Made by a program: the position numbers and the translations under genes | Notes under the pieces: model-generated | Database searches by the model: none | What the model was told of the DNA's origin: nothing | The model's input: only the letters and a program-made list of their open reading frames with translations | Origin: Bacteroidota bacterium | GTDB lineage: Bacteria > Bacteroidota > Bacteroidia > Chitinophagales > Chitinophagaceae | Direction: 5' to 3' | NCBI GenBank assembly: GCA_018267705.1 | Contig: JAFDXX010000013.1 | Location: 1-64,000, forward strand | DNA length: 64,000 nt | Shown: in pieces, positions 1 to 64,000 of the stretch | How positions within the stretch are numbered: the first letter of the stretch is position 1 | Layout of the letters: every line of letters starts with the position of its first letter

Positions 1-153
1 CTTTATGCTTATTCATTAGGCTTTCAGCAGGCAGACGAGCATTGGCATGCAGCAAATGAGTTCATAAGACTTTCAAGTATTCGTAAAGGGCAATTGATAT
101 ATTGTTATTACTTGCAACATTTAGCGGAAGAAGAAAATAAAATAAAAAATTAG
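1..153 (+). CDS. C-terminal end of an unidentified protein (partial)
   Basis: The first 50 codons read open from the left edge to a TAG at 151-153. They give a hydrophilic, aromatic-rich tail (Leu-Tyr-Ala-Tyr-Ser..., ending Glu-Glu-Glu-Asn-Lys-Ile-Lys-Asn). The start lies outside the window. No motif allows a family call. The frame is believable because it is open from the edge, has normal composition for this genome, and the next gene is convergent and begins its own 3' end 110 bases on. The stretch from 154 to 263 shows no clear hairpin terminator. Confidence 0.5.
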   Translation, partial: LYAYSLGFQQADEHWHAANEFIRLSSIRKGQLIYCYYLQHLAEEENKIKN

Positions 154-263
154 TAAGAATTGATTTCAACAATATATTTTTAAATTGTTTTTTACATAAA
201 CGTAACAAGAATATTGAGAGGCGAAAGCAATAAAAAATTAACTGAGTTATATTTTAATTACGT

Positions 264-1301
264 TTAATGTTTCCAAAATGCATTAATTCTTTGTTGTACA
301 TTTTCTCTTACACTTAAATAATAAAAATTATAATCGGCAACATGATAATTTTTTGTTTTTAAAAACATACTTCCAAAAAATTTTGGTTTAGGTGTAAATA
401 AAACACCACTATCAATATTTGCAGCAGCTACATGTTTGTATAATTTATTAAAATTTAGTAAAATAGATCCTTTGTTCAAATGCCTATCAGCATTGGGTTT
501 TAGGTTGTCCCAAGTTAGCGGGTTAGTTACAACGGCAATGTATTTTTCATTCAAAATATAATTGGGTTTATAACCTTGTTGCAAAGTACGCCAACTACAA
601 TAACAACCTGTTTGATTAGGATTTTCACAAGGCTGTAATTCTTTAAAGTAATTAGGTTCTACAGGCATACCTACTAAATATGCTATTACTAATTTGTTTT
701 TAAGAGGGCTGTTTTCAAAAAAATCATGTAATAATTTTTTTGCATGTGTAGTACCTTGGCTATGTGATGCAATAATAATAGGTCTGCCATTGTTCCAATG
801 TTGTAAATAAAATTCAAATGCAGCTTTTACATCGGCATAGGCTGTATCAAAAGCAGCAACAGCTTTTATGGTATCTTCTTTAGTTTTCGGGAAATAACTA
901 TAATAATTTGCTTGCCTGTAACGCGGAGCAAATACTCTTCCTGCTTCATTAAAAATACTTGCTTGAAATAAAATGGAAGTATAATCTGTTTTAGCATTTA
1001 AAGTTGCATTATCAATAGGTGCATTCCAACCTAAAGTTTTTTCTTTATCGGTATAAGTAGTAGGATGAATAAAAAAAACATCAACAACAGAATCAGAATG
1101 ATATTCTTTTCTTAAAGGTTTAGGCACACTGTCTGAAGCATCATGTTTATAAGGGTGTGCAGCCCAATAGTCTAAATTACTGTAATCAGGATTTCCATTG
1201 GCAGAATGAAAAGTATATTCTTTAATATGCTGCTGATATTTATTGCTGCAAGAAGTAAGAATAAAAATAAACAAGATTGCTGCTATTTTAAATAACTCCA
1301 T
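264..1301 (-). CDS. DUF3089-type alpha/beta hydrolase lipoprotein
   Basis: The frame is open further upstream to 1394, but the start at 1301 is chosen because it gives a clean lipoprotein signal: MELFKIA, a hydrophobic stretch, then the lipobox Leu-Thr-Ser-Cys at about residues 15-18. The mature protein (345 aa precursor) should be anchored in the outer or inner membrane. A Ser-His-Ser-Gln-Gly nucleophile elbow, fitting G/S-x-S-x-G, stands in a strand-turn-helix context (IIIASHSQGTTHAKKLL). Together with the early 'VFFIHPTTY' segment this matches DUF3089, a lipase/esterase-like alpha/beta hydrolase family common in Bacteroidota. The substrate is unknown. The gene is divergent from the chrA homologue at 1411. 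Confidence 0.75.
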   Translation of the reverse strand: MELFKIAAILFIFILTSCSNKYQQHIKEYTFHSANGNPDYSNLDYWAAHPYKHDASDSVPKPLRKEYHSDSVVDVFFIHPTTYTDKEKTLGWNAPIDNATLNAKTDYTSILFQASIFNEAGRVFAPRYRQANYYSYFPKTKEDTIKAVAAFDTAYADVKAAFEFYLQHWNNGRPIIIASHSQGTTHAKKLLHDFFENSPLKNKLVIAYLVGMPVEPNYFKELQPCENPNQTGCYCSWRTLQQGYKPNYILNEKYIAVVTNPLTWDNLKPNADRHLNKGSILLNFNKLYKHVAAANIDSGVLFTPKPKFFGSMFLKTKNYHVADYNFYYLSVRENVQQRINAFWKH

Positions 1302-1410
1302 ATAATAAAGTTGCAATATTTTGCCGATAGTTTTTTGTTTTATAAAGATTGTTTCTGTTAACTTAAACAATAATTTATTTACTTTATGCCACATATACCT
1401 TCATTTATAA

Positions 1411-2670
1411 ATGTTGTTACTTAGACATATTCCTTTTTTGCGTTCTGTATTATGGTACAGTGTTACTGCTTTTGGTGGACCACAAGGGCATTATGGAATG
1501 ATGGTAAAAACTTTTGTTGAAAAAAGAAGAGATGTTTCTGAAGCAGAATTATTAGAGTATGTAAGTTTTTGTAATATGCTGCCCGGAGCATCATCTACAC
1601 AAACCATTACATTAATTGGATATAAACGTGGCGGTATACCCTTAGCCATTCTTACTTTATTAATATGGATTTTTCCGGCATGTACTTTAATGGGTGCATT
1701 TTCTTTTTTGTTAGATTATTTTGATGATATGAAAATTACCGTTCAATCATTCAAGTTTATTCAACCTATGGTAATTGGGTTTATCATTTATTCTGCTGTT
1801 AAAACTTTTGGTATTGCCGTTAATAATACTATTACCAAAACAATTGTTACGGTTACGGCATTGGTAACTCTATTGGGTTTTAAAACTCCGTGGACAATTC
1901 CGTTATTAATTTTAGCAGCAGGTATTGCAACCAATTTCAGCAGCAAACGTATTCCTCAAAAAGAAGTTCCTCCTAAAAAAATTAAATGGGGAAACATATT
2001 AATATTTATTTCACTATTTGCTATTGCAGGATATTTATCTGAAACAGCAACCCGAGAAAACTGGAAGAACAGAAAGTTATACAACGTGTTTGAAAATAGC
2101 TATCGTTTTGGAAGTATTGTTTTTGGCGGAGGAGATGTATTAGTTTCTATTATGTATAACCAATACGTTGTGAGGCCGCAAACTAAACATATACAACAAA
2201 CCAAACGAGATGTATTAAGTATAAAGCAAGATGATTTTTTTGCAGGAAGTGGAATTGTTAGAGCAATACCGGGCCCTGTATTTTCAATAGCATCTTTTGC
2301 GGGCGGTATGGCATTGCGTAATGAAAATAATCCTGCTGCACAGTTAATGGGTTGTGTATTGGGAAGTATAGGAATATTTTTACCCAGTGCATTATTAATA
2401 TTATTCTTTTTTCCGGTATGGAATAATTTAAAAAAGTATGCAGTTATTTATAGGTCGTTAGAGGGTATTACTGCTTGTATTGTTGGAGTAATGATTGGTA
2501 CTGTTTTATTTTTATTGAACACAATAGTGTTTCCACAGTTTGTTATTAATACTTTAACCGGAATTAGTGATGTACTTGTAATTGCAGCAACTTTTTTATT
2601 GTTAAAATATACTTCAATAAAAGTTCCGTTTATAGTTGTGGGTTGTTTGCTATTGGGTTTTTTATTTTAA
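1411..2670 (+). CDS. chrA: ChrA-type chromate/anion transporter, fused two-domain form
   Basis: The 419-aa polytopic membrane protein carries two CHR domains in tandem. The first has '[12 protein letters not shown]' and '[10 protein letters not shown]' near residues 20-60. The second repeats the pattern from about residue 225 with '[11 protein letters not shown]' and '[12 protein letters not shown]'. Full-length ChrA proteins expel chromate by proton exchange in characterised bacteria; many homologues are of unverified substrate, so the specific ion is inferred. The GGP and PGP motifs of both halves are intact. It ends 2 bases before the stop codon of the convergent dusB gene, leaving no room for a terminator between them. 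Confidence 0.85.
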
Positions 2671-2672
2671 AA

Positions 2673-3710
2673 TTATACCGCACATTTTTCGTGATAATTA
2701 ATTAATTCAATTGGTGTTCTTTCTACTTCATAACCGGTATAATAATTTTCTATTTCATTAAGTACAGCTTCTATTTCTTCAATATTTTTTATTTGTACCA
2801 ACCTATTGCGAAACTCTTTAATATTAGGAAATCCTTTAAGATAATTAGCATAATGACTTCTCATTTCTAAAATTCCTAAAACACCATTTTTCCATTCAAT
2901 ACTTTTGTGTAAATGTTTTTTTATAACTGCAATGCGTTGTTGAATATTAGGCGGGGCAAGCATTTCGCCTGTTTTAATAAAATGTTTTATTTCATTAAAT
3001 ATCCAAGGGTATCCAATAGCAGCTCTTCCTATCATAATGCCATCTACACCAAAACGATTTTTATAGGCCAATGCTTTTTGTGGTGAATCAATATCGCCAT
3101 TTCCAAAAATGGGAATATGAATACGTGGGTTGTTTTTTACTTTAGCAATTAATGTCCAATCTGCTTCACCTTTATACATTTGGCTACGTGTACGGCCATG
3201 TATGCTTAATGCTTTAATACCTACATCTTGTAAACGCTCGGCTACTTCTTCAATATTTTTACTGTTATCATCCCATCCTAAACGTGTTTTAACAGTTACA
3301 GGTAATGAAGTTGATTTTACAACTGCTGTAGTAAGTTTAACCATTAAATCAACATCTTTCAATACACCTGCACCTGCACCTTTGCTAACTACTTTTTTTA
3401 CGGGGCAACCAAAGTTAATATCAACTAAATCTGGATTTACGGTTTCAACTATTTTGGCACTTAAAGCCATAGCTTCTTCATCTCCTCCAAAAATTTGAAT
3501 ACCTACGGGGCGTTCTTCTTCAAATATATCAAGCTTTTTACGGCTTTTAATGGCATCACGTATTAAACCTTCACTGCTTATAAATTCAGTGTACATTAGG
3601 TCTGCACCATTGTCTTTACAAACCGAACGAAACGGAGGATCGCTTACATCTTCCATTGGAGCCAGTAACAAAGGAAACTCAGGTAATTGTATGTTATGTA
3701 TTTTAATCAA
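2673..3710 (-). CDS. dusB: tRNA-dihydrouridine synthase (DusB-like)
   Basis: This flavoenzyme reduces specific uridines in the tRNA D-loop to dihydrouridine using NADPH. The 345-aa protein has the family hallmarks in order: APMEDVSDPPFR (about residues 17-28), the NFGCPVKKV segment with the catalytic Cys near residue 100, KTRLGWDD, HGRTRSQMYKG and the phosphate-binding GNGDI. Length is normal. The start codon at 3710 is TTG: it is the only candidate that gives the usual family N-terminus (Ile-Lys-Ile...-Leu-Pro-Glu-Phe-Pro-Leu-Leu-Leu-Ala-Pro-Met), and there is no in-frame ATG before an upstream stop. Divergent from the CPBP protease gene. Confidence 0.93.
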   Translation of the reverse strand: MIKIHNIQLPEFPLLLAPMEDVSDPPFRSVCKDNGADLMYTEFISSEGLIRDAIKSRKKLDIFEEERPVGIQIFGGDEEAMALSAKIVETVNPDLVDINFGCPVKKVVSKGAGAGVLKDVDLMVKLTTAVVKSTSLPVTVKTRLGWDDNSKNIEEVAERLQDVGIKALSIHGRTRSQMYKGEADWTLIAKVKNNPRIHIPIFGNGDIDSPQKALAYKNRFGVDGIMIGRAAIGYPWIFNEIKHFIKTGEMLAPPNIQQRIAVIKKHLHKSIEWKNGVLGILEMRSHYANYLKGFPNIKEFRNRLVQIKNIEEIEAVLNEIENYYTGYEVERTPIELINYHEKCAV

Positions 3711-3733
3711 AATGCTTCTATTATCTTAGCTTG

Positions 3734-3741
3734 CAAATTTA
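3734..3741 (-). promoter_or_regulatory. Candidate -7 promoter box for dusB
   Basis: The minus strand reads TAAATTTG here, a full match to the Bacteroidota -7 consensus TAnnTTTG, 23 bases before the TTG start of dusB. A convincing -33 TTTG at the usual distance is not seen. Confidence 0.4.
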
Positions 3742-3766
3742 CAGTTTGATTTTTTAATGATTAGTT

Positions 3767-4735
3767 ATGAATGAAGAAGAACAACAACAAAGTTTTGAAG
3801 ATTCGGAACATTTTCAACAATTTTTTAATAAGAAAACCACCACCACAGCTATAAGTTATGCCGGGCAATTAGGTATTTTAATTGGTTTGTTGGGTGCTGC
3901 ATTAATTATTGGATCATTAATTACCGGAATTATTTTTATTACCTTAACACATACCAGTTTGTTTGATTTAGAAAAAACAATGGCAAATCCTGCTTATGCC
4001 AATGCTTCTAAAATTGCACAGTTAATTGGTTCTGTTATTATATTTTTTGTTCCTGCATTTTTTTATGCTCGTATAGTAAATAAAAATCCGTTTAAACAAC
4101 TGGGCTTTAGTAAACAAATAAGCATAAAACAAATATTTATTGTAATAGCTATTGCTATTATGGGCTTGTATTTAAGTGGTGCATTAGCACGGTTAAACGA
4201 AACGATTCCTATATCAAAAAGTTTGACGGCTTACTTTAAACAAATGGAAGATAAATACAGTGAGCAAGTTTTAATAATGGCAAATATGAAAACCATTGGA
4301 GATTATTTATTTTCATTACTTGTAATTGCATTAATTCCTGCAATTGTTGAAGAAACTTTGTTTAGAGGAGGTTTACAAAACATATTGGTAAAATGGACAA
4401 AAAGTGCATGGATAGGCATTGTTATTACAAGCATTATATTTAGTGCTATTCACTTTAGTTATTACGGCTTTTTATCAAGAGCAATGTTGGGAATGGTTTT
4501 AGGCTTTATTTTTTATGAAACAAAAAACTTGTGGTTAAATATTTTAATGCATTTTATTAATAACGGCGTTGCTATAACAGGGTTGTATTTTATTATGAAA
4601 AAAGAAAAAGTAACTAAAGAGGCTTTAAATGATGATACTTATCCTATTTGGATTGGTGCCATTGCATTATTGGTTATTATTTATTTGTTTCAATTATTAA
4701 AGAAAGAAACTGCTAAACAAAATTTACAGGCATAA
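3767..4735 (+). CDS. CPBP (Abi) family intramembrane metalloprotease
   Basis: The 322-aa protein has about eight membrane segments and an acidic N-terminal tail. The conserved CPBP motif 1 is present as Val-Glu-Glu-Thr-Leu-Phe-Arg (EExxxR; E195, E196, R200). It is followed by the motif 2 His in 'SAIHFS' (H229) and a third His/Asn motif 'LMHFINN' (H262). These residues form the metal site in the Rce1/CPBP glutamic-type proteases. Substrates in Bacteroidota are unknown. The stop codon overlaps the next start (TAATG at 4733-4737), so it is translationally coupled to the DUF2007 gene and probably in one unit with cdsA. Confidence 0.88.
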   Translation: MNEEEQQQSFEDSEHFQQFFNKKTTTTAISYAGQLGILIGLLGAALIIGSLITGIIFITLTHTSLFDLEKTMANPAYANASKIAQLIGSVIIFFVPAFFYARIVNKNPFKQLGFSKQISIKQIFIVIAIAIMGLYLSGALARLNETIPISKSLTAYFKQMEDKYSEQVLIMANMKTIGDYLFSLLVIALIPAIVEETLFRGGLQNILVKWTKSAWIGIVITSIIFSAIHFSYYGFLSRAMLGMVLGFIFYETKNLWLNILMHFINNGVAITGLYFIMKKEKVTKEALNDDTYPIWIGAIALLVIIYLFQLLKKETAKQNLQA

Positions 4736-4941
4736 TGCAACCTTGGTATTTATTAAAAAGCACCCGTAACATTGCAGAAGCAAATATTGTAAAAGGATTA
4801 TTACAAGAAAACGATATACCCGTTCAGTTATTAAACAAACAAGATAGCAGCTATCTTAATTTCGGCGATATTGAAATTTATGTTCCCGATTATTATAAAA
4901 ATGTAGCAGAAAACTTACTGCATAAAGCACTGCTTAATTAG
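4735..4941 (+). CDS. DUF2007 small protein (putative signal-transducing protein)
   Basis: The 68-aa cytosolic protein matches DUF2007 in its arrangement: an N-terminal Trp-x-x-Leu strand, then 'AEANIVKGLLQENDIPVQLL', and a central Gly-Asp-Ile-x-Ile-Tyr-Val-Pro turn ending in a helix. These ACT-like domains are thought to bind small ligands, but no biochemical role is established. The ATG overlaps the stop of the CPBP protease gene by one base, so its translation is probably coupled to the protease. cdsA follows 62 bases downstream. Confidence 0.8.
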   Translation: MQPWYLLKSTRNIAEANIVKGLLQENDIPVQLLNKQDSSYLNFGDIEIYVPDYYKNVAENLLHKALLN

Positions 4942-5003
4942 CAAACAATTTATGGTTGTAGTTTATAGGCATAATAAAAACCAATAACTACCAATTATTA
5001 ACT

Positions 5004-5879
5004 ATGGCATTCAACATACAAACATTTAAAACACGCACATTAACCGCAATAATATTTGCAGTAATTATGCTAACAGGATTATTATATAATTACTGGAGTT
5101 TTTTTATTTTATTTTCTATTATACATATTGGTTGTTGGATAGAATATCAAAAATTAATAGGTATAATTCATAAAGATTATTTAACCATTACATCTTTTCA
5201 TAGAAATTGTATTATGCTAATTGGTTGGTGTTGTATGTTATTTATGTGTGGCGGAATGTATAAAATAGGAAACTTTAGTTTAAAAGGAATTGGTGAATAC
5301 GGCATTCTAATATTAACTATTATTTTTTGTTTGTTTGAAATAGTATTTAAGAAAAAACTGAATATAAAACCTATTGGTTATTCTGTATTAGGCTTATTAT
5401 ATATTTCATTAAGTTGGAGTTTAATGATTGGATTAAGAAGCAATGAAACTTTTTTTGAAGGAAAAAATATTTCTGTAACAATGGGATTTGTTATTCCTAT
5501 TTTATTAATTGCTTCTATTTGGATTAATGATACCATGCAATACATTGTAGGATCATTCATTGGCAAAACACCATTCAGCAAAATATCTCCTAAAAAAACA
5601 TGGGAAGGCACAGTAGGAGGTTCTTTGCTTTGCATTATTGTTGTTTCGTTGGTTGGTTATTATATAATAAATATTCCTTTACAATTATGTATGGGTATTT
5701 CTGCAATTGCCGCAATTGTTGGCACTGCCGGAGATTTGGTTGAAAGTAAATTAAAACGATTAGCCAATGTAAAAGATAGCGGAAACATTATGCCCGGACA
5801 TGGTGGCTTTTTAGACAGATTTGATTCTTTATTATTAGCAACACCTTTTATTTGGTTGTTTGTTTATTTCTTTGCATAA
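5004..5879 (+). CDS. cdsA: Phosphatidate cytidylyltransferase (CDP-diglyceride synthase)
   Basis: CdsA makes CDP-diacylglycerol from phosphatidate and CTP in the inner membrane, the branch point of phospholipid synthesis. The 291-aa protein has multiple hydrophobic segments. The family signature is at the C-terminal third: 'SPKKTWEGTVGG' (about residues 195-206), then 'GDLVESKLKR..NVKDSG' and 'MPGHGGFLDRFDSLL', which carry the conserved acidic metal-binding residues. Length is normal. It lies downstream of the CPBP protease and DUF2007 genes on the same strand and is followed after 24 bases by a PLP enzyme, so all four may be co-transcribed. Confidence 0.93.
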   Translation: MAFNIQTFKTRTLTAIIFAVIMLTGLLYNYWSFFILFSIIHIGCWIEYQKLIGIIHKDYLTITSFHRNCIMLIGWCCMLFMCGGMYKIGNFSLKGIGEYGILILTIIFCLFEIVFKKKLNIKPIGYSVLGLLYISLSWSLMIGLRSNETFFEGKNISVTMGFVIPILLIASIWINDTMQYIVGSFIGKTPFSKISPKKTWEGTVGGSLLCIIVVSLVGYYIINIPLQLCMGISAIAAIVGTAGDLVESKLKRLANVKDSGNIMPGHGGFLDRFDSLLLATPFIWLFVYFFA

Positions 5880-5903
5880 ACAATTCATTTAAAAAATATA
5901 AAT

Positions 5904-7043
5904 ATGAAAATAGCAACAAAATATATACATGCAGGTGCAGAACCCGATCCCTCAACCGGTGCAATAATGACACCTATTTTTCAAACCTCAACTTATGTGC
6001 AGCAAGCTCCCGGGGTAAATAAAGGATATGAATATGCACGAAGTCAAAACCCTACACGTAAAGCATTAGAAGAAGCTTATGCACAAATTGAAAACGGAAA
6101 ATTTGGATTAGCATTTAGTAGTGGTGTTGCTGCAACTGATTCTGTAATGAAACTATTGCAGCCCGGTAATGAAGTTATTTGTGGTAATGATATGTATGGC
6201 GGCACGTACAGACTATTTACTAAAATATATGAAAAATTTGGCATTAAGTTTCACTATATAAACATGCAAAGTGTTACCAATATTGAAGCATTAATAAACA
6301 ATAATACTAAACTAATTTGGGCAGAAACACCAACCAATCCGTTAATGAATATTGTTGATATTGCTGCTGTTGCAAGTATTGCAAAAAAACATAATGTAAT
6401 ACTTTGTGTTGATAATACATTTGCTTCTCCTTATTTACAAAACCCTTTAAACTTGGGTGCAGATATTGTAATGCATAGTGCTACCAAATATTTAGGTGGG
6501 CATAGCGATGTAATACAAGGTTGTTTAATAATGAATGATGCTGCTTTGCGGGAACAATTATATTTTATACAAAAAAGTTGCGGTGCAGTACCGGGTCCCC
6601 AAGATTGTTTTTTGGTTTTGCGTGGTATAAAAACCTTACATGTGCGTATGCAACGCCATTGTGAGAACGGAGAAAAAATTGCTCATTGGCTTCGCAATAA
6701 TAATAACGTGGCAAAAGTGTATTGGCCCGGATTTGAAGATATAGCGGGCTATGCTGTTGCAAAAAAACAAATGCGTGGTTTTGGAGGAATGATAAGTTTT
6801 GAATTGAAGAACGATAGTGTTGAAGAAGCAAAACGTGTTTTATCATCAACACATTTATTTTCGTTAGCAGAAAGTTTAGGCGGCGTTGAAAGTTTAATTA
6901 ATCATCCTGCAAGTATGACGCATGCCTCTATACCTAAAGAAGAAAGAATTAAAAACGGATTGAGCGATTCTTTAATTAGATTAAGTGTAGGTATTGAAGA
7001 TGTTGATGATTTAATTACAGATTTACAACGTGCAATAGGATAA
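5904..7043 (+). CDS. Cystathionine gamma-synthase / beta-lyase family PLP enzyme
   Basis: The 379-aa protein belongs to the Cys/Met-metabolism PLP family (fold type I). The PLP lysine is K195 in Ser-Ala-Thr-Lys-Tyr-Leu-Gly-Gly-His-Ser-Asp. Upstream are the cofactor motifs 'FSSGVAATD', 'NDMYGGTYRLF', 'WAETPTNP' and 'VDNTFASPYLQNP', all intact. The C-terminal 'SLGGVESLINHPASMTH' and 'LIRLSVGIEDVDDLI' are also typical. Whether it acts as gamma-synthase, gamma-lyase or beta-lyase cannot be decided from these motifs. It probably serves transsulfuration between cysteine and methionine. No other methionine genes are nearby. Confidence 0.88.
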   Translation: MKIATKYIHAGAEPDPSTGAIMTPIFQTSTYVQQAPGVNKGYEYARSQNPTRKALEEAYAQIENGKFGLAFSSGVAATDSVMKLLQPGNEVICGNDMYGGTYRLFTKIYEKFGIKFHYINMQSVTNIEALINNNTKLIWAETPTNPLMNIVDIAAVASIAKKHNVILCVDNTFASPYLQNPLNLGADIVMHSATKYLGGHSDVIQGCLIMNDAALREQLYFIQKSCGAVPGPQDCFLVLRGIKTLHVRMQRHCENGEKIAHWLRNNNNVAKVYWPGFEDIAGYAVAKKQMRGFGGMISFELKNDSVEEAKRVLSSTHLFSLAESLGGVESLINHPASMTHASIPKEERIKNGLSDSLIRLSVGIEDVDDLITDLQRAIG

Positions 7044-7060
7044 AAGAAGTATTTAAATTA

Positions 7061-7516
7061 TCATTTCTTATCATATACATTGGCATTATGCAGTTGCATA
7101 AACCGCTTAGATTGTTCTTCACCAAAACTTTCCCAACCAAATTGTTTGTATAACTCATGTGCATCTTTTGTGCCTAATAACCATCTTCTTAAGCCTTGTA
7201 CTTCGGGGTTGTTATGAATAAATTGCAGTAGCCATTTACTTAACCCTTTGCCTCTGTGTGTTTCTATAATAAACACATCTGCTAAATAAGCAAAGGTTGC
7301 ATAATCTGTAATTAATCTTGCAAAACCAACTTGCTCTTGTTTATATAACAATGTAAAACAATATGAATTTTCTATTGAACGCTGTACAACATGCAGCGGA
7401 ATATTTTTTGCCCAGTAAGATTGCGTTGATAAATAGTAGTGTACAACAGTAATATCAATTTTATTTTTATTGGTTGTTATAACATAACCATTGTTAGTTG
7501 ATTCATATATTTTCAT
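7061..7516 (-). CDS. GNAT family N-acetyltransferase
   Basis: The 151-aa protein has a GNAT fold. The acetyl-CoA pyrophosphate loop is seen as 'FIIETHRGKGLSKWLL' (R/Q-x-x-G-x-G/A type, about residues 83-98), preceded by the strand 'FARLITDYATFAYLADV' and followed by 'RRWLLGTKDAHELYKQFGW', which is the usual beta6-alpha4 region. The acceptor substrate is unknown. Start at the ATG of 7514-7516. It is convergent with the cystathionine synthase-type gene, and a rho-independent terminator at 7557-7580 separates it from the small gene upstream, so it needs its own promoter in the roughly 40 bases before its start. Confidence 0.85.
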   Translation of the reverse strand: MKIYESTNNGYVITTNKNKIDITVVHYYLSTQSYWAKNIPLHVVQRSIENSYCFTLLYKQEQVGFARLITDYATFAYLADVFIIETHRGKGLSKWLLQFIHNNPEVQGLRRWLLGTKDAHELYKQFGWESFGEEQSKRFMQLHNANVYDKK

Positions 7517-7556
7517 ACAATAAATTTTTGTTAGTGAAAATAAAAAGGAAAATAAA

Positions 7557-7580
7557 AAAGCCTCGCAGAAGCGAAGCTTT
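7557..7580 (-). terminator. Rho-independent terminator of the small gene at 7594-7725
   Basis: On the minus strand AAAGCTTCGC and GCGAGGCTTT pair over 10 positions with one mismatch around a TTCT loop, followed directly by a T-rich run (TTTATTTT). It lies 13 bases past the stop of the 43-aa frame and upstream of the GNAT gene, so it ends a short transcript. Confidence 0.75.
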
Positions 7581-7593
7581 GTATATGGATGGG

Positions 7594-7725
7594 TTAGTAA
7601 GTACCAGAAACTTTCGTTTCCAATACAATATTATAAATAGTTTTTACCAACTCAAAATAAATTAGAAAGAATTTTATTAACATTTTAAAATAATTTGTGA
7701 ATTGCGTTTTTAATTTTTCTTCCAT
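7594..7725 (-). CDS. Possible 43-aa small protein (orphan mini-gene)
   Basis: An ATG at 7723-7725 opens a 43-codon frame ending in TAA at 7594-7596. The predicted peptide starts Met-Glu-Glu-Lys-Leu-Lys, has a hydrophobic, aromatic middle (about residues 14-33, with Leu-Ile-Lys-Phe-Phe-Leu-Ile-Tyr-Phe) and a polar tail ending Lys-Val-Ser-Gly-Thr-Tyr. The strongest support is the terminator just after the stop, which shows that a short minus-strand transcript ends here. The transcript could instead be a non-coding RNA, since the frame is short and no ribosome-binding site is visible (normal for this phylum). No family is recognised. Confidence 0.4.
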   Translation of the reverse strand: MEEKLKTQFTNYFKMLIKFFLIYFELVKTIYNIVLETKVSGTY

Positions 7726-7935
7726 TATAATTGGTTAAACATCAAACAGTACAATAATTTTTTTGAAAATGAATTTATTCATTCTTATGAAACATGCATG
7801 AATAAAGAGCTTTAGCATGTTGTTTGTTTTTTTATTTACACAGTATGTTATTTTTTGTTTCATTTTTTTATGGTAAAAACGTATTTCAAAACAGTATTCA
7901 ACACAACAAAAAATTTTAGTGCAGTGCATTGCTAT
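7726..7935. other. AT-rich intergenic stretch without a recognised gene
   Basis: This part of the 449-base gap between the GNAT gene and lpxD holds the upstream region of the small minus-strand gene and of lpxD. Runs of T and A dominate. The open frames seen on the minus strand have no coding character and are set aside. Confidence 0.5.
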
Positions 7936-7943
7936 TACCTTTG
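7936..7943 (+). promoter_or_regulatory. Candidate -7 promoter box for lpxD
   Basis: TACCTTTG fits TAnnTTTG exactly and lies 22 bases before the lpxD start. The -33 position holds TTTTAG, a weak match to TTTG. Confidence 0.45.
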
Positions 7944-7965
7944 ATGCAACAAAAAATATAGTTGT

Positions 7966-8913
7966 ATGAAGTTTCCTTCTCCTGTTTCATTGCAATGGAT
8001 ATCAGAATTAATAGATGCAGAATTAATTGGCAATACAACTGCCAATGCATTAGGAATAAATGAAATTCATAAAGTTGAAGAAGGCGATTTAGCTTTTGTT
8101 GATCATCCAAAATATTATGATACCTGTTTAAACAGCAACGCAACATTTATTATTATTAATACAAAAAATGTAGTTGTGCCAACAGGTAAAGCATTGTTAG
8201 TTACAAAGCAACCTTTTGAAGCATATCTAAAAATTGTTGAACATTTCAGACCTTTTATTTCTTACACAAAACAAATTAGTGATACTGCAACTATAGGAAA
8301 GAATACTATTATAATGCCTAATGTTTTTATTGGGCATAATGTTACAATAGGTAATAATTGTATTATTCATCCTAATGTTACAATTATGGATTATTGTGTG
8401 TTGGGAGACAATGTTGTAATACAAGCCGGCACCGTAATTGGCAGCGATGCATTTTATTATAACGGAAAAAAAGATAGAGAAATTTGGTTTAAAAAAATGA
8501 AAAGTTGCGGAACAGTTATAATTGAAGATAATGTTGAAATTGGAGCAGGTTGCACCATTGATAGGGGTGTAACACATGAAACAAGAATTGGGAAAGGAAC
8601 CATTATAGATAATATGGTGCATATTGGACATGATACTGTTGTTGGTAAAAATTGTTTGTTTGCTGCACAAGTTGGTATTGCCGGTGCAACAACTATTGAA
8701 GATGGTGTAACATTATGGGGGCAAGTTGGGGTAAGTAAAACTTTAACTATTGGTGCCAATGCAGTTGTATTAGCACAAAGCGGAGTGCCTTCTTCATTAA
8801 AAGGAGATAAAACTTATTTTGGTTATCCTGCAGAAGATGCTTCTGTTAAAAGAAGAGAGTTGGTTTGGGTAAAACGTATTCCAGAATTATGGAAAAAAGT
8901 AATGGAAGGATAA
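7966..8913 (+). CDS. lpxD: UDP-3-O-acylglucosamine N-acyltransferase (LpxD family)
   Basis: LpxD adds the N-linked 3-hydroxyacyl chain in lipid A synthesis. The 315-aa protein has the uridine-binding N-terminal domain (about residues 1-100, with 'IHKVEEGDLAFVDHPKYY') and then a left-handed beta-helix of hexapeptide repeats (residues about 105-290; 'TIGKNTIIMPNVFIGHNVTIG', in which I/V recurs every sixth residue). The probable catalytic His is H222 in His-Ile-Gly-His-Asp. It is slightly short for LpxD (usually about 340 aa) and stands away from lpxA, lpxB, lpxC or fabZ. Bacteroidota often carry two LpxD paralogues, and this looks like the shorter one, so its acyl specificity may differ from the classical enzyme. 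Confidence 0.87.
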   Translation: MKFPSPVSLQWISELIDAELIGNTTANALGINEIHKVEEGDLAFVDHPKYYDTCLNSNATFIIINTKNVVVPTGKALLVTKQPFEAYLKIVEHFRPFISYTKQISDTATIGKNTIIMPNVFIGHNVTIGNNCIIHPNVTIMDYCVLGDNVVIQAGTVIGSDAFYYNGKKDREIWFKKMKSCGTVIIEDNVEIGAGCTIDRGVTHETRIGKGTIIDNMVHIGHDTVVGKNCLFAAQVGIAGATTIEDGVTLWGQVGVSKTLTIGANAVVLAQSGVPSSLKGDKTYFGYPAEDASVKRRELVWVKRIPELWKKVMEG

Positions 8914-8937
8914 TTGCAAACAATAAATAAGTATAAC

Positions 8938-9909
8938 TTACAAATTATATTTTTGTTTTAATTCTTTACAAACGCGTTGTATTGTTTCATTTAATGCGGT
9001 GTATTGAAAAGTAGGCAAGGCTTTCAATAATTTACTATTGTCAAAATTTACTTTAGCTTGTGCAGTTTTTGCAGTTTCTTTTGTAAGCAATGGTTCTTTG
9101 CCCATTAGTTTTCCTTTAATAGCTTCTAACCTCCAAACTATTGCAGCAATTAATGGTGTTACTTTTTTGTGCGGTGGTTTTTTATTAAAGCCCTCTGCAA
9201 TAAGTGTAAATATTTTTTTATAAGAAACATTGTGCCCACTCACAATAAAACGTTGTTCAACAATATCACTTTCCATTAAAGCAATCATTGCATGTACAAC
9301 ATCTTTAACATCTACAAAACCACTAATGCCATTTGTAAACCAAGGAAATTCATTGTATGCAGATTGAAATATTTCTGATGAGCCTTTACTCCAATCTCCT
9401 GCTCCTAAAATAATAGTTGGGTTTATAATAACAGCATTTAAACCTTCGCTAATGCCACGCCAAACTTGCATTTCGGCTAAATATTTTGTTTTTCCGTATT
9501 CGCTATTACTTGTTGTTGCAGACCATTTCATTTCTTCGGTAATCATTACATCTTCTCTTATTCTTCCTAATGCAGCAACCGAACTAACATACACTAATTT
9601 TTTTACATTGGCATCAATACAAGCATTTACAATATTGGTTGTGCCTTCTACATTGGTTTGATATAATTGTTTTTTATTTTTTGGATTAAATGAAACCGCA
9701 GCAGCACAATGATACACATGTGTTATATTTTTCATTGTTTCTTCTAAAGAAACAACATCTAAAATATTTCCTTTTACCCATTGAACGTTTTGATGTGTAA
9801 ACGAGGGCTCTGTAGAGTGATATAATGCTTTAATAGTATGGCCATTGGCAACAAGTTGTTTTATTAAATGTGAGCCTACTAAACCTGAGCCACCGGTAAC
9901 TAAAATCAT
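8938..9909 (-). CDS. NAD(P)-dependent epimerase/dehydratase (extended SDR)
   Basis: The 323-aa protein is an extended short-chain dehydrogenase. It begins with the Rossmann motif 'ILVTGGSGLVGSHL' (residues 2-15), has 'VYHCAAAVSF' and 'YVSSVAALG', and the catalytic Tyr-x-x-x-Lys in 'SEYGKTKYLAE' (about residues 136-146). 'INPTIILGAGDW' follows. The pattern resembles dihydroflavonol-4-reductase-like SDRs, where substrates are diverse, so the reaction cannot be named. It follows the fur gene by 9 bases on the same strand and is probably its operon partner. Convergent with lpxD. Confidence 0.82.
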   Translation of the reverse strand: MILVTGGSGLVGSHLIKQLVANGHTIKALYHSTEPSFTHQNVQWVKGNILDVVSLEETMKNITHVYHCAAAVSFNPKNKKQLYQTNVEGTTNIVNACIDANVKKLVYVSSVAALGRIREDVMITEEMKWSATTSNSEYGKTKYLAEMQVWRGISEGLNAVIINPTIILGAGDWSKGSSEIFQSAYNEFPWFTNGISGFVDVKDVVHAMIALMESDIVEQRFIVSGHNVSYKKIFTLIAEGFNKKPPHKKVTPLIAAIVWRLEAIKGKLMGKEPLLTKETAKTAQAKVNFDNSKLLKALPTFQYTALNETIQRVCKELKQKYNL

Positions 9910-9918
9910 AATAATTAT

Positions 9919-10341
9919 TTATTTGTTGCTGCAGTTTTTACAAATTCCGCTCATTACAACATCTGTTCTTGTTTGTTTAAACCCTGCAGGTAAATTTATG
10001 GCAGGTATTGCAATATGTTCTAAACAATATGTAAGATCACAAACATCGCAAATAAAATGAGCATGATTATCATTATGATGACCTTGCGAGCAATTGTCTT
10101 TACATAAAGCGTATAGAACAGAATTATCTGTTGTGGGAATGGTATGAATAATTCCTTTTTCAACAAAAACCTGTAAGGTTCTGTAAATGGTTACTCTATC
10201 AAATTGTTCGGAAGATTTTTTTTCTATATCGGCATGTGCTAAAGCTCCGTTACTTTTTTGAAACAGTTCTAAAATAGCTGTTCTGCTTCCGGTAACACTT
10301 AGTTGATTTTTTTTTAATATATCATTAGTATCACTTTTCAT
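9919..10341 (-). CDS. Fur-family metalloregulator (possibly Zur-like)
   Basis: The 140-aa protein has the Fur winged helix: 'RTAILELFQKSNGALAHADIE' and the recognition helix 'FDRVTIYRTLQVFVEKG' (residues 47-63). The dimerisation domain has a structural zinc site formed by C98-x-x-C101 and C134-x-x-C137. A His-rich loop (H88, H89, H93, H95) contributes sensor ligands. Whether it senses zinc, iron or peroxide is not clear; the neighbours (a MerC-domain protein and the copper chaperone Sco1) and the palindrome at 11072-11088 favour a metal such as zinc. It lies between sco1 (30-base gap) and an SDR gene (9-base gap), all read leftwards. Confidence 0.88.
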   Translation of the reverse strand: MKSDTNDILKKNQLSVTGSRTAILELFQKSNGALAHADIEKKSSEQFDRVTIYRTLQVFVEKGIIHTIPTTDNSVLYALCKDNCSQGHHNDNHAHFICDVCDLTYCLEHIAIPAINLPAGFKQTRTDVVMSGICKNCSNK

Positions 10342-10371
10342 ACTTCTTCATTTTGCTTAGTAAATAAAATT

Positions 10372-10998
10372 CTATTGTTCTTGTTTTTCTTTTAATAATC
10401 CTGCTATATCTTTTTTTAATTTTTCTATTTCATTATTTTTTAACCCATCATATACACCGCCACGCACATTTCCATTTTTATCTACCAATGCAAAAAATTG
10501 CGTATGCATAAAATCATCATCAATGTTGGCAAGTGCACGCTTGGGGTCATCAATACCATAACTATTTCTGGCAATATTGTATAAACTATCTTTTCTTCCT
10601 GTTAAGAATACCCATTTTTTTGTATCAACTTTTAAAGAATCGGCATAATGTTTTATAACTGAAACAGAATCTGTACCGGGGTTGCAGGTGCTAGAAACAA
10701 TTAAAAAATTGGGTTCGTTTTTAAAGGCTTCATAAATTAATTTCATGTTGTTATTCATTTTGGGGCAAATACCTTTGCAGGTTGTAAAAAAATAATTTAC
10801 AACACATACTTTGCCTTGCATGTTAGTATTTGTAAATACATTTCCATCTTGATTTAAAAATGAAAAACTTTCTATTCTGCTTCTTTTGGGCAAAGAACTT
10901 TTATTAAAAAAATCGGTTCCTTTAAAAATAAAAACTTGAAACACAATAGTTAAAACAATAAAGAACAATAAATAATACAATATCTTTTTCTTATTCAT
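10372..10998 (-). CDS. SCO1/SenC family copper chaperone
   Basis: Sco proteins deliver copper to the CuA site of cytochrome c oxidase or act as thiol-redox factors outside the cytoplasm. The 208-aa protein has an N-terminal membrane anchor (about residues 7-25) and a thioredoxin-like domain with the copper-binding pair C74-x-x-x-C78 in 'FFTTCKGICPKM' and the distal His ligand H165 in 'DDFMHTQFF'. All three ligands are present. It is the first gene of the leftward run sco1-fur-epimerase and is divergent from the MerC-domain gene. Cytochrome oxidase genes are not in this window. Confidence 0.88.
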   Translation of the reverse strand: MNKKKILYYLLFFIVLTIVFQVFIFKGTDFFNKSSLPKRSRIESFSFLNQDGNVFTNTNMQGKVCVVNYFFTTCKGICPKMNNNMKLIYEAFKNEPNFLIVSSTCNPGTDSVSVIKHYADSLKVDTKKWVFLTGRKDSLYNIARNSYGIDDPKRALANIDDDFMHTQFFALVDKNGNVRGGVYDGLKNNEIEKLKKDIAGLLKEKQEQ

Positions 10999-11015
10999 TT
11001 CTAAAAATTAAAATG

Positions 11016-11044
11016 CAAATTTAGTTATTGCTAAAGCAAGCAAA
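11016..11044 (-). promoter_or_regulatory. Candidate promoter of the sco1-fur-epimerase run
   Basis: On the minus strand TTTG (11044-11041) is followed after 17 bases by TAAATTTG (11023-11016), a full match to the -7 consensus TAnnTTTG. The -7 box ends 17 bases before the sco1 ATG. Spacing is slightly short of the usual 19. The palindrome at 11072-11088 lies just upstream of this promoter. Confidence 0.5.
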
Positions 11045-11070
11045 GGAGAATAAAATATTGATTGTGTAGA

Positions 11071-11101
11071 TTTGCAACATTGTTGCAATATGTTATATTT
11101 G
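11071..11101 (+). promoter_or_regulatory. merC promoter with an embedded 7-3-7 palindromic operator
   Basis: TTTG at 11071-11074 and TATATTTG at 11094-11101 are perfect -33 and -7 boxes separated by exactly 19 bases. Overlapping the -33 box and spacer is the perfect inverted repeat TTGCAAC-ATT-GTTGCAA (11072-11088). Its size and symmetry are those of a Fur-family box, and a Fur-family gene lies 750 bases away. Binding there would block RNA polymerase. The -7 box ends 4 bases before the merC ATG, so the transcript should have almost no leader. Confidence 0.65.
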
Positions 11102-11105
11102 CAAA

Positions 11106-11498
11106 ATGTTTCGTAAAATTAATTGGGATGCTTTTGGTATTGCTGCTTCGTTGGCGTGTGCCATACATTGTGCCATACTACCTTTGGTGCTAACCAGTTT
11201 GCCATTGTTTGGTGTAGAAATAATTGATAATGTTTCTTTTGAATATGGAATGATTGCGTTAGCGTTTTTGGTGGGTGCATATTCTTTGTATCATGGATGG
11301 AAAAAACATCATCATAGTGTTATTCCGTTAATTATTTTTTCTGTTGGAATACTTTTATTGGTGGCCAAACAAATTTGGCATAATCTTCAATTGGTGTTTT
11401 TAATTCCTGCTGTTGTATTTATTGTGTATGCTCATTTATTAAATTATAAATCTTGCAGAAAACACAATCATGCACATAAAGATGATTGTAACCATTAG
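11106..11498 (+). CDS. MerC-domain membrane protein
   Basis: The 130-aa protein has about four membrane segments and the MerC pattern: a Cys/His cluster in the first helix (C18, H21, C22 in 'SLACAIHCAILPLVL') and a His-rich end (His-Lys-His-His near residue 65 and 'KHNHAHKDDCNH' at the C-terminus). MerC was described as a mercury uptake protein in mer operons, but no merA, merP or merR is here. The surrounding Fur-type regulator, its candidate operator and Sco1 suggest transport or handling of a nutrient metal. Substrate unproven. Confidence 0.75.
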   Translation: MFRKINWDAFGIAASLACAIHCAILPLVLTSLPLFGVEIIDNVSFEYGMIALAFLVGAYSLYHGWKKHHHSVIPLIIFSVGILLLVAKQIWHNLQLVFLIPAVVFIVYAHLLNYKSCRKHNHAHKDDCNH

Positions 11499-11515
11499 TT
11501 TATAATTAAAAAAAA

Positions 11516-12640
11516 CTAAGCCATTGTTTTTAAAATACTTTGCCACATTAAATTGGCGGTTATATCCCAAGTAAATTTTTTGTATTGTTGTTTTCCCTCA
11601 TCAATAATATTATTACGCAGCGTTTCATCTTTATATAATTGCATCATTTTTTCTGCTAATTCATTATAATTATTTGGATTAGCGTATAATGCAGCCGTAC
11701 CACATATTTCAGGCATACTACTTACATTGCTTGTTATTACAGGAACATTACATTGCATGGCTTCTAAAGGGGGTACACCAAAGCCTTCAAAAAACGAAGG
11801 GAAAATTAATGTATAAGCCGATGCTGTAATGTGGGCTAATTCATCTTCATTTATATATCCTAATAATACTATATCGCTTTTATATTTATAGGTTTCCAGT
11901 TTATCTAAAAAATCATTGTTTTGCCATGCTAACCTTCCGGCAATCAACAACTTCATATTACTTTGTTGTCTTTTTTTAAAAACAGAAAATGCTTTTAATA
12001 AGGTTAATAAATTTTTTCTTGGATGAATGCCTCCGGTAAATAAAAAATACTCGCAACCATTGGTATATTTTTCTTTTACGGCAGATTGTAATACATAGGG
12101 AATAGTTGTAAATAAAGGTTTTGCTGCACTATATACTACACTAATTTTTTCTGAAGGAATTTTATATTGATTAATAATATCTTGTTTTGAAAATTCAGAA
12201 ACGGTTGCTATTTGTTTTGCTTTTTGTAAAAACTTTGGTGTGAATTTTTTATAGTATAACAAATGTTGTTTGCCAATAAATTTTGGATAATGTATAAAAG
12301 CCAAATCATGCACTATTAATAGTTGCGGAAATTTTGTTGTTAAACTGCAAAATCCATAAGGTTGTACAACAACATCAGGTTTAATAGAACGCAATGCCCA
12401 AGCCAATTTTACGTCGTACCAGAATTTAAATGCTAATGCATGCCTTGCTTTAGGTTTTATTACAATTGGTTTAATGTTAGCAGAAAAAATGAATTGTTCA
12501 TCATAAGCTCTGTCAAATAAAAAAATAAATTCATGTTCAACATATTTTGCGGCCAATCTTCTGAATATTTCCTGAACAAAATATCCGTAGCCTTCCAAAT
12601 TATTCTTCTGTAAAAAAATAGTATTTACTGCAATTCGCAT
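11516..12640 (-). CDS. Glycosyltransferase family 4 (GT-B fold)
   Basis: The 374-aa protein is a retaining GT4-type transferase. The C-terminal nucleotide-sugar domain is clear: 'FTGGIHPRKNLLTLLKAF' (about residues 199-216), then 'FPSFFEGFGVPPLEAMQCN' with the E-x7-E motif, 'VPVITSNVSSMPEICGTAA'. The N-terminal acceptor domain contains 'KNNLEGYGYFVQEIFRRL' and 'PQLLIVHDLAFIHYPKF'. The sugar and acceptor are unknown; cell-surface polysaccharide or glycolipid synthesis is likely. It follows the 3-hydroxyacyl-CoA dehydrogenase gene by 14 bases, which is probably operon packing and not shared function. Confidence 0.87.
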   Translation of the reverse strand: MRIAVNTIFLQKNNLEGYGYFVQEIFRRLAAKYVEHEFIFLFDRAYDEQFIFSANIKPIVIKPKARHALAFKFWYDVKLAWALRSIKPDVVVQPYGFCSLTTKFPQLLIVHDLAFIHYPKFIGKQHLLYYKKFTPKFLQKAKQIATVSEFSKQDIINQYKIPSEKISVVYSAAKPLFTTIPYVLQSAVKEKYTNGCEYFLFTGGIHPRKNLLTLLKAFSVFKKRQQSNMKLLIAGRLAWQNNDFLDKLETYKYKSDIVLLGYINEDELAHITASAYTLIFPSFFEGFGVPPLEAMQCNVPVITSNVSSMPEICGTAALYANPNNYNELAEKMMQLYKDETLRNNIIDEGKQQYKKFTWDITANLMWQSILKTMA

Positions 12641-12654
12641 TTAAAACACATTTA

Positions 12655-13503
12655 CTAATAGTTATAAAAACCTTTTCTTGTTTTTTTACCCAATTCTTTT
12701 GCTTCTACTTTTTGTTGTTGAATAATAGAAGGTTTTAATCTTTCGGGTTTACCTAAATCGTTCCAAACAATATTGCTAACATTATAATTAATATCCATTC
12801 CAATTAAATCCATCAATTTAAATGGACCCATTTTAAAACCACTTGCTTGCATAATAGTATCTACATTTTCTATAGTTGCTAAATTTAATTCTATCAACCT
12901 CATTGCTTCTAAGTAATAATGCCTTGCAACTCTGTTTACAATAAAGCCGGGGGCATCATTACAAATAACAGCTGTTTTACCCAATGCGGTACTTAATAAA
13001 CATAATTGTTTAATAACATTATTATTTGTTGTAGTTGCTTTAATTACTTCAACCAATTTCATAATAGTTGCAGGATTAAAAAAGTGCATTCCTGCAAACA
13101 TTTGCGGACGCTGCATTTCAGCTGCTAATTGATTTATTGAAATGGAAGATGTATTGCTTGCTATAATAGTTTCTGTATTGTTTATTTGTTCTAATTGTTT
13201 AAATAAATTTAGTTTAGCTTCTTTGTTTTCAACAATTGCTTCAATAATTAAATGGGCAGTACAATTATTAATATTAGATGTATATTGTATATTATCAATT
13301 GTTTGCTGCTCTTCATCTTTAGTAATTTTATTTTTTAAAACTAATGCTTGCAAACTGCTTTTTATTAAAAGGCTGCTTTTGTTTAATACTTCTTCATTTA
13401 AATCAAATAAAACAGTTTTAAATCCATGTTGAGCTATAATTTGTGCAATGCCACTACCCATGGTTCCTGCACCACAAACAACTATTTTTTTTATTACTAA
13501 CAT
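12655..13503 (-). CDS. 3-hydroxyacyl-CoA (3-hydroxybutyryl-CoA) dehydrogenase
   Basis: This enzyme oxidises (S)-3-hydroxyacyl-CoA with NAD+ in beta-oxidation or butanoate metabolism. The 282-aa protein has the NAD motif 'GAGTMGSGIAQ' (residues 11-21), 'IASNTSSISINQLA' with the catalytic Ser, 'GMHFFNPATIMKLVEV' with the catalytic His, and the C-terminal domain start 'NDAPGFIVNRVARHYYLEAMRL'. The single-domain size without a hydratase fusion fits the short-chain HBD/PaaH type. A thiolase gene at 61173 could supply a later step, but it is 48 kb away. Confidence 0.9.
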   Translation of the reverse strand: MLVIKKIVVCGAGTMGSGIAQIIAQHGFKTVLFDLNEEVLNKSSLLIKSSLQALVLKNKITKDEEQQTIDNIQYTSNINNCTAHLIIEAIVENKEAKLNLFKQLEQINNTETIIASNTSSISINQLAAEMQRPQMFAGMHFFNPATIMKLVEVIKATTTNNNVIKQLCLLSTALGKTAVICNDAPGFIVNRVARHYYLEAMRLIELNLATIENVDTIMQASGFKMGPFKLMDLIGMDINYNVSNIVWNDLGKPERLKPSIIQQQKVEAKELGKKTRKGFYNY

Positions 13504-13507
13504 AGGT

Positions 13508-13515
13508 GCAAGATA
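13508..13515 (-). promoter_or_regulatory. Candidate -7 box for the 3-hydroxyacyl-CoA dehydrogenase gene
   Basis: The minus strand reads TATCTTGC, which matches TAnnTTTG at six of eight positions and is the same octamer seen before mscS. It ends only 4 bases before the ATG, implying a leaderless or nearly leaderless message. Confidence 0.35.
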
Positions 13516-13542
13516 GTTGGAATTAAATATTATTTTTACAGT

Positions 13543-14082
13543 ATGGCATTAGAACAATTAGATTTATTTGGCTACGAAGCACCTAAACCTGTTGTAAAAA
13601 CAAAAAAGGTTAAGCCTGCTGTTAAACCTATTGTTACAAAAGAAGAAATTATTATTGAAGAAGAAGTTAAACTAAAAGAAAAAGGAAAACGCGGCAGAAA
13701 GTCTTATAAAGAAATGTACAATAGTGCCGATTTGATTAATATTCCTGATGATGAAACGCTTGATAAAAAATTATATTACTCTATAAGCGAAGTGGCGGAA
13801 TGGTTTAATGTAAATCCATCTTTACTACGCTTTTGGGAAAGTGAGTTTGATATTTTACAACCTCGTAAAAACAGAAAAGGTGATAGGCTTTTTAAAAAAG
13901 AAGACATTAAAAATTTAGAGTTGATACATTACTTGTTGCGTAATAAAAAATACAGCATTGAAGGTGCAAAAGATTATCTGAAAAATAATAAAAACAATTT
14001 GGCACTTCACCAACAACTAACAGCAGCACTAAACAACTGTAAGGCATTTTTATTAGAATTGAAAGCTAATTTGAATTCTTAG
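13543..14082 (+). CDS. MerR-family transcriptional regulator
   Basis: The 179-aa protein has a long charged N-terminal tail (residues 1-80, Lys/Glu-rich, with 'GKRGRKSYKEMY') followed by a MerR winged helix: 'YYSISEVAEWFNVNPSLLRFWE' (about residues 83-104), 'LQPRKNRKGDRLFKKEDIKNLELIHYLL' and a short C-terminal coil. No effector domain with metal-binding Cys is present, so it is not a metal sensor. Such short MerR-like proteins are widespread in Bacteroidota and their targets are unknown. Divergent from the 3-hydroxyacyl-CoA dehydrogenase gene with only 39 bases between them. Confidence 0.83.
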   Translation: MALEQLDLFGYEAPKPVVKTKKVKPAVKPIVTKEEIIIEEEVKLKEKGKRGRKSYKEMYNSADLINIPDDETLDKKLYYSISEVAEWFNVNPSLLRFWESEFDILQPRKNRKGDRLFKKEDIKNLELIHYLLRNKKYSIEGAKDYLKNNKNNLALHQQLTAALNNCKAFLLELKANLNS

Positions 14083-14265
14083 TTTAATCTGTTTGTTAAT
14101 AGCTTTTACCTTTCTATATATTTACATAGTTGTACTCAAAAAAGTATTATCACTTATTGCAACAAAAATTGTAATTATTAAGGATAGATATTTTTACATT
14201 ATAACAAACTCACTCTTAAATAAGCATTTGGTTATTTTTACGCATTGTTAATTATAATAGGATTT

Positions 14266-14778
14266 ATGAAAAAAATAATTGGTTTATTATTCTTTACAGG
14301 ATTAATTGCTTGTTCAACACATCATAAAATAGTTTATCAAACCATACAAAACGGAAATGAAAAAATATTAAAGGGATATATTACCCGTAAAGTATTGCAA
14401 AATGATTCTTCTTTTAAATGGTTTAATGAGAACATGCAACTCGGACAAACAGATGCCAGTGCTGTAGCGGCTTTCAGTAAGAATAAAAATAAATTTACCA
14501 TGATTATTTTTTGCGGAACATGGTGCCACGATACACAATTTTTACTTCCACAATTTTATAAATTGGTTGATGAAAGCCATTATCCGGATAAAAATATTCT
14601 ATTATTAGCGGTTGATGAAAACAAACAAACTATAAATAATTTACAGATAAAATATGCTGTAACAAGTGTGCCTACTTTTATTGTATTGCAAAATGAAAAA
14701 GAAGTTGCACGTGTGGTTGAATATGGAAAATATGGATTAATTGATAAAGAATTAGGAGAGATTGTTTCTAAGTTGTAA
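14266..14778 (+). CDS. Thioredoxin-like lipoprotein lacking the second active-site Cys
   Basis: The start at 14266 is preferred over 14245 because it gives a standard lipoprotein signal (MKKIIGLLFFTG...Leu-Ile-Ala-Cys, lipobox at about residues 13-16). The 170-aa precursor has a thioredoxin fold: strand 'KFTMIIFCGTWCHDTQFLLPQF' (about residues 78-99) and the cis-proline segment 'VTSVPTFIVLQ'. The usual Trp-Cys-x-x-Cys is Trp-Cys-His-Asp-Thr, so the resolving Cys is missing; an extra Cys precedes the motif (Phe-Cys-Gly-Thr-Trp-Cys). It may therefore act as a single-Cys reductase, isomerase or binding protein. Its stop abuts the stop of the convergent mscS gene with no gap. Confidence 0.8.
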   Translation: MKKIIGLLFFTGLIACSTHHKIVYQTIQNGNEKILKGYITRKVLQNDSSFKWFNENMQLGQTDASAVAAFSKNKNKFTMIIFCGTWCHDTQFLLPQFYKLVDESHYPDKNILLLAVDENKQTINNLQIKYAVTSVPTFIVLQNEKEVARVVEYGKYGLIDKELGEIVSKL

Positions 14779-15873
14779 CTATTGTTTATTGGTTATAACA
14801 ACTTCGGTATTTGCAGCAGCTAATTGTAAATTTTGTTGGGTTAGAATATCAATTGTTTTTAAATTAATTCTTTCTCTTAAAGCAAAATAATCATCAATAT
14901 CTTGCGGCATGGCAGACAAATAATCTATAGCAATTATATGTGCATTTTTGCCCGTATCCATTAAATATACATGGTATTTTTCTACAGTAGGCTCTGCCTC
15001 AATAGTTTGCTTTACGGCAAATAAAAATTGTTTTAATTGTTCTGTAGAAGTTGAAATAGATAATTCAATTTTTAATTCTGTTTTGCGTTGTGTGCGTAGT
15101 GTAATATTATCAATAATGGTATCAACCATTTGTTTATTGGGAACCGATAAATAAGTTTTTGCTTCAGTTCTTACCCTTGTGCTGCGTAATCCAATTTTTT
15201 CTATAGTGCCTGTAAAACTTTGTACTTTAACAGTATCACCGGTTATAAAGGGTTTATCAAAAAATATAATAAATGATGCAATTAAATTTTCTAAACTCTC
15301 TCTTAAACTTAATGCCACAGCTGCACCAACAATGCTTAAGCCGGTTAATATGTTACTAATATTTTTATTGAATGAAAAACGAAGAATTAATAATATGCCA
15401 ATTAATACAAGTATTACTTTAAAAAAATCTTTGAAAAAAACAACAAGTTGGTTTTCTGATTGGTCTGCTGTTTGATTGGCTTTTTCTTCTAAAATCATTG
15501 CGGCAAAATCTATGGCACGCAAGCAAAGCCAAATAAAAACCCAAACCATAATGGCGTTTGATAAACTATCTAATAAAACACGTAGTGTAATTTTATAAAT
15601 TTTAAAATCAATGTCTTTAGGAAAATAAAGTTTATCAAAAGCTATAAATGAAATAAAAATGAGTAAGAATAATTCTAAAGGCGGAATTATTAAATTAACA
15701 AAAGCATCTTTATGTAAGGCCTTTCCTTTTTTAGAAAAAATTTTGTATAATATTCTTGCAAAATATTTTGAAATAAAACGTTTTACAATAAATGCAAATA
15801 ATATACATGCAAAAACAATTAAGTAGCTCTTAATAGTATTATCTAAAAAAACTTGTTGTAAAAATTTTTGCAT
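14779..15873 (-). CDS. MscS-family mechanosensitive ion channel
   Basis: The 364-aa protein has about four or five membrane segments (the first near residues 15-30) and an MscS domain. The pore-lining helix appears as 'GLSIVGAAVALSLRESLENLIASFIIFFDKPF' and the beta domain as 'VKVQSFTGTIEKIGLRSTRVRT', both diagnostic. The C-terminal alpha/beta part is short. These channels open on membrane tension to release osmolytes. It follows lpxH by 13 bases, but its own -7-like box lies inside that gap, so it may be transcribed both with the rsfS-ftsH-LUD-lpxH run and alone. Confidence 0.88.
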   Translation of the reverse strand: MQKFLQQVFLDNTIKSYLIVFACILFAFIVKRFISKYFARILYKIFSKKGKALHKDAFVNLIIPPLELFLLIFISFIAFDKLYFPKDIDFKIYKITLRVLLDSLSNAIMVWVFIWLCLRAIDFAAMILEEKANQTADQSENQLVVFFKDFFKVILVLIGILLILRFSFNKNISNILTGLSIVGAAVALSLRESLENLIASFIIFFDKPFITGDTVKVQSFTGTIEKIGLRSTRVRTEAKTYLSVPNKQMVDTIIDNITLRTQRKTELKIELSISTSTEQLKQFLFAVKQTIEAEPTVEKYHVYLMDTGKNAHIIAIDYLSAMPQDIDDYFALRERINLKTIDILTQQNLQLAAANTEVVITNKQ

Positions 15874-15877
15874 GTGT

Positions 15878-15885
15878 GCAAGATA
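15878..15885 (-). promoter_or_regulatory. Candidate internal -7 box for mscS
   Basis: The minus strand reads TATCTTGC between the lpxH stop and the mscS ATG, ending 4 bases before the ATG. A transcript from it would start at or within a base or two of the start codon. Confidence 0.35.
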
Positions 15886-15886
15886 A

Positions 15887-16645
15887 TTATTCTTCTAATT
15901 TTTTTAACTGCATATCGTTTCCATCAAAAACGGCATAAGTAAAATTTCTTATCCAATCTCCAAGATTAATGTATTTACTGCCGGCATTTAATTGAATAGT
16001 TAAAGGCAAATGTCTATGTCCAAAAACAAAATAATCAAATTGTTCTTTTTGTAAAACTTCTTTACAATAAATAACCAACCATTCATTTTCTTCACCTAAA
16101 AAAACCTCATCGCTGCTGCCTGTTTTTTCTCTACTTTTTCTGCTGAAATAATTTGCTAAACCAATTCCAAAGGTTGGATGTAATTGACCAAATAGCCATT
16201 GACAAATTTTATTGCGGAATATTTTTTTAATGAATTTATAACCGTGATCTCCGGGTCCTAAACCATCTCCATGCCCTATAAAAAATTTTTTATTATTAAT
16301 TTGAAATGTTGTTGGATGAAAGTAAACTTTAATGTTTAATTCTTTTTGAAAGTAATTAACCATCCACATATCATGATTGCCCACAAAAAAACGAATGTCA
16401 ATTCCTGCATCGGTTAATTCGGCTAATTTTCCAAGTAATCTTACAAAGCCTTTTGGTACTACTTTTTTATATTCATACCAAAAATCAAAAATATCTCCTA
16501 AAATAAAAATAGCAGATGCATTGTGTTTGATGGAATCTAAAAACGAAACAATTTTTTTTTCTCGCAATAAACTGTTTTCATAATCAGGTGCTCCTAAATG
16601 AAAGTCTGAAAGAAAATATATAGGGTTTGTTGCGGTTGCTTGCAT
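15887..16645 (-). CDS. lpxH: UDP-2,3-diacylglucosamine diphosphatase (LpxH family)
   Basis: LpxH hydrolyses UDP-2,3-diacylglucosamine to lipid X in lipid A synthesis at the inner membrane. The 252-aa calcineurin-like phosphoesterase has all metal motifs: 'FLSDFHLGAPD' (D-x-H, about residues 12-22), 'ILGDIFDFWYEY' (GD-x-x-D), 'FVGNHDMW' (GNHD), 'FIGHGDGLGPGD' and 'VFGHRHLP' (GHxH). The Phe-Trp-Tyr after GDIFD is typical of LpxH. It is in a tight run behind ftsH and the LUD gene and ahead of mscS. Confidence 0.88.
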   Translation of the reverse strand: MQATATNPIYFLSDFHLGAPDYENSLLREKKIVSFLDSIKHNASAIFILGDIFDFWYEYKKVVPKGFVRLLGKLAELTDAGIDIRFFVGNHDMWMVNYFQKELNIKVYFHPTTFQINNKKFFIGHGDGLGPGDHGYKFIKKIFRNKICQWLFGQLHPTFGIGLANYFSRKSREKTGSSDEVFLGEENEWLVIYCKEVLQKEQFDYFVFGHRHLPLTIQLNAGSKYINLGDWIRNFTYAVFDGNDMQLKKLEE

Positions 16646-16665
16646 TTTAAAAACGTTCTAATAAT

Positions 16666-17301
16666 TTATTCCTCAACTAAAAAACAAAAAACTTCTTTAG
16701 GGCCGTGTACACCAACTACTAATGTTTTTTCAATATCTGCAGTACGGCTTGGGCCTGTTGCTAATGTTATTAATGAAGGTAATGCTTCGAAATATTTTTC
16801 TTTTACGTTTGTTATTGCATCTTTAATATCATAAACCAATTGATTGGTGTAGGCTATGCAAATATGTACGGGTGCATATACACTAACTGTTCTTCCGCTT
16901 TGTTGGGCGGCACTCATTACAATGCTTCCTGTTCGGGCAATTAGCTGTTCGCAACTTGTTATAGCTGCATCGCAACTATGTATATCGGTTGTATGAAAGT
17001 TTGTAAACCCGTTGTTAGTTAAATTTTGTTTTAATATATCTTCTTTACAAAAAATTTTTTGCCAATTGCGTGCAGTAATTAATGTATTGAGTTGTTCGGT
17101 TAATTGTTGTTGGTTTTCGCAAAAAGAAAAACGCCCTTGCAGTTTGGTAAATTTTTCTGCAAACTCAAATTCTAATTCTTGTTGAGATGATTTGAAAACA
17201 CTATCTACACCTTCACTTGCGGGGAATGGCAAATTTGTTGGATGTGATAGTGCTTGCCTTATTTTTTTTAAAATATTTTCTTTTGATGCCGAAACATTCA
17301 T
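16666..17301 (-). CDS. LUD-domain (LutC/YkgG-like) protein, orphan of LutAB
   Basis: The 211-aa protein fits the LUD domain: 'ENILKKIRQAL' at the start as in LutC, then 'CEQLIARTGSIVMSA' (about residues 112-126), 'SVYAPVHICIAY' and the diagnostic 'ATGPSRTADIEKTLVVGVHGP' loop near residues 178-198. LutC works with LutA and LutB in lactate oxidation, but neither is here. Instead the gene starts 9 bases after the ftsH stop and precedes lpxH by 20 bases. The gene order rsfS-ftsH-LUD is, as far as I recall, common in Bacteroidota, suggesting a different, unassigned function. No Fe-S-type Cys motif is present. Confidence 0.85.
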   Translation of the reverse strand: MNVSASKENILKKIRQALSHPTNLPFPASEGVDSVFKSSQQELEFEFAEKFTKLQGRFSFCENQQQLTEQLNTLITARNWQKIFCKEDILKQNLTNNGFTNFHTTDIHSCDAAITSCEQLIARTGSIVMSAAQQSGRTVSVYAPVHICIAYTNQLVYDIKDAITNVKEKYFEALPSLITLATGPSRTADIEKTLVVGVHGPKEVFCFLVEE

Positions 17302-17310
17302 TACAAAAAA

Positions 17311-19401
17311 TTAATTTAATGGTGGTACGGGTTGCTTGCTATCGTATGCCGGAACTCCTGCATCTATTGATCCATCAGTTGGTTTATTTTCTTCTCCATC
17401 GGTGGTTTCAACTTCTAAAATTTTCTTTTCTTCAAATGGTCTTTTACCAATTAATTCTTCAACATCGCTTTGTAATAAAACTTCTTTATCTAACAGTTGT
17501 TTTGCTAATAATTCAACTTCTTTCTTTTTTTCGGTTAATAAAGCTAATGTTCTTTTATATGCTTCTTCAATAATACTTCTTACTTCATTGTCTATTAATT
17601 TTCCTGTTTCTTCACTGTAAGGTTTGGTAAAAGTATTTTCTTGAGAAGGGTCGTAAAAACTAACGTTACCTACTTTGCTATTCATACCGTAAACGGTAAC
17701 CATGCTGTAAGCTATTCGTGTTATTTGTTGTAAATCGTTACTTGCACCTGTTGAAATTTTTCCGAAGAAAATTTCTTCGCTGGCTCTTCCGCCTAATGTC
17801 ATACAAATTTGATCCATTAATTGATCGGTATTGTATAAATATTGTTCTTTGGGTGTGTATTGTGCGTAACCTAATGCTGCTGTTCCTCTTGGCACAATGG
17901 TTACTTTTAATAACGGATAAGCATGTTCTAAAAACCAACCACAAATGGCGTGGCCTGCTTCGTGATAAGCAATGATTGCTTTTTCATGTGGGGCGATGAT
18001 TTTATTTTTCTTTTCTAATCCACCAATAACTCTGTCAATGGCATCTTGAAAATCTTTCATATCAACTCCTTCTTTGTTATTGCGTGCTGCTATTAATGCT
18101 GCTTCGTTACAAACATTAGCAATATCGGCACCTGCAAAGCCTGGTGTTTGTTCTGCCAATTTGTGAATATCTAAAGTTTCTGAAACTTTTATTGGTGCCA
18201 GATGCACTTTAAAAATTGCTTCTCTTCCTTTTACATCTGGTTTATCAATAGTGATTTGTCTATCAAATCTTCCGGGACGTAATAAGGCACTATCTAATAC
18301 ATCGGGTCTATTGGTAGCGGCTAAAATAATAATACCGCTATCTCCACCAAAACCATCCATTTCAACTAATAATTGGTTTAGCGTGTTTTCTCTTTCATCA
18401 TTACTCATTATAGCATTTCTGCCTCTTGCTCTACCTATTGCATCTATTTCATCAATAAAAATTATGCAAGGTGCTTTTTCTCTGGCTTGTTTAAATAAAT
18501 CTCTTACACGGCTTGCACCAACGCCTACAAACATTTCAACAAAATCGCTTCCGCTTAAACTAAAGAAAGGAACTTGAGCCTCACCTGCCATTGCTTTTGC
18601 TAAAAGGGTTTTACCTGTACCGGGAGGGCCAACTAATAATGCACCTTTCGGAATTTTTCCACCAAGTGAAGTATATTTTTTGGGTTGTTTTAAAAAGTCT
18701 ACAATTTCCATTACTTCTACTTTGGCTTCATCTAAACCTGCTACATCGGCAAAAGTTATGTTTACTTTAGTGCCTTTATCAAATAATTGTGCTTTAGATT
18801 TTCCGATGCTGAAAATACCACCGCCTCCGGCTGCACCGCCGCCGCCCATTTTACGCATTAATAAAATCCAAATAACTACTATTACTACCATTGAAAAAAT
18901 AGTGCTGCTTATTGGACCAAACCAATCGGGGTCTTGTTTGGTAACAACAGGAACTTGTTTGTTATCGGGAATTTGATTGTTTTTATAAAAGCTTGAAAGG
19001 TTATCACTAAAAACTTTCCAATCTACTACTTGAAATTCGAATAATGGAACGCCCTTTACTTTTGCGGGTTCAAATTTCATTTTAAATCTTTCTTCATACC
19101 AAGCTTTGGTAATGCTATCGGGTTTCATAAAAACCCTTACTACTTGTTTGTTGGTAACTTGTAATAAATGATCTACATCACCGGGTAATATCATTTTTTG
19201 AAAAACTTCTTGTTCGCTAACAGTATTGGTTTCGGGCGTAAATTTTAAAAAGGTAGAACCTAATAATGCTGCAAAAATGATAATGTAAATCCAATAAATA
19301 TTAAATTTTGGAAGTTTGCGTTGCGGTTTATTATCGTTGTTCGAGTCTCCTCCTCCCATAAAAGGGATTTTCGGTTTTTTATCTTGTTGATCAGGTTGCA
19401 T
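17311..19401 (-). CDS. ftsH: ATP-dependent zinc metalloprotease FtsH
   Basis: FtsH is a membrane-bound AAA+ hexamer that extracts and degrades membrane and short-lived cytosolic proteins. The 696-aa protein has two membrane segments (about residues 35-51 and 165-182) around a periplasmic domain, and a Gly-rich linker (186-195). The AAA module has Walker A G-P-P-G-T-G-K-T at 258-265, Walker B at 312-320 ('CIIFIDEID'), and a second region of homology with '[21 protein letters not shown]'. The zinc protease motif H480-E-A-G-H484 is intact. An acidic C-terminal tail follows. It stands between rsfS and the LUD gene on the same strand. Confidence 0.97.
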
Positions 19402-19470
19402 AGTTTGTTTGTTGTTTTCTACTTTTCTCTACAAGTAAATTATTTATTTTTTTCAGATAAAATTTTTTAT

Positions 19471-19878
19471 TTATTCATTATGGCCTATTACTTCAGCATC
19501 ATTCCACATTTCTTCTAATTTATAAAATTTTCTGGCATCGGGCTGCATTACGTGAATGACAATGTTTACATAATCTATCAGTATCCAATGCGATTGTTGG
19601 TAGCCTTCGTGTTTATATGGATTTTCGCTACAATGTTTTAAAACTTCATGTTGCACAAAATCGCTAATTGCTTTAACCTGTGTTGTGCTGCTTGCTTGGC
19701 AAACAATAAAAAAATCTGCAACAGCTTCGTGTATTTTACGCAAATCAAGACTTACAATATTTTCGCCTTTTTTTTCTTGAATGGCTTTTATAATTGTTTT
19801 GAAAATTTTTGAATTACGATTTATACGTACTACGCTGTTTTTTTTGCGGTTGCTTAAAACTGAAACTGGTGTTGCCAA
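19471..19878 (-). CDS. rsfS: Ribosomal silencing factor RsfS
   Basis: RsfS binds ribosomal protein L14 and keeps the subunits apart when nutrients are short. The 135-aa protein matches RsfS/Iojap: 'FKTIIKAIQEKKGENIVSLDLR' (about residues 26-47), 'ADFFIVCQASSTTQVKAISDFV', 'GYQQSHWILIDYVNIVIHVM' and 'RKFYKLEEMWNDAE'. The start is TTG at 19876-19878; no ATG lies between it and the upstream in-frame stop, and the conserved domain would be cut by any later Met. It is the first gene of the leftward run leading to ftsH (69-base gap) and is divergent from birA. Confidence 0.9.
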   Translation of the reverse strand: MATPVSVLSNRKKNSVVRINRNSKIFKTIIKAIQEKKGENIVSLDLRKIHEAVADFFIVCQASSTTQVKAISDFVQHEVLKHCSENPYKHEGYQQSHWILIDYVNIVIHVMQPDARKFYKLEEMWNDAEVIGHNE

Positions 19879-19960
19879 TAAATTAAACTTTGGTTTGTAA
19901 TGATATATTTTTATAGACGAAAAAGCAGTATAAATATTGTACCATTTTTATTTGCTTCTC

Positions 19961-19968
19961 TATCTTCG
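19961..19968 (+). promoter_or_regulatory. Candidate -7 box for birA
   Basis: TATCTTCG matches TAnnTTTG at seven of eight positions and lies 17 bases before the TTG start of birA. The identical octamer precedes pepF at 59884-59891 on the other strand, also 17 bases before its start. Confidence 0.4.
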
Positions 19969-19985
19969 CCAAAAGTAATACTCTT

Positions 19986-20771
19986 TTGTCATCTTCTACT
20001 ACCTTCAATACCATTGGCCTGCCATTTATACACTTAAATACTGTTGAAAGTAGTAATACTTTTTTATTAGACAAATTGCGAAATGGTTTGGCTGCACACG
20101 GAACTGCGGTTTTTGCTGATGAACAAACTGCCGGAAAAGGGCAAATGGGCAAAGTTTGGAAAAGCGAAATTGGACAAAATATTATATTATCATTAGCAAT
20201 TGATGTGTCTTTTATACCACTTAATAATCAGTTTTGTATAAGTGTAATGGTTGCTTTAGGCTGTTATCAATTTTTTAGTAAATATGCCGGAGAAGAAACC
20301 AAAATAAAATGGCCGAATGATATTTATTGGAAAGAAAGAAAAGCAGGAGGTATTTTAATTGAAACGATGAATAGAAAAAATTCGGAAACGAGAAATAAAG
20401 AGCGGAGTGATATAAGATTTGCAGTTGTAGGTATTGGATTAAATATTAATCAAACTGTTTTTGGAGAAGGAATAAAAAATCCTGTATCACTAAAACAAAT
20501 TACAGGCAAACAATTTAATGTTGTTGATTTAGCAAAAGAATTGTGTGTATTTATTGAAAAAGAATATTTGCAATTACAAAAAGGAAAACAAGCAAAACAG
20601 TTAATAAAATTTAATAATATTTTATTTAAACATAACGAAAGGGTTAAACTGAAAAAAAATCAAATTGTTTTTAGTTGTGTAATTAAAGGAGTGGATGAAT
20701 ACGGTAAATTATTAGTACAACATCCTGCTTATGAAAGTTTTAACTTGCATGAAGTAGAATGGATATTATAA
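19986..20771 (+). CDS. birA: Biotin--[acetyl-CoA-carboxylase] ligase
   Basis: BirA activates biotin to biotinyl-AMP and attaches it to the carboxylase carrier protein. The 261-aa protein has the catalytic core only, without an N-terminal DNA-binding domain. Motifs are 'NTVESSNTFLLDKL', the adenylate loop 'GKGQMGKVWKSEIGQNI' (the GRGRxGR-x-W variant), 'IKWPNDIYWKERKAGGIL' with the catalytic Lys, and 'VVGIGLNIN'. The C-terminal SH3-like cap is present ('VIKGVDEYGKLLVQ'). The start is TTG at 19986: no ATG is available in frame upstream, and the family N-terminus begins 12-15 residues later. Divergent from rsfS. Confidence 0.92.
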   Translation: MSSSTTFNTIGLPFIHLNTVESSNTFLLDKLRNGLAAHGTAVFADEQTAGKGQMGKVWKSEIGQNIILSLAIDVSFIPLNNQFCISVMVALGCYQFFSKYAGEETKIKWPNDIYWKERKAGGILIETMNRKNSETRNKERSDIRFAVVGIGLNINQTVFGEGIKNPVSLKQITGKQFNVVDLAKELCVFIEKEYLQLQKGKQAKQLIKFNNILFKHNERVKLKKNQIVFSCVIKGVDEYGKLLVQHPAYESFNLHEVEWIL

Positions 20772-20778
20772 AAGACAT

Positions 20779-21972
20779 TTAATTTAATTTTTGTGTTTTT
20801 ACTTGGAGAACCCAATCTTTTAAAGCCTTGTAAACTTGTAAAGCAACTTTGTTTTGAAACTTAGTAGTAATAATTTTCTTTTCATCTTCGGCATTGCTTA
20901 AAAAACCAATTTCTAATAATGCATTTACAAAATCTGTTGGGGTGTTTAGTGTAAAATTAAAACTACCCACATTGCCAAAATCATTCATCTTTATTTCAAG
21001 CATTCGTTTTAAAATACTTTGCGATAAAGTTCTAAAACCAATATGCTTATAGTAAGTGCTACTACCGTTTATTGTAGTATTGCTTGAAGAGTTTAAGTGT
21101 AAACTTATTAGCATATCCGGATTTTTTTCTTGCAAAAACAATACACGATCTTTTATATCAAAACTTGTATCGGTTGTTCTTGTCATAATAGTTTTAACGC
21201 CATTGGCTTTTAATATTTTTTCTAATGCTTTTGCAAAAGCAAGCGTTAATATTTTTTCACTTGCTTTGGTGTTAATACCATCTGTACCTAAATTATTGCC
21301 ACCGTGCCCCGCATCAATAGCCACTACTAATTTTTTTAAATTTAAAACTTCAGGTTGATGTTTCACTTTTATTATTAAATGCTTGCCTTTATATTCAATA
21401 CTATAACCCCAATGTTGTTGGTGTTTTAAATCAATAGTTACTTCAACAACATCATCTTCAACCTGCTTGTAATACACGTTTTTTATTTCTTTAAGCGATT
21501 GTAATTGTGTTATCCAGTTTGTATTGCTTTGTACGCCGTATATCTGCAACATTATTTTTGATGGATTAATCTCCATCCAACTTTTATAAGGCAAACGTTC
21601 ATCAACACTTATGGCAAGAATGTCATAACAACTATCGGTTCCGTTTACTTTCCATGAGTTGGTTAAGTAAAAAGGTTTTTCTTTTATAGTAGAATCTTTA
21701 TGTATATATGATTTATCTATAAATGCGGTATGATTTTTTGATAATTGAACATGGTATAAATGCCCTGTTGAATCAATTACTTTTAATATAACATTGGTAT
21801 CAATATAACCTAGTTTAGCTCCTCCCAATCTATCGTCGCCCAAGCCATATGCTAATGATGGTAATTTACCTTTTGTTTTTGCTAACCAATAATGTTTAGC
21901 AGAAGTATCTTCTTGTGCTTTTAATGCAATTGTAAATGCAAGGCAAGTAATAAGCAGTATAATCTTATTCAT
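20779..21972 (-). CDS. N-acetylmuramoyl-L-alanine amidase (Amidase_3, AmiC-like)
   Basis: The enzyme cleaves the bond between muramic acid and the peptide stem in peptidoglycan. The 397-aa precursor has a Sec signal (residues 1-19, cut after Lys-Ala-Gln), an SH3-like part (about 40-95), an AMIN-like beta domain (about 100-215), and the zinc amidase domain from about 223: 'VVAIDAGHGGNNLGTDG' (first His ligand), 'SEKILTLAFAKALEKIL' with the Glu ligand, 'DMLISLHLNSS' (His), and 'ALLEIGFLSNAEDE' with the catalytic Glu. All ligands are present. Convergent with birA, 7 bases apart. The gene upstream ends at a terminator, so this gene has its own promoter. Confidence 0.9.
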   Translation of the reverse strand: MNKIILLITCLAFTIALKAQEDTSAKHYWLAKTKGKLPSLAYGLGDDRLGGAKLGYIDTNVILKVIDSTGHLYHVQLSKNHTAFIDKSYIHKDSTIKEKPFYLTNSWKVNGTDSCYDILAISVDERLPYKSWMEINPSKIMLQIYGVQSNTNWITQLQSLKEIKNVYYKQVEDDVVEVTIDLKHQQHWGYSIEYKGKHLIIKVKHQPEVLNLKKLVVAIDAGHGGNNLGTDGINTKASEKILTLAFAKALEKILKANGVKTIMTRTTDTSFDIKDRVLFLQEKNPDMLISLHLNSSSNTTINGSSTYYKHIGFRTLSQSILKRMLEIKMNDFGNVGSFNFTLNTPTDFVNALLEIGFLSNAEDEKKIITTKFQNKVALQVYKALKDWVLQVKTQKLN

Positions 21973-21991
21973 TGCATGAAAGTAATAAAAA

Positions 21992-22021
21992 AATAACGGG
22001 ATGTATAAATACCCCGTTATT
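21992..22021 (-). terminator. Rho-independent terminator after the barrel protein gene
   Basis: AATAACGGG (21992-22000) and CCCGTTATT (22013-22021) form a perfect 9-bp stem. On the minus strand the stem is followed by a run of T, matching termination of the gene that ends at 22062. It separates the envelope pair from the amidase gene. Confidence 0.8.
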
Positions 22022-22061
22022 GTTTAAATAAAATATTTGATGAATGGCAACCTACAATGAA

Positions 22062-23336
22062 CTAATCGTATCGGATTAATTTTTTTGAACGCCACAAATC
22101 TCTATAACTGAAAGAAACGGTTAATTGTGTAAAATTTTCTCTTATTAAATTATTATTGGTTGTGCCTCTTCTTCCAACTTCTAAAGCAGCATTAACAGCA
22201 AAAAGTGCTGAAATTTGTGTGCCTACGCCTAATGTACCACCTACTTCATCAATTTGGTAACCATTTATTTTTAGGTAAGAAGTTTTATAAAAAAATCCTG
22301 CTTGAAAGTAACTTTTTTCAATTGATGCAACTGTATTTCCCGATACATCTCTAAAGTTTATTTTTTTCGAATATTCAAATCCTAAAGAATATTTATTGCT
22401 GTTTACTAAAGCGTAGCTAATGCCTTTGTAATTTAAACTACTCCATCCTTCATAGTTATAATCAGCGGCAAAAGTTAACTTGTTGTTTAAAGTAGCAGCT
22501 ACACCTGCTCCATACATTACAGGAAGCGTAAAATAATCTTTTTTGTATATATTATCATTTCTTAATGTTGTTGTGCCATCTGTAACCAATAAACTATAAT
22601 TTGCATTTAATTTGGTTTGGTATGATCCTGTAACACCAGCAGCATAATTCCATTTCTTTTTTCTATTTGTTTTATACTGTGCTCCAAACTTAAAATATGG
22701 ATTAGCAATAGTTACATAACGCGTAGAGGTGAGGGAGCTATCACTAACACCGCCTAAAATAGATTCTGTTTCATTCATGTGCCCAAATAAATACGATGCC
22801 TGAACACCAACTGAAAAATTTGAATCAATTCTAAAACTATTAGTTAAAAAGAAATTATTTAATCCGCCATCTCCTTGATAATATACGAGCGTATTAGTGG
22901 GTGTTCCCTGAATACTTTTTAAGCCATACATAGAGTATTTAGCAGTGCTAAATGGAAGTAAACCTAATGTGGTTGCCCAATATGATTTAGGTTTTACAGC
23001 TAATAATAATTTTCTGAATTGAAGATCTGATGAATTGGTTTGAGATGCGGTAGATACCGGCTTACCAGTATAGTTTATACTTTTAAACCTTGCAGAAACT
23101 TCCATATTAAAATAATGATACTCTAATGCTGCATTTGCGGCGGGGTTAGCGGTATACATATACCTGTAAGAAGATAATGCAATACCTGTATTACCCATGC
23201 CTGTTGTTCTATCAAAATAACTTTTTTCAATATCACCAATACCAATTATTGAATAGGGCGAATTGTTTTGTTGTGCTGTTGCATAATTACTAATGCAACA
23301 TAATAAAACAATATATGATAAAATATTTTTTTTCAT
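22062..23336 (-). CDS. Outer-membrane beta-barrel protein (FadL/OMPP1-like)
   Basis: The 424-aa precursor has a Sec signal ending 'NYATAQ' (residues 1-21). The rest alternates aromatic-edged strands as in outer-membrane barrels, beginning 'NNSPYSIIGIGD' and 'GMGNTGIALSS..YMYTANPAA', the N-terminal pattern of FadL-like transport-related barrels in Bacteroidota, and ending with an aromatic strand ('LTVSFSYRDLW'). Many strands are of the type 'KSYWATTLGLLPFST' and 'YFQAGFFYKTSYL'. Cargo is unknown. Directly downstream of the DUF4270 lipoprotein gene (9-base gap), so the two are probably made together and act in one envelope complex. Confidence 0.72.
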   Translation of the reverse strand: MKKNILSYIVLLCCISNYATAQQNNSPYSIIGIGDIEKSYFDRTTGMGNTGIALSSYRYMYTANPAANAALEYHYFNMEVSARFKSINYTGKPVSTASQTNSSDLQFRKLLLAVKPKSYWATTLGLLPFSTAKYSMYGLKSIQGTPTNTLVYYQGDGGLNNFFLTNSFRIDSNFSVGVQASYLFGHMNETESILGGVSDSSLTSTRYVTIANPYFKFGAQYKTNRKKKWNYAAGVTGSYQTKLNANYSLLVTDGTTTLRNDNIYKKDYFTLPVMYGAGVAATLNNKLTFAADYNYEGWSSLNYKGISYALVNSNKYSLGFEYSKKINFRDVSGNTVASIEKSYFQAGFFYKTSYLKINGYQIDEVGGTLGVGTQISALFAVNAALEVGRRGTTNNNLIRENFTQLTVSFSYRDLWRSKKLIRYD

Positions 23337-23345
23337 TTTTAATTA

Positions 23346-24677
23346 CTATTGAATTGCTGCGAACGTTAATTGAAGAGAAATGGTATTAGTGGTATTATTT
23401 TTATTAGCAATAATTACTCTGCTAAATTGCGTTTCATATGCTCCGGAAGGTGGTGCAAATAAAACACCGTTATTGCTTACATTAATTGTTGGGTCTGTAA
23501 GTAAAGATTTAATATATGAACTTACATCATAAGTATAAGTTGTGTTTTGCCCATATATATAATCAGTTACTAAATTTCCGTATTGAATAGAAGTGTTGCC
23601 GTTGGACAATAACACAAATAAATTACTACCTAATTGATTTAAAATGTTTGTTGAAGCCAAACGCATTTGTGATGGCAAATAATAATAAGGGCTAAATGTT
23701 GATGTTTGAGGCCTTACAATTAATACCGCTTGCAAAAGCTTTGCATAGTTAGGAATTTTTAAAAGATCTCGTATGCTTGGAAAAGTAATTTTAGCCGTTA
23801 TGCCTGTTGAAGTTTGTGTATAAGCAGCATTGCCGGTTAAAGTATTATTTATTTCATGTAATGTGGGTCCTAAAGCAGCAATGGGTGTTCCTGTTCTATC
23901 TGCGGTAACATTTGTAAAATGATGTGATTTATTGGAGAGTTTAAAATTAACTTGCATATTATTTGTAGTAACACCTGCTTTTTTATAATTAATTCGCAAG
24001 GTTAAACTATCCGAAAGTCCTAATATCATTTTATTATTTATTCCACCACCCAATCTCAGCCCTTTAAAGAAATCTAAAAAAACACTTTCTGTTTTAATAG
24101 TATCGCTACCTCTTTGCAACATGCCAAACAATTGCATTCCAAAAGCATTGTTTAACCGTATAGCAATAGTATCTGTAAAATTTGGTTTTACAATAATATC
24201 TGTAGATCCTAATGCTGTTGTATTGTAATTAAATTTATCTACATTATATAAATAACTTCCATTATCCCAAGGAACAATATTTTCTGTAAGTTGATTTACA
24301 TCAATATGTAGGCTTTGTGTAGAATCTCCATAATAGTTAGAACCTTTTTTAAGGTATAATATTAAAGAAGCCGAATCGAAAGAAGTGTATTGATAAATAT
24401 CAGCATAAGCAGGTGCAGCCATTTCTAAGAAAGTTTGAGCTTGAATTTTTCCAAAATATGGATCTGTGTATCCACCAACTAATGTAACGCCGGTTGAAGA
24501 TGTTATAAACGAATCGGTATAAACAGTAGATAGGTTTACGCCAAATGTATCTGTACGAATAATTTGTGTAGCACCATTGTCTAAATAAGCATCTCCAAAT
24601 GTAATATTGGTTTTGTTGCAAGCAGTTGCTGCCACAATTATTGCTGCAAAGAAACTTAGGTAAAATATTTTCTGCAT
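23346..24677 (-). CDS. DUF4270 lipoprotein
   Basis: The 443-aa precursor has a lipoprotein signal with lipobox 'AATAC' (Cys about residue 20, followed by Asn-Lys-Thr). The mature part has the DUF4270 features: 'TFGVNLSTVYTDSFITSS' and the conserved turn 'GGYTDPYFGKIQAQTFLEM' near residues 68-86, then 'DSASLILYLKKGSNYYGDS', in a long beta-rich protein. DUF4270 is a Bacteroidota-restricted family of unknown function. It is the first gene of a leftward pair with the barrel protein and is divergent from the kelch lipoprotein gene, which suggests a shared envelope system. Confidence 0.8.
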   Translation of the reverse strand: MQKIFYLSFFAAIIVAATACNKTNITFGDAYLDNGATQIIRTDTFGVNLSTVYTDSFITSSTGVTLVGGYTDPYFGKIQAQTFLEMAAPAYADIYQYTSFDSASLILYLKKGSNYYGDSTQSLHIDVNQLTENIVPWDNGSYLYNVDKFNYNTTALGSTDIIVKPNFTDTIAIRLNNAFGMQLFGMLQRGSDTIKTESVFLDFFKGLRLGGGINNKMILGLSDSLTLRINYKKAGVTTNNMQVNFKLSNKSHHFTNVTADRTGTPIAALGPTLHEINNTLTGNAAYTQTSTGITAKITFPSIRDLLKIPNYAKLLQAVLIVRPQTSTFSPYYYLPSQMRLASTNILNQLGSNLFVLLSNGNTSIQYGNLVTDYIYGQNTTYTYDVSSYIKSLLTDPTINVSNNGVLFAPPSGAYETQFSRVIIANKNNTTNTISLQLTFAAIQ

Positions 24678-24806
24678 AAAGTCAATCAGTATTCACAAAA
24701 AAGGTTAGTCTTTTCTGTTCAAGTGCGGCAAATATATTTATGTACCTCTCAAATTAATTCATTTATAAAATATTTTAACTTCTATTTTAGTTTGAGAGAA
24801 GCCCCC

Positions 24807-24814
24807 TATATTTG
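24807..24814 (+). promoter_or_regulatory. Candidate -7 box for the kelch-DUF4907 pair
   Basis: TATATTTG matches TAnnTTTG fully, 114 bases before the chosen kelch start. A -33 TTTG at standard distance is not clear. An imperfect hairpin (GAGAGAAGCC with GGCTCTCT) surrounds the box, which would place it in the leader or operator. Confidence 0.35.
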
Positions 24815-24928
24815 CGGCTCTCTTTTGCAGACAAAAAATAAATATTCGTCGGGCAAATGAGACTGAAAATCCATTTTAACGATTTTCAGACAACCTATAC
24901 AAATAATTTGGGCAAAATTTTAAAAAAG

Positions 24929-26005
24929 ATGAATCAAGTAAAGTACTTATTTTTTCTTCCTGTAGCTATCTGCTTATTTACATTCGTGTCATGTAACCCT
25001 TCTTCAGTAACAGATCCAACAACATCAAGTGGAAACTGGGTTAAACGTGCAGAGTGTGATTGTAATGCACGCACAGAAGCTGTTTCTTTTGTAATTGGCG
25101 ATACCGCATATATAGCAACCGGAATAGATGGAAGCAATATTCGTTATCAAGATGTTTGGGCTTACGACCAAAATAAAAACTTTTGGACACAGAGGGCACA
25201 ATTTCCTGGAGTGGCACGTAATAGTGCTGTTGCATTTACAGTTGGAACAAAAAGCTATATAGCTACCGGTTATGATGGTACAAATAGATTACAAGACAAT
25301 TGGGAATATAACCAAGCCACCAATTCATGGGCTGCAAAAGCTCCATTGCCAGACCCTGCCAATGCACCCGTAGGAAGCGGTGCCAGATATGATGCAGTTG
25401 GCTTTGGTATAGGAAATTCAGGCTATGTTTATTCCGGATTTAATGGTGGGTACACAAAAGATATTTGGCAATTTACTCCTTCAACAAATACATGGGTGTC
25501 TGTTGTAAGTAATGGAGGAACCAAACGCTCTCAAGGGATTGTTTTTGTGTATAACAACAAAGCCTATTTATTTACAGGTATTAATAATGGACAAGTAGTT
25601 ACAGTAAATGATGGTTGGGTATTTGATCCTTCTCAAATTAGTTCTTCTACAGGTCCGTGGACACAATTAAGAAATATTACCAATACAAGTAGTGATAGTT
25701 ATGATGATGACTATACCGATATTGTAAGAAATAATGCAGTTGCATTTGTAATTAATAATAACGGTGTACCTAAAGGTTATTTAACCTGCGGACAAAATGG
25801 TGGATACATTAAAAAAACATGGGAATATGACTTTGCTACCGATTTGTGGACACGCAAAACAACGTATGAAAGATCTGAACGCGGTGGTGCAGTTGGTTTT
25901 GCAGTTAAAGGAAGAGGCTTTGTTGCTTTAGGTAGCAATAGCAGTTATTATTTAGATGATTTAGATGAATTTTTACCAGCAGCAACTTATGATGTAAATG
26001 ATTAA
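24929..26005 (+). CDS. Kelch-repeat lipoprotein
   Basis: The frame is open from 24857, but the start at 24929 gives a lipoprotein signal (MNQVKYLFFLPVA...Phe-Val-Ser-Cys, Cys about residue 22), so this is preferred (358 aa). The mature protein is a beta-propeller of kelch repeats: units such as 'DTAYIATGIDG', 'DVWAYDQNKNFWTQRAQFP', 'RNSAVAFTVGTKSYIATGYDG', 'DNWEYNQATNSWAAKAPLP' recur about every 50-55 residues, five to six blades. Such propellers usually bind proteins or glycans. Its last 8 bases overlap the DUF4907 gene, so the two are translated together. Function unknown. Confidence 0.83.
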   Translation: MNQVKYLFFLPVAICLFTFVSCNPSSVTDPTTSSGNWVKRAECDCNARTEAVSFVIGDTAYIATGIDGSNIRYQDVWAYDQNKNFWTQRAQFPGVARNSAVAFTVGTKSYIATGYDGTNRLQDNWEYNQATNSWAAKAPLPDPANAPVGSGARYDAVGFGIGNSGYVYSGFNGGYTKDIWQFTPSTNTWVSVVSNGGTKRSQGIVFVYNNKAYLFTGINNGQVVTVNDGWVFDPSQISSSTGPWTQLRNITNTSSDSYDDDYTDIVRNNAVAFVINNNGVPKGYLTCGQNGGYIKKTWEYDFATDLWTRKTTYERSERGGAVGFAVKGRGFVALGSNSSYYLDDLDEFLPAATYDVND

Positions 26006-26390
26006 CCAATTATTAAAAATAAGTGTAGCAGGAATAGCTGTTTTGGTTTTATCATGCAATCAACATAAACCGGAAGAAACAAAAAATAATGTTTTACCCG
26101 CCGATGCTGTTGCAAAAGAACAAATGGATAAAGCTAAAAAAAGTGACAGCATTTATGTTGAACTGAAAATTATTAAAACAGATTTTGGTTACGGCTATGA
26201 AATTTATAAAAACCATGAGCCCTTTATAAGGCAAGATTATATTCCTGCAATTGAAGGACGAAAAGGTTTTGTAAGTGAAGAAGAAGCCAAGCGATTAGGA
26301 GATTATGTAGTAAAAAAAATGACGGAAGGTAAAATGCAATTTCCTTCTGTAACACCTGCCGAAATTGATAGTTTACATATAACACATTAA
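25998..26390 (+). CDS. DUF4907 lipoprotein
   Basis: The 130-aa precursor has a lipoprotein signal with lipobox 'LVLSC' (Cys about residue 20). The mature part matches DUF4907: 'DFGYGYEIYKNHEPFIRQDYIPAIEGRKGF' (about residues 55-84 in the family's order of aromatic strand, Ile-Pro-Ala, Gly) and a C-terminal helix 'EAKRLGDYVVKKMTEGKMQFPSVTPAEIDSL'. This Bacteroidota family has no known role. Its ATG lies inside the end of the kelch gene in another frame (8-base overlap), tight coupling that suggests the two products interact. A strong bidirectional terminator follows. Confidence 0.78.
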   Translation: MINQLLKISVAGIAVLVLSCNQHKPEETKNNVLPADAVAKEQMDKAKKSDSIYVELKIIKTDFGYGYEIYKNHEPFIRQDYIPAIEGRKGFVSEEEAKRLGDYVVKKMTEGKMQFPSVTPAEIDSLHITH

Positions 26391-26391
26391 T

Positions 26392-26424
26392 AAAAAACTC
26401 TTAGCATTTTGCTAAGAGTTTTTT
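26392..26424. terminator. Shared bidirectional terminator, DUF4907 and LytTR genes
   Basis: A perfect 14-bp stem (26392-26405 with 26411-26424, core ACTCTTAGC/GCTAAGAGT) with a 5-base loop, flanked by A-run and T-run, terminates both converging genes. The stop codon of the LytTR gene lies inside the stem. Confidence 0.9.
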
Positions 26425-26759
26425 TCTATCATTTCATCTAATGCCTGTTTATACGAGGTGCCAATAGGTATTCTGTGGTTGCCCATAATTATTTCACTTC
26501 TGGTAATAGTATCAATCTGTTTTATAGAAACTATATATGAGCGATGTACTCTTATAAACTCGTTGGCAGAAAGTTTTGCTTCAAACTCTTTTAAGTTTTG
26601 TAAAGTGGTTAAAGGTGTGTTTTTACCCTTAATATAAATTTGTGTGTAATCTCTTAATCCCGATAAAAACAAAACGTCTCCTAAAATTATTTTAATTAAT
26701 TTATATTCAGATTTTACAAATAAAAAATCTCTGTGTATTGTTTTGGTTGCATCTGTCAT
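26412..26759 (-). CDS. Stand-alone LytTR-type DNA-binding regulator
   Basis: The start at 26759 (MTDATKTI) is chosen; the longer frame to 26813 adds an improbable Tyr-rich leader. The 115-aa protein is a LytTR domain alone: 'DFLFVKSEYKLIKIILGDVLFLSGLRDYTQIYI' (about residues 10-42), 'TLQNLKEFEAKLSANEFIRVHRSYIVSIKQI' and 'IIMGNHRIPIGTSYKQAL'. No receiver or membrane domain is attached, so the signal must come from a partner or its level. Convergent with the kelch-DUF4907 pair and sharing its terminator, it is a candidate regulator of the envelope cluster, though no direct evidence exists. Confidence 0.85.
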   Translation of the reverse strand: MTDATKTIHRDFLFVKSEYKLIKIILGDVLFLSGLRDYTQIYIKGKNTPLTTLQNLKEFEAKLSANEFIRVHRSYIVSIKQIDTITRSEIIMGNHRIPIGTSYKQALDEMIEKNS

Positions 26760-26803
26760 TTTATAAAAGTAATAATGATAACGGTAATAAAGCGTTAAAT
26801 AAA

Positions 26804-26832
26804 AAAGCATCATGTGTTTTACATGATGCTTT
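26804..26832 (-). terminator. Rho-independent terminator after the Nfu gene
   Basis: A perfect 12-bp stem, AAAGCATCATGT (26804-26815) with ACATGATGCTTT (26821-26832), is followed on the minus strand by a T-run. It lies 21 bases past the stop of the Nfu-type gene. Confidence 0.85.
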
Positions 26833-26853
26833 AGTTGTATAATTTATAAGTTA

Positions 26854-27453
26854 TTATTCTGCTTCGGCAACTACTTCTTTTACTTCGGGTATCATTCTTT
26901 TCATCATACCTTCAATACCTGCTTTTAAAGTTATCATAGATGATGGGCAACCACTGCAACTACCTTGTAGCATTAGGTTTACAACACCATCGTTATAGCT
27001 TTTAAATTGTATGGCACCGCCATCCATTTCAACGGCGGGTTTTACATAATTTTCTAATAATTCTTTTACACGTTTTACAATATCACCATCATTAGCAGAA
27101 ATAATATTACTTGCTTCGTGTTTTACTTTGGCAACTTCTTCTTCATTAATTACAATACCGCCATTTTCTAAATAATCTTTTAAAAATTGTTTTATATTGG
27201 GAATTACATCTTGCCAATCTTCAATATCGGATGTTTTAGTAAGTGTAACAAAATTGCTGGCAATAAAAACACTTTTTATAAAAGGGAAACTAAACAGTTC
27301 TTTTGCTAAAGGAGATGGGTTGGCTGTACTTTCATCTTGAAAATCTATACTCTTTCCCGGATATAATAATTTGTTGGCAACAAATTTCATTGTTTCGGGG
27401 TTGGGTGTCATTTCGGTGTAAATGCTAATAATAGGGTTGCCTGTTTTAATCAT
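26854..27453 (-). CDS. NifU/Nfu-type iron-sulfur cluster carrier
   Basis: Nfu proteins carry 4Fe-4S clusters from the assembly machinery to target enzymes. The 199-aa protein has an N-terminal Nfu_N domain ('TEMTPNPETMKFVANKLLYPG', about residues 13-33; 'ELFSFPFIKSVFIASNFVTLTK') and a C-terminal NifU domain with the cluster-binding C166-x-x-C169 in 'LQGSCSGCPSSMITLKAGIEGMM'. Both domains are complete. The gene is downstream of ispG on the same strand (85-base gap), a plausible pairing since IspG needs a 4Fe-4S cluster. Confidence 0.9.
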   Translation of the reverse strand: MIKTGNPIISIYTEMTPNPETMKFVANKLLYPGKSIDFQDESTANPSPLAKELFSFPFIKSVFIASNFVTLTKTSDIEDWQDVIPNIKQFLKDYLENGGIVINEEEVAKVKHEASNIISANDGDIVKRVKELLENYVKPAVEMDGGAIQFKSYNDGVVNLMLQGSCSGCPSSMITLKAGIEGMMKRMIPEVKEVVAEAE

Positions 27454-27538
27454 AATACATCTGTTTATTCAATTGCAAAAATAAAGCTTTGCTTGGGCTG
27501 AAAGTGTTGTTAAGGTTGATTTTTCGTTTATCGAAATA

Positions 27539-29584
27539 TTAAGCAGGTTCTACCCATGCATTATTTTCTTTTAATAAATTTATCAATTCGTTTACTGCAA
27601 TTTCACTATCTATATTTTTCTTTACAATTTCTTTGCCTTTGTATAAAGTTATTTTTCCAACACCGCTGCCTACATAGCCAAAATCGGCATCGGCCATTTC
27701 GCCAGGTCCATTTACAATGCAACCCATAATAGCAATTTTTACACCTTTTAAATGATTGGTTTTATTACGAATTTTAGCAGTTGTTTCTTGTAAATCAAAC
27801 AAAGTTCTACCACAACTTGGGCAACTTATATATTCTGTTTTTGAAATTCTAGTGCGTGTTGCCTGAAGAATACCAAACGCAGTGTTATTTATAAACTGTT
27901 CTATAGAATTATTTTGTAAATAATTTCTTCCGAAAGTTGATTGCTGACCATTTATTAAAGATTGATTGTAGCTTTTATGTGTTATACCAAAACAAACACC
28001 ATTTCCTAATCCATCTAAAAGTAAAGCACCTGCTTCTGTTGCATAATGTATTAAATGCTCGTCGGTAGTTTGCCAATTGCTATCTACGGTTATAATAACG
28101 GGGTTTTCAATATTTCTGTTTATTAATTCTATAAACATTCTTCTTACAGATTGCATTGCATTTTTGTTGGTTGATGATAAACACAATACAACTGTTTTAT
28201 TGTTGGCACATTCATCTAAATATGTAAAATCGTTAATATTTGTATTATCACTGAAACAATCAAACATTACAAAATTTGTTGTTGGATGATGGTTGTTTGC
28301 TTCAACAAAACCTTTTGCATCATATATAGGAAAGTATTTATTAATATCAGATGCTTGTATTGCATGGTCGGGCCAGGTAATAACTTTTAAGGTGCCGGGC
28401 AATGCAAAGTTTAATGCTGCTTTACCGGTAAAAATATAATCGGCAGCAGTATCGGCAATATTCCATTTATCTAATACATGGTTGTATGTATAACCTATGC
28501 TTTGTAATGTTTGTGGTGTAATGTTTTCAACCTTACTGAAATCTGCAATTACAACAGGTACGTGGTTTTCGCCAATATTATTAACGGAAAAAGTTTTTCT
28601 TTTTTTATAATTGAAAGGGGAATAAGGTATGGAAAATTGTGAATTGTGGTGATTGGTAAGCGAAGGGATTGAGGATTTTTCATTCTCTATTTTAGATTGT
28701 TTGTTTTCATATCTCTTCACTAAATCTTTACAAACAGGAATTTCAAATTCAGGATCTTCGGTAAGGGAAACTCTTATGGTGTCTCCAATTCCATCTTCTA
28801 ATAAAGTACCAATGCCTGCGGCACTTTTCACTCTTCCGTCTTCACCATCTCCTGCTTCAGTAACACCTAAATGTAAAGGATAAATTTCTCCAAATTCCGT
28901 ATTCATTTGTTGTATTAATAAACGATAAGCTTGCACCATTACTTGCGGGTTGCTGGCTTTCATGCTTAAAACAATATTATAATAGGATTCGTTTCTGGCA
29001 ATACGCAAAAACTCCATTGCACTTTCAACCATACCATTAGGGGTATCACCATAACGGCTCATAATTCTATCGCTTAAACTTCCATGATTAGTGCCAATAC
29101 GCATAGCGGTTCCATACTCTTTGCAAATTTTTACCAATGGTGTAAAGCGTTCACGTATGCGTTCAATTTCTTCTACATATTCTGTATCGGTATATTCTAT
29201 TTGCTCAAACTTTTTCTTATCAACATAATTACCCGGATTAATTCTTACTTTTTCAATAATACGGGCAGCAATTTCTGCAGCATTGGGTGTAAAATGTATA
29301 TCGGCAACTAAAGGTGTATTGTATCCTCTTTTGCGTAATTCATTTTTTATATTTAATAAATTTTCTGCTTCGTTTTTACTGGGTGCGGTAATGCGAATTA
29401 GTTCTGCTCCTGCTTCAATACAACGAATACTTTGTTCAACAGTAGCAATAGTATTCATGGTATCGGTAGTAGTCATGGTTTGTATACGAATAGGATTAAG
29501 GTTTCCCAGCAATAAATCTCCTACTTTTACTTCACGTGTTTTTAAACGGCTATATTGAGTTAACGAGTTACAATAAAGTTGCAT
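27539..29584 (-). CDS. ispG: 4-hydroxy-3-methylbut-2-enyl-diphosphate synthase, long form
   Basis: IspG (GcpE) makes HMBPP in the non-mevalonate isoprenoid pathway, using a 4Fe-4S cluster. The 681-aa protein has the N-terminal TIM barrel ('VGNLNPIRIQTMTTTDT' type motif near residues 26-40, 'VADIHFTPNAA', 'VRINPGNYVDKK') and the C-terminal cluster domain with its Cys ligands in 'SCPSCGRTLFDLQ' and 'IMGCIVNGPGEMADADFGYVG'. An insertion of about 270 residues between them makes this the three-domain form found in Bacteroidota, Chlamydiae and plants, not the two-domain form of E. coli (about 370 aa). Isoprenoid synthesis here therefore uses the MEP route. Confidence 0.94.
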   Translation of the reverse strand: MQLYCNSLTQYSRLKTREVKVGDLLLGNLNPIRIQTMTTTDTMNTIATVEQSIRCIEAGAELIRITAPSKNEAENLLNIKNELRKRGYNTPLVADIHFTPNAAEIAARIIEKVRINPGNYVDKKKFEQIEYTDTEYVEEIERIRERFTPLVKICKEYGTAMRIGTNHGSLSDRIMSRYGDTPNGMVESAMEFLRIARNESYYNIVLSMKASNPQVMVQAYRLLIQQMNTEFGEIYPLHLGVTEAGDGEDGRVKSAAGIGTLLEDGIGDTIRVSLTEDPEFEIPVCKDLVKRYENKQSKIENEKSSIPSLTNHHNSQFSIPYSPFNYKKRKTFSVNNIGENHVPVVIADFSKVENITPQTLQSIGYTYNHVLDKWNIADTAADYIFTGKAALNFALPGTLKVITWPDHAIQASDINKYFPIYDAKGFVEANNHHPTTNFVMFDCFSDNTNINDFTYLDECANNKTVVLCLSSTNKNAMQSVRRMFIELINRNIENPVIITVDSNWQTTDEHLIHYATEAGALLLDGLGNGVCFGITHKSYNQSLINGQQSTFGRNYLQNNSIEQFINNTAFGILQATRTRISKTEYISCPSCGRTLFDLQETTAKIRNKTNHLKGVKIAIMGCIVNGPGEMADADFGYVGSGVGKITLYKGKEIVKKNIDSEIAVNELINLLKENNAWVEPA

Positions 29585-29649
29585 GTATAATTTTAAATTG
29601 AAATTGCAAAGTTGGTTAAAAATAAAATACTGTAAATAATTTAATTACC

Positions 29650-30501
29650 ATGAAAATTTTAATAACCATAATACTAAGTTTTAGTTGTTGGCATTGCATG
29701 GCACAACAAGGTAAATCTTTTCGTATAACATCAACACATGCTATGTTTCCTGATTCTTTACGAAACAACGAACCAAGAGTGTATGATAATAAAACGTATA
29801 AAGCAAGCGAGCATTACAGTGATAGCAGCGTGTACATTTTTGTTCCGGATTATTTTGATAAACATAAACCTTTCACGTATGTATTGTGGTTTCATGGTTG
29901 GGGAAATAATATTGATTCTGCTTTAAAAGAGTATAAAGTGCAAGAACAATTTTATAGGGCACATATAAATGCTGTGTTTGTTTTTCCTGAAGGCCCCAAA
30001 AATGCTCCCGATAGTTATGGTGGCAAATTTGAAAAACCAGATACGTTTAATTATTTTATGAAAGATGTTGAACATTTTCTTGAAAAAGAGAACTTAATTA
30101 CAACCCATATAAAAAATAATATCATTTATGCAGGGCACAGTGGTGCATATAGAGTAATTGCTTATTTACTGCTTTATTCAAAATATAATTGTAAAGGTGT
30201 TATACTGTTTGATGCTTTGTACGACGAGGTAGAAAAATTTGCTATGCATCTGCAAATACATCCATCTTCTAAATTCATCAATATTTATACAGATAGTGGC
30301 GGCACATTGCAAAATTCAAAAAAATTAATGGCAGATATGAAAGCATGGGGTTGGTTGTATTTTTTTGGAGAAGAAGATGCTGTTGTACAATCTCAATTAA
30401 ATAAAAACCGAATTGTTTTTTTACATAGCAAAAACAAACATAGCGATGTAGTAAAAATGAATAATAATATCTCTAAATTTTTGCAGGCTGCTGCATATTA
30501 G
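29650..30501 (+). CDS. Secreted alpha/beta-hydrolase-like protein
   Basis: The 283-aa precursor has a Sec signal ending 'HCMAQQ' (residues 1-20). The rest reads as an alpha/beta hydrolase: the oxyanion-hole strand 'TYVLWFHGWGNN' (about residues 80-91), 'INAVFVFPEGPKNAPDSYGG', the nucleophile elbow 'IIYAGHSGAYR' (Gly-His-Ser-Gly-Ala, about residue 167), and a His late in the protein ('LHSKNKHSDV'). This resembles esterase-like or poly-hydroxybutyrate-depolymerase-like proteins, but no family was firmly recognised and the substrate is unknown. It stands alone, divergent from ispG, ahead of the Sus locus, from which it is separated by an operator-like region. Confidence 0.65.
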   Translation: MKILITIILSFSCWHCMAQQGKSFRITSTHAMFPDSLRNNEPRVYDNKTYKASEHYSDSSVYIFVPDYFDKHKPFTYVLWFHGWGNNIDSALKEYKVQEQFYRAHINAVFVFPEGPKNAPDSYGGKFEKPDTFNYFMKDVEHFLEKENLITTHIKNNIIYAGHSGAYRVIAYLLLYSKYNCKGVILFDALYDEVEKFAMHLQIHPSSKFINIYTDSGGTLQNSKKLMADMKAWGWLYFFGEEDAVVQSQLNKNRIVFLHSKNKHSDVVKMNNNISKFLQAAAY

Positions 30502-30574
30502 TGTTTCTGCTTTTTTCTGTTTGTTTTATAAGATGTACACTCACTAAAAAAAAGTAGGCAAAAAATTTTTCTTT

Positions 30575-30624
30575 TGTGTAAAAAAAACACATCTTTGTAA
30601 GTAATGTGTAAAAATTACACATTA
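30575..30624 (+). promoter_or_regulatory. Two tandem inverted repeats upstream of the Sus locus
   Basis: TGTGT-A7-ACACA (30575-30591) and TAATGTGTAA-AAA-TTACACATTA (30602-30624) are both palindromic and share a TGTGTAAA...ACACA core. Their TGTGT elements are exactly 30 bases apart, three helical turns. Between them CATCTTTG (30590-30597) resembles a -7 box with one mismatch. They precede the amylase start by 28 bases and could bind a dimeric regulator. Confidence 0.5.
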
Positions 30625-30652
30625 TGTAACGTTTGCAATTTTACTTCGTTGT

Positions 30653-33544
30653 ATGAGATTTATTCTTACAATTATTTTAGTTTGTTATTTACTGCAAGTA
30701 AACGCCCAATTATTAAATTGGTCTCCTTCATTTATTCAAGAATCTTCTTCAACCATTACAATAACGGCAGATGCTACAAAAGGTAATAAAGGCTTAAACA
30801 ATTATACACCTACTACAGATGTTTACGTTCATATTGGTGTAATTACATCTTTAAGCAGCAGCCCTTCTGATTGGAAATATGTACCGGCTTATTGTGTATG
30901 GGGTACTACGAATACATTGGCACAATGCACATCAGCAGGTGCTAATCAATGGACGTTTACAATTACAGGTGGGCTAAGAAATTTCTTTGGAATTACAAAT
31001 TCTGCAGAAAAAATTTTAAAAATTGCTATTCTGTTTCGTAATGGAGCAGGTACAAAAAAACTAGCAAATACAGATGGCGGCGATATGTATATTCCTGTTT
31101 ATGATAATGGACTATATGTTAGAGTAGATAATCCACTTCGCCAACCAGACTATACATTATCTCCGGAAAATATTAATAAAAACATTAATGATAATATTAA
31201 TATTACCGCAAATGCAAGCCAATCTGCAGGATTAAAAATTTATTTTAACGGAACACAAATCAACACGGTAAGCAGTGCATCAACAATTTCATCCAATACA
31301 ACTATAACAACAGCCGGTACACAGCAAATAATTGCAGAAGCTAATAATGGCATTACTACTTCACGAGATACGGTTAATTTTTTAGTAAGTGGCGGAACAA
31401 CAATTGCAGCTTTGCCCGCAAATGTAAAAGATGGAATTAATTATGAAAGCGGCGATACTTCTGTTATCTTGGTTTTATATGCTCCCAACAAAACTAAAAT
31501 TTCTGTAATAGGAGATTTTAATAATTGGACTGAAACACTTTCCTCACAAATGAATAAAACACCCGATGGAAACCGTTTTTGGGTAAGAATTACAGGGCTT
31601 ACTCCGGGTACTGAATATGCCTATCAATATTATATAGATAACAATTTAAAAGTAGCAGATTATAATACGGAAAAAATACTAGACCCCAACAATGATAGCT
31701 ATATTCCTTCTTCAACTTATCCTTCATTAAAAGTATATCCAACCGGAAAAACAACAGGCATTGTAAGCATTCTGCAAACGGCAAAACCAACGTATACATG
31801 GACAACCACTTCCTATACAAGGCCCGATAAAAAAAATTTAGTTATTTATGAATTATTAGTAAGAGATTTTATTGCAGCACATAATTTTCAAACATTAAAA
31901 GATACACTTACATATTTAAAACGTTTAGGTGTTAATGCTATAGAAGTAATGCCTTTTAGTGAATTTGAAGGAAATATAAGTTGGGGCTATAATCCTAATT
32001 TCTTTTTTGCACCCGATAAATATTATGGCACCGAAACAGCCATTAAACAATTTGTAGATGAATGCCACAAACAAGGGATGGCTGTAATTATGGATTTAGT
32101 AATGAACCATTGTATGAATAGTGCTCCGCAAGCTCAAATGTATTGGGATACCGCTAACAATCGTCCGGCTACAAACAATCCTTGGTTAAATGTTACGGCA
32201 ACACATCCATATAGTGTAGGAAACGATTTTAACCACGAAGCACAAGCCACAAAAGATTTAGTTGCAAGAGTTGTAAGACATTGGTTAACGAATTATAAAT
32301 TAGATGGCTTTAGATGGGATCTATCAAAAGGATTTACACAAACTAATAATCCAACCGATGTAAATGCGTGGAGTGCTTATGATGCAAGCCGCATTGCTAT
32401 TTGGAAAAGAATTTATGATACCATGCAAGCAGTTTCGCCCAACTCAATTTGTATATTAGAACACTTTGCAGCCAATTCTGAAGAAATAGAATTATCTAAT
32501 TACGGAATGTTATTATGGGGCAATAGCAATTACAGTTTTAACCAAAGCACAATGGGCTATGCAAGCGGTTCTGATATTAGTGATGGAATTTCAAAAAACA
32601 GAGGATGGACCAACCCATATTTAGTTACCTATCAAGAAAGCCATGATGAAGAAAGATTAATGTATAAAAATATAAACTACGGTAATAGCAACGGTTCATA
32701 TAATGTAAAAGATACCGTAACGGCATTAAATAGAAACGCTATGGCAGCAGCATTTTGGGCAATGATACCCGGACCAAAAATGTTGTGGCAGTTTGGAGAA
32801 TTAGGGTTTCATTATTCAATAAATACATGTTCAGATTTAACAATCAATACTAATTGCAGAACAGATGCAAAACCTATTAGATGGGATTTTTATAACAATA
32901 TAAACAGAAAAGCTTTGTTTGATATTTATGCAAAACTTATCAAACTAAAATTAACGCCAAACTACTTTACTACATTTACAACTAACAATGTTACATGGAA
33001 TACTTCCGGGTTATTTAAATCATTAATATTAAATGATGATTCATTAAAAGTTGTTGTAATAGGAAATTTTGATGTAACTCCTCAAACAAGTTCTGTTACA
33101 TTTCCTACAGCAGGCACTTACTATAGTTATTTAGGCAATACAAGCCGAACAGCAACAGGCAGTGCAGAAAATATAACACTTCAACCGGGAGAATATTATG
33201 TTTATACAAATAAAAATATTAATAATTCAGTTGTTACAGCTATTAACAATAGCCCTTCCATAACAGAAAATAATATACAACTAAATATTACTCCCAATCT
33301 TGTTTATAGCAATGCCAATATTCAATATACCATTCCACAAAGTGGTAATGTAATAATAAGTATAAAAAATTTTAACGGAAATAATATAGCAACACTCGTT
33401 AATTCTTTCAAACCCAAAGGAACACAAACCATTAGCTTAAATACAAATGGTTTTGCAACGCAAACCTTAAGCAGCGGATTGTATTTGTTAGAGTTAACAA
33501 TAAATGGAATAAAAAAAACAGAAAAATTTATGATAGCAAAATAA
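30653..33544 (+). CDS. T9SS-exported GH13 alpha-amylase-type glycosidase
   Basis: This 963-aa protein probably cuts alpha-1,4-glucans outside the cell. It has a Sec signal (ending 'QVNAQ', residues 1-19), an N-terminal beta domain (about 20-155), an Ig-like segment (160-250), a CBM48-like domain ('ISVIGDFNNWTETL', about 282-295), and a GH13 barrel from about 395 ('VIYELLVRDF'). Catalytic residues are the nucleophile D556 in 'DGFRWDLSK', the acid/base E603 in 'ICILEHFA', and D665 in 'ESHDEERL'. The last 80 residues ('NITPNLVYSNANIQYTIPQ' to 'KTEKFMIAK') are a T9SS type A sorting domain. First gene of the rightward Sus locus. Confidence 0.92.
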   Translation: MRFILTIILVCYLLQVNAQLLNWSPSFIQESSSTITITADATKGNKGLNNYTPTTDVYVHIGVITSLSSSPSDWKYVPAYCVWGTTNTLAQCTSAGANQWTFTITGGLRNFFGITNSAEKILKIAILFRNGAGTKKLANTDGGDMYIPVYDNGLYVRVDNPLRQPDYTLSPENINKNINDNINITANASQSAGLKIYFNGTQINTVSSASTISSNTTITTAGTQQIIAEANNGITTSRDTVNFLVSGGTTIAALPANVKDGINYESGDTSVILVLYAPNKTKISVIGDFNNWTETLSSQMNKTPDGNRFWVRITGLTPGTEYAYQYYIDNNLKVADYNTEKILDPNNDSYIPSSTYPSLKVYPTGKTTGIVSILQTAKPTYTWTTTSYTRPDKKNLVIYELLVRDFIAAHNFQTLKDTLTYLKRLGVNAIEVMPFSEFEGNISWGYNPNFFFAPDKYYGTETAIKQFVDECHKQGMAVIMDLVMNHCMNSAPQAQMYWDTANNRPATNNPWLNVTATHPYSVGNDFNHEAQATKDLVARVVRHWLTNYKLDGFRWDLSKGFTQTNNPTDVNAWSAYDASRIAIWKRIYDTMQAVSPNSICILEHFAANSEEIELSNYGMLLWGNSNYSFNQSTMGYASGSDISDGISKNRGWTNPYLVTYQESHDEERLMYKNINYGNSNGSYNVKDTVTALNRNAMAAAFWAMIPGPKMLWQFGELGFHYSINTCSDLTINTNCRTDAKPIRWDFYNNINRKALFDIYAKLIKLKLTPNYFTTFTTNNVTWNTSGLFKSLILNDDSLKVVVIGNFDVTPQTSSVTFPTAGTYYSYLGNTSRTATGSAENITLQPGEYYVYTNKNINNSVVTAINNSPSITENNIQLNITPNLVYSNANIQYTIPQSGNVIISIKNFNGNNIATLVNSFKPKGTQTISLNTNGFATQTLSSGLYLLELTINGIKKTEKFMIAK

Positions 33545-33614
33545 ATTAACTAACCGCAAACTAATTATTAATTATATATAAAAATTTTTACTTGTAAACC
33601 GTAAAACAACAACT

Positions 33615-36614
33615 ATGAATGTAAAACGACTGCTTGCACTAGTGCTGCCGCTACTATGGTTTAGTATAGCCACTTTTGCACAAGAAAAAACAGTTACCGG
33701 AAAAGTAACTGATTTAAAAACCGGAAGCCCAATAGCAGGAGCTTCTGTATTAGTTAAAGGAACAAAATTAGGAACCTCAACAGCTGCCGATGGCTCATTT
33801 ACTTTAAAAACCCCCTCATCCGCAAAAACATTAGTTATTTCGTCTATTGGTTATGCTAATAAAGAAATAGCGATTGGGTCAGGATCTATTAATGTAATGC
33901 TCGAAGAAACAAGTTTAAATTTAAACGAAGTAGTAGTGATTGGATATGGTACTACTCGTAAAAAAGATCTTACAGGATCTGTAGCAGTTGTAACCACTAA
34001 AGATTTTAATAAAGGAGTTATTGCAACCCCCGAGCAATTAATTGCAGGAAAGGTTGCCGGTGTACAAGTTACTTCAAATAGCGGAGCTCCGGGTAGTGGA
34101 AGCACTATTCGTATTAGAGGCGGATCTTCATTATCTGCCAGCAACTCTCCGTTAATTGTAATTGATGGAGTTCCACTAAGTAATAATGGAATAAGTGGCG
34201 TTGCTAATCCTTTATCATTAATTAACCCAAATGATATAGAAAGTTTTAATATATTAAAAGATGCATCTGCTACTGCTATTTATGGTGCAAGAGGCTCAAA
34301 TGGTGTAATTATTATTACAACTAAAAAAGGAAAAAGCGGTAAACCGGTTTTTAATTTTTCAACGCAGGCAAGCTTTTCAACTTTAGGAAAAAAAGTAGAT
34401 GTATTAAGTGCAGATCAGTTTCGTAATTATGTAAACGCTACAGGATCTAATGCTTTTAAAGCATTAATGGGAAATGCAAGTACAGATTGGCAAAACCAAA
34501 TTTATCAAACAGCATTTGCCAGTGATAATAATTTAAGTGTATCAGGCACTATTAAATCAATCAAAATGCCGTATCGTATTTCTGGTGGTTTTTTAAATCA
34601 AGATGGTATTTTGAAAACAGGAAATATTCAGCGTACAACTTTATCTATAAATGTTTCACCTAAATTTTTTGATGATCATTTAACAGTGAATTTAAGTTTA
34701 TTAGGTGCAGTAAGTAATAACAGATTTGCTAACGAAGGTGCAATTGGTGCAGCTGTAACATTCGACCCAACACAACCCGTATATTCAGGAAATAAAAGAT
34801 ATGGAGGTTATTGGGAATGGCTTGACCCTACAACCGCATCTGGTTTAAAAAGTTTAACACCCAGAAATCCTGTAGGCCTTTTAATGTTACGTAATGATAA
34901 AAGTACTGTACAAAGAAGTGTAGGTAGTGCACAAATAGATTATAAATTCCATTTCTTACCAGATTTACATGCTAAAGTAAATGTGATGTATGATTTATCA
35001 AAAGGAGAAGGAACAGTATATGTTTCAGATAGTGCAGCAAGTTCTTATTATCGTGCACAAGATGCAAGTAATAATTACAAAAGCGGCCAAAACACACAAT
35101 ACAAACAAATAACTTCTAACAAATTTTTACAAGCCTATTTAAATTATACAAAAGATATCAAATCAATAAACAGTCGTGTTGATATTACCGGAGGTTATGA
35201 ATACAATGATTACTTAACTACTAATTACAACTTTGCAGATTTTTTTGCCGATGGTACTAAAGTAAAAAATTCAGACCCCACCTATCCTTATAACGAACCA
35301 CGCAACACTATTATCTCTTACTTTGGAAGATTATTTTATGCATATAAAAATAAATATATGCTAACTGCAACTATTCGTAGAGATGGTTCTTCAAGATTTA
35401 GTCCTGCATATAGGTTTGCAAACTTCCCTTCAGCTGCATTTGCATGGAATATAAAAGAGGAATCTTTTATGAAAAATTTGAGAGTAATAAGTGAGTTAAA
35501 ACTTCGCCTAGGTTATGGTATTACCGGACAACAAGATGGTATTGGAAATTATGATTATATTTCTTATTACAGCTTAAGTAATACAACAGCTCGATATCAA
35601 TTAGGCGATACATTCTATCAAATGTATAGACCGGGCGGATATTATGCCAATCGTAAATGGGAGCAAACACAAACCTATAATGTTGCTTTAGATTTTGGAA
35701 TATTAAATAATAGAATAAACGGTACCATAGAAGCATATTATAAAAACACAACCGATTTATTAAATGCAGTTACACAACCTGCATTATCTAACTTCTCAAA
35801 CACTATAGTTGCTAATATAGGAAGCATGGAAAATAGAGGAGTAGAAATTACCGTAAATACAATTCCTGTTCAAACAAAAGATATAAGATGGGATTTTGGT
35901 TTTAACATTACCTATAATGAAAATAAAATAACCAAACTAACCGTTTCCAACGATCCTAATTATCCCGGAGCTTTAACAGGAGGAATTTCCGGCGGTACAG
36001 GTAATACCATACAAATTAATGCAGTTGGATATCCTCGCAATTCATTTTATGTATATCAACAAGTGTATGATAAATTAGGTAATCCTATTGATAATTTATT
36101 TGCCGATAGAAATAGAGACGGAATTGTTAATGATAAAGATTTATACAAATACAAAAGTCCTGACCCTGTTGTGTTTTTAGGTATTAATTCAAACCTTACC
36201 TATCACAAATGGAGCGGCGGTTTTGTAATGCGTGCAAATATTGGTAACTATATGTATAACAACGTTGCATCAAGCACAGGTGTTGCAAGAAATATTTTAA
36301 ACCCACTTGGTTTTTTAGCTAATGGATCTTCTGATTTATTAAAAACAAATTTTAGTGGTAACGGTTCACAATATTTCTTATCAGATTATTACGTACAAAA
36401 CGCTTCATTCTTAAGAATGGATAATATAAACATTAACTACAATTTTGGAAAAGTATTAAATAACAAAGCCAATTTAAGAGTAGGTGTTTTTGTACAAAAT
36501 GCGTTTGTTATTACCAATTATAAAGGTGTTGATCCTGAAATTAATGGTGGTATAGACAACAGTTTTTATCCACGTCCAAGAATATTTGCCTTAAGTGCAA
36601 ATATTGATTTTTAA
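33615..36614 (+). CDS. susC: SusC-like TonB-dependent outer-membrane transporter
   Basis: SusC forms the barrel that imports oligosaccharides using TonB energy. The 999-aa precursor has a Sec signal (ending 'IATFAQ', about residue 22), a carboxypeptidase-regulatory-like beta-sandwich ('VTGKVTDLKTGSPIAGASV', residues about 27-45), a plug domain starting 'LNEVVVIGYGTTRKKDLTGSV' (the SusC signature), and 'DASATAIYGARGSNGVIIITTKKG' inside it, then a barrel ending in an aromatic Phe ('FALSANIDF'). Length is typical. SusD follows after 30 bases. Substrate is inferred from the neighbouring amylase to be starch-like glucan. Confidence 0.95.
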   Translation: MNVKRLLALVLPLLWFSIATFAQEKTVTGKVTDLKTGSPIAGASVLVKGTKLGTSTAADGSFTLKTPSSAKTLVISSIGYANKEIAIGSGSINVMLEETSLNLNEVVVIGYGTTRKKDLTGSVAVVTTKDFNKGVIATPEQLIAGKVAGVQVTSNSGAPGSGSTIRIRGGSSLSASNSPLIVIDGVPLSNNGISGVANPLSLINPNDIESFNILKDASATAIYGARGSNGVIIITTKKGKSGKPVFNFSTQASFSTLGKKVDVLSADQFRNYVNATGSNAFKALMGNASTDWQNQIYQTAFASDNNLSVSGTIKSIKMPYRISGGFLNQDGILKTGNIQRTTLSINVSPKFFDDHLTVNLSLLGAVSNNRFANEGAIGAAVTFDPTQPVYSGNKRYGGYWEWLDPTTASGLKSLTPRNPVGLLMLRNDKSTVQRSVGSAQIDYKFHFLPDLHAKVNVMYDLSKGEGTVYVSDSAASSYYRAQDASNNYKSGQNTQYKQITSNKFLQAYLNYTKDIKSINSRVDITGGYEYNDYLTTNYNFADFFADGTKVKNSDPTYPYNEPRNTIISYFGRLFYAYKNKYMLTATIRRDGSSRFSPAYRFANFPSAAFAWNIKEESFMKNLRVISELKLRLGYGITGQQDGIGNYDYISYYSLSNTTARYQLGDTFYQMYRPGGYYANRKWEQTQTYNVALDFGILNNRINGTIEAYYKNTTDLLNAVTQPALSNFSNTIVANIGSMENRGVEITVNTIPVQTKDIRWDFGFNITYNENKITKLTVSNDPNYPGALTGGISGGTGNTIQINAVGYPRNSFYVYQQVYDKLGNPIDNLFADRNRDGIVNDKDLYKYKSPDPVVFLGINSNLTYHKWSGGFVMRANIGNYMYNNVASSTGVARNILNPLGFLANGSSDLLKTNFSGNGSQYFLSDYYVQNASFLRMDNININYNFGKVLNNKANLRVGVFVQNAFVITNYKGVDPEINGGIDNSFYPRPRIFALSANIDF

Positions 36615-36644
36615 TTCAGTTAAAACACATTAAATAAAATAATT

Positions 36645-38234
36645 ATGAAAAATAATATTCTAAAAAAATGGTTGGTTACAGGGCTAATAGCAGGGTTATT
36701 GGTTTCTTGTCAAAAAAACCTTGATCTAACACCAACTAATGATGTTACTGCTGCCAATGTTTACAGTACATCGGCAGGGTACAAGCAAGCTTTTGCAAAA
36801 GTTTACGGAAGTTTTGCATTAACGGGAAATGCAGGCCCCGCAGGCAATGGAGATGTACAAGGAATTGATGAAGGTACTTCAGATTTTTTCCGGTTATATT
36901 GGAAAGCACAAGAATTAAGCACAGATGAAGCCGTTGTAGCATGGGGAGACCCCGGTATTCAAGATTTTCATAAAATGAACTGGACTTCCGATAATCCAAT
37001 GTTAAAAGGAGTTTATTATCGTTCAGCGTATCAAATTACATTGTGTAATGATTTTATTAATCAATGTTCTGATGCAAATTTAACAAGCAGAGGTATTACA
37101 GGTGCTTCTGCCGATTCTATTCGTAAATACAAAGCTGAAGCAAGATTTTTAAGAGCGTATCAATACTCTATATTAATGGATTTGTTTGGTAATCCTCCTT
37201 TTGCAACAGAAAATGATCCAATAGGAACTTTTCTTCCAAAACAAATTAAACGTGCAGATTTATTTACATATATAGAAGCAGAATTAAAAGCTATTGATGC
37301 AGATTTATTGGCACCCAGAACAAACGAATATGGCCGTGCTGATAAAGCAGCAGCATGGGCATTATTGGCAAGAATATATTTAAATGCTCAAGTTTATACA
37401 GGTACTGCAAGATGGACAGATGCCATTACCTATGCCTCAAAAGTTATTGGTGCAGGGTATACCTTAACACCTAACTATGGTTGGTTAATGTTGGCCGATA
37501 ATGATTTAAATGCCAATGAATTTATTTTTACAATTAATTACGATGGAACTAGAACACAAACATACGGAGGCACTACCTTCTTAACACACGCAGCAGTTGG
37601 TGGTTCTATGACAGCTTCAAACTATGGTATTGATGGAGGTTGGGGTGGTATTCGTTGCACAAAAAAATTACCTCAATTATTTCCCGATGTTACAGGCACT
37701 GCCGATAAACGCTCTCAGTTTTACACAAGTGGCCAAAACTTAGATATTAATGATTTAACCGTTTTTACAGATGGCTATGCTGTAACTAAATTTAGAAACA
37801 AAAAAAGAGGCGGAGCTGTGGGGTCTAGCGTAACTTTTGTAGATATTGATATGCCAATATTTAGATTACCCGAAATGTATTTTATTTATGCCGAAGCTGT
37901 TTTACGTGGAGGTGCAGGTGGAGATGTGAGCACAGCCCTTGGATACATAAATGCAATTAGACAAAGAGCGTATGGTAACACGTCTGGCAATATTACAGGC
38001 ATACAACTTACTACAGATTTTATTTTAGATGAACGTTCAAGAGAATTGTATTGGGAAGGCTTTCGCCGTACAGATTTAATTCGCTACGGAAAATTTACAA
38101 CCAATACGTATTTGTGGCCATGGAAAGGAGGTGTAAAAGATGGTACTGCTGTTGATGATTTTAGAAACCTTTATCCTTTACCATCAGCAGATGTATCTGC
38201 CAACACCAACCTAAAACAAAATACCGGATATTAA
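36645..38234 (+). CDS. susD: SusD-like glycan-binding lipoprotein
   Basis: SusD caps the SusC barrel on the outside and binds the oligosaccharide. The 529-aa precursor has a lipobox 'LLVSC' (Cys about residue 22) and the usual 'LDLTPTNDVTAANVYSTSAGY' start. TPR-like helices follow, including 'RKYKAEARFLRAYQYSILMDLFGNPP' and 'ADKAAAWALLARIYLNAQVY', and the C-terminal RagB/SusD motif 'LDERSRELYWEGFRRTDLIRYGKF'. Aromatic residues for glycan stacking are numerous. It lies between susC and susE in one run with gaps of 30-35 bases. Confidence 0.95.
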   Translation: MKNNILKKWLVTGLIAGLLVSCQKNLDLTPTNDVTAANVYSTSAGYKQAFAKVYGSFALTGNAGPAGNGDVQGIDEGTSDFFRLYWKAQELSTDEAVVAWGDPGIQDFHKMNWTSDNPMLKGVYYRSAYQITLCNDFINQCSDANLTSRGITGASADSIRKYKAEARFLRAYQYSILMDLFGNPPFATENDPIGTFLPKQIKRADLFTYIEAELKAIDADLLAPRTNEYGRADKAAAWALLARIYLNAQVYTGTARWTDAITYASKVIGAGYTLTPNYGWLMLADNDLNANEFIFTINYDGTRTQTYGGTTFLTHAAVGGSMTASNYGIDGGWGGIRCTKKLPQLFPDVTGTADKRSQFYTSGQNLDINDLTVFTDGYAVTKFRNKKRGGAVGSSVTFVDIDMPIFRLPEMYFIYAEAVLRGGAGGDVSTALGYINAIRQRAYGNTSGNITGIQLTTDFILDERSRELYWEGFRRTDLIRYGKFTTNTYLWPWKGGVKDGTAVDDFRNLYPLPSADVSANTNLKQNTGY

Positions 38235-38267
38235 TAATAAATATATTATATTTTAAAATAAATTATT

Positions 38268-39107
38268 ATGAAAAAATTATTAACCAGCCTCTTATTGCTA
38301 AGTACAGCGGCAAGCATGTTGTGGTCTTGCCAAAAAGATCAGGCAATGGAAGTATATCAGGGCGGTACCGCTCCGGTATTATCAGCCTCAGTTAGCACAA
38401 CCATTCCTTTAGCTTATAGTACTGCTTCTAACGAAGCCGTAAAACTTTCTTGGACAAACCCTGCATATCAATTTGCATCAGGTGTTAGTTCGCAAGATGT
38501 ATCTTATTTAATGGAAATAGATACTAGCGGAGCAAACTTCACCAACCCCAATAAAAAAACACTTTCATTCAGTAAAGATTTAAGTGTATCAATTTCTCAA
38601 AGCAGCTTAAACGATTATTTATTAAACCAGTTGTTGTTAAATACTACAATGGCTCATAATATTGAAATAAGAGTTACGGCAACACTTAATAATACAACTG
38701 CTACCAAATTAGTTTCAAACGTTTTAAAATTTGCAGTAACTCCATACGCTATTCCTCCAAAAGTAACACCTCCTGTAACAGGTAATTTATATTTGGTTGG
38801 AAGTGCAACTGCAGGTGGTTGGAGCAATCCGGTACCCGTACCAAGCCAACAATTTACTAAAGTAAGTACTACATTTTATACCATTACAGTTAACCTTATT
38901 GGTGGTCAAGAATATTTATTTCTTCCATTAAACGGAGATTGGGGCCACAAGTTTGCTTGTAATAAAACAACATCCCCTCCTGATGGAAATATTGGTGGAG
39001 ATTTTGGTTATGATTGGAATGATAACTTTCCGGGCCCAACAGCAAGTGGAACATATAAAATTGATGTAGATTTTCAGAGAGGAAAATTCATAGTAACCAA
39101 ACAATAA
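38268..39107 (+). CDS. susE: SusE-like starch-binding lipoprotein
   Basis: The 279-aa precursor has a lipobox 'MLWSC' (Cys about residue 21) followed by Gln-Lys-Asp-Gln, similar to surface-export signals of Bacteroidota lipoproteins. The N-terminal SusE domain (about 30-160; 'VKLSWTNPAYQF', 'YLMEIDTSGANF') is followed by one carbohydrate-binding module (about 170-279; 'LYLVGSATAGGWSNPVPVPSQQF', 'PLNGDWGHKFAC', 'YKIDVDFQRGKFIV'). B. thetaiotaomicron SusE has two such modules after the SusE domain, so this is a shorter version. It is clearly paralogous with the next gene. Confidence 0.85.
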   Translation: MKKLLTSLLLLSTAASMLWSCQKDQAMEVYQGGTAPVLSASVSTTIPLAYSTASNEAVKLSWTNPAYQFASGVSSQDVSYLMEIDTSGANFTNPNKKTLSFSKDLSVSISQSSLNDYLLNQLLLNTTMAHNIEIRVTATLNNTTATKLVSNVLKFAVTPYAIPPKVTPPVTGNLYLVGSATAGGWSNPVPVPSQQFTKVSTTFYTITVNLIGGQEYLFLPLNGDWGHKFACNKTTSPPDGNIGGDFGYDWNDNFPGPTASGTYKIDVDFQRGKFIVTKQ

Positions 39108-39132
39108 CGTTTCAAAACTTAAATAATAAGAT

Positions 39133-40545
39133 ATGAAAAATATTTTTAAATTATTAACCTTCGCATTTTTGGCAACAATATTTTTTGTGGCCTGCGAAAA
39201 AAAGATTGGCGATTTGCCGGTATACGCAAATGGTACGGCAGTAACTTTATCTGCATCTGCAGCTACTATTGCTCCGGCTGTTTCTGATTCAGATAAAGTA
39301 GCACTAACATTAACCTGGAGTAATCCAAATTATTCTGTTGATTCTTCTACTGTAAAATATATTATTGAAATAGATTCATCAGGAAGAAATTTTGCGAAAG
39401 AAACTACTACTACCGTAATTGGTATGCGTACCGCTTCTTTTACAGCCAAACAATTAAACACCATTTTATTAAGTTATGGGTTTGCTTACAATACCGCTTA
39501 TAATATTGATGTTAGAATTACATCTTCTCAAGGCAATAATAATGAGCAGTTAAAATCAAACACACTTGTAATTAATTTTAAAACCTACTTAATACCTCCC
39601 AAAGTACAAGTACCTTCTTCCGGAAAATTATTTTTAGTAGGAGATGCTTCTGCAGGAGGATGGAATAATCCGGTACCTGTACCAACACAACAGTTTACAC
39701 AATTAAACACTACAACTTATCAAGGAACTTTTTATTTAAACGGAGGGAAAAACTATTTATTATTACCTGTAAATGGAGATTGGAGCAGCAAATATGCAGT
39801 TGCAGACGCTAGCGTAGCAGGGTTAAGTGCAGGTGGAGATTTTGGATTTTATACTTCAGGCGGAAGCAATATACCATCTCCGGCAGCAACAGGTATGTAC
39901 ACTATAACGGTAGATTTTCAAAAAGGAAAATTTACAGTGGTACCTGTAAAAGTGTTTGGGTTATTATATGCTCCCGGCGATTATCAAGGATGGAATCCTG
40001 CAAATGCAGGCTCTTTAGCTTCTGTAAACAATGATGGAACTTATGAAGGATATTTAAATATAACAACAACCGGAGGATTTAAATTTACCAGTGTTCCTAC
40101 ATGGAGCGGTACGAATTATGGCGATGCAGGCGGAGGCAATTTAAGTACAACCGGGGGGGGCAATTTAAATGTGCCGGCTGCAGGGTATTATTATTTAACA
40201 GCTAATACTAATACCAATAAGTGGACGGCAACTCAAATAAGCTGGAGTTTAATTGGCAGTTTTGCTGCCAGTGGTTGGAGTACAGATGTGCCTATGACAT
40301 ATAATGCTGGTACAAATACATGGACAGGAACTATTACAGTAGCAGCAGGAGATCAATTTAAATTTCGTGCAAATAATGGTTGGACTATTAATTTAGGCGA
40401 TGCCGGCGGATCTGCAATTGGCACACTATCATATGGCGGAAATAATATTGGTGATGCAAGCAAAAACAGTGCATTAACGGCAGGCACTAAAACTGTTACT
40501 TTAAATTTAAGTAATTCCGGTTATTATACTTATAGTGTTCAATAA
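39133..40545 (+). CDS. susF: SusF-like multi-module starch-binding lipoprotein
   Basis: The 470-aa precursor has a lipobox 'FFVAC' (Cys about residue 21). It repeats the SusE layout: an N-terminal SusE domain (about 30-155, 'LTLTWSNPNYSV', 'YIIEIDSSGRNF') and a module closely like that of the upstream gene ('LFLVGDASAGGWNNPVPVPTQQF'), then two more modules of related type: 'LYAPGDYQGWNPANAG' (about 275-365) and 'SLIGSFAASGWSTDVPM' (about 374-470). Three modules match classical SusF. A run of eight G falls in codons 341-343. Last gene of the locus; a terminator follows. Confidence 0.87.
   Translation: MKNIFKLLTFAFLATIFFVACEKKIGDLPVYANGTAVTLSASAATIAPAVSDSDKVALTLTWSNPNYSVDSSTVKYIIEIDSSGRNFAKETTTTVIGMRTASFTAKQLNTILLSYGFAYNTAYNIDVRITSSQGNNNEQLKSNTLVINFKTYLIPPKVQVPSSGKLFLVGDASAGGWNNPVPVPTQQFTQLNTTTYQGTFYLNGGKNYLLLPVNGDWSSKYAVADASVAGLSAGGDFGFYTSGGSNIPSPAATGMYTITVDFQKGKFTVVPVKVFGLLYAPGDYQGWNPANAGSLASVNNDGTYEGYLNITTTGGFKFTSVPTWSGTNYGDAGGGNLSTTGGGNLNVPAAGYYYLTANTNTNKWTATQISWSLIGSFAASGWSTDVPMTYNAGTNTWTGTITVAAGDQFKFRANNGWTINLGDAGGSAIGTLSYGGNNIGDASKNSALTAGTKTVTLNLSNSGYYTYSVQ
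40153..40160 (+). repeat. Homopolymeric G8 tract inside susF
   Basis: Eight consecutive G within an AT-rich genome encode Gly341-Gly343 of SusF. A slip by one base would shift frame and remove the last binding module. The tract follows a near-repeat (GGAGGCAATTTAA, GGGGGCAATTTAA). Confidence 0.7.
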
Positions 40546-40579
40546 GTAAGGTTTAGTTTTTCAGTATTGTGTTTTTTAT

Positions 40580-40607
40580 GGGCAGCATTTATGCTGCCCT
40601 TCTTTTT
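40580..40607 (+). terminator. Rho-independent terminator of the Sus locus
   Basis: GGGCAGCA (40580-40587) and TGCTGCCC (40592-40599) form a perfect GC-rich stem with a 4-base loop, followed by TTCTTTTT. It lies 34 bases after the susF stop. Confidence 0.92.
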
Positions 40608-40658
40608 ATAAGCTTATACAAACAAACATTTCTTACATTGCAACAATAAATATTCTAT

Positions 40659-41534
40659 ATGTTATATTCAATGACGGGTTATGGAAGAGCAGAAAAAACA
40701 ATTGGCGAAAAAACTTTTTTAATAGAAGTACGCTCTTTAAACGGAAAGCAATTTGATTTACGATTGTTAATGCCTCCTTTATTAAAACCATACGAAATTG
40801 AAATTAGAAATATTTTAAATGAAGGGTTAGAACGTGGAAGCATAGAGTGTTCTATTAACATTAAACAAAGCGGTAAAGCAAAACCCGTTGTTATTAATAC
40901 AGATTTATTAAAAGCCTATTACCAATCGGTTACAGATGTTGCCAAAGAAATTAATGCACCGGTAAATGATTTGTTGGCCGCCGTTTTACGGTTACCCGAA
41001 GTAGTTGTAAACTCAACCGAAATATTAACCGAAACCGATTGGGTAGAACTTGAAAAATTATTGCAAGAAGCCATTAATTTATTAAACAAACATAGAGCAG
41101 AAGAAGGAGCAAATTTAGAAATAGATTTGTTGGAAAGGCTTGCTAATATTAATGTACAGCAAGAAGCTATAATAGTTTTAGAACCTAAAAGACGACAAAA
41201 AATAAAAGACGGATTAAGAAAAATTTTAGAAGACAATGTAGGAACAGATAAATACGATGCCAACCGCTTAGAACAAGAATTAATTTATTATATAGAAAAA
41301 ATTGATATAAGCGAAGAGCAAGTACGATTGAAAAATCATTGCAATTATTTTAAATCTATTTTAGAAGGAAAAGAAAAAAGCAAAGGCAAAAAACTATCTT
41401 TTATTTTGCAAGAATTTGGTAGAGAAATTAACACTACCGGATCAAAAGCGTATGATGCCGAAATTCAAAAATGTGTTGTATTAATGAAAGATGAATTAGA
41501 AAAAGCCAAAGAACAAATTTTAAATGTTTTATAA
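40659..41534 (+). CDS. yicC: YicC-family endoribonuclease
   Basis: YicC/YloC proteins are RNA-binding endoribonucleases that act in RNA turnover. The 291-aa protein starts near the canonical 'SMTGYGRAEK' (residues 4-13), has 'IEVRSLNGKQFDLRLLMPPLLKPYE', a helical middle rich in Glu and Lys, and the conserved C-terminal block 'DKYDANRLEQELIYYIEKIDISEEQVRLKNH..YF', 'GKKLSFILQEFGREINTTGSKA'. All blocks are present and length is standard. First of four rightward genes: yicC, gldH, histidine kinase, response regulator; the gldH start follows after 19 bases. Confidence 0.92.
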   Translation: MLYSMTGYGRAEKTIGEKTFLIEVRSLNGKQFDLRLLMPPLLKPYEIEIRNILNEGLERGSIECSINIKQSGKAKPVVINTDLLKAYYQSVTDVAKEINAPVNDLLAAVLRLPEVVVNSTEILTETDWVELEKLLQEAINLLNKHRAEEGANLEIDLLERLANINVQQEAIIVLEPKRRQKIKDGLRKILEDNVGTDKYDANRLEQELIYYIEKIDISEEQVRLKNHCNYFKSILEGKEKSKGKKLSFILQEFGREINTTGSKAYDAEIQKCVVLMKDELEKAKEQILNVL

Positions 41535-41553
41535 TTTATTTCGAAAAAAAATC

Positions 41554-42009
41554 ATGAAATTATTTTTTGTAACTGCAATCTTTTCTCTTTTTATTATCTC
41601 TTGTAACACAATGGGAGTATATGAAAAAACTGTTTTCTTTCCACAACATAATTGGAAATCTGCAGACACACCCTCCTTTAATTTTACAATAGAAGATACT
41701 GCTGCATTATATAATTTATACATTGTATTAAGGCATCAAGATGCTTATGGCTTTAAAAATATTTGGTTGAATATTCATGTAAAAGATTCAGATTCTTCTT
41801 ACACTATAAAAAGAGAATTTCAATTATCAGATAATAAACATTGGTTAGGTACAACAATGGATGATATTATTGAACACAGATTAAACTTTAATACAACACC
41901 AACCAAGCTAAAAAAAGGAACTTGTACATTTACTTTACAGCAAGCAATGCGTGAAGATCCATTACAACATATTTTAAATGTTGGCATTCGTGTTGAAAAA
42001 CAACTGTAA
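41554..42009 (+). CDS. gldH: Gliding motility lipoprotein GldH
   Basis: GldH is a lipoprotein required for gliding and for the T9SS in Flavobacterium. The frame opens at 41524, but the start at 41554 gives a proper lipoprotein signal (MKLFFVTAIFSLF, lipobox Ile-Ile-Ser-Cys, Cys about residue 17), so 151 aa. The mature part matches GldH: 'FFPQHNWKSADTPSFNFTI', 'YNLYIVLRHQDAYGFKNIWLNIHV', 'HWLGTTMDDIIEHRL', 'LKKGTCTFTLQQAMREDPLQHILNVGIRVE'. The stop overlaps the histidine kinase start (TAATG), so translation is coupled. Other gld genes are absent from the window. Confidence 0.85.
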   Translation: MKLFFVTAIFSLFIISCNTMGVYEKTVFFPQHNWKSADTPSFNFTIEDTAALYNLYIVLRHQDAYGFKNIWLNIHVKDSDSSYTIKREFQLSDNKHWLGTTMDDIIEHRLNFNTTPTKLKKGTCTFTLQQAMREDPLQHILNVGIRVEKQL

Positions 42010-42983
42010 TGAAATTTTTTAAAAAACATCAATTAGCAACGGTTTCTGTAGCATATTGGTTTTTATTATTATATATGGTGGCTGCATTATTGTGGTGGTT
42101 TATAGAACTAAATAACCAGAACAATGCAATGGCTTATTACAAACTATTAGAATTAAAAAAAGATACTTCCACTTATTTAAATGATGTTGCAAAAATTGAA
42201 ACAGAACAACACCGCAAAACAATACAATATATTGGAGAAGGCATTACCTTTTTATTACTTATACTTATAGTTGCCGGCTTTGTTTACAGAATTGTAAGAA
42301 GGCAATTAAAAACATCTAAGCAACAACAAAATTTTATGATGGCAGTAACGCATGAATTAAAAACACCTATTGCCATAACACAACTTAACTTAGAAACATT
42401 ACAAAAACGAAAGTTAGATGATGAAACAAAAGAAAAATTATTAACCAATACTTTGCAAGAAGCAAACAGATTAAACAATTTGTGCAATAACATATTGTTT
42501 TCTGCTAAGTTAGATGAAGGCAAATATCACTACCATTTTCAAGAAATAGATTTAAGTAATTTATTGCAAAAAACTATTAATAATTTTTCTATAAGATTTC
42601 CTCAAAAACCTTTCACAGCAAACGTTTGCGAAGATATTGTTATTAACGGAGAAGAACTTTTATTGCAAATGTTGTTAAATAATTTAATAGAAAATGCCAT
42701 TAAATATTCTCCTAAAAATACTATTGTAAATATTTCACTTCAACAAAAAAACAATAAAATATTGTTTAGCGTTGCAGATGAAGGTATTGGCATAAAACAA
42801 GAAGAAAAGAAAAAAGTATTCGAAAAATTTTATCGTTCGGGTAGTGAAAACACACGCAAAACAAAGGGAACAGGCTTGGGTTTATATCTTTGCCATAAAA
42901 TTGTAAAAATGCACAAAGGCATTATTGCCATTACCGATAATGAACCCTGCGGAAGTATTTTTACCGTAACATTTTATATATAA
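42009..42983 (+). CDS. Membrane sensor histidine kinase
   Basis: The 324-aa kinase has two membrane segments (about residues 14-32 and 78-94) around a 45-residue periplasmic loop, then HisKA with the phosphoacceptor H115 in 'AVTHELKTPIAI' and HATPase_c with 'LLNNLIENAIKYSP' (N-box), 'VADEGIGIKQEEK' (G1) and 'GTGLGLYLCHKIV' (G2). No PAS or HAMP-like domain is obvious. It starts on the last base of the gldH stop and its own stop overlaps the response-regulator start, so it forms a two-component pair with the next gene. The signal is unknown. Confidence 0.93.
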   Translation: MKFFKKHQLATVSVAYWFLLLYMVAALLWWFIELNNQNNAMAYYKLLELKKDTSTYLNDVAKIETEQHRKTIQYIGEGITFLLLILIVAGFVYRIVRRQLKTSKQQQNFMMAVTHELKTPIAITQLNLETLQKRKLDDETKEKLLTNTLQEANRLNNLCNNILFSAKLDEGKYHYHFQEIDLSNLLQKTINNFSIRFPQKPFTANVCEDIVINGEELLLQMLLNNLIENAIKYSPKNTIVNISLQQKNNKILFSVADEGIGIKQEEKKKVFEKFYRSGSENTRKTKGTGLGLYLCHKIVKMHKGIIAITDNEPCGSIFTVTFYI

Positions 42984-43684
42984 TGCAAGAAAATAAATAC
43001 AATATATTATTGGTTGAAGATGAAGAAAACCTTCATGAAACATTAAAATTAAATTTAAAGTTAGAAGGCTATGGTGTTACTTCTGCATTTACAGGAAGTG
43101 CAGCATTAAAAGCAGTACAAGAAGAATATTTTGATTTAATTATTATGGATGTAATGCTGCCAGAAATAGATGGCATAAGCATTACAGAAACTATTAGAGT
43201 TTCTGATAATGATGTTCCTATTTTAATTTTAAGTGCAAAAAATAGCGGAGCAGATAAAATTTTAGGATTACGAAAAGGTGCAGATGATTACTTAACCAAA
43301 CCATTTAATTTAGAAGAATTATTGTTGCGTGTTGAAAAATTGATTGATAAAAACCGAAAACTGCAAGAAAAACAAACCATCGCAAATACTTACTCTTTTA
43401 ATAATTATACAATAGATTTTAAAGCACAAATAGCAATAACTAATGAAAAGAAAATTGCACTTAGCAAAAAAGAAACCATGCTTTTAAAATTGTTAATAGA
43501 AAACGAAGGAAAAGTAGTAACACGCGAAAAAATTTTACAAGTTGTTTGGGGTTACAATGTTTATCCAACTACAAGAACCATAGATAATTTTATTCTCTCT
43601 TTCAGAAAATATTTTGAGGTTGATAGTCGCAATCCGCAACACTTTCATTCGGTACGTGGTGCAGGTTATAAATTCACCAAATAG
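42983..43684 (+). CDS. OmpR/PhoB-family response regulator
   Basis: The 233-aa protein has a receiver domain (residues about 6-120) with the acidic pocket E12-D13, the phosphoacceptor D56 in 'DLIIMDVMLPEIDG', and Lys in 'DDYLTKPFNLEELL' near residue 105. The C-terminal winged helix (about 130-233) has 'IALSKKETMLLKLLIENEGKVVTREKILQVVWG' and 'TRTIDNFILSFRKYFE...HSVRGAGYKF'. It is translationally coupled to the upstream kinase (TAATG). Targets are unknown; the position after gldH suggests envelope or motility control. Confidence 0.94.
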   Translation: MQENKYNILLVEDEENLHETLKLNLKLEGYGVTSAFTGSAALKAVQEEYFDLIIMDVMLPEIDGISITETIRVSDNDVPILILSAKNSGADKILGLRKGADDYLTKPFNLEELLLRVEKLIDKNRKLQEKQTIANTYSFNNYTIDFKAQIAITNEKKIALSKKETMLLKLLIENEGKVVTREKILQVVWGYNVYPTTRTIDNFILSFRKYFEVDSRNPQHFHSVRGAGYKFTK

Positions 43685-43756
43685 TCAATAATTCTTCCAT
43701 ACAATTTCTTTTATTAACAAAAGCAGGTGCAACAATTTTTTCAGTTGCAAATAAAT

Positions 43757-43764
43757 TAAGTTTG
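43757..43764 (+). promoter_or_regulatory. Candidate -7 box for the arginase-like gene
   Basis: TAAGTTTG fits TAnnTTTG exactly, 16 bases before the ATG at 43781. Confidence 0.42.
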
Positions 43765-43780
43765 TTATAAACAACTGTAC

Positions 43781-44914
43781 ATGAGTTTTCATACAATTAT
43801 AGATTTTTTAAATCCCGTCAATCTTTCTGTTATTTCTAATGATGAAGGTTTTAGAGATACACAATTAGGAAAACATATAGAAATATATGAAGATGCTTTT
43901 CCGGATATTAACCATGCCGATTTAATTATTGTTGGTTGTGATGAATACAGAGGCTCAGGAAATTTTAGTGCACAAGTAGGAAGTGCAGATGCAGTAAGAA
44001 AAAATTTTTATAGTTTATATCATTGGCACAAAGATGTAACTGTTGCAGATATTGGCAATATAAAACAAGGTGCAAGTTTGCAAGATAGTTATGCTGCTGT
44101 TAAAACAGTTGTGAACGAATTAATTGAAGCAGGTAAACGTGTTGTAATTATTGGAGGCTCGCATGATATTACATTGGCACAATACAACGCATATGTACAA
44201 CAACAAAAAATTATTGAAGCTGTTTGTGTAGATGCAAAAATTGATTTAGATATGGATAGTGCATTACCAGCTGATAAATTTTTAATGGAAATGCTTACCG
44301 GCGAACCCAATTTCGTAAAGCATTATAATCATATTGGTTTTCAAAGTTATTATGTGCATCCGCAAATGTTAGAAACTATTGATAAATTAGGCTTTGATTG
44401 TTGGCGTGTAGGAAAAGTAAAAGAAGCTATTGAAGAAATAGAACCTGCAATTCGCAATGCCTCATTATTTTCTTTTGATATATCTGCTATTCAACATGCA
44501 CACGCCCCTGCAAATTATTTAACACCTAATGGATTTAATGGAGAAGAGGCTTGTACTTTAATGCAATATGCAGGAATGAGTACAAACCCTTGCTGCGTGG
44601 GTATTTATAATTTTTTGCATGAACAAGATGAAAAGAATTTAACCGCTACACAAATTGCACACATGCTTTGGTATTTAATGGATGGCATTCATAAAGGAAA
44701 AAGAGAGAGTAGTATAGAACACCGTAATGATTTTAATGAAGTAAAACTAATACTTGCAGATTTTGAAACTGTTTTCTTGCAAAGTAAAAAAACAGGCAGA
44801 TGGTGGATACAAATAAATGATGAGAAAATGATTCCGTGTAGCAAAACAGATTATCTTATTGCATCGCAAAATGAAATACCCGAACGTTGGTTAAGAGCTG
44901 TAGAAAGAGGTTAA
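43781..44914 (+). CDS. Divergent arginase/formimidoylglutamase-fold protein
   Basis: The 377-aa protein has the arginase-family framework, but metal ligands are altered. G125-G-S-H128-D keeps the first His. The usual Asp-Ala-His-x-Asp is D151-A-K153-I-D155, so His is replaced by Lys. The usual Ser-x-Asp-x-Asp is S231-F-D233-I-S235, so the second Asp is Ser. Two of the six Mn ligands are therefore lost, and ordinary ureohydrolase chemistry is doubtful. The end ('GRWWIQINDEKMIPCSKTDYLIAS') is a non-canonical extension. I recall a Bacteroidota-specific family of this type, often annotated formimidoylglutamase. Starts 96 bases after the response regulator, with its own promoter. Confidence 0.78.
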   Translation: MSFHTIIDFLNPVNLSVISNDEGFRDTQLGKHIEIYEDAFPDINHADLIIVGCDEYRGSGNFSAQVGSADAVRKNFYSLYHWHKDVTVADIGNIKQGASLQDSYAAVKTVVNELIEAGKRVVIIGGSHDITLAQYNAYVQQQKIIEAVCVDAKIDLDMDSALPADKFLMEMLTGEPNFVKHYNHIGFQSYYVHPQMLETIDKLGFDCWRVGKVKEAIEEIEPAIRNASLFSFDISAIQHAHAPANYLTPNGFNGEEACTLMQYAGMSTNPCCVGIYNFLHEQDEKNLTATQIAHMLWYLMDGIHKGKRESSIEHRNDFNEVKLILADFETVFLQSKKTGRWWIQINDEKMIPCSKTDYLIASQNEIPERWLRAVERG

Positions 44915-44991
44915 TTCAATATAAAAATTTGAATGTGTAATTATGTATCATTTATAATGTTTTGCACTTTCAGTATAATGAAATAAAATAA

Positions 44992-45030
44992 CAAACCCCG
45001 GCAGTATTTAAAATACTTGTCGGGGTTTTG
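44992..45030. terminator. Bidirectional terminator between arginase-like and M13 genes
   Basis: CAAACCCCG at 44992-45000 pairs with CGGGGTTTTG at 45021-45030, and the inner arms GCAGTATTT and AAATACTTGT extend the stem with one bulge and one G-T pair. It serves two converging genes. Confidence 0.85.
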
Positions 45031-45049
45031 CATATAAAGAATTGATTTA

Positions 45050-47104
45050 TTACCAAATATGTGTTCTTTGTTCGGGAGCTTTATACATTTTATCTCCGGG
45101 TGTAATATTAAATGCATCATACCATGCATCAATATTAGTAATAGGAGCATTCGTTCTATGAATACCCGGTGAGTGAGGATCTGTTTTAATTAATTGTGCT
45201 TCGGCATCTGGTAAAATATTGTTTCTCCAAACTTGTGCCCAACTTAAAAAGAAACGCTGTTGTGGTGTAAAGCCATCTATTTTTTTTCCTTCTTTAAACT
45301 GTTTAGTTTTAGTAAAGGCTTCATAAGCAATACTTAATCCACCTAAGTCTGCAAGGTTTTCTCCTAATGTTAATTTCCCTTGTACATGAATGGAATCTTG
45401 TACTGTTAAAGCATCATATTGTTTTACTACTTCATTTGCTTTAGTTTTAAATTTATCGGCATCTTCTTTTTGCCACCAATCTTTTAAATTACCTACAGCA
45501 TCAAACTGTCTTCCTTGATCATCAAAGCCATGCGTCATTTCATGACCAATAACCGCTGCAATGCCACCATAATTTACCGCATCATCTGCACCAAAATCAA
45601 AGAATGGAAATTGTAAAATTCCTGCAGGGAAAGTAATATCATTTGTTGATGGATTATAAGAGGCATTAATGGTTGGAGGTGTCATTCCCATTTCGGTTCT
45701 ATCAACAGGTTTGCCCATTTTATTTACATTAAAATTGTAAAACCAAACACTGCAGCTACGAACATTTTTATAAAAATCTTTATCAGAAATTTCTATACCA
45801 TCGTAAGTTTTCCATTTATTGGGGTATGCAATTTTTTTAACAATAGCATTTAATTTTTCTAATGCTTTTTGTTTAGTGGCTTCACTCATCCAATCTAATC
45901 GTTTAATTCTGTCTGCAAATGTTGATTGCATATTGTTTACTAAATCTACCATATATGCTTTTGCTTCGGGCTTAAAATATTTTTCTACATAAAGTTCTCC
46001 TATTAAATCACCTAACATTCTATCAATTAAACTACTCATTTTTTCCCAACGTGGTGTTGGAACTTTTTGCCCTGTTTGAACTTTATTAAATTCAAAATCT
46101 GCATCCACAAAATCATGACTTAAATAGGGGGCAGCACTTCTTATTAAATGCCAACACAAATAATTTTTCCAATCATTTAATGGTACTTCATTCAACAGTG
46201 TATTTACTTTCTTTAAAAATTCAGGATTATTTGCTAATACACTATCGGCACCTTTTATTTTTGCTTCGCTTAAAATAGAGGCCCAGTTTAAGTTTGATGT
46301 AGTTGTACTTAAATCATTTACAGAAAATTTGTGATAGGTTTTATTAGGATCACGCATTTCTATACGGCTCATTTGTGCATTTGCTAAAGCTGTTTCAATT
46401 TTTAAAACAGAGCTTGCACTTGCAGCAGCAGTAGCAGCATCTTGTCCAATTAAAGAAAACATTTTTTGTACATGCAATGTATAGGCATCACGAATTTTTT
46501 TGCTACGGGCATCATCTTTCAAATAATAATCTCTATCGGGTAAACTTGTTCCACCCTGGCTAATTGATGGAATATAAACCATAACATTTTTTCTATCGGG
46601 ACCAACATTCATTCCAAACAAAGCACTACCTAATCCGTTTATACGCATATTTATTACTTCGTGAATAATATTGGGAATGCTTGAAATATTATATATTCTT
46701 TCTATATCTGCTTTAATGGGTTGGTATCCTTTTGTTTCAATAGCTAAACTATCCATTCCGCTTTTATAAAAATCGCCAATGATTTTTGTTTTTCTATCGG
46801 GGTTTGTTGTTTTGGTTGCACCTTCTAATAAGCTTTGTAAACGTTTTGAACTTTCTTGACGCAATTCATCAAAACTGCCCCAACGTGTTCTTGATGCAGG
46901 AACAGGATTATTTTTTACCCAAGTACCATTAGCATATTGATAAAAATTATCTCCGGGTTTTGTAGATAAATCCATATTAGTTTTATCAATATATTTTCTC
47001 TTTTCGGGCGGTAATGGCTTTTTATTTTTACCACCACCATCTGCAGCGTAAGTTATACTGCTAAATAAAACAGAAGCAATTAGTAAACGATGTTGTATTT
47101 TCAT
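45050..47104 (-). CDS. M13-family (neprilysin/PepO-like) metallopeptidase
   Basis: The 684-aa precursor has a Sec signal (residues 1-21, ending 'SSITYA'). The M13 fold is clear: N-terminal 'NMDLSTKPGDNFYQYANGTWV', 'YNPSTNDITFPAGILQFPFF', the zinc motif H521-E-M-T-H525 in 'AAVIGHEMTHGFDDQGRQFD', the third-ligand motif 'GENLADLGGLSIAYEAF', and the C-terminal 'NAPITNIDAWYDAFNITPGDKMY' ending with the required Trp ('RTHIW'). It probably degrades peptides in the periplasm or outside. All catalytic residues are present. Confidence 0.94.
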   Translation of the reverse strand: MKIQHRLLIASVLFSSITYAADGGGKNKKPLPPEKRKYIDKTNMDLSTKPGDNFYQYANGTWVKNNPVPASRTRWGSFDELRQESSKRLQSLLEGATKTTNPDRKTKIIGDFYKSGMDSLAIETKGYQPIKADIERIYNISSIPNIIHEVINMRINGLGSALFGMNVGPDRKNVMVYIPSISQGGTSLPDRDYYLKDDARSKKIRDAYTLHVQKMFSLIGQDAATAAASASSVLKIETALANAQMSRIEMRDPNKTYHKFSVNDLSTTTSNLNWASILSEAKIKGADSVLANNPEFLKKVNTLLNEVPLNDWKNYLCWHLIRSAAPYLSHDFVDADFEFNKVQTGQKVPTPRWEKMSSLIDRMLGDLIGELYVEKYFKPEAKAYMVDLVNNMQSTFADRIKRLDWMSEATKQKALEKLNAIVKKIAYPNKWKTYDGIEISDKDFYKNVRSCSVWFYNFNVNKMGKPVDRTEMGMTPPTINASYNPSTNDITFPAGILQFPFFDFGADDAVNYGGIAAVIGHEMTHGFDDQGRQFDAVGNLKDWWQKEDADKFKTKANEVVKQYDALTVQDSIHVQGKLTLGENLADLGGLSIAYEAFTKTKQFKEGKKIDGFTPQQRFFLSWAQVWRNNILPDAEAQLIKTDPHSPGIHRTNAPITNIDAWYDAFNITPGDKMYKAPEQRTHIW

Positions 47105-47267
47105 CTCAGTTAATTTTAAGGAGAATGAAATTAATGCTTTGATGATTATAATTTTAACTTTTTAGGTGAATAGAAACCGTAGTCGTTTGTTTATTAAAAA
47201 ATAACATGGTTTGGTATTCATTTGCTCTATCATTTTTGTATAAACTAAAAGTGAAATAAATATTGAT

Positions 47268-48578
47268 ATGAAGAAAACACACATTAATTCTTTTATAAAA
47301 CTTATTGTAGGTTGCTGGTTATTTTTTGCATGTTCTGTTCAAAAACAAATTGCAAAGCAAGCACAACAATCTATTTTAAACGATAGTAATTTTTCTGTTG
47401 CACATGTTGGCATTGCATTGTTTGATGTAGAAAAACAACAATATGTTTATAATTATCAAGGGAATAAATATTTTGTTCCGGCAAGTAATACTAAACTGCT
47501 TACTTGTTATGCAGCCATGAAATATTTAGGAGATAGTTTGGTTGGATTAAAATATATAAAAGATGAAAATGAATATACTGTAAAATTTACAGGAGATCCT
47601 ACATTATTGCATTCTGATTTTAAACAACATCCTGTGTATGATTTCTTTAAAAAAAATCATGATAACATAACAGTAATTCCTGCAGATTGGAAAGCGGCAA
47701 AATACGGTGCCGGTTGGGCTTGGAACGATTATGATGCAGATTATATGCCCGAAAGAAGTGCAATGCCTATATATGGCAATACGATTAAATTTTCTAAAAA
47801 TAGAAACGCAATTATTGCCATGCCAAAATTGTTTCAAGATTCTATATTAATGTTGGCAGATACAAGACAAAATAATTTTAAAATTGAAAGAGATGAAAAT
47901 GCAAATTACTTTACCGTAAAAGCAAGTGACTCTAAATTTACTGGTGCAGAAATTCCTTTTATTACTTCTTTTGATTTAGGAATAAAACTATTGCAAGATA
48001 GCTTACACAATGATATTACAGCTATTGATGCCGAAGTAAAAAATATTGGATGGAAAAATTTATACTCTCAACCAACAGACTCATTATTAAAAACTATGAT
48101 GCACAGAAGTGATAACTTTTTTGCAGAACAAACTTTATTAATGATAAGCAATGAAAGGTTGGGTTATATGAATGATAGAAAAATAATTGATACTCTTTTA
48201 AAAACAGATTATGCTGCTATGCCTCAAAAACCACGTTGGGTAGATGGAAGCGGCTTAAGTAGATATGATTTAGTAACACCACAAGATTTTGTTTTTGTAT
48301 TAAATAAAATGAAACAAGAATTTAGTTGGAATAGAATAACTTCTATTTTACAAACAGGCAATCAAGGCACATTAAAAGGTTTATATAAAAATTATGCAGG
48401 AAAAATTTATGCTAAAACAGGTACCCTTAGTGGTGTAGTAGCTTTAAGCGGATACATTATAACCAACAAAGGCAAGCAATATATTTTTTCTTTATTGGTT
48501 AATTCGCATCAAACATCTGCAAGTAATATTAGAAAAGGGTTTGAAAAATTTATTACAGAAATTATTAATAAATATTAA
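47268..48578 (+). CDS. dacB: PBP4-type D-alanyl-D-alanine carboxypeptidase/endopeptidase lipoprotein
   Basis: The 436-aa protein is an S13-type peptidase that trims or cuts peptidoglycan crosslinks. Its three active-site motifs are in order: S73-N-T-K76 ('VPASNTKLLTC'), S281-D-N283 ('HRSDNFFAEQTLL') and K383-T-G385 ('YAKTGTLSGVVALSGY'). The long insertion between the first two motifs is typical for PBP4/DacB. The N-terminus has a lipobox-like 'LFFAC' (Cys about residue 22), so it is probably a lipoprotein, not a soluble periplasmic enzyme. Its last 4 bases overlap the end of the convergent SDR gene. Confidence 0.9.
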   Translation: MKKTHINSFIKLIVGCWLFFACSVQKQIAKQAQQSILNDSNFSVAHVGIALFDVEKQQYVYNYQGNKYFVPASNTKLLTCYAAMKYLGDSLVGLKYIKDENEYTVKFTGDPTLLHSDFKQHPVYDFFKKNHDNITVIPADWKAAKYGAGWAWNDYDADYMPERSAMPIYGNTIKFSKNRNAIIAMPKLFQDSILMLADTRQNNFKIERDENANYFTVKASDSKFTGAEIPFITSFDLGIKLLQDSLHNDITAIDAEVKNIGWKNLYSQPTDSLLKTMMHRSDNFFAEQTLLMISNERLGYMNDRKIIDTLLKTDYAAMPQKPRWVDGSGLSRYDLVTPQDFVFVLNKMKQEFSWNRITSILQTGNQGTLKGLYKNYAGKIYAKTGTLSGVVALSGYIITNKGKQYIFSLLVNSHQTSASNIRKGFEKFITEIINKY

Positions 48579-49402
48579 ACAAATAAATCAGTAAATAAAG
48601 TTGCTCCATCAATAACAGAATATTTAGACAAATCTGTTATACCTTCTTTAGCCAATATTTCTTCATCAATAAAAGTATTTCCGGTGTATTGTAAATTTTC
48701 TTTATTTAAAATATAATAAGCTGCATCGGCAAGTATATCAACAGTTCTGCTCATTTTGGCTAATGTTTCGCCTCCTAAAATATTTCTTACGGCTGCAGTA
48801 TCAATAGTTGTTTTGGGCCATAATGCATTGCTTGCAATGTTATCTTTTTTAAATTCTTCTGCCCAGCCCAAAGCCATCATACTCATATTAAATTTACTCA
48901 TGGTATAAGCTATATGCGGACCCAACCATTTTGGAATAATATTTATAGGTGGAGATAAAGTAAGAATATGTGCATTGGTAGATTTTTTTAAATGCGGAAT
49001 ACAATGTTTAGTTACCAAAAAAGTTCCGCGAACATTAATGCTGTGCATTAAATCAAAACGTTTGGCTTCTGTTTGTTCGGTGTTGGTGAGTTGAATGGCA
49101 GATGCATTATTAATAACAATATCAATTCCGCCAAAAACTTCAATAGTTTTATTTATGGCAGCTTCAATTTGGTCTTCAAATCTAATATCAACTTGTAAAG
49201 GCAAAGCCCTGCCGCCCGCTTCCTCTATTTCTTTTGCGGCAGAAAAAATGGTTCCTCCTAATTTAGAATTTTCTTCTACACTTTTTGCAGCAATTACAAT
49301 GTTAGCTCCATCTTGTGCTAACTTTAATGCAATAGCTTTACCAATACCTCTACTTGCACCTGTTATAAAAACTGTTTTGTTTTTAAAGTTCATATTATTC
49401 AT
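48575..49402 (-). CDS. Short-chain dehydrogenase (HSDL2-like SDR)
   Basis: The 275-aa classical SDR has T14-G-A-S-R-G-I-G21, 'INNASAIQL' (NNA motif near 98-100), a Ser at 150 and the catalytic Tyr166-x-x-x-Lys170 ('YTMSKFNMSMMALGWAEEF'). The 'HILTLSPPINIIPKWLGPHIAYTMSKFNMS' stretch resembles the hydroxysteroid-dehydrogenase-like-2 (HSDL2) branch, which acts on lipids, but the substrate is unknown. A second Met at 49393 is an alternative start. Tail-to-tail overlap of 4 bases with dacB. Confidence 0.88.
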   Translation of the reverse strand: MNNMNFKNKTVFITGASRGIGKAIALKLAQDGANIVIAAKSVEENSKLGGTIFSAAKEIEEAGGRALPLQVDIRFEDQIEAAINKTIEVFGGIDIVINNASAIQLTNTEQTEAKRFDLMHSINVRGTFLVTKHCIPHLKKSTNAHILTLSPPINIIPKWLGPHIAYTMSKFNMSMMALGWAEEFKKDNIASNALWPKTTIDTAAVRNILGGETLAKMSRTVDILADAAYYILNKENLQYTGNTFIDEEILAKEGITDLSKYSVIDGATLFTDLFV

Positions 49403-49472
49403 ATTGTAAATGAAAAATTATAAATGATTGAATAAACTTATTATTTATCATTCATAACGCATAATAATTTTT

Positions 49473-50048
49473 TCAATCTAAAAAATTGTTTACGGTTTCT
49501 TCTGCTTCTTTACAAGCATTTTCAAACACATCGTTTACAATAACTTTTGTAAAATGCTGTTTAAAAGAAATTTCGTAAGTAGCTTTATTTATACGTGTAG
49601 CAATGCTTTCAGCAGTTTCTGTTCCTCTGGCTATCAATCGTTTTTTTAATTCATCTATACTGGGCGGTTGTATAAAAATAGAAAGTGTGGTTTGTGGAAA
49701 TTGTTGCTGCACATGAATAGCTCCTTTTACATCAATGTCTAAAACCGGAATTTTATTTAAATTCCAAATGCGTTGTAATTCTTCTTTTAATGTGCCGTAA
49801 TATTTTCCTTCATATACCATTTCCCATTCTACAAAAGCATTCTCTTTTATTTTTTGTCTAAACGTTTCTATACTTATAAAATGATAATCTTTCCCATCAA
49901 CTTCTCCTTCTCTGGCTTGCCTTGTTGCAGCAGAAATAGAAAAACTTAATTGAGAAAAATGATTTAATAAAAAATGCGTAATAGAGGTTTTTCCGGCACC
50001 ACTTGGTGCAGTAAGTATAATTAACTTTTGATTATTGTGTACTTCCAT
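49473..50048 (-). CDS. gmk: Guanylate kinase
   Basis: Gmk phosphorylates GMP to GDP. The 191-aa protein has the P-loop A-P-S-G-A-G-K-T (residues 14-21), 'SISAATRQAREGEVDGKDYHFIS', the GMP-binding 'FVEWEMVYEGKYYGTLKEEL', 'PVLDIDVKGAIHVQQ' and the lid 'LIARGTETAESIATRI'. The start is set at the ATG of 50046-50048; an in-frame TTG two codons upstream would add only two residues. Normal length. Divergent from the SprB-repeat gene. Confidence 0.95.
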   Translation of the reverse strand: MEVHNNQKLIILTAPSGAGKTSITHFLLNHFSQLSFSISAATRQAREGEVDGKDYHFISIETFRQKIKENAFVEWEMVYEGKYYGTLKEELQRIWNLNKIPVLDIDVKGAIHVQQQFPQTTLSIFIQPPSIDELKKRLIARGTETAESIATRINKATYEISFKQHFTKVIVNDVFENACKEAEETVNNFLD

Positions 50049-50144
50049 GTACAAATAAACTACAAAAAATGAATGAATGATTTATTAATTGAAAACTTAT
50101 TACTTACAACTTTGTATATTGCATGTTTCCTTATACTTGAGCTT

Positions 50145-52040
50145 TTGAAAACGCCAATATTTTACTTTTTGCTTTTTACGGCAATATCTATAAATAAAAA
50201 TTTGTTTGCTCAGTGCAGTACAACAATTAATACTTACCCATATAATGAAGGTTTTGAAAATGATAACGGTAATTGGATTACAGGTGGTAATGCTTCTACT
50301 TGGGCTTGGGGCACACCTAATAAACCTGTTATAAAAACGGCAGGTGGCGGAAATAAATGTTGGGTAAATGGCGGATTAACGGGAGGTTCTTATCCAAATA
50401 ACGAAGCCTCTTGGTTAGTTAGCCCGTGTTTCGATTTTTCTGCTTTAACTAATCCGTATATAAGTTTTAAAATATTTTGGAATACAGAAAAAAACTATGA
50501 TGGTGTTACCTTTCAATATAGTATTGATGGTGGAAATTCATGGGCAGCTTTAGGTACTTATAGCGATTATACTTCTTGCCCCTCTAATAATTGGTTTAAT
50601 ACTTCTAATATTAGTGTATTGGGAAATACCGGATGGACAGGAAATATTAAAACTGTTTCATATAGCGATGGCGGTACTAATTGTGGTATTGGCGGTGGAC
50701 CTAATAATTGGGTTACTGCACAACACACTTTAAATATGTTGGCAGGAAAACCGAATGTTAGATTTAGATTTTTATTTGGTGCAGGAACAAAATGTAATGA
50801 TTTTGATGGCGTTGCTGTAGATGATATATATATTAATGAAGCTCCGGCAAGTTCAGCAGATTTTAGTTTTACTTGTTCTGCAAATAATACCGTTTCATTT
50901 ACAACTGTTACTGCAGGAAGTTGTCCGGTCAGTTATTCTTGGAATTTTGGAGATGTTGCAAGTGGAAGCAACAACACATCAACTATTGCAAATCCAACAC
51001 ACACGTTTTCTGCTGCAGGAACTTACACGGTAACAGAAGATATTAGGTTTTCAAACGGATCTACCGCTAATATTCAAAAAAATATTACTGTGTTAAGTGT
51101 TAGTACAAATATTACATCTACCATAAATTGTAATGGAGATGCAACAGGAGCAGCAACAGCAATAGTAAGTGGTGGCAGCAGCAGCTCTTATAATTATACT
51201 TGGAATACAAACCCGGTGCAAACAACAGCAACAGCAAGTAATTTAAAAGCAGGAACATATACGGTTACGGTTAGTGCAACCAATGCTTGCACCGTTAGCT
51301 CAAATGTTATATTAACAGAACCTACTGCAATAGCGGCATCTATTCAACCAACAAAATCTAAATGTGGCAATAGCAATGGTGCAATAATAGCAAGTGTTAG
51401 CGGCGGAACGGCTCCGTATAATTATTTGTGGAATAGTGGACAAACAACGGCTTCTATTAATAATATTATGGCAGGCAACTATTCATTACAAGTTACAGAT
51501 GCTAATAATTGTATTAGTAACTTTAATAATATAATAGTAGCCGATGTAACGATTCCTGTAAATGTTTTTTTGGGGAATGATACCAGTATTTGCCCGGGAG
51601 ATATGCTTACACTAAAACCCGGAGTTTTTGCACAATATTTATGGCAAGATAATTCTACATCATCTACTTATGTTGTAACTACAACCGGAACATATAGCGT
51701 AAAAGTAAAAGATAACAATGGGTGCACCGGTACAAGCAGCATTAATGTAACGGTTGATTGTTCTGATATTTATTTTCCATCTGGTTTTACTCCTAATGGA
51801 GATGGAAGAAATGATAATTTTGGGCCTTTGGGAAATTTGGCTGCATTAAAAAATTACACATTAACTGTTTATGGAAGATGGGGTGAAATTATTTTTCAAT
51901 CAACTAATCCATTTAAAAAATGGGATGGAACATTTAAAGGGATGCAATTAGATGGTGGAACTTTTGTTTGGTTCGCATCTTATTCTTTCAACGGTTTGCC
52001 GCAAACAACAAAAAAAGGAACTATTACTATTATACGATAA
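50145..52040 (+). CDS. SprB-repeat/PKD surface protein with T9SS type B sorting domain
   Basis: The frame is open from 50073, but a TTG at 50145 gives a clean Sec signal (Lys-Thr-Pro-Ile-Phe-Tyr-Phe..., ending Leu-Phe-Ala-Gln), whereas the longer form begins with an odd double-hydrophobic leader. I therefore favour 50145 (631 aa). A jelly-roll-like N-terminal domain (with 'GFENDNGNW' and 'WLVSPCFDFSALTNPYISF') is followed by a PKD domain ('SYSWNFGDVASGS', 'HTFSAAGTYTVTEDI'), two SprB-type repeats ('TINCNGDATGAATAIVSGG', 'KSKCGNSNGAIIASVSGG') and the gliding-associated C-terminal domain ('FPSGFTPNGDGRNDNF' to the end). A cell-surface adhesin or matrix protein exported by the T9SS is likely. 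Confidence 0.85.
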   Translation: MKTPIFYFLLFTAISINKNLFAQCSTTINTYPYNEGFENDNGNWITGGNASTWAWGTPNKPVIKTAGGGNKCWVNGGLTGGSYPNNEASWLVSPCFDFSALTNPYISFKIFWNTEKNYDGVTFQYSIDGGNSWAALGTYSDYTSCPSNNWFNTSNISVLGNTGWTGNIKTVSYSDGGTNCGIGGGPNNWVTAQHTLNMLAGKPNVRFRFLFGAGTKCNDFDGVAVDDIYINEAPASSADFSFTCSANNTVSFTTVTAGSCPVSYSWNFGDVASGSNNTSTIANPTHTFSAAGTYTVTEDIRFSNGSTANIQKNITVLSVSTNITSTINCNGDATGAATAIVSGGSSSSYNYTWNTNPVQTTATASNLKAGTYTVTVSATNACTVSSNVILTEPTAIAASIQPTKSKCGNSNGAIIASVSGGTAPYNYLWNSGQTTASINNIMAGNYSLQVTDANNCISNFNNIIVADVTIPVNVFLGNDTSICPGDMLTLKPGVFAQYLWQDNSTSSTYVVTTTGTYSVKVKDNNGCTGTSSINVTVDCSDIYFPSGFTPNGDGRNDNFGPLGNLAALKNYTLTVYGRWGEIIFQSTNPFKKWDGTFKGMQLDGGTFVWFASYSFNGLPQTTKKGTITIIR

Positions 52041-52044
52041 TAAA

Positions 52045-52073
52045 AAACGAAGCTACATAATGTAACTTCGTTT
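52045..52073. terminator. Terminator between the SprB-repeat gene and gcvH
   Basis: AAACGAAGCTACAT pairs with ATGTAACTTCGTTT (one mismatch) across a tight turn, followed on the minus strand by further T. It lies 5 bases past the rightward stop and about 30 past the gcvH stop. Confidence 0.7.
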
Positions 52074-52102
52074 GCACAATAAATATTATTAATTATTTAA
52101 AT

Positions 52103-52480
52103 TTATCCAACCATTGATGTATAGGCTGCTGCATCCATTAAAGCATCAACATCGGCAGTGTTTTTTACTTCTACTTTTACCATCCAACCACTTTTATAGG
52201 GATCGTTATTAACTGCTTCGGGTTGTTTTTCTAATAGTGTATTTACTTCAATTACTTTTCCGGTAACAGGCATAAATAAATCACTTACGGTTTTAACGGC
52301 TTCAACTGTTCCAAAAACTTCTTCGGCATTTACATCTTTGCCCAGTGTGGCAATATCTACATAAACAATATCTCCTAATTCGTGTTGTGCAAAATCTGTA
52401 ATACCTATAGTAGCAATATTGCCTTCAAGTTTTACCCATTCGTGGTCTTTTGTATAACGTAGGTTAGCAGGAAAATTCAT
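52103..52480 (-). CDS. gcvH: Glycine cleavage system H protein
   Basis: GcvH carries the aminomethyl group on a lipoyl arm between the P, T and L proteins of glycine cleavage. The 125-aa protein has the full pattern: '[34 protein letters not shown]' (residues 8-41), the lipoylated Lys63 in '[15 protein letters not shown]', and '[30 protein letters not shown]'. No other glycine cleavage genes are in the window. It is the last of a leftward run mutL-(114 aa protein)-cyclophilin-gcvH with gaps of 50, 21 and 33 bases. Confidence 0.95.
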
Positions 52481-52513
52481 AAACTATTTTTTTTGCAAAT
52501 ATTGAAAGAAAAT

Positions 52514-53248
52514 TTAGTTAAGCAATTTTATTTTCATTCTTATGTTTTTTACGGGCCTATCTGCTATTGCAGTGGGTACAGAAATAATTTTATCAATCAC
52601 ATCCATTCCGCTAATTACTTCACCAAATACAGTATAATTCTGGTCTAAAAATGGTGTGCCGCCAATGCGTTCATAAATTTCTTTTTGTGCCGCCGTATAT
52701 TTAAAAGAAGGATTATTGTGTTTTACAGATTGATTATATACTTGATTTAATAGTGCTGTATCGTATTTTTTTCCTTCAACAATATAAAACTGACAATTAC
52801 TACTTGCTTTTTGTGGGTTACCATCTCTTGCTGCAGCTAAAGCTCCTTTTTTGTGTATGAAATTATTTCTAAACTCTGCAGGAATTCTTTCTACACCCGG
52901 TGCCGAGCCTGCACCTACCATTGTATTGCTATCGGCATATTTGCTGGTTGGATCTCCTCCCTGAATCATAAAATCTTTTATAACTCTATGAAATAATAAA
53001 CTATCATAAAAACCTTCTTTTACCAACTTAATAAAATTATCTCTGTGCAAAGGAGTGCTGTTGTATAATTTGGCAATCATTACACCATAATCTGTAGTTA
53101 TTTCTACCAATGTTTCTTTGGGTATTGGTTTAGTTGGCTTTGTTGAAGTTGTTGCTGTTTTTTTTACGGGCGTTGCTGTTTTTTTTATCTGTGCATTGCT
53201 ACTTAATGCAATTGATATAGAAATTAAAACAAAAAAAAATTTTTTCAT
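52514..53248 (-). CDS. Secreted cyclophilin-type peptidyl-prolyl isomerase
   Basis: The 244-aa precursor has a Sec signal (residues 1-19, 'FFFVLISISIALSSNAQ') and a Lys/Thr/Pro-rich linker. The cyclophilin domain (about 47-244) has 'TDYGVMIAKLYNSTPLHRDNFIKLVKEGFYDSLLFHRVIKDFMIQGGDP' with the catalytic Arg in 'FHRVI' and 'FMIQGGD', then 'ASSNCQFYIVEGKKYD' and 'YTVFGEVISGMDVIDKI'. It probably helps fold periplasmic or outer-membrane proteins. It lies between the 114-aa protein and gcvH in the leftward run. Confidence 0.9.
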   Translation of the reverse strand: MKKFFFVLISISIALSSNAQIKKTATPVKKTATTSTKPTKPIPKETLVEITTDYGVMIAKLYNSTPLHRDNFIKLVKEGFYDSLLFHRVIKDFMIQGGDPTSKYADSNTMVGAGSAPGVERIPAEFRNNFIHKKGALAAARDGNPQKASSNCQFYIVEGKKYDTALLNQVYNQSVKHNNPSFKYTAAQKEIYERIGGTPFLDQNYTVFGEVISGMDVIDKIISVPTAIADRPVKNIRMKIKLLN

Positions 53249-53269
53249 TATAAATGAAGTTAATTGAAA

Positions 53270-53614
53270 TTAGAAACCTTGTTGTTCAAAATAAAGAAGA
53301 ATATGGTCTTTTAAAAAATTTTCTTGCTCGGGTAGGTTCATTACAGGTAATTCTTTTAATTGTTTAAAGTGAGGCCATCCGTCTGTATCTGTTTTTTCTA
53401 ACTCATAATAACCACTTGGTTGTAACAAAGTACAAATAGCTACATGCATTAAATCTTGTTTTTGTTCTTTGCTAATTTTATCTTGTAAAAAACCGGTTTC
53501 TTGTAAACCAATTAAAAATAAAACGGCTTCAACATCGGGTTTTTTACCAAAACGTTCTGTTAGTTTAGCTTCTAAGTTCCACCAACGTTGTTGTATATCA
53601 TCTGTTATAAACAT
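53270..53614 (-). CDS. Conserved-looking 114-aa protein of unknown function
   Basis: No family was recognised. The 114-aa soluble protein is helical with conserved-looking blocks: 'RWWNLEAKLTERFGKKPDVEAVLFLIGLQETGFL' (about residues 10-43), 'KQDLMHVAICTLLQPSGYYELEKTDTDGWPHF' and an acidic C-terminus. There is no signal peptide or membrane segment. It lies in a tight leftward run between mutL (50-base gap) and the cyclophilin gene (21-base gap). Codon use matches its neighbours, so it is very likely a real gene. I have an impression that similar proteins occur in other Bacteroidota near mutL, but cannot verify this. Confidence 0.72.
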   Translation of the reverse strand: MFITDDIQQRWWNLEAKLTERFGKKPDVEAVLFLIGLQETGFLQDKISKEQKQDLMHVAICTLLQPSGYYELEKTDTDGWPHFKQLKELPVMNLPEQENFLKDHILLYFEQQGF

Positions 53615-53664
53615 ATTGTAAAATTATACTGTATTTTATTGTTTCTTTTATTGAAGTGTATTGA

Positions 53665-55488
53665 TTACTTACCAAATAATCTAAGCAAATAATCTTCTTT
53701 AAAATCTATATAAGTTGGGTTACCACTGGGTGATATATTGGGTGTTTGACAATTAAATAATTCGGTAACCAACACTTGCATTTCTTGTTGAGATAATGTT
53801 TGTCCTTCTTTAATAGCTTGTTGTCTGCTCATGCAACGAATTAGTTTTTCTCTTTTGCTGAATTTTATATCGCTGCTAAAATGTTTAAACTGTTCTATTA
53901 ATAATTCTAAAGCATGTTTTTCGTTGCCTTGTAATACATCGGCAGGTGTACCTTGAATTACAAAAGTATTATTGCCAAAAGGTTCTATATGGTAACCAAT
54001 AAAATTTAAATCATTTAATAAATCGGTCATTAAAGCAGCATCGGCAGATGATAATTCAAGTGTTGCCGGAAACAAAGTTTTTTGTGTAGGCATTTGTTTA
54101 TTGTGTGCTGTATTGCTATAATGCTCATATAAAATGCGTTCGTGTGCCAATTGTTGATGCACTAATTTAAAACCATTATCATAAGTTGCAATAATATAGG
54201 TGTTATGAAGTTGAAAAAAATTTGAAGGTTGAAGTTCAAAATCTGAAGAAATTAATTTTTCTTCTTTCTGATTTTCTGTTTCCTGATTTGTTGAACTTTT
54301 TTCAAAAAAACTTTTCCAATGTTTTAATTCACTTGTATTATTTTTTTCAATAAAATGTGCTTGATTTTTTTGAGTAAATGTTTTGTATAAATTAGAGGAA
54401 GCAGTAACTGTTTCTTTTTTTTCTTCTGTAAAAGGTTTGCTTATTGCATCTAAATTTTGAATATCGGCATTTAATGTAAAATCTAAACTGGGTGCAACGC
54501 TAAATTGTGCCAATGCATGTTTTACCGCAGCTTGTACAAATGCATAAATAATTTTTTCGTCTTCAAACTTAATTTCTTGTTTGGTAGGGTGCACATTAAT
54601 ATCAATCTGGCTTGGGTCTATATCAATAAATAAAACATAACTGGGAAAACTATCTTTCGCAATCATATTTTCAAAAGCCGTATTTACTGCATGATTTAAA
54701 TAAGCACTTTTTATAAAGCGATTGTTTACAAAAAAATATTGATCGCCTCTTGTTTTTTTAGCTGTTTCGGGTTTACCAATAAAACCCAGAATATTCATAT
54801 AATCAGTATCTTCTTTTACACTTACCATTTTGGCATTGTAGCTATTACCCATTATTTGCACAATACGTTGTTTTAAACTGCCTGCTTCTAAATAAAAAAC
54901 TTGCTGACCATTACTTGTAAGCGAAAAAAATATTTGCGGGAAAGCCATTGCTACTCTAATAAATTCATCTAAAATATGTCTTGTTTCGGCAGCATTACTT
55001 TTTAAAAAATTTCTTCGGGCGGGTACATTAAAAAATAAATTTTTCATGCTAATACTTGTGCCAATACTACATGCACAAGCTTCTTGTTTTACAACATTGC
55101 TGTTTTCTATTTCAATATAAGTGCCTATTTCATTTTCGGGTTTACGAGTTTTTAATTCAACTTGTGCAACGGCAGCAATACTTGCTAATGCTTCTCCGCG
55201 AAAGCCCATTGTTTTTATATGAAATAAATCTTCTATATTTTTAATTTTACTGGTAGCATGCCGTTCAAAAGCCATTCGGGCATCAGTTTCGCTCATTCCT
55301 TTTCCATTATCAATAACCTGCACCAAACTTTTGCCTGCATCTGTAATAATTAATTTTATTTCTGTTGCACCTGCATCTACTGCATTTTCTAATAATTCTT
55401 TTACAGCACTGGCAGGCCGTTGTATAACTTCGCCGGCTGCTATTTGGTTTGCTATGTTATCGGGTAGTAATTGAATAATATCGGTCAC
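53665..55488 (-). CDS. mutL: DNA mismatch repair protein MutL
   Basis: MutL couples mismatch recognition by MutS to downstream repair. The start is GTG at 55486-55488 because the family N-terminus (Asp-Ile-Ile-Gln-Leu-Leu-Pro...) begins there; the longer frame to 55563 would add 25 unlike residues. The 607-aa protein has the GHKL ATPase motifs 'ELLENAVDAGATEI', 'DNGKGM' and 'GFRGEALASIAAVAQ'. The C-terminal domain has degenerate endonuclease motifs: instead of Asp-Gln-His-Ala-x2-Glu-x4-Glu it reads 'HQQLAHERILYE' (about residue 442), and the Cys-Pro-His-Gly-Arg element is 'SPSGNP' near residue 580. ATPase and dimer functions look intact, nicking activity less so. First gene of its leftward run. 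Confidence 0.9.
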   Translation of the reverse strand: MTDIIQLLPDNIANQIAAGEVIQRPASAVKELLENAVDAGATEIKLIITDAGKSLVQVIDNGKGMSETDARMAFERHATSKIKNIEDLFHIKTMGFRGEALASIAAVAQVELKTRKPENEIGTYIEIENSNVVKQEACACSIGTSISMKNLFFNVPARRNFLKSNAAETRHILDEFIRVAMAFPQIFFSLTSNGQQVFYLEAGSLKQRIVQIMGNSYNAKMVSVKEDTDYMNILGFIGKPETAKKTRGDQYFFVNNRFIKSAYLNHAVNTAFENMIAKDSFPSYVLFIDIDPSQIDINVHPTKQEIKFEDEKIIYAFVQAAVKHALAQFSVAPSLDFTLNADIQNLDAISKPFTEEKKETVTASSNLYKTFTQKNQAHFIEKNNTSELKHWKSFFEKSSTNQETENQKEEKLISSDFELQPSNFFQLHNTYIIATYDNGFKLVHQQLAHERILYEHYSNTAHNKQMPTQKTLFPATLELSSADAALMTDLLNDLNFIGYHIEPFGNNTFVIQGTPADVLQGNEKHALELLIEQFKHFSSDIKFSKREKLIRCMSRQQAIKEGQTLSQQEMQVLVTELFNCQTPNISPSGNPTYIDFKEDYLLRLFGK

Positions 55489-55576
55489 ACGTTCTCTTTT
55501 AATGAAGCCGTAAAAATAAGTGTTATAAATTTTGTTATGGTGTTTTTTGGAAAACCAATACACATAAACATTCTGT

Positions 55577-55584
55577 TATCTTTG
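55577..55584 (+). promoter_or_regulatory. Candidate -7 box for obgE
   Basis: TATCTTTG is a full match to TAnnTTTG, 10 bases before the obgE ATG. No clear -33 TTTG at the standard spacing. Confidence 0.5.
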
Positions 55585-55594
55585 CCACCAAGCA

Positions 55595-56599
55595 ATGGAA
55601 AAAAATAACTTTATTGATTACATCAGAATTTTTTGCAGAAGCGGGCATGGTGGCCCGGGTGTAAAACATTTCAGGCAAGATAAACTAACCTCTAAAGGAG
55701 GCCCCGATGGTGGAGATGGTGGCAGAGGCGGACATATTATTTTAAGAGGTAATGCACAACTTTGGACTTTACTTCATTTAAGATATTTTAAAAATATTTT
55801 GGCAAAAAACGGTGAACGTGGAATGAAGCAAAACAAAACCGGTAAAGATGGCGATGATATTATTATTGAAGTGCCCTTAGGAACCATTGCCAAAAATGAA
55901 GAAACCGGCGAAATAGAAGCAGAAATTTTAGAGAACGGACAAGAAATTATTTGGATGAAAGGTGGCCGTGGTGGTTTAGGTAATCAACATTTTGCAACAC
56001 CAACTAACCAAGTTCCCGAACATGCCCAACCCGGCGAACCTGGTATTGAAGGTTGGAAACAATTAGAGCTAAAAGTGTTGGCAGATGTAGGTTTGGTAGG
56101 TTTTCCCAATGCAGGAAAATCAACTTTATTAAGTGTTATAACTGCAGCAAAACCCAAAATTGCCAATTATGCTTTTACTACTTTAACTCCGCAATTGGGC
56201 ATGGTTGAGTATAGAGACGGGAAAAGTTTTTGCATTGCCGATTTACCCGGAATTATTGAAGGAGCTGCAGAAGGAAAAGGGTTAGGACATCGGTTTTTAA
56301 GGCATATTGAAAGAAACAGTTGCTTATTATTTTTAATTCCGGCAGATAGCGAAAATCATAAAAAAGAATTTGAAATTTTATTGAATGAACTGAAAGAATA
56401 TAACGAAGAAATGTTGCAAAAAGATTTTATAATAGCCATAAGCAAAAGCGATATGTTAGATGATGAATTGAAAAAAGAAATTAGTAAAGAATTACCCCAA
56501 AATATTCCACATTATTTTATTTCATCACTAACCAATAAAGGGCTTACCGAATTAAAAGATGCTCTGTGGAGTTTATTGAACAAACCTGCTGCTTTATAG
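55595..56599 (+). CDS. obgE: GTPase ObgE/CgtA
   Basis: Obg is an essential GTPase that acts in assembly of the large ribosomal subunit. The 334-aa protein has the Gly-rich Obg fold at the N-terminus ('[33 protein letters not shown]', first ~160 residues), then the G domain: G1 '[11 protein letters not shown]', G2 '[12 protein letters not shown]', G3 '[16 protein letters not shown]', G4 'SKSDML', G5 'SSLTNKG'. It stops after the G domain without the C-terminal OCT domain of some relatives, as in most Bacteroidota. Divergent from mutL. Confidence 0.95.
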
Positions 56600-56703
56600 A
56601 AAACAACACCAAATATTTAGAAACTATCTTCCAATTTTATATAAACGCATTCTTATTTTTTGTTAAAACATTTTTTTTTTACGGCTGTAACCACTCTAAA
56701 CTT

Positions 56704-56711
56704 TACTTTTG
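56704..56711 (+). promoter_or_regulatory. Candidate -7 box for the SurA-like gene
   Basis: TACTTTTG matches TAnnTTTG exactly, 20 bases before the chosen ATG at 56732. It also supports that start over the longer frame at 56660, which would begin upstream of the promoter. Confidence 0.5.
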
Positions 56712-56731
56712 AGCGGAACAATGAATTGATT

Positions 56732-58096
56732 ATGAAGAAAATAGGAGCATTAATTGTATTATTAAGTTTTAAATTATTAGCAACTGCTCAGGTAAAAAAA
56801 GTAGTAGCAGATAAAATTGTAGCCCAAGTTGGCGATAAAATCATATTAAAATCTGATATTGATAATGCTGTAAATGATTATAAGCGACAAGGACAAGAAC
56901 TTCCACCCAATGCAAAATGTGCTTTTATGCAAGGGCAATTAATTCAAAAAGCATTGGTATTACAAGCAGAAAAAGATTCGCTTCAAGTAAGTGACGATGA
57001 AATTGATGCACAATTAGATAACCAAATTCGCGGATTTATTCGAGAATACGGATCTAAAGAAATTTTAGAAGAAATTGCCGGTCAATCTGTTTATCAAATT
57101 AAAGAATCATTTAGGCAACCATTCAAAGAAAGATCATTAGCAGATCAAATGCGTAAAAAAATTGTTGAATCAATTAAAATAACACCTACCGAGGCAAGAA
57201 TTTATTGGGATAAAATTCCGAAAGATAGTTTACCATTTTACGAAACAGAATTAGAAATAAGTCAAATCATTTCTACTCCAAAATCAAATAAAGATGTTGA
57301 TGAATATGTAATTAAACAATTATATGATTATAAAAGACAAGTAGAAAATGGAGGAAAGAAGTTTGAACAATTGGCAAAAATGTATTCTGATGATAAAGGT
57401 ACAGAAAGCCAAGGCGGTACTTTAGCTATTAATAGAAATGATAAGGGTGTAATAGATGCGGCCTTTCTTGCTGCAGCTTTTCGTTTAAAAGAAGGGCAAA
57501 TTTCTCCGGTAATAAAATCTGAATTTGGATATCATATTATTTACATGGTAAGCCGTAGTGGAGATGATGCAGTTGTTAGGCATATTTTAAAAGTACCTCC
57601 GGTTACAGAGCATGAAGTGGCATTATCAATTGAAAAATTAGATAGTGTTCGTAATAAAATTTTAAAACATGAATTAACTTTTGGAGAAGCGGTAAAAAAA
57701 TATAGTGATGATAAAAATGCCAGTTTTAATGGAGGGCAAATACAAGGAAGAGATGGCTCTACATACATTACCATTGATGCATTAGATAAAGACATGGTAA
57801 AAACAATTGAGCACATGAAAGCAGGCGATATATCAACACCACAAGTTTATACCGATGAACAACGAGGTAAAAAAATGGTTAGATTAGTTTATATAAAAAC
57901 TAAAACAACTCCACATAGAGAAGATTTTAAATTAGATTATAATAAAATTTCACAACGTGCTTTAGAAGAGAAAAAACAAAAATATTTAGAAGCATGGTTT
58001 AATGAACATTTGCCTGCTTATTATATAAGTATCGATAAAGATTATGCAGGTTGCAGTATGCTTGCCAATTGGTTTAAATATGCTGCAAAAAATTAA
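56732..58096 (+). CDS. SurA-like periplasmic chaperone with two PpiC domains
   Basis: The 454-aa precursor (start 56732, Sec signal ending 'LLATAQ' at about residue 20) resembles SurA: an N-terminal chaperone part ('VADKIVAQVGDKIILKSDIDNAV', helix-rich to about residue 170) and two parvulin domains ('ISQIISTPKS' to 'GQISPVIKSEFGYHIIYMVSR', and 'VRHILKVPPVTEHE' to 'STPQVYTDEQRGKKMVRLVYI'). In the parvulin domains the 'YSDD..(T/N)A..GG' motifs are seen twice. It probably escorts outer-membrane proteins across the periplasm. The C-terminal 'AWFNEHLPAYYISID' strand is also typical. Downstream of obgE but with its own promoter. Confidence 0.9.
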   Translation: MKKIGALIVLLSFKLLATAQVKKVVADKIVAQVGDKIILKSDIDNAVNDYKRQGQELPPNAKCAFMQGQLIQKALVLQAEKDSLQVSDDEIDAQLDNQIRGFIREYGSKEILEEIAGQSVYQIKESFRQPFKERSLADQMRKKIVESIKITPTEARIYWDKIPKDSLPFYETELEISQIISTPKSNKDVDEYVIKQLYDYKRQVENGGKKFEQLAKMYSDDKGTESQGGTLAINRNDKGVIDAAFLAAAFRLKEGQISPVIKSEFGYHIIYMVSRSGDDAVVRHILKVPPVTEHEVALSIEKLDSVRNKILKHELTFGEAVKKYSDDKNASFNGGQIQGRDGSTYITIDALDKDMVKTIEHMKAGDISTPQVYTDEQRGKKMVRLVYIKTKTTPHREDFKLDYNKISQRALEEKKQKYLEAWFNEHLPAYYISIDKDYAGCSMLANWFKYAAKN

Positions 58097-58098
58097 TT

Positions 58099-58129
58099 AA
58101 AAAACCACCAACTTGTTGGTGGTTTTTTT
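58099..58129. terminator. Bidirectional terminator between SurA-like gene and pepF
   Basis: ACCACCAA and TTGGTGGT pair perfectly around CTTG, extended by an A-run on the left and T-run on the right, so it works in both directions for two convergent genes. Confidence 0.93.
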
Positions 58130-58147
58130 AATGTTTAAATTATTGAA

Positions 58148-59866
58148 TTATAATTTTTCCATTTCATCTCTTACAAATTCCATTAATGTTTTTATATAGT
58201 TGGGAGATAGGTTGAATTTTAAACCTGCGGCGGCATATAATTCAGGTAAAGTTTTTGTACCACCTAAACTTAATGCATTGATATAATTATTAATAGCAGT
58301 TTGTTTATTGTTTTTAAACTGCATCCATAAACCAATAGCACCTAATTGTGCTATGCCGTATTCAATATAATAAAATGGAACTTCAAACAAATGTAATTGG
58401 CGTTGCCAACTTATTTTTCTAAACTCTTCCAACCCTGTAAAATCAATAGTTTTTACAGAAAACTCAGTTGTAATTTCTAACCATTTTGTTGTTCTTTCTT
58501 CAACTGAATGTGTTGGGTTTTCATATACCCAATGTTGAAATTTATCAATAATTGCAATCCAAGGAAAAATAGTAATTACTCTTTCTAATTGATGTTCTTT
58601 AGCACGTTTTAAATCATCTTCTTTATCAAAAAAACTTTGCCAATATTCCATACTAAATAATTCCATTGCCATGCTTGCTACTTCTGCAATTTCCATAGGA
58701 TATTCTTTAAATGCACTTAGCTCTAAATTGTGTGATAAGAAGGAGTGAATAGCATGACCGCCCTCGTGTACCATTGTTGTAACATCATCCATTTGCCCTG
58801 CTGCATTCATAAAAATAAAAGGAGCACCACTTTCTGCTAAAGGACAATTATAACCGCCGGGAGCTTTTCCTTTTCTGCTCTCTAAATCAAAATGTTGTAA
58901 TTCATCCATCTTTTTTAAACAGGCTGCAAAAAACGGATTGAGTTGCTCAAAACATATTTCAGATTTTTTTAATAAATCTTTTCCTGTAGTAAATGGTTTT
59001 AAAGGTTCAACACCTAAAGGCTCTGCTTCGGTATCCCAAGGTTTTAATGTATCTAAATTTAATTTTTGTTTTTTTTGTTGATAGATTTTTTCAACCAAAG
59101 GCAATACATGTAATTTAACGGCTTCATGAAAGTTGAAACAATCTTCTTTACTGTAATCAAACCTTCCCATTTCAACAAACTTATAATCTCTATAATTTTC
59201 AAACCCTGCATTTATTGCAATTTGATGGCGTTTTGCAATTAATTGAGAATATAAATTATGCATGGCATCTTTATCTTCCAATCTTCTTGTAAATATTTTT
59301 TTATATACATCTTCCCGTAAACTTCTATTGTGATTATGTAAAAATTTACTTGCTTGTTGTAAAGTATATTCTTGATTGTTTACTTCAACCGTCATTTTTC
59401 CGGCAATAGATCCGTATTGTTGTTGCATTACTGATAGCTCTGCTTGCAATGGAATATTTTCTTCTCTGAATAAATCAATATTCTTTTTTACAGAACGTAA
59501 ATATGTAAAAAATTTTTCTTGTGGAAGTTGTTGTGTGAAAGAAGAATTTATTAATTTTTTATTTAATATATCAACATAGGGTAGTACTTTAGGTTGAATT
59601 TCCATCATAAAAAAAGTAAAAGATTCTTCTAAAGATTTATCGGTTGTATCGCAAGTCATTTTTATTTGTCGCCAGCAAGCATCTTCACTTACTACCGCTT
59701 CAACCTCACTAATATCTTTTAACCAAACATGTAAATCATCAACAGAATTTATTTCTCTTTCAACCAAATTTTTAAAATAAGGTTCTAATGTTTCCCAAGT
59801 TGTTACTGTAAAATTTTTGGGAAGAAAATTGCGAGGTAATTTTTGAATATCGGCACTTAATTGCAT
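58148..59866 (-). CDS. pepF: M3-family oligoendopeptidase (PepF-like)
   Basis: The 572-aa cytosolic zinc peptidase cuts short peptides. Its zinc motif is H367-E-G-G-H371 in 'TTMVHEGGHAIHSFLSHN', followed by 'PMEIAEVASMAMELFSMEYW' with the third ligand Glu. The N-terminal helical part ('RDYKFVEMGRFDYSKEDCFNFHEAV') and 'RKGKAPGGYNCPLAESGAPFIFMNA' are typical for the PepF branch. Length is as expected. No signal peptide, so it acts inside the cell. Convergent with the SurA-like gene. Confidence 0.92.
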   Translation of the reverse strand: MQLSADIQKLPRNFLPKNFTVTTWETLEPYFKNLVEREINSVDDLHVWLKDISEVEAVVSEDACWRQIKMTCDTTDKSLEESFTFFMMEIQPKVLPYVDILNKKLINSSFTQQLPQEKFFTYLRSVKKNIDLFREENIPLQAELSVMQQQYGSIAGKMTVEVNNQEYTLQQASKFLHNHNRSLREDVYKKIFTRRLEDKDAMHNLYSQLIAKRHQIAINAGFENYRDYKFVEMGRFDYSKEDCFNFHEAVKLHVLPLVEKIYQQKKQKLNLDTLKPWDTEAEPLGVEPLKPFTTGKDLLKKSEICFEQLNPFFAACLKKMDELQHFDLESRKGKAPGGYNCPLAESGAPFIFMNAAGQMDDVTTMVHEGGHAIHSFLSHNLELSAFKEYPMEIAEVASMAMELFSMEYWQSFFDKEDDLKRAKEHQLERVITIFPWIAIIDKFQHWVYENPTHSVEERTTKWLEITTEFSVKTIDFTGLEEFRKISWQRQLHLFEVPFYYIEYGIAQLGAIGLWMQFKNNKQTAINNYINALSLGGTKTLPELYAAAGLKFNLSPNYIKTLMEFVRDEMEKL

Positions 59867-59883
59867 AATAAAATTTTGAGTGG

Positions 59884-59891
59884 CGAAGATA
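59884..59891 (-). promoter_or_regulatory. Candidate -7 box for pepF
   Basis: The minus strand reads TATCTTCG, 17 bases before the pepF ATG. It is the same octamer, at the same distance, as upstream of birA. Confidence 0.4.
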
Positions 59892-60023
59892 AAGAACCAA
59901 TTATAATTATTAAGCCGGAATGATTGTTAATTACCGTTTGAACTGAGCAATAAAGCGTTATAAATTCTTTGTCTTTTTGAAGAATAAGAAGAGTATTTAA
60001 AAATTTTAAAATTATTTTTTATG

Positions 60024-61067
60024 CTAAAAGCGAATCAATTCTTTGCAAATATTTTTTGTAATTGCAGGGCCTTCGTAAATAAAACCTGTCCATACTTGCA
60101 CTAAAACAGCACCTGCATTTAATTTTTCTTTTGCATCTGCTCCGGTAAAAATACCACCACTTGCTACAATAGGAATTGTGTTTTGTAGTTGCGTATGCAA
60201 ATATTGCAAAACCTCTGTACTTCTTTGCTGTAAAGGTTTTCCGCTTAAACCACCTGTTTGATTTGTAAGAGTTAAATTTTGTGTTTTAAGCTGCTCACGT
60301 GAAATGGTTGTATTTGTTGCAACCAACCCGTTTAATTTTGTTTCTTGTGCTAAAGCAACAATATCATCTAATTGATTGTTGCTTAAATCGGGTGCAATTT
60401 TTAATAATATTGGTTTTTTATTTTTTTTTCCAAAATTTATTTCTTGTAATTCTCCAATAATTTTTTTCAATGCATCTTTTTCTTGTAATGCCCGTAAGCC
60501 GGGTGTATTGGGGCTGCTTACATTTACTACATAATAATCAACCACATCAAATAATTCATTAAAACATATTATATAATCTTTCCATGCATCTTCATTTGCA
60601 GTTATTTTGTTTTTACCAATGTTTCCGCCAATAATTATGGATGATTGATGATTGTTGGTTGACCATTTTTCTAATCTTTTTCTGATTATTTCTACTCCAT
60701 CATTATTAAAACCCATTCGGTTAATGAGTGCTTTGTCTTTTGGCAAACGAAATAATCTTGGTTTATCATTTCCGTTTTGTGCTTTTGGCGTAACTGTTCC
60801 TATTTCTACAAAACCAAACCCTAAAGCATCTAATTCATTTAAATACAGAGCATTTTTATCAAACCCCGCACCCAAGCCAACAGGGTTTTTAAATGTTAAT
60901 CCAAATATTTCTTTTTCTAATAAAGGATGCCGAAAAGTATAGGAAGATTGAATAATTTTTTTAATGAAAGGAATAGAGCAAGCTTTTTGTAAACTGTTCA
61001 TGCTAAAATAATGTGCAACTTCAGGTTCAAGTGTAAAAAGCAAACTTCTTATCAATGAATATAACAT
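60024..61067 (-). CDS. pyrD: Dihydroorotate dehydrogenase (quinone), class 2
   Basis: PyrD oxidises dihydroorotate to orotate in pyrimidine synthesis, passing electrons to membrane quinone. The start at 61067 (MLYSLIRSLLFTLEPEVAHYF) is chosen because it matches the class 2 membrane-binding helix; an earlier Met at 61088 would place part of the promoter inside the gene. The 347-aa protein has 'NPVGLGAGFDKNA', 'IGTVTPKAQNGNDKPRLFRLP', 'RMGFNNDGV', and the catalytic Ser in 'NVSSPNTPGLRALQ' (Ser marks class 2). FMN loops 'LKIAPDLSNNQL' and 'GGLSGKPLQQRSTEVLQYL', 'VASGGIFTGADAKEKLNAGA' are present. Confidence 0.94.
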   Translation of the reverse strand: MLYSLIRSLLFTLEPEVAHYFSMNSLQKACSIPFIKKIIQSSYTFRHPLLEKEIFGLTFKNPVGLGAGFDKNALYLNELDALGFGFVEIGTVTPKAQNGNDKPRLFRLPKDKALINRMGFNNDGVEIIRKRLEKWSTNNHQSSIIIGGNIGKNKITANEDAWKDYIICFNELFDVVDYYVVNVSSPNTPGLRALQEKDALKKIIGELQEINFGKKNKKPILLKIAPDLSNNQLDDIVALAQETKLNGLVATNTTISREQLKTQNLTLTNQTGGLSGKPLQQRSTEVLQYLHTQLQNTIPIVASGGIFTGADAKEKLNAGAVLVQVWTGFIYEGPAITKNICKELIRF

Positions 61068-61071
61068 ACTG

Positions 61072-61079
61072 CAAAGATG
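61072..61079 (-). promoter_or_regulatory. Candidate -7 box for pyrD
   Basis: The minus strand reads CATCTTTG (one mismatch to TAnnTTTG), ending 4 bases before the chosen pyrD ATG. Confidence 0.35.
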
Positions 61080-61146
61080 CAAAAGCAATTTTTAAATAGG
61101 AGGTATTAATCTTACACCAAAATTAGTTGCATAAACAACTTTTTTG

Positions 61147-61154
61147 TACATTTG
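61147..61154 (+). promoter_or_regulatory. Candidate -7 box for the thiolase gene
   Basis: TACATTTG matches TAnnTTTG exactly, 18 bases before the ATG at 61173. A TTG at 61127-61129 lies 17 bases upstream and may be the -33 element. Confidence 0.5.
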
Positions 61155-61172
61155 GTTTAAAATTATTTTGCT

Positions 61173-62348
61173 ATGCAAGAAGCATACATTGTTGCAGGTT
61201 ACAGAACTGCAGTTACCAAAAGTAAAAAAGGCGGTTTTAGATTTTATCGCCCGGATGATTTAGCGGTTGAAGTAATAAAAAATTTAACGGCAACCATTCC
61301 ACAATTAGATAATAAAAGAATTGATGATGTAATAGTTGGAAATGCTGTGCCCGAGGCAGAGCAAGGTTTACAAGTAGGTAGAATGATTGCTGCCAAAGCT
61401 TTGGGTATTGAAGTTCCGGGAATAACCATTAATCGTTATTGTGCAAGCGGGCTTGAAAGTATTGCAATGGCAACTGCAAAAATTAGAACAGGTATGGCAG
61501 AATGTATTGTTGCCGGCGGAACAGAAAGTATGAGTTTAGTACCAACTGCAGGATGGAAAACTGTTCCATCGTATGCTATTGCAAAAGATGAACCTGATTA
61601 TTATTTAGGCATGGGTTTAACTGCAGAAGCAGTTGCCAAAGAATTTAATGTTACCCGCGAGGCTCAAGATGAATTTGCATACAACTCACATCGCAAAGCA
61701 GGCATTGCTATTAAAGAAGGATATTTTAAAAGTGGAATATTGCCGATAACTGTTGAAGAAACATATTTGAATGAAAAAGGTAAAAAAACAACACGCAATT
61801 ATGTAGTTGATACCGATGAAGGCTTACGCACAGATACAACAATTGAAGGGTTGGCAAAATTAAAACCTGCTTTTGCACAAGGAGGTTGTGTTACTGCAGG
61901 CAACAGCTCTCAAACTAGCGATGGAGCTGCATTTGTAATTGTAATGAGTGAAAAAATGGTGAATGAATTAGGAGTAAAACCTATTGGCAGATTGGTAAAT
62001 TGTGCAAGTGCCGGCGTACATCCTCGTATTATGGGAGTTGGTCCAGTGGCGGCCGTACCCAAAGTTTTAAAGCAAGCCAATATGAGTTTAAATGATATTG
62101 ATTTAATTGAATTGAATGAAGCTTTTGCATCTCAATCTTTAGCCGTAATACGTGAGTTAGGCTTGAACAATGAGATTGTAAATATTAATGGAGGAGCTAT
62201 TGCATTAGGGCACCCTTTGGGTTGTACAGGTGCTAAACTAACCGTACAAATTTTAAACGATATGAAACGGTTGAATAAAAAATACGGAATGGTTACGGCT
62301 TGTGTTGGCGGCGGACAAGGTATTGCAGGTATTATTGAAAATTTATAA
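61173..62348 (+). CDS. Acetyl-CoA C-acyltransferase (thiolase)
   Basis: The 391-aa enzyme cleaves or forms 3-ketoacyl-CoA in beta-oxidation. Active-site residues are the acylated Cys90 in '[10 protein letters not shown]', His347 in '[11 protein letters not shown]' and Cys377 in '[12 protein letters not shown]'. '[12 protein letters not shown]' and '[12 protein letters not shown]' are in place. The length and '[15 protein letters not shown]' N-terminus match the FadA/FadI-like degradative group, not the short acetoacetyl-CoA thiolases, but that distinction is soft. It stands alone, divergent from pyrD. Confidence 0.93.
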
Positions 62349-62407
62349 TTATTGCACCAATGTATGTTTAATGATGTTGTTTGTTTAACGTATTAAAATA
62401 GTTTACT

Positions 62408-63247
62408 ATGAAAACAATATTATTACCTACCGATTTTTCTGATATTTCTATAAAAGCAGCCAAATATGCTTATGCTTTTGCAAAACAATATGGTATAAAA
62501 AAAATTATTTTATACCATACATATCAATTACCTGCTATAAGCGGAGATCCTTTGGTTCCGGCTGTTCAGTTGTTTGATTATGAAATGTTCAATAACATAC
62601 AAAAGAAAAATTTACAAAATTTTCACAAGCAAATATTAAATGAAGTTGATACTGAAGGAATTGATATAGAAGAGTTGTGTGAGATGAGTAATTTAACTTC
62701 TGATATTAACGAAATAATACAAACGCATACTATAGATATAATTATTACAGGCACAAATAGTAACGATGAAGTAGAAGATTTTTTATTGGGGAATAACACT
62801 TTAAGTATAGCAAAAAATTCTAAAATTCCGGTAGTAATTATTTCTCCTAATACTACATTTAAAACAATAAAAAGTATAGTGCTGGCTTGCGATTTTAAGA
62901 AATCACTTACAGAAAATACAGTTAAACATATTATTAATTTTTCACAAATAACTAAAGCAAAATTAAATATGTTACATATAAGCCCTGAAGGAGAAATCTA
63001 TTCAACCCAAATGTTTCAAGAAACAAAAGTATTAGGTAATTTATTTACCGATTTGCAACCTGAATTTTATTTTTCAGAAGATAATGATTTTATGAAAGGG
63101 ATAAATGATTTTGCTATTGAAAAAGAAGTAGATATGATTATTGCTACTTCTAAAAAACACAGCTTGTTTGAAAAACTATTTAAAAGAAGCCATTTAAAAC
63201 AATTGGTATTTCATACCCACACTCCGCTAATGATTATAAATGATTAG
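62408..63247 (+). CDS. Tandem universal stress protein (two UspA domains)
   Basis: The 279-aa protein has two UspA-type domains. The first (about 1-145) starts 'KTILLPTDFSDISIKAAKYAYAFAKQYG' and has the nucleotide-loop-like 'DIIITGTNSNDEVEDFLLGNNTLSIAKNSKIPVVIIS'. The second (about 150-279) has 'KSIVLACDFKKSL' and 'MIIATSKKHSLFEKLFKRSHLKQLVFHTHTPLMII'. The Gly-x2-Gly-x9-Gly-Ser/Thr ATP loop is only partly preserved in both, so nucleotide binding is uncertain. Convergent with the Ig-like protein gene; the two stops are one base apart. Confidence 0.88.
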   Translation: MKTILLPTDFSDISIKAAKYAYAFAKQYGIKKIILYHTYQLPAISGDPLVPAVQLFDYEMFNNIQKKNLQNFHKQILNEVDTEGIDIEELCEMSNLTSDINEIIQTHTIDIIITGTNSNDEVEDFLLGNNTLSIAKNSKIPVVIISPNTTFKTIKSIVLACDFKKSLTENTVKHIINFSQITKAKLNMLHISPEGEIYSTQMFQETKVLGNLFTDLQPEFYFSEDNDFMKGINDFAIEKEVDMIIATSKKHSLFEKLFKRSHLKQLVFHTHTPLMIIND

Positions 63248-63248
63248 T

Positions 63249-64000
63249 TTATAAATTAATAGTTATTTCGTTTTCCCAATTGGCTTTTATTGCAATTTTT
63301 TTAGGTATTTGTTGTACAATTTCGGGTTGTAGTTTTAATTTGTAATTGCCTGCATCCCAAATACCATTACCGTTTGCATCAAATAAAATTCTTAATTCAT
63401 ACTCACCGGGCTTCATTAATTTTTTACTAAACTCATTTTTAGTAATGGCAGCTGCTTCTACAACTTTATCTTGTTGCACAAATTGTAATACAGGTTTTTT
63501 AGTTACATCTAAATTTATAAAATGTAATTGTAGTGAGCCATAATCACTTTCTTTTTTTGTAACAAATTTTAATGTATCAGATTTTAGCAATGAAATATTA
63601 TTGGTATCTGCTACAGCATCTTTAGCTATAATTAAACGAAAATATTTTTCTTCTTTCCATTTATAATGAATAGAAATTTTTGAATTAGTTGAATCTATAT
63701 CTAAAGTATAACCTGTAATTTTTTTATAAGCAGTATCTGTTAATTCAATTTTTGAGCTATCAATTTTTTTAAGTTTTCTGTTAAAATTTAATTGAAGAGG
63801 GCTAATTAAATCTTGATAGCCACTTTCTAATGTTGTTGTAAAACGCAAACGATTATTATCGGTGGTTTTATTTGTTTTAGTAGCAAGCGTGGTTGTACTT
63901 TGTTTCTCTGCTTTTTTTGTTTGATGATAAGCATATAATAGTTCTTGTTTTGTAGAATCTGAAATTTCAATAGTATGATTTAAAAATGCAAATAGTTTAG
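63249..64000 (-). CDS. Ig-like domain protein, C-terminal part (runs off the right edge)
   Basis: The frame stays open from its stop at 63249 to base 64000, so the start is outside the window and the TTG at 63848 is not a real start. The 250 visible residues show a linker rich in Thr and Lys, then 'TTLESGYQDLISPLQLNFNRKLKKID' and beta strands as in bacterial Ig-like (Big_5-type) domains, and a C-terminal 'MKPGEYELRILFDANGNGIWDAGNY' block ending 'AIKANWENEITINL'. That end is typical of a Bacteroidota Ig-like lipoprotein family of unknown role. The N-terminal signal cannot be seen. Confidence 0.75.
   Translation of the reverse strand, partial: KLFAFLNHTIEISDSTKQELLYAYHQTKKAEKQSTTTLATKTNKTTDNNRLRFTTTLESGYQDLISPLQLNFNRKLKKIDSSKIELTDTAYKKITGYTLDIDSTNSKISIHYKWKEEKYFRLIIAKDAVADTNNISLLKSDTLKFVTKKESDYGSLQLHFINLDVTKKPVLQFVQQDKVVEAAAITKNEFSKKLMKPGEYELRILFDANGNGIWDAGNYKLKLQPEIVQQIPKKIAIKANWENEITINL

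Follow-up and report, generated by a model that had tools for sequence, protein, structure and literature searches.

The window, the whole 64-kb stretch of DNA analyzed here, contains the gene for a 130-aa MerC-domain membrane protein (merC, 11106–11498, plus strand) and, divergent from it, a sco1–fur operon on the minus strand. The first gene of this operon, sco1 (10372–10998), encodes a SCO1/SenC protein, and fur (9919–10341) encodes a Zur-like regulator, the sole Fur-family protein of the genome. The assignments of MerC (PF03203; E-value 2.3e-21, 76.8 bits, cut-off 27.6), Fur (PF01475; 43.5 bits, cut-off 23.1) and SCO1 (PF02630) all exceeded the Pfam cut-offs.

The merC promoter on the plus strand consists of a −33 box (TTTG, 11071–11074), a 19-base spacer (11075–11093) and a −7 box (TATATTTG, 11094–11101). 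This arrangement, TTTG-N19-TATATTTG, fits the Bacteroidota housekeeping promoter consensus of TTTG, about 19 bases and TAnnTTTG. The palindrome TTGCAAC-ATT-GTTGCAA (11072–11088), a candidate site for a dimer of the Zur-like regulator, covers the −33 box, which overlaps its first half-site, together with most of the spacer; a bound dimer should therefore exclude RNA polymerase. The coordinates, the palindrome and its overlap with the −33 box and spacer were all given correctly in the preliminary description of this DNA. The −7 box lies only four bases from the merC start codon (11094–11106), as it does in genus mates, so that the merC transcript may carry little or no 5′ leader.

The 17-mer TTGCAACNNNGTTGCAA occurs as a single exact match across the 2.63 Mb of the source genome, where base composition predicts about 0.008 matches per genome. 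Rarity of the bare 7-3-7 form was dropped as evidence: the window holds 15 perfect palindromes of this kind, compared with 13.4 ± 3.7 expected from first-order Markov sequences. As the form is unremarkable by chance, the case for an operator rests on its conservation in relatives.

Conservation of the proposed operator and its link to the regulator

Loci were picked by their match to MerC rather than by the motif, and the 150 nt upstream of each were scored for their best match to the 14 specified bases of the palindrome. Among 92 distinct Chitinophagaceae merC orthologs with at least 50% identity, 88 promoters carried the operator with at least 12 of 14 bases, located 14–45 nt before the start codon, whereas shuffled versions of the upstream regions (20 each) reached best scores of 9–11 and, once, 12. 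TAnnTTTG followed the palindrome in 81 of these 88 promoters, mostly at a distance of 5–6 nt. Variation was confined largely to the three central and the two last positions, the remainder being nearly fixed. In a second, partly overlapping genome collection, a single-protein search retrieved 11 merC loci, all with sites of 12–14/14. Genome comparison thus shows that the operator is conserved. The preliminary description had proposed a metalloregulator operator for merC and had made the proposal depend on the palindrome persisting in relatives that share this gene pair; its persistence at 88 of the 92 orthologs supports that proposal strongly.

One part of the family carries a fixed variant of the site in the merC promoter, TTGCAACNNNGTTGCTT (L153, L155, L168 and relatives). 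G041 is the one genome with fur in which the operator of the orthologous merC is half-degenerate (11/14). It also contains an exact operator overlapping with the beginning of a tricorn-protease-like gene (L086:6081–9389).

Exact copies of the palindrome were present in 38 of 147 family genomes and none were found for the reversed pattern, a weak control because it contains CG dinucleotides; position, shuffles and control loci were used instead. Outside the family the exact site is rare (19 of 381 genomes of the phylum), with several copies lying within coding sequence. This phylum scan, based on the exact site, informs on targets and not on rates, and a single-sequence MerC search mostly misses MerC beyond the family. 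Two genomes of the phylum that fall outside the class (G325 and G510; loci L100 and L101) have an exact operator between fur and merC; the fur–operator–merC arrangement extends well beyond Chitinophagaceae.

Across the family, merC is present in 98 of 147 genomes, and 93 of these 98 also encode a fur homolog (P = 1.6e-13, relatedness ignored). The operator was kept in 96 of 98 merC promoters from genomes with a fur homolog. Four testable merC genomes encode no Fur-family protein at all (G044, G075, G090 and G093), and none of their merC promoters has it (scores 7–8); this difference has a Fisher P of 3.5e-6 when relatedness is ignored. Comparison therefore shows absence of the operator where the regulator is absent. 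The four fur-less genomes are scattered on the MerC tree and were united in 0 of 200 bootstrap trees; the well-supported branches of this tree are compatible with a single event for all four. In one of them, G044 (L124), the place of the operator upstream of merC is occupied by a hairpin resembling an intrinsic terminator, AAAGGTTGTCAAC-TTTTAAA-GGTTGACAACCTTTTTT.

Conceivably, another regulator could bind the conserved palindrome, with fur merely a frequent neighbor, and the same site does precede FAD-oxidoreductase genes that have no adjacent fur. We consider this improbable. Besides the absence of the site in all four testable Fur-less merC genomes, every one of the 38 genomes with an exact site encodes a fur homolog (P = 5e-6, relatedness ignored), and the site is kept where fur is unlinked: in the genus mate G147, fur lies on a separate contig and merC still has the site, and G143 has the site at an unlinked merC. 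Linkage is therefore not needed. The site also stands beside several diverged fur paralogs, specifically between a diverged fur and merC in G062, G315 and G510, between fur and a FAD oxidoreductase gene in G031 (two sites), and between fur and an alkaline phosphatase–ABC–FtsX cluster in G036 (two sites). Taken together, sequence comparison strongly supports the link between this operator, the Fur-family regulator and merC.

About 73 nt separate the operator from sco1. Its control of sco1–fur, raised tentatively in the preliminary description, is possible, and with it autoregulation. At sco1–fur loci without an adjacent merC, the palindrome was found in G112 and G006 and was absent in G057, G078 and G143. 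In G123, a fur paralog beside an exact operator (L090:11894–12325) is devoid of the sensory Cys and His ligands and may represent a degenerate or metal-independent regulator.

The regulator and the genes that share its proposed operator

Eight His and Cys residues of the regulator (H66, C80, H89, H93, H95, C98, C101 and C106) are invariant in all 88 distinct orthologs, and C134 and C137 are present in all 85 orthologs long enough to include these positions. The set C98–C101–C134–C137 fits a structural Cys4 zinc site. The sensory site of Zur has mixed N/S/O ligands, with a Cys and a hinge His among them; in the E. coli protein, one His and one Cys from the DNA-binding domain are joined there by the hinge His77 and a Glu (PMC6103462). 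H66 and C80 of the regulator align with H77 and C88 of E. coli Zur, which is also its best match in the PDB, and C106, five residues beyond C101 of the first CxxC pair, by residue count occupies the position of Glu111. The regulator has the Fur-family dimer type, the Cys4 structural site and a putative sensory-site Cys in common with Zur (PMC6103462), and differs from it in having Cys106 where the E. coli protein has Glu111. Zur (PRK11639) was the best-ranked NCBIfam model, with an E-value of 3.9e-11 compared with 1.5e-6 for Fur; its score of 42.9 bits is far below the cut-off of 167, which sits close to the E. coli protein. Because this cut-off was not reached, our claim is that the regulator works like Zur, not that it is formally a member of the Zur family.

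The ZigA-type group of COG0523 proteins is tied to zinc limitation (PMC2770081), and the operator of a zinc regulon was predicted to precede such genes. At 16 of 18 testable ZigA-like zinc-metallochaperone loci, a site of at least 12/14 was found within 1.5 kb upstream. Such a site was present at none of the 16 control loci and in 0.5% of shuffles. The comparative data thus show that zinc-metallochaperone genes are preceded by this operator as well. At several of these loci, a merC or fur paralog sits between the operator and the ZigA gene. The source genome has no ZigA.

A second site in the source genome (13/14, contig C3:100491) is followed by genes for a small secreted protein rich in His and Cys and for a TonB receptor; it is kept in the genus mates G052 and G147, and exact sites occur at similar gene pairs in other genomes. 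Short secreted His/Cys-rich proteins encoded before TonB receptors under the operator were seen in the source genome (L201:2694–5492, contig C3) and at L202, L203, L087, L094 and L107. They often end in R[AG]PP, the source-genome protein has a non-ATG start codon, and those tested (two in L256, among others) gave no Pfam or NCBIfam match. The TonB receptor of the source genome resembles heme receptors (E-value 1.3e-41) as well as ZnuD (E-value 1.2e-34), both below the cut-off.

The likeness to heme receptors, together with the presence of only one Fur-family protein in the source genome, would be in line with a general ferric uptake regulator that responds to iron. We regard this as very unlikely given the Zur-type Cys ligand of the regulator, the higher rank of the Zur model over Fur, and the placement of ZigA under the operator in relatives. 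The preliminary description had left the choice between Fur and Zur open; the sensory ligands and the position of the operator upstream of ZigA and of a ZnuD-like TonB receptor favor the Zur-like side. Control of COG0523/ZigA proteins and TonB receptors is also a property of known Zur regulons (PMC6103462), found here by operator association, and what sets the present case apart is the operator, TTGCAAC-N3-GTTGCAA, and MerC as its most regular target. Bacteroidota do not appear in a review of Zur (PMC6103462), and MerC is not listed there among the targets.

Other genes also recur at the operator. A FAD oxidoreductase resembling thioredoxin reductase (Pyr_redox_2) was observed as a target at L083, L084, L089, L091, L095, L245, L254 and L257; at some of these loci its gene shares an operon with merC or points away from fur. 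In three relatives (G036, G123 and G131), and not at the window locus, the operator adjoins genes for an ABC ATPase, an FtsX-type permease and a third protein in the position of zrgE, resembling zrgC–zrgB–zrgE of the Vibrio zrgABCDE cluster, which belongs to the Zur regulon (PMC9817125). Unlike in Vibrio, an alkaline phosphatase gene is joined to the cluster in two of the three genomes, and the DUF3299 match was below the cut-off in two (E-values 0.0012 and 0.024) and undetected in the third; with two weak matches and none at the third locus, DUF3299 was dropped as a certain component. Among the sites examined, no ribosomal-protein paralog, znuABC or ZIP gene was found.

The main rivals to zinc as the effector are nickel and manganese. 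Here, the operator–regulator pair would be correct, the regulator would resemble Nur or Mur, and MerC would handle the corresponding metal. The Streptomyces Nur box, tTGCaa-N5-ttGCAA (PMC3919588), is identical to the present operator in half-sites and spacing, and in G315 a gene assigned by eye to the NRAMP type follows the fur paralog next to an exact site, which is consistent with manganese. Several observations speak against these metals: the strict conservation of Cys80, which aligns with a Zur sensory residue, the operator upstream of the zinc-tied ZigA group of COG0523, the ZnuD-like receptor in the source genome, and the absence of the Nur structure from the PDB matches of the regulator. 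Streptomyces Nur is a nickel sensor that controls sodF among other genes, whereas no such target was seen at the operator sites here; the sites examined contained no nickel genes, a result that does not decide between zinc and nickel. Overall, we judge an effector other than zinc to be unlikely, though the most plausible of the alternatives.

MerC and a probable response to zinc

C18, H21, C22, E46, H69 and H110 of MerC are invariant in 93 of 93 orthologs, and distant MerC paralogs keep D8, C18, C22, P26, H110 and N113. MerC of mercury-resistance operons has the same PF03203 domain and a Cys pair in the region of the first helix. It differs from the protein described here in gene context, the latter being chromosomal, beside sco1–fur, without mer genes and under a Zur-type operator, and in the spacing of the Cys pair, which in the window protein is C-x3-C with a His in between. 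The PF03203 name and the conserved pair C18/C22 would be compatible with uptake or handling of mercury by MerC, the site then serving mercury control. The source genome, however, has no mercuric reductase MerA: the best match was a dihydrolipoyl dehydrogenase, with 558.7 bits for that enzyme compared with 308.1 for MerA. In addition, merC is common in the family and its operator is common to ZigA loci. With no MerA in the genome, we rejected the mercury reading, which has hardly any likelihood left. These results strongly support the earlier suggestion that MerC handles a nutrient metal and not mercury.

We consider it probable that the operator is of the Zur type, that the zinc-loaded regulator represses merC, and that MerC aids the uptake or handling of zinc. 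On this reading, the product of fur in the divergent sco1–fur operon would be the Zur-like regulator that recognizes the palindrome as its operator. When zinc is sufficient, the metal-loaded dimer would bind TTGCAAC-N3-GTTGCAA over the −33 box and spacer and, by excluding RNA polymerase, would block merC transcription; when zinc is scarce, the regulator would leave and merC would be expressed. A sensor of the Zur type is expected to repress at sufficient zinc and to permit merC expression under scarcity, which points to zinc uptake or handling. MerC, with its conserved Cys and His residues, would bring in or handle zinc alongside the ZnuD-like TonB receptor under the 13/14 site. From these comparisons we infer that the effector is zinc, that the metal-loaded form represses and that MerC acts in import. 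MerC, which we propose as a zinc uptake or handling protein, probably benefits the cell under zinc shortage.

We are evenly divided on a broader reading, in which Bacteroidota MerC proteins would form a class of zinc importers or handlers that are a regular Zur-type target, with an operator of their own (TTGCAAC-N3-GTTGCAA) and a sensory site richer in sulfur, and MerC of mer operons would have branched off from a nutrient-zinc family. We found no published zinc operator of Bacteroidota and no Zur–MerC link in the open-access literature, which is not proof of novelty. If the proposal is true, the operator would allow zinc regulons to be read in a phylum that is important in the gut, soil and water. 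It would also give a testable role to chromosomal MerC proteins presently annotated as mercury resistance, and counts of heavy-metal resistance based on MerC annotation would need correction.
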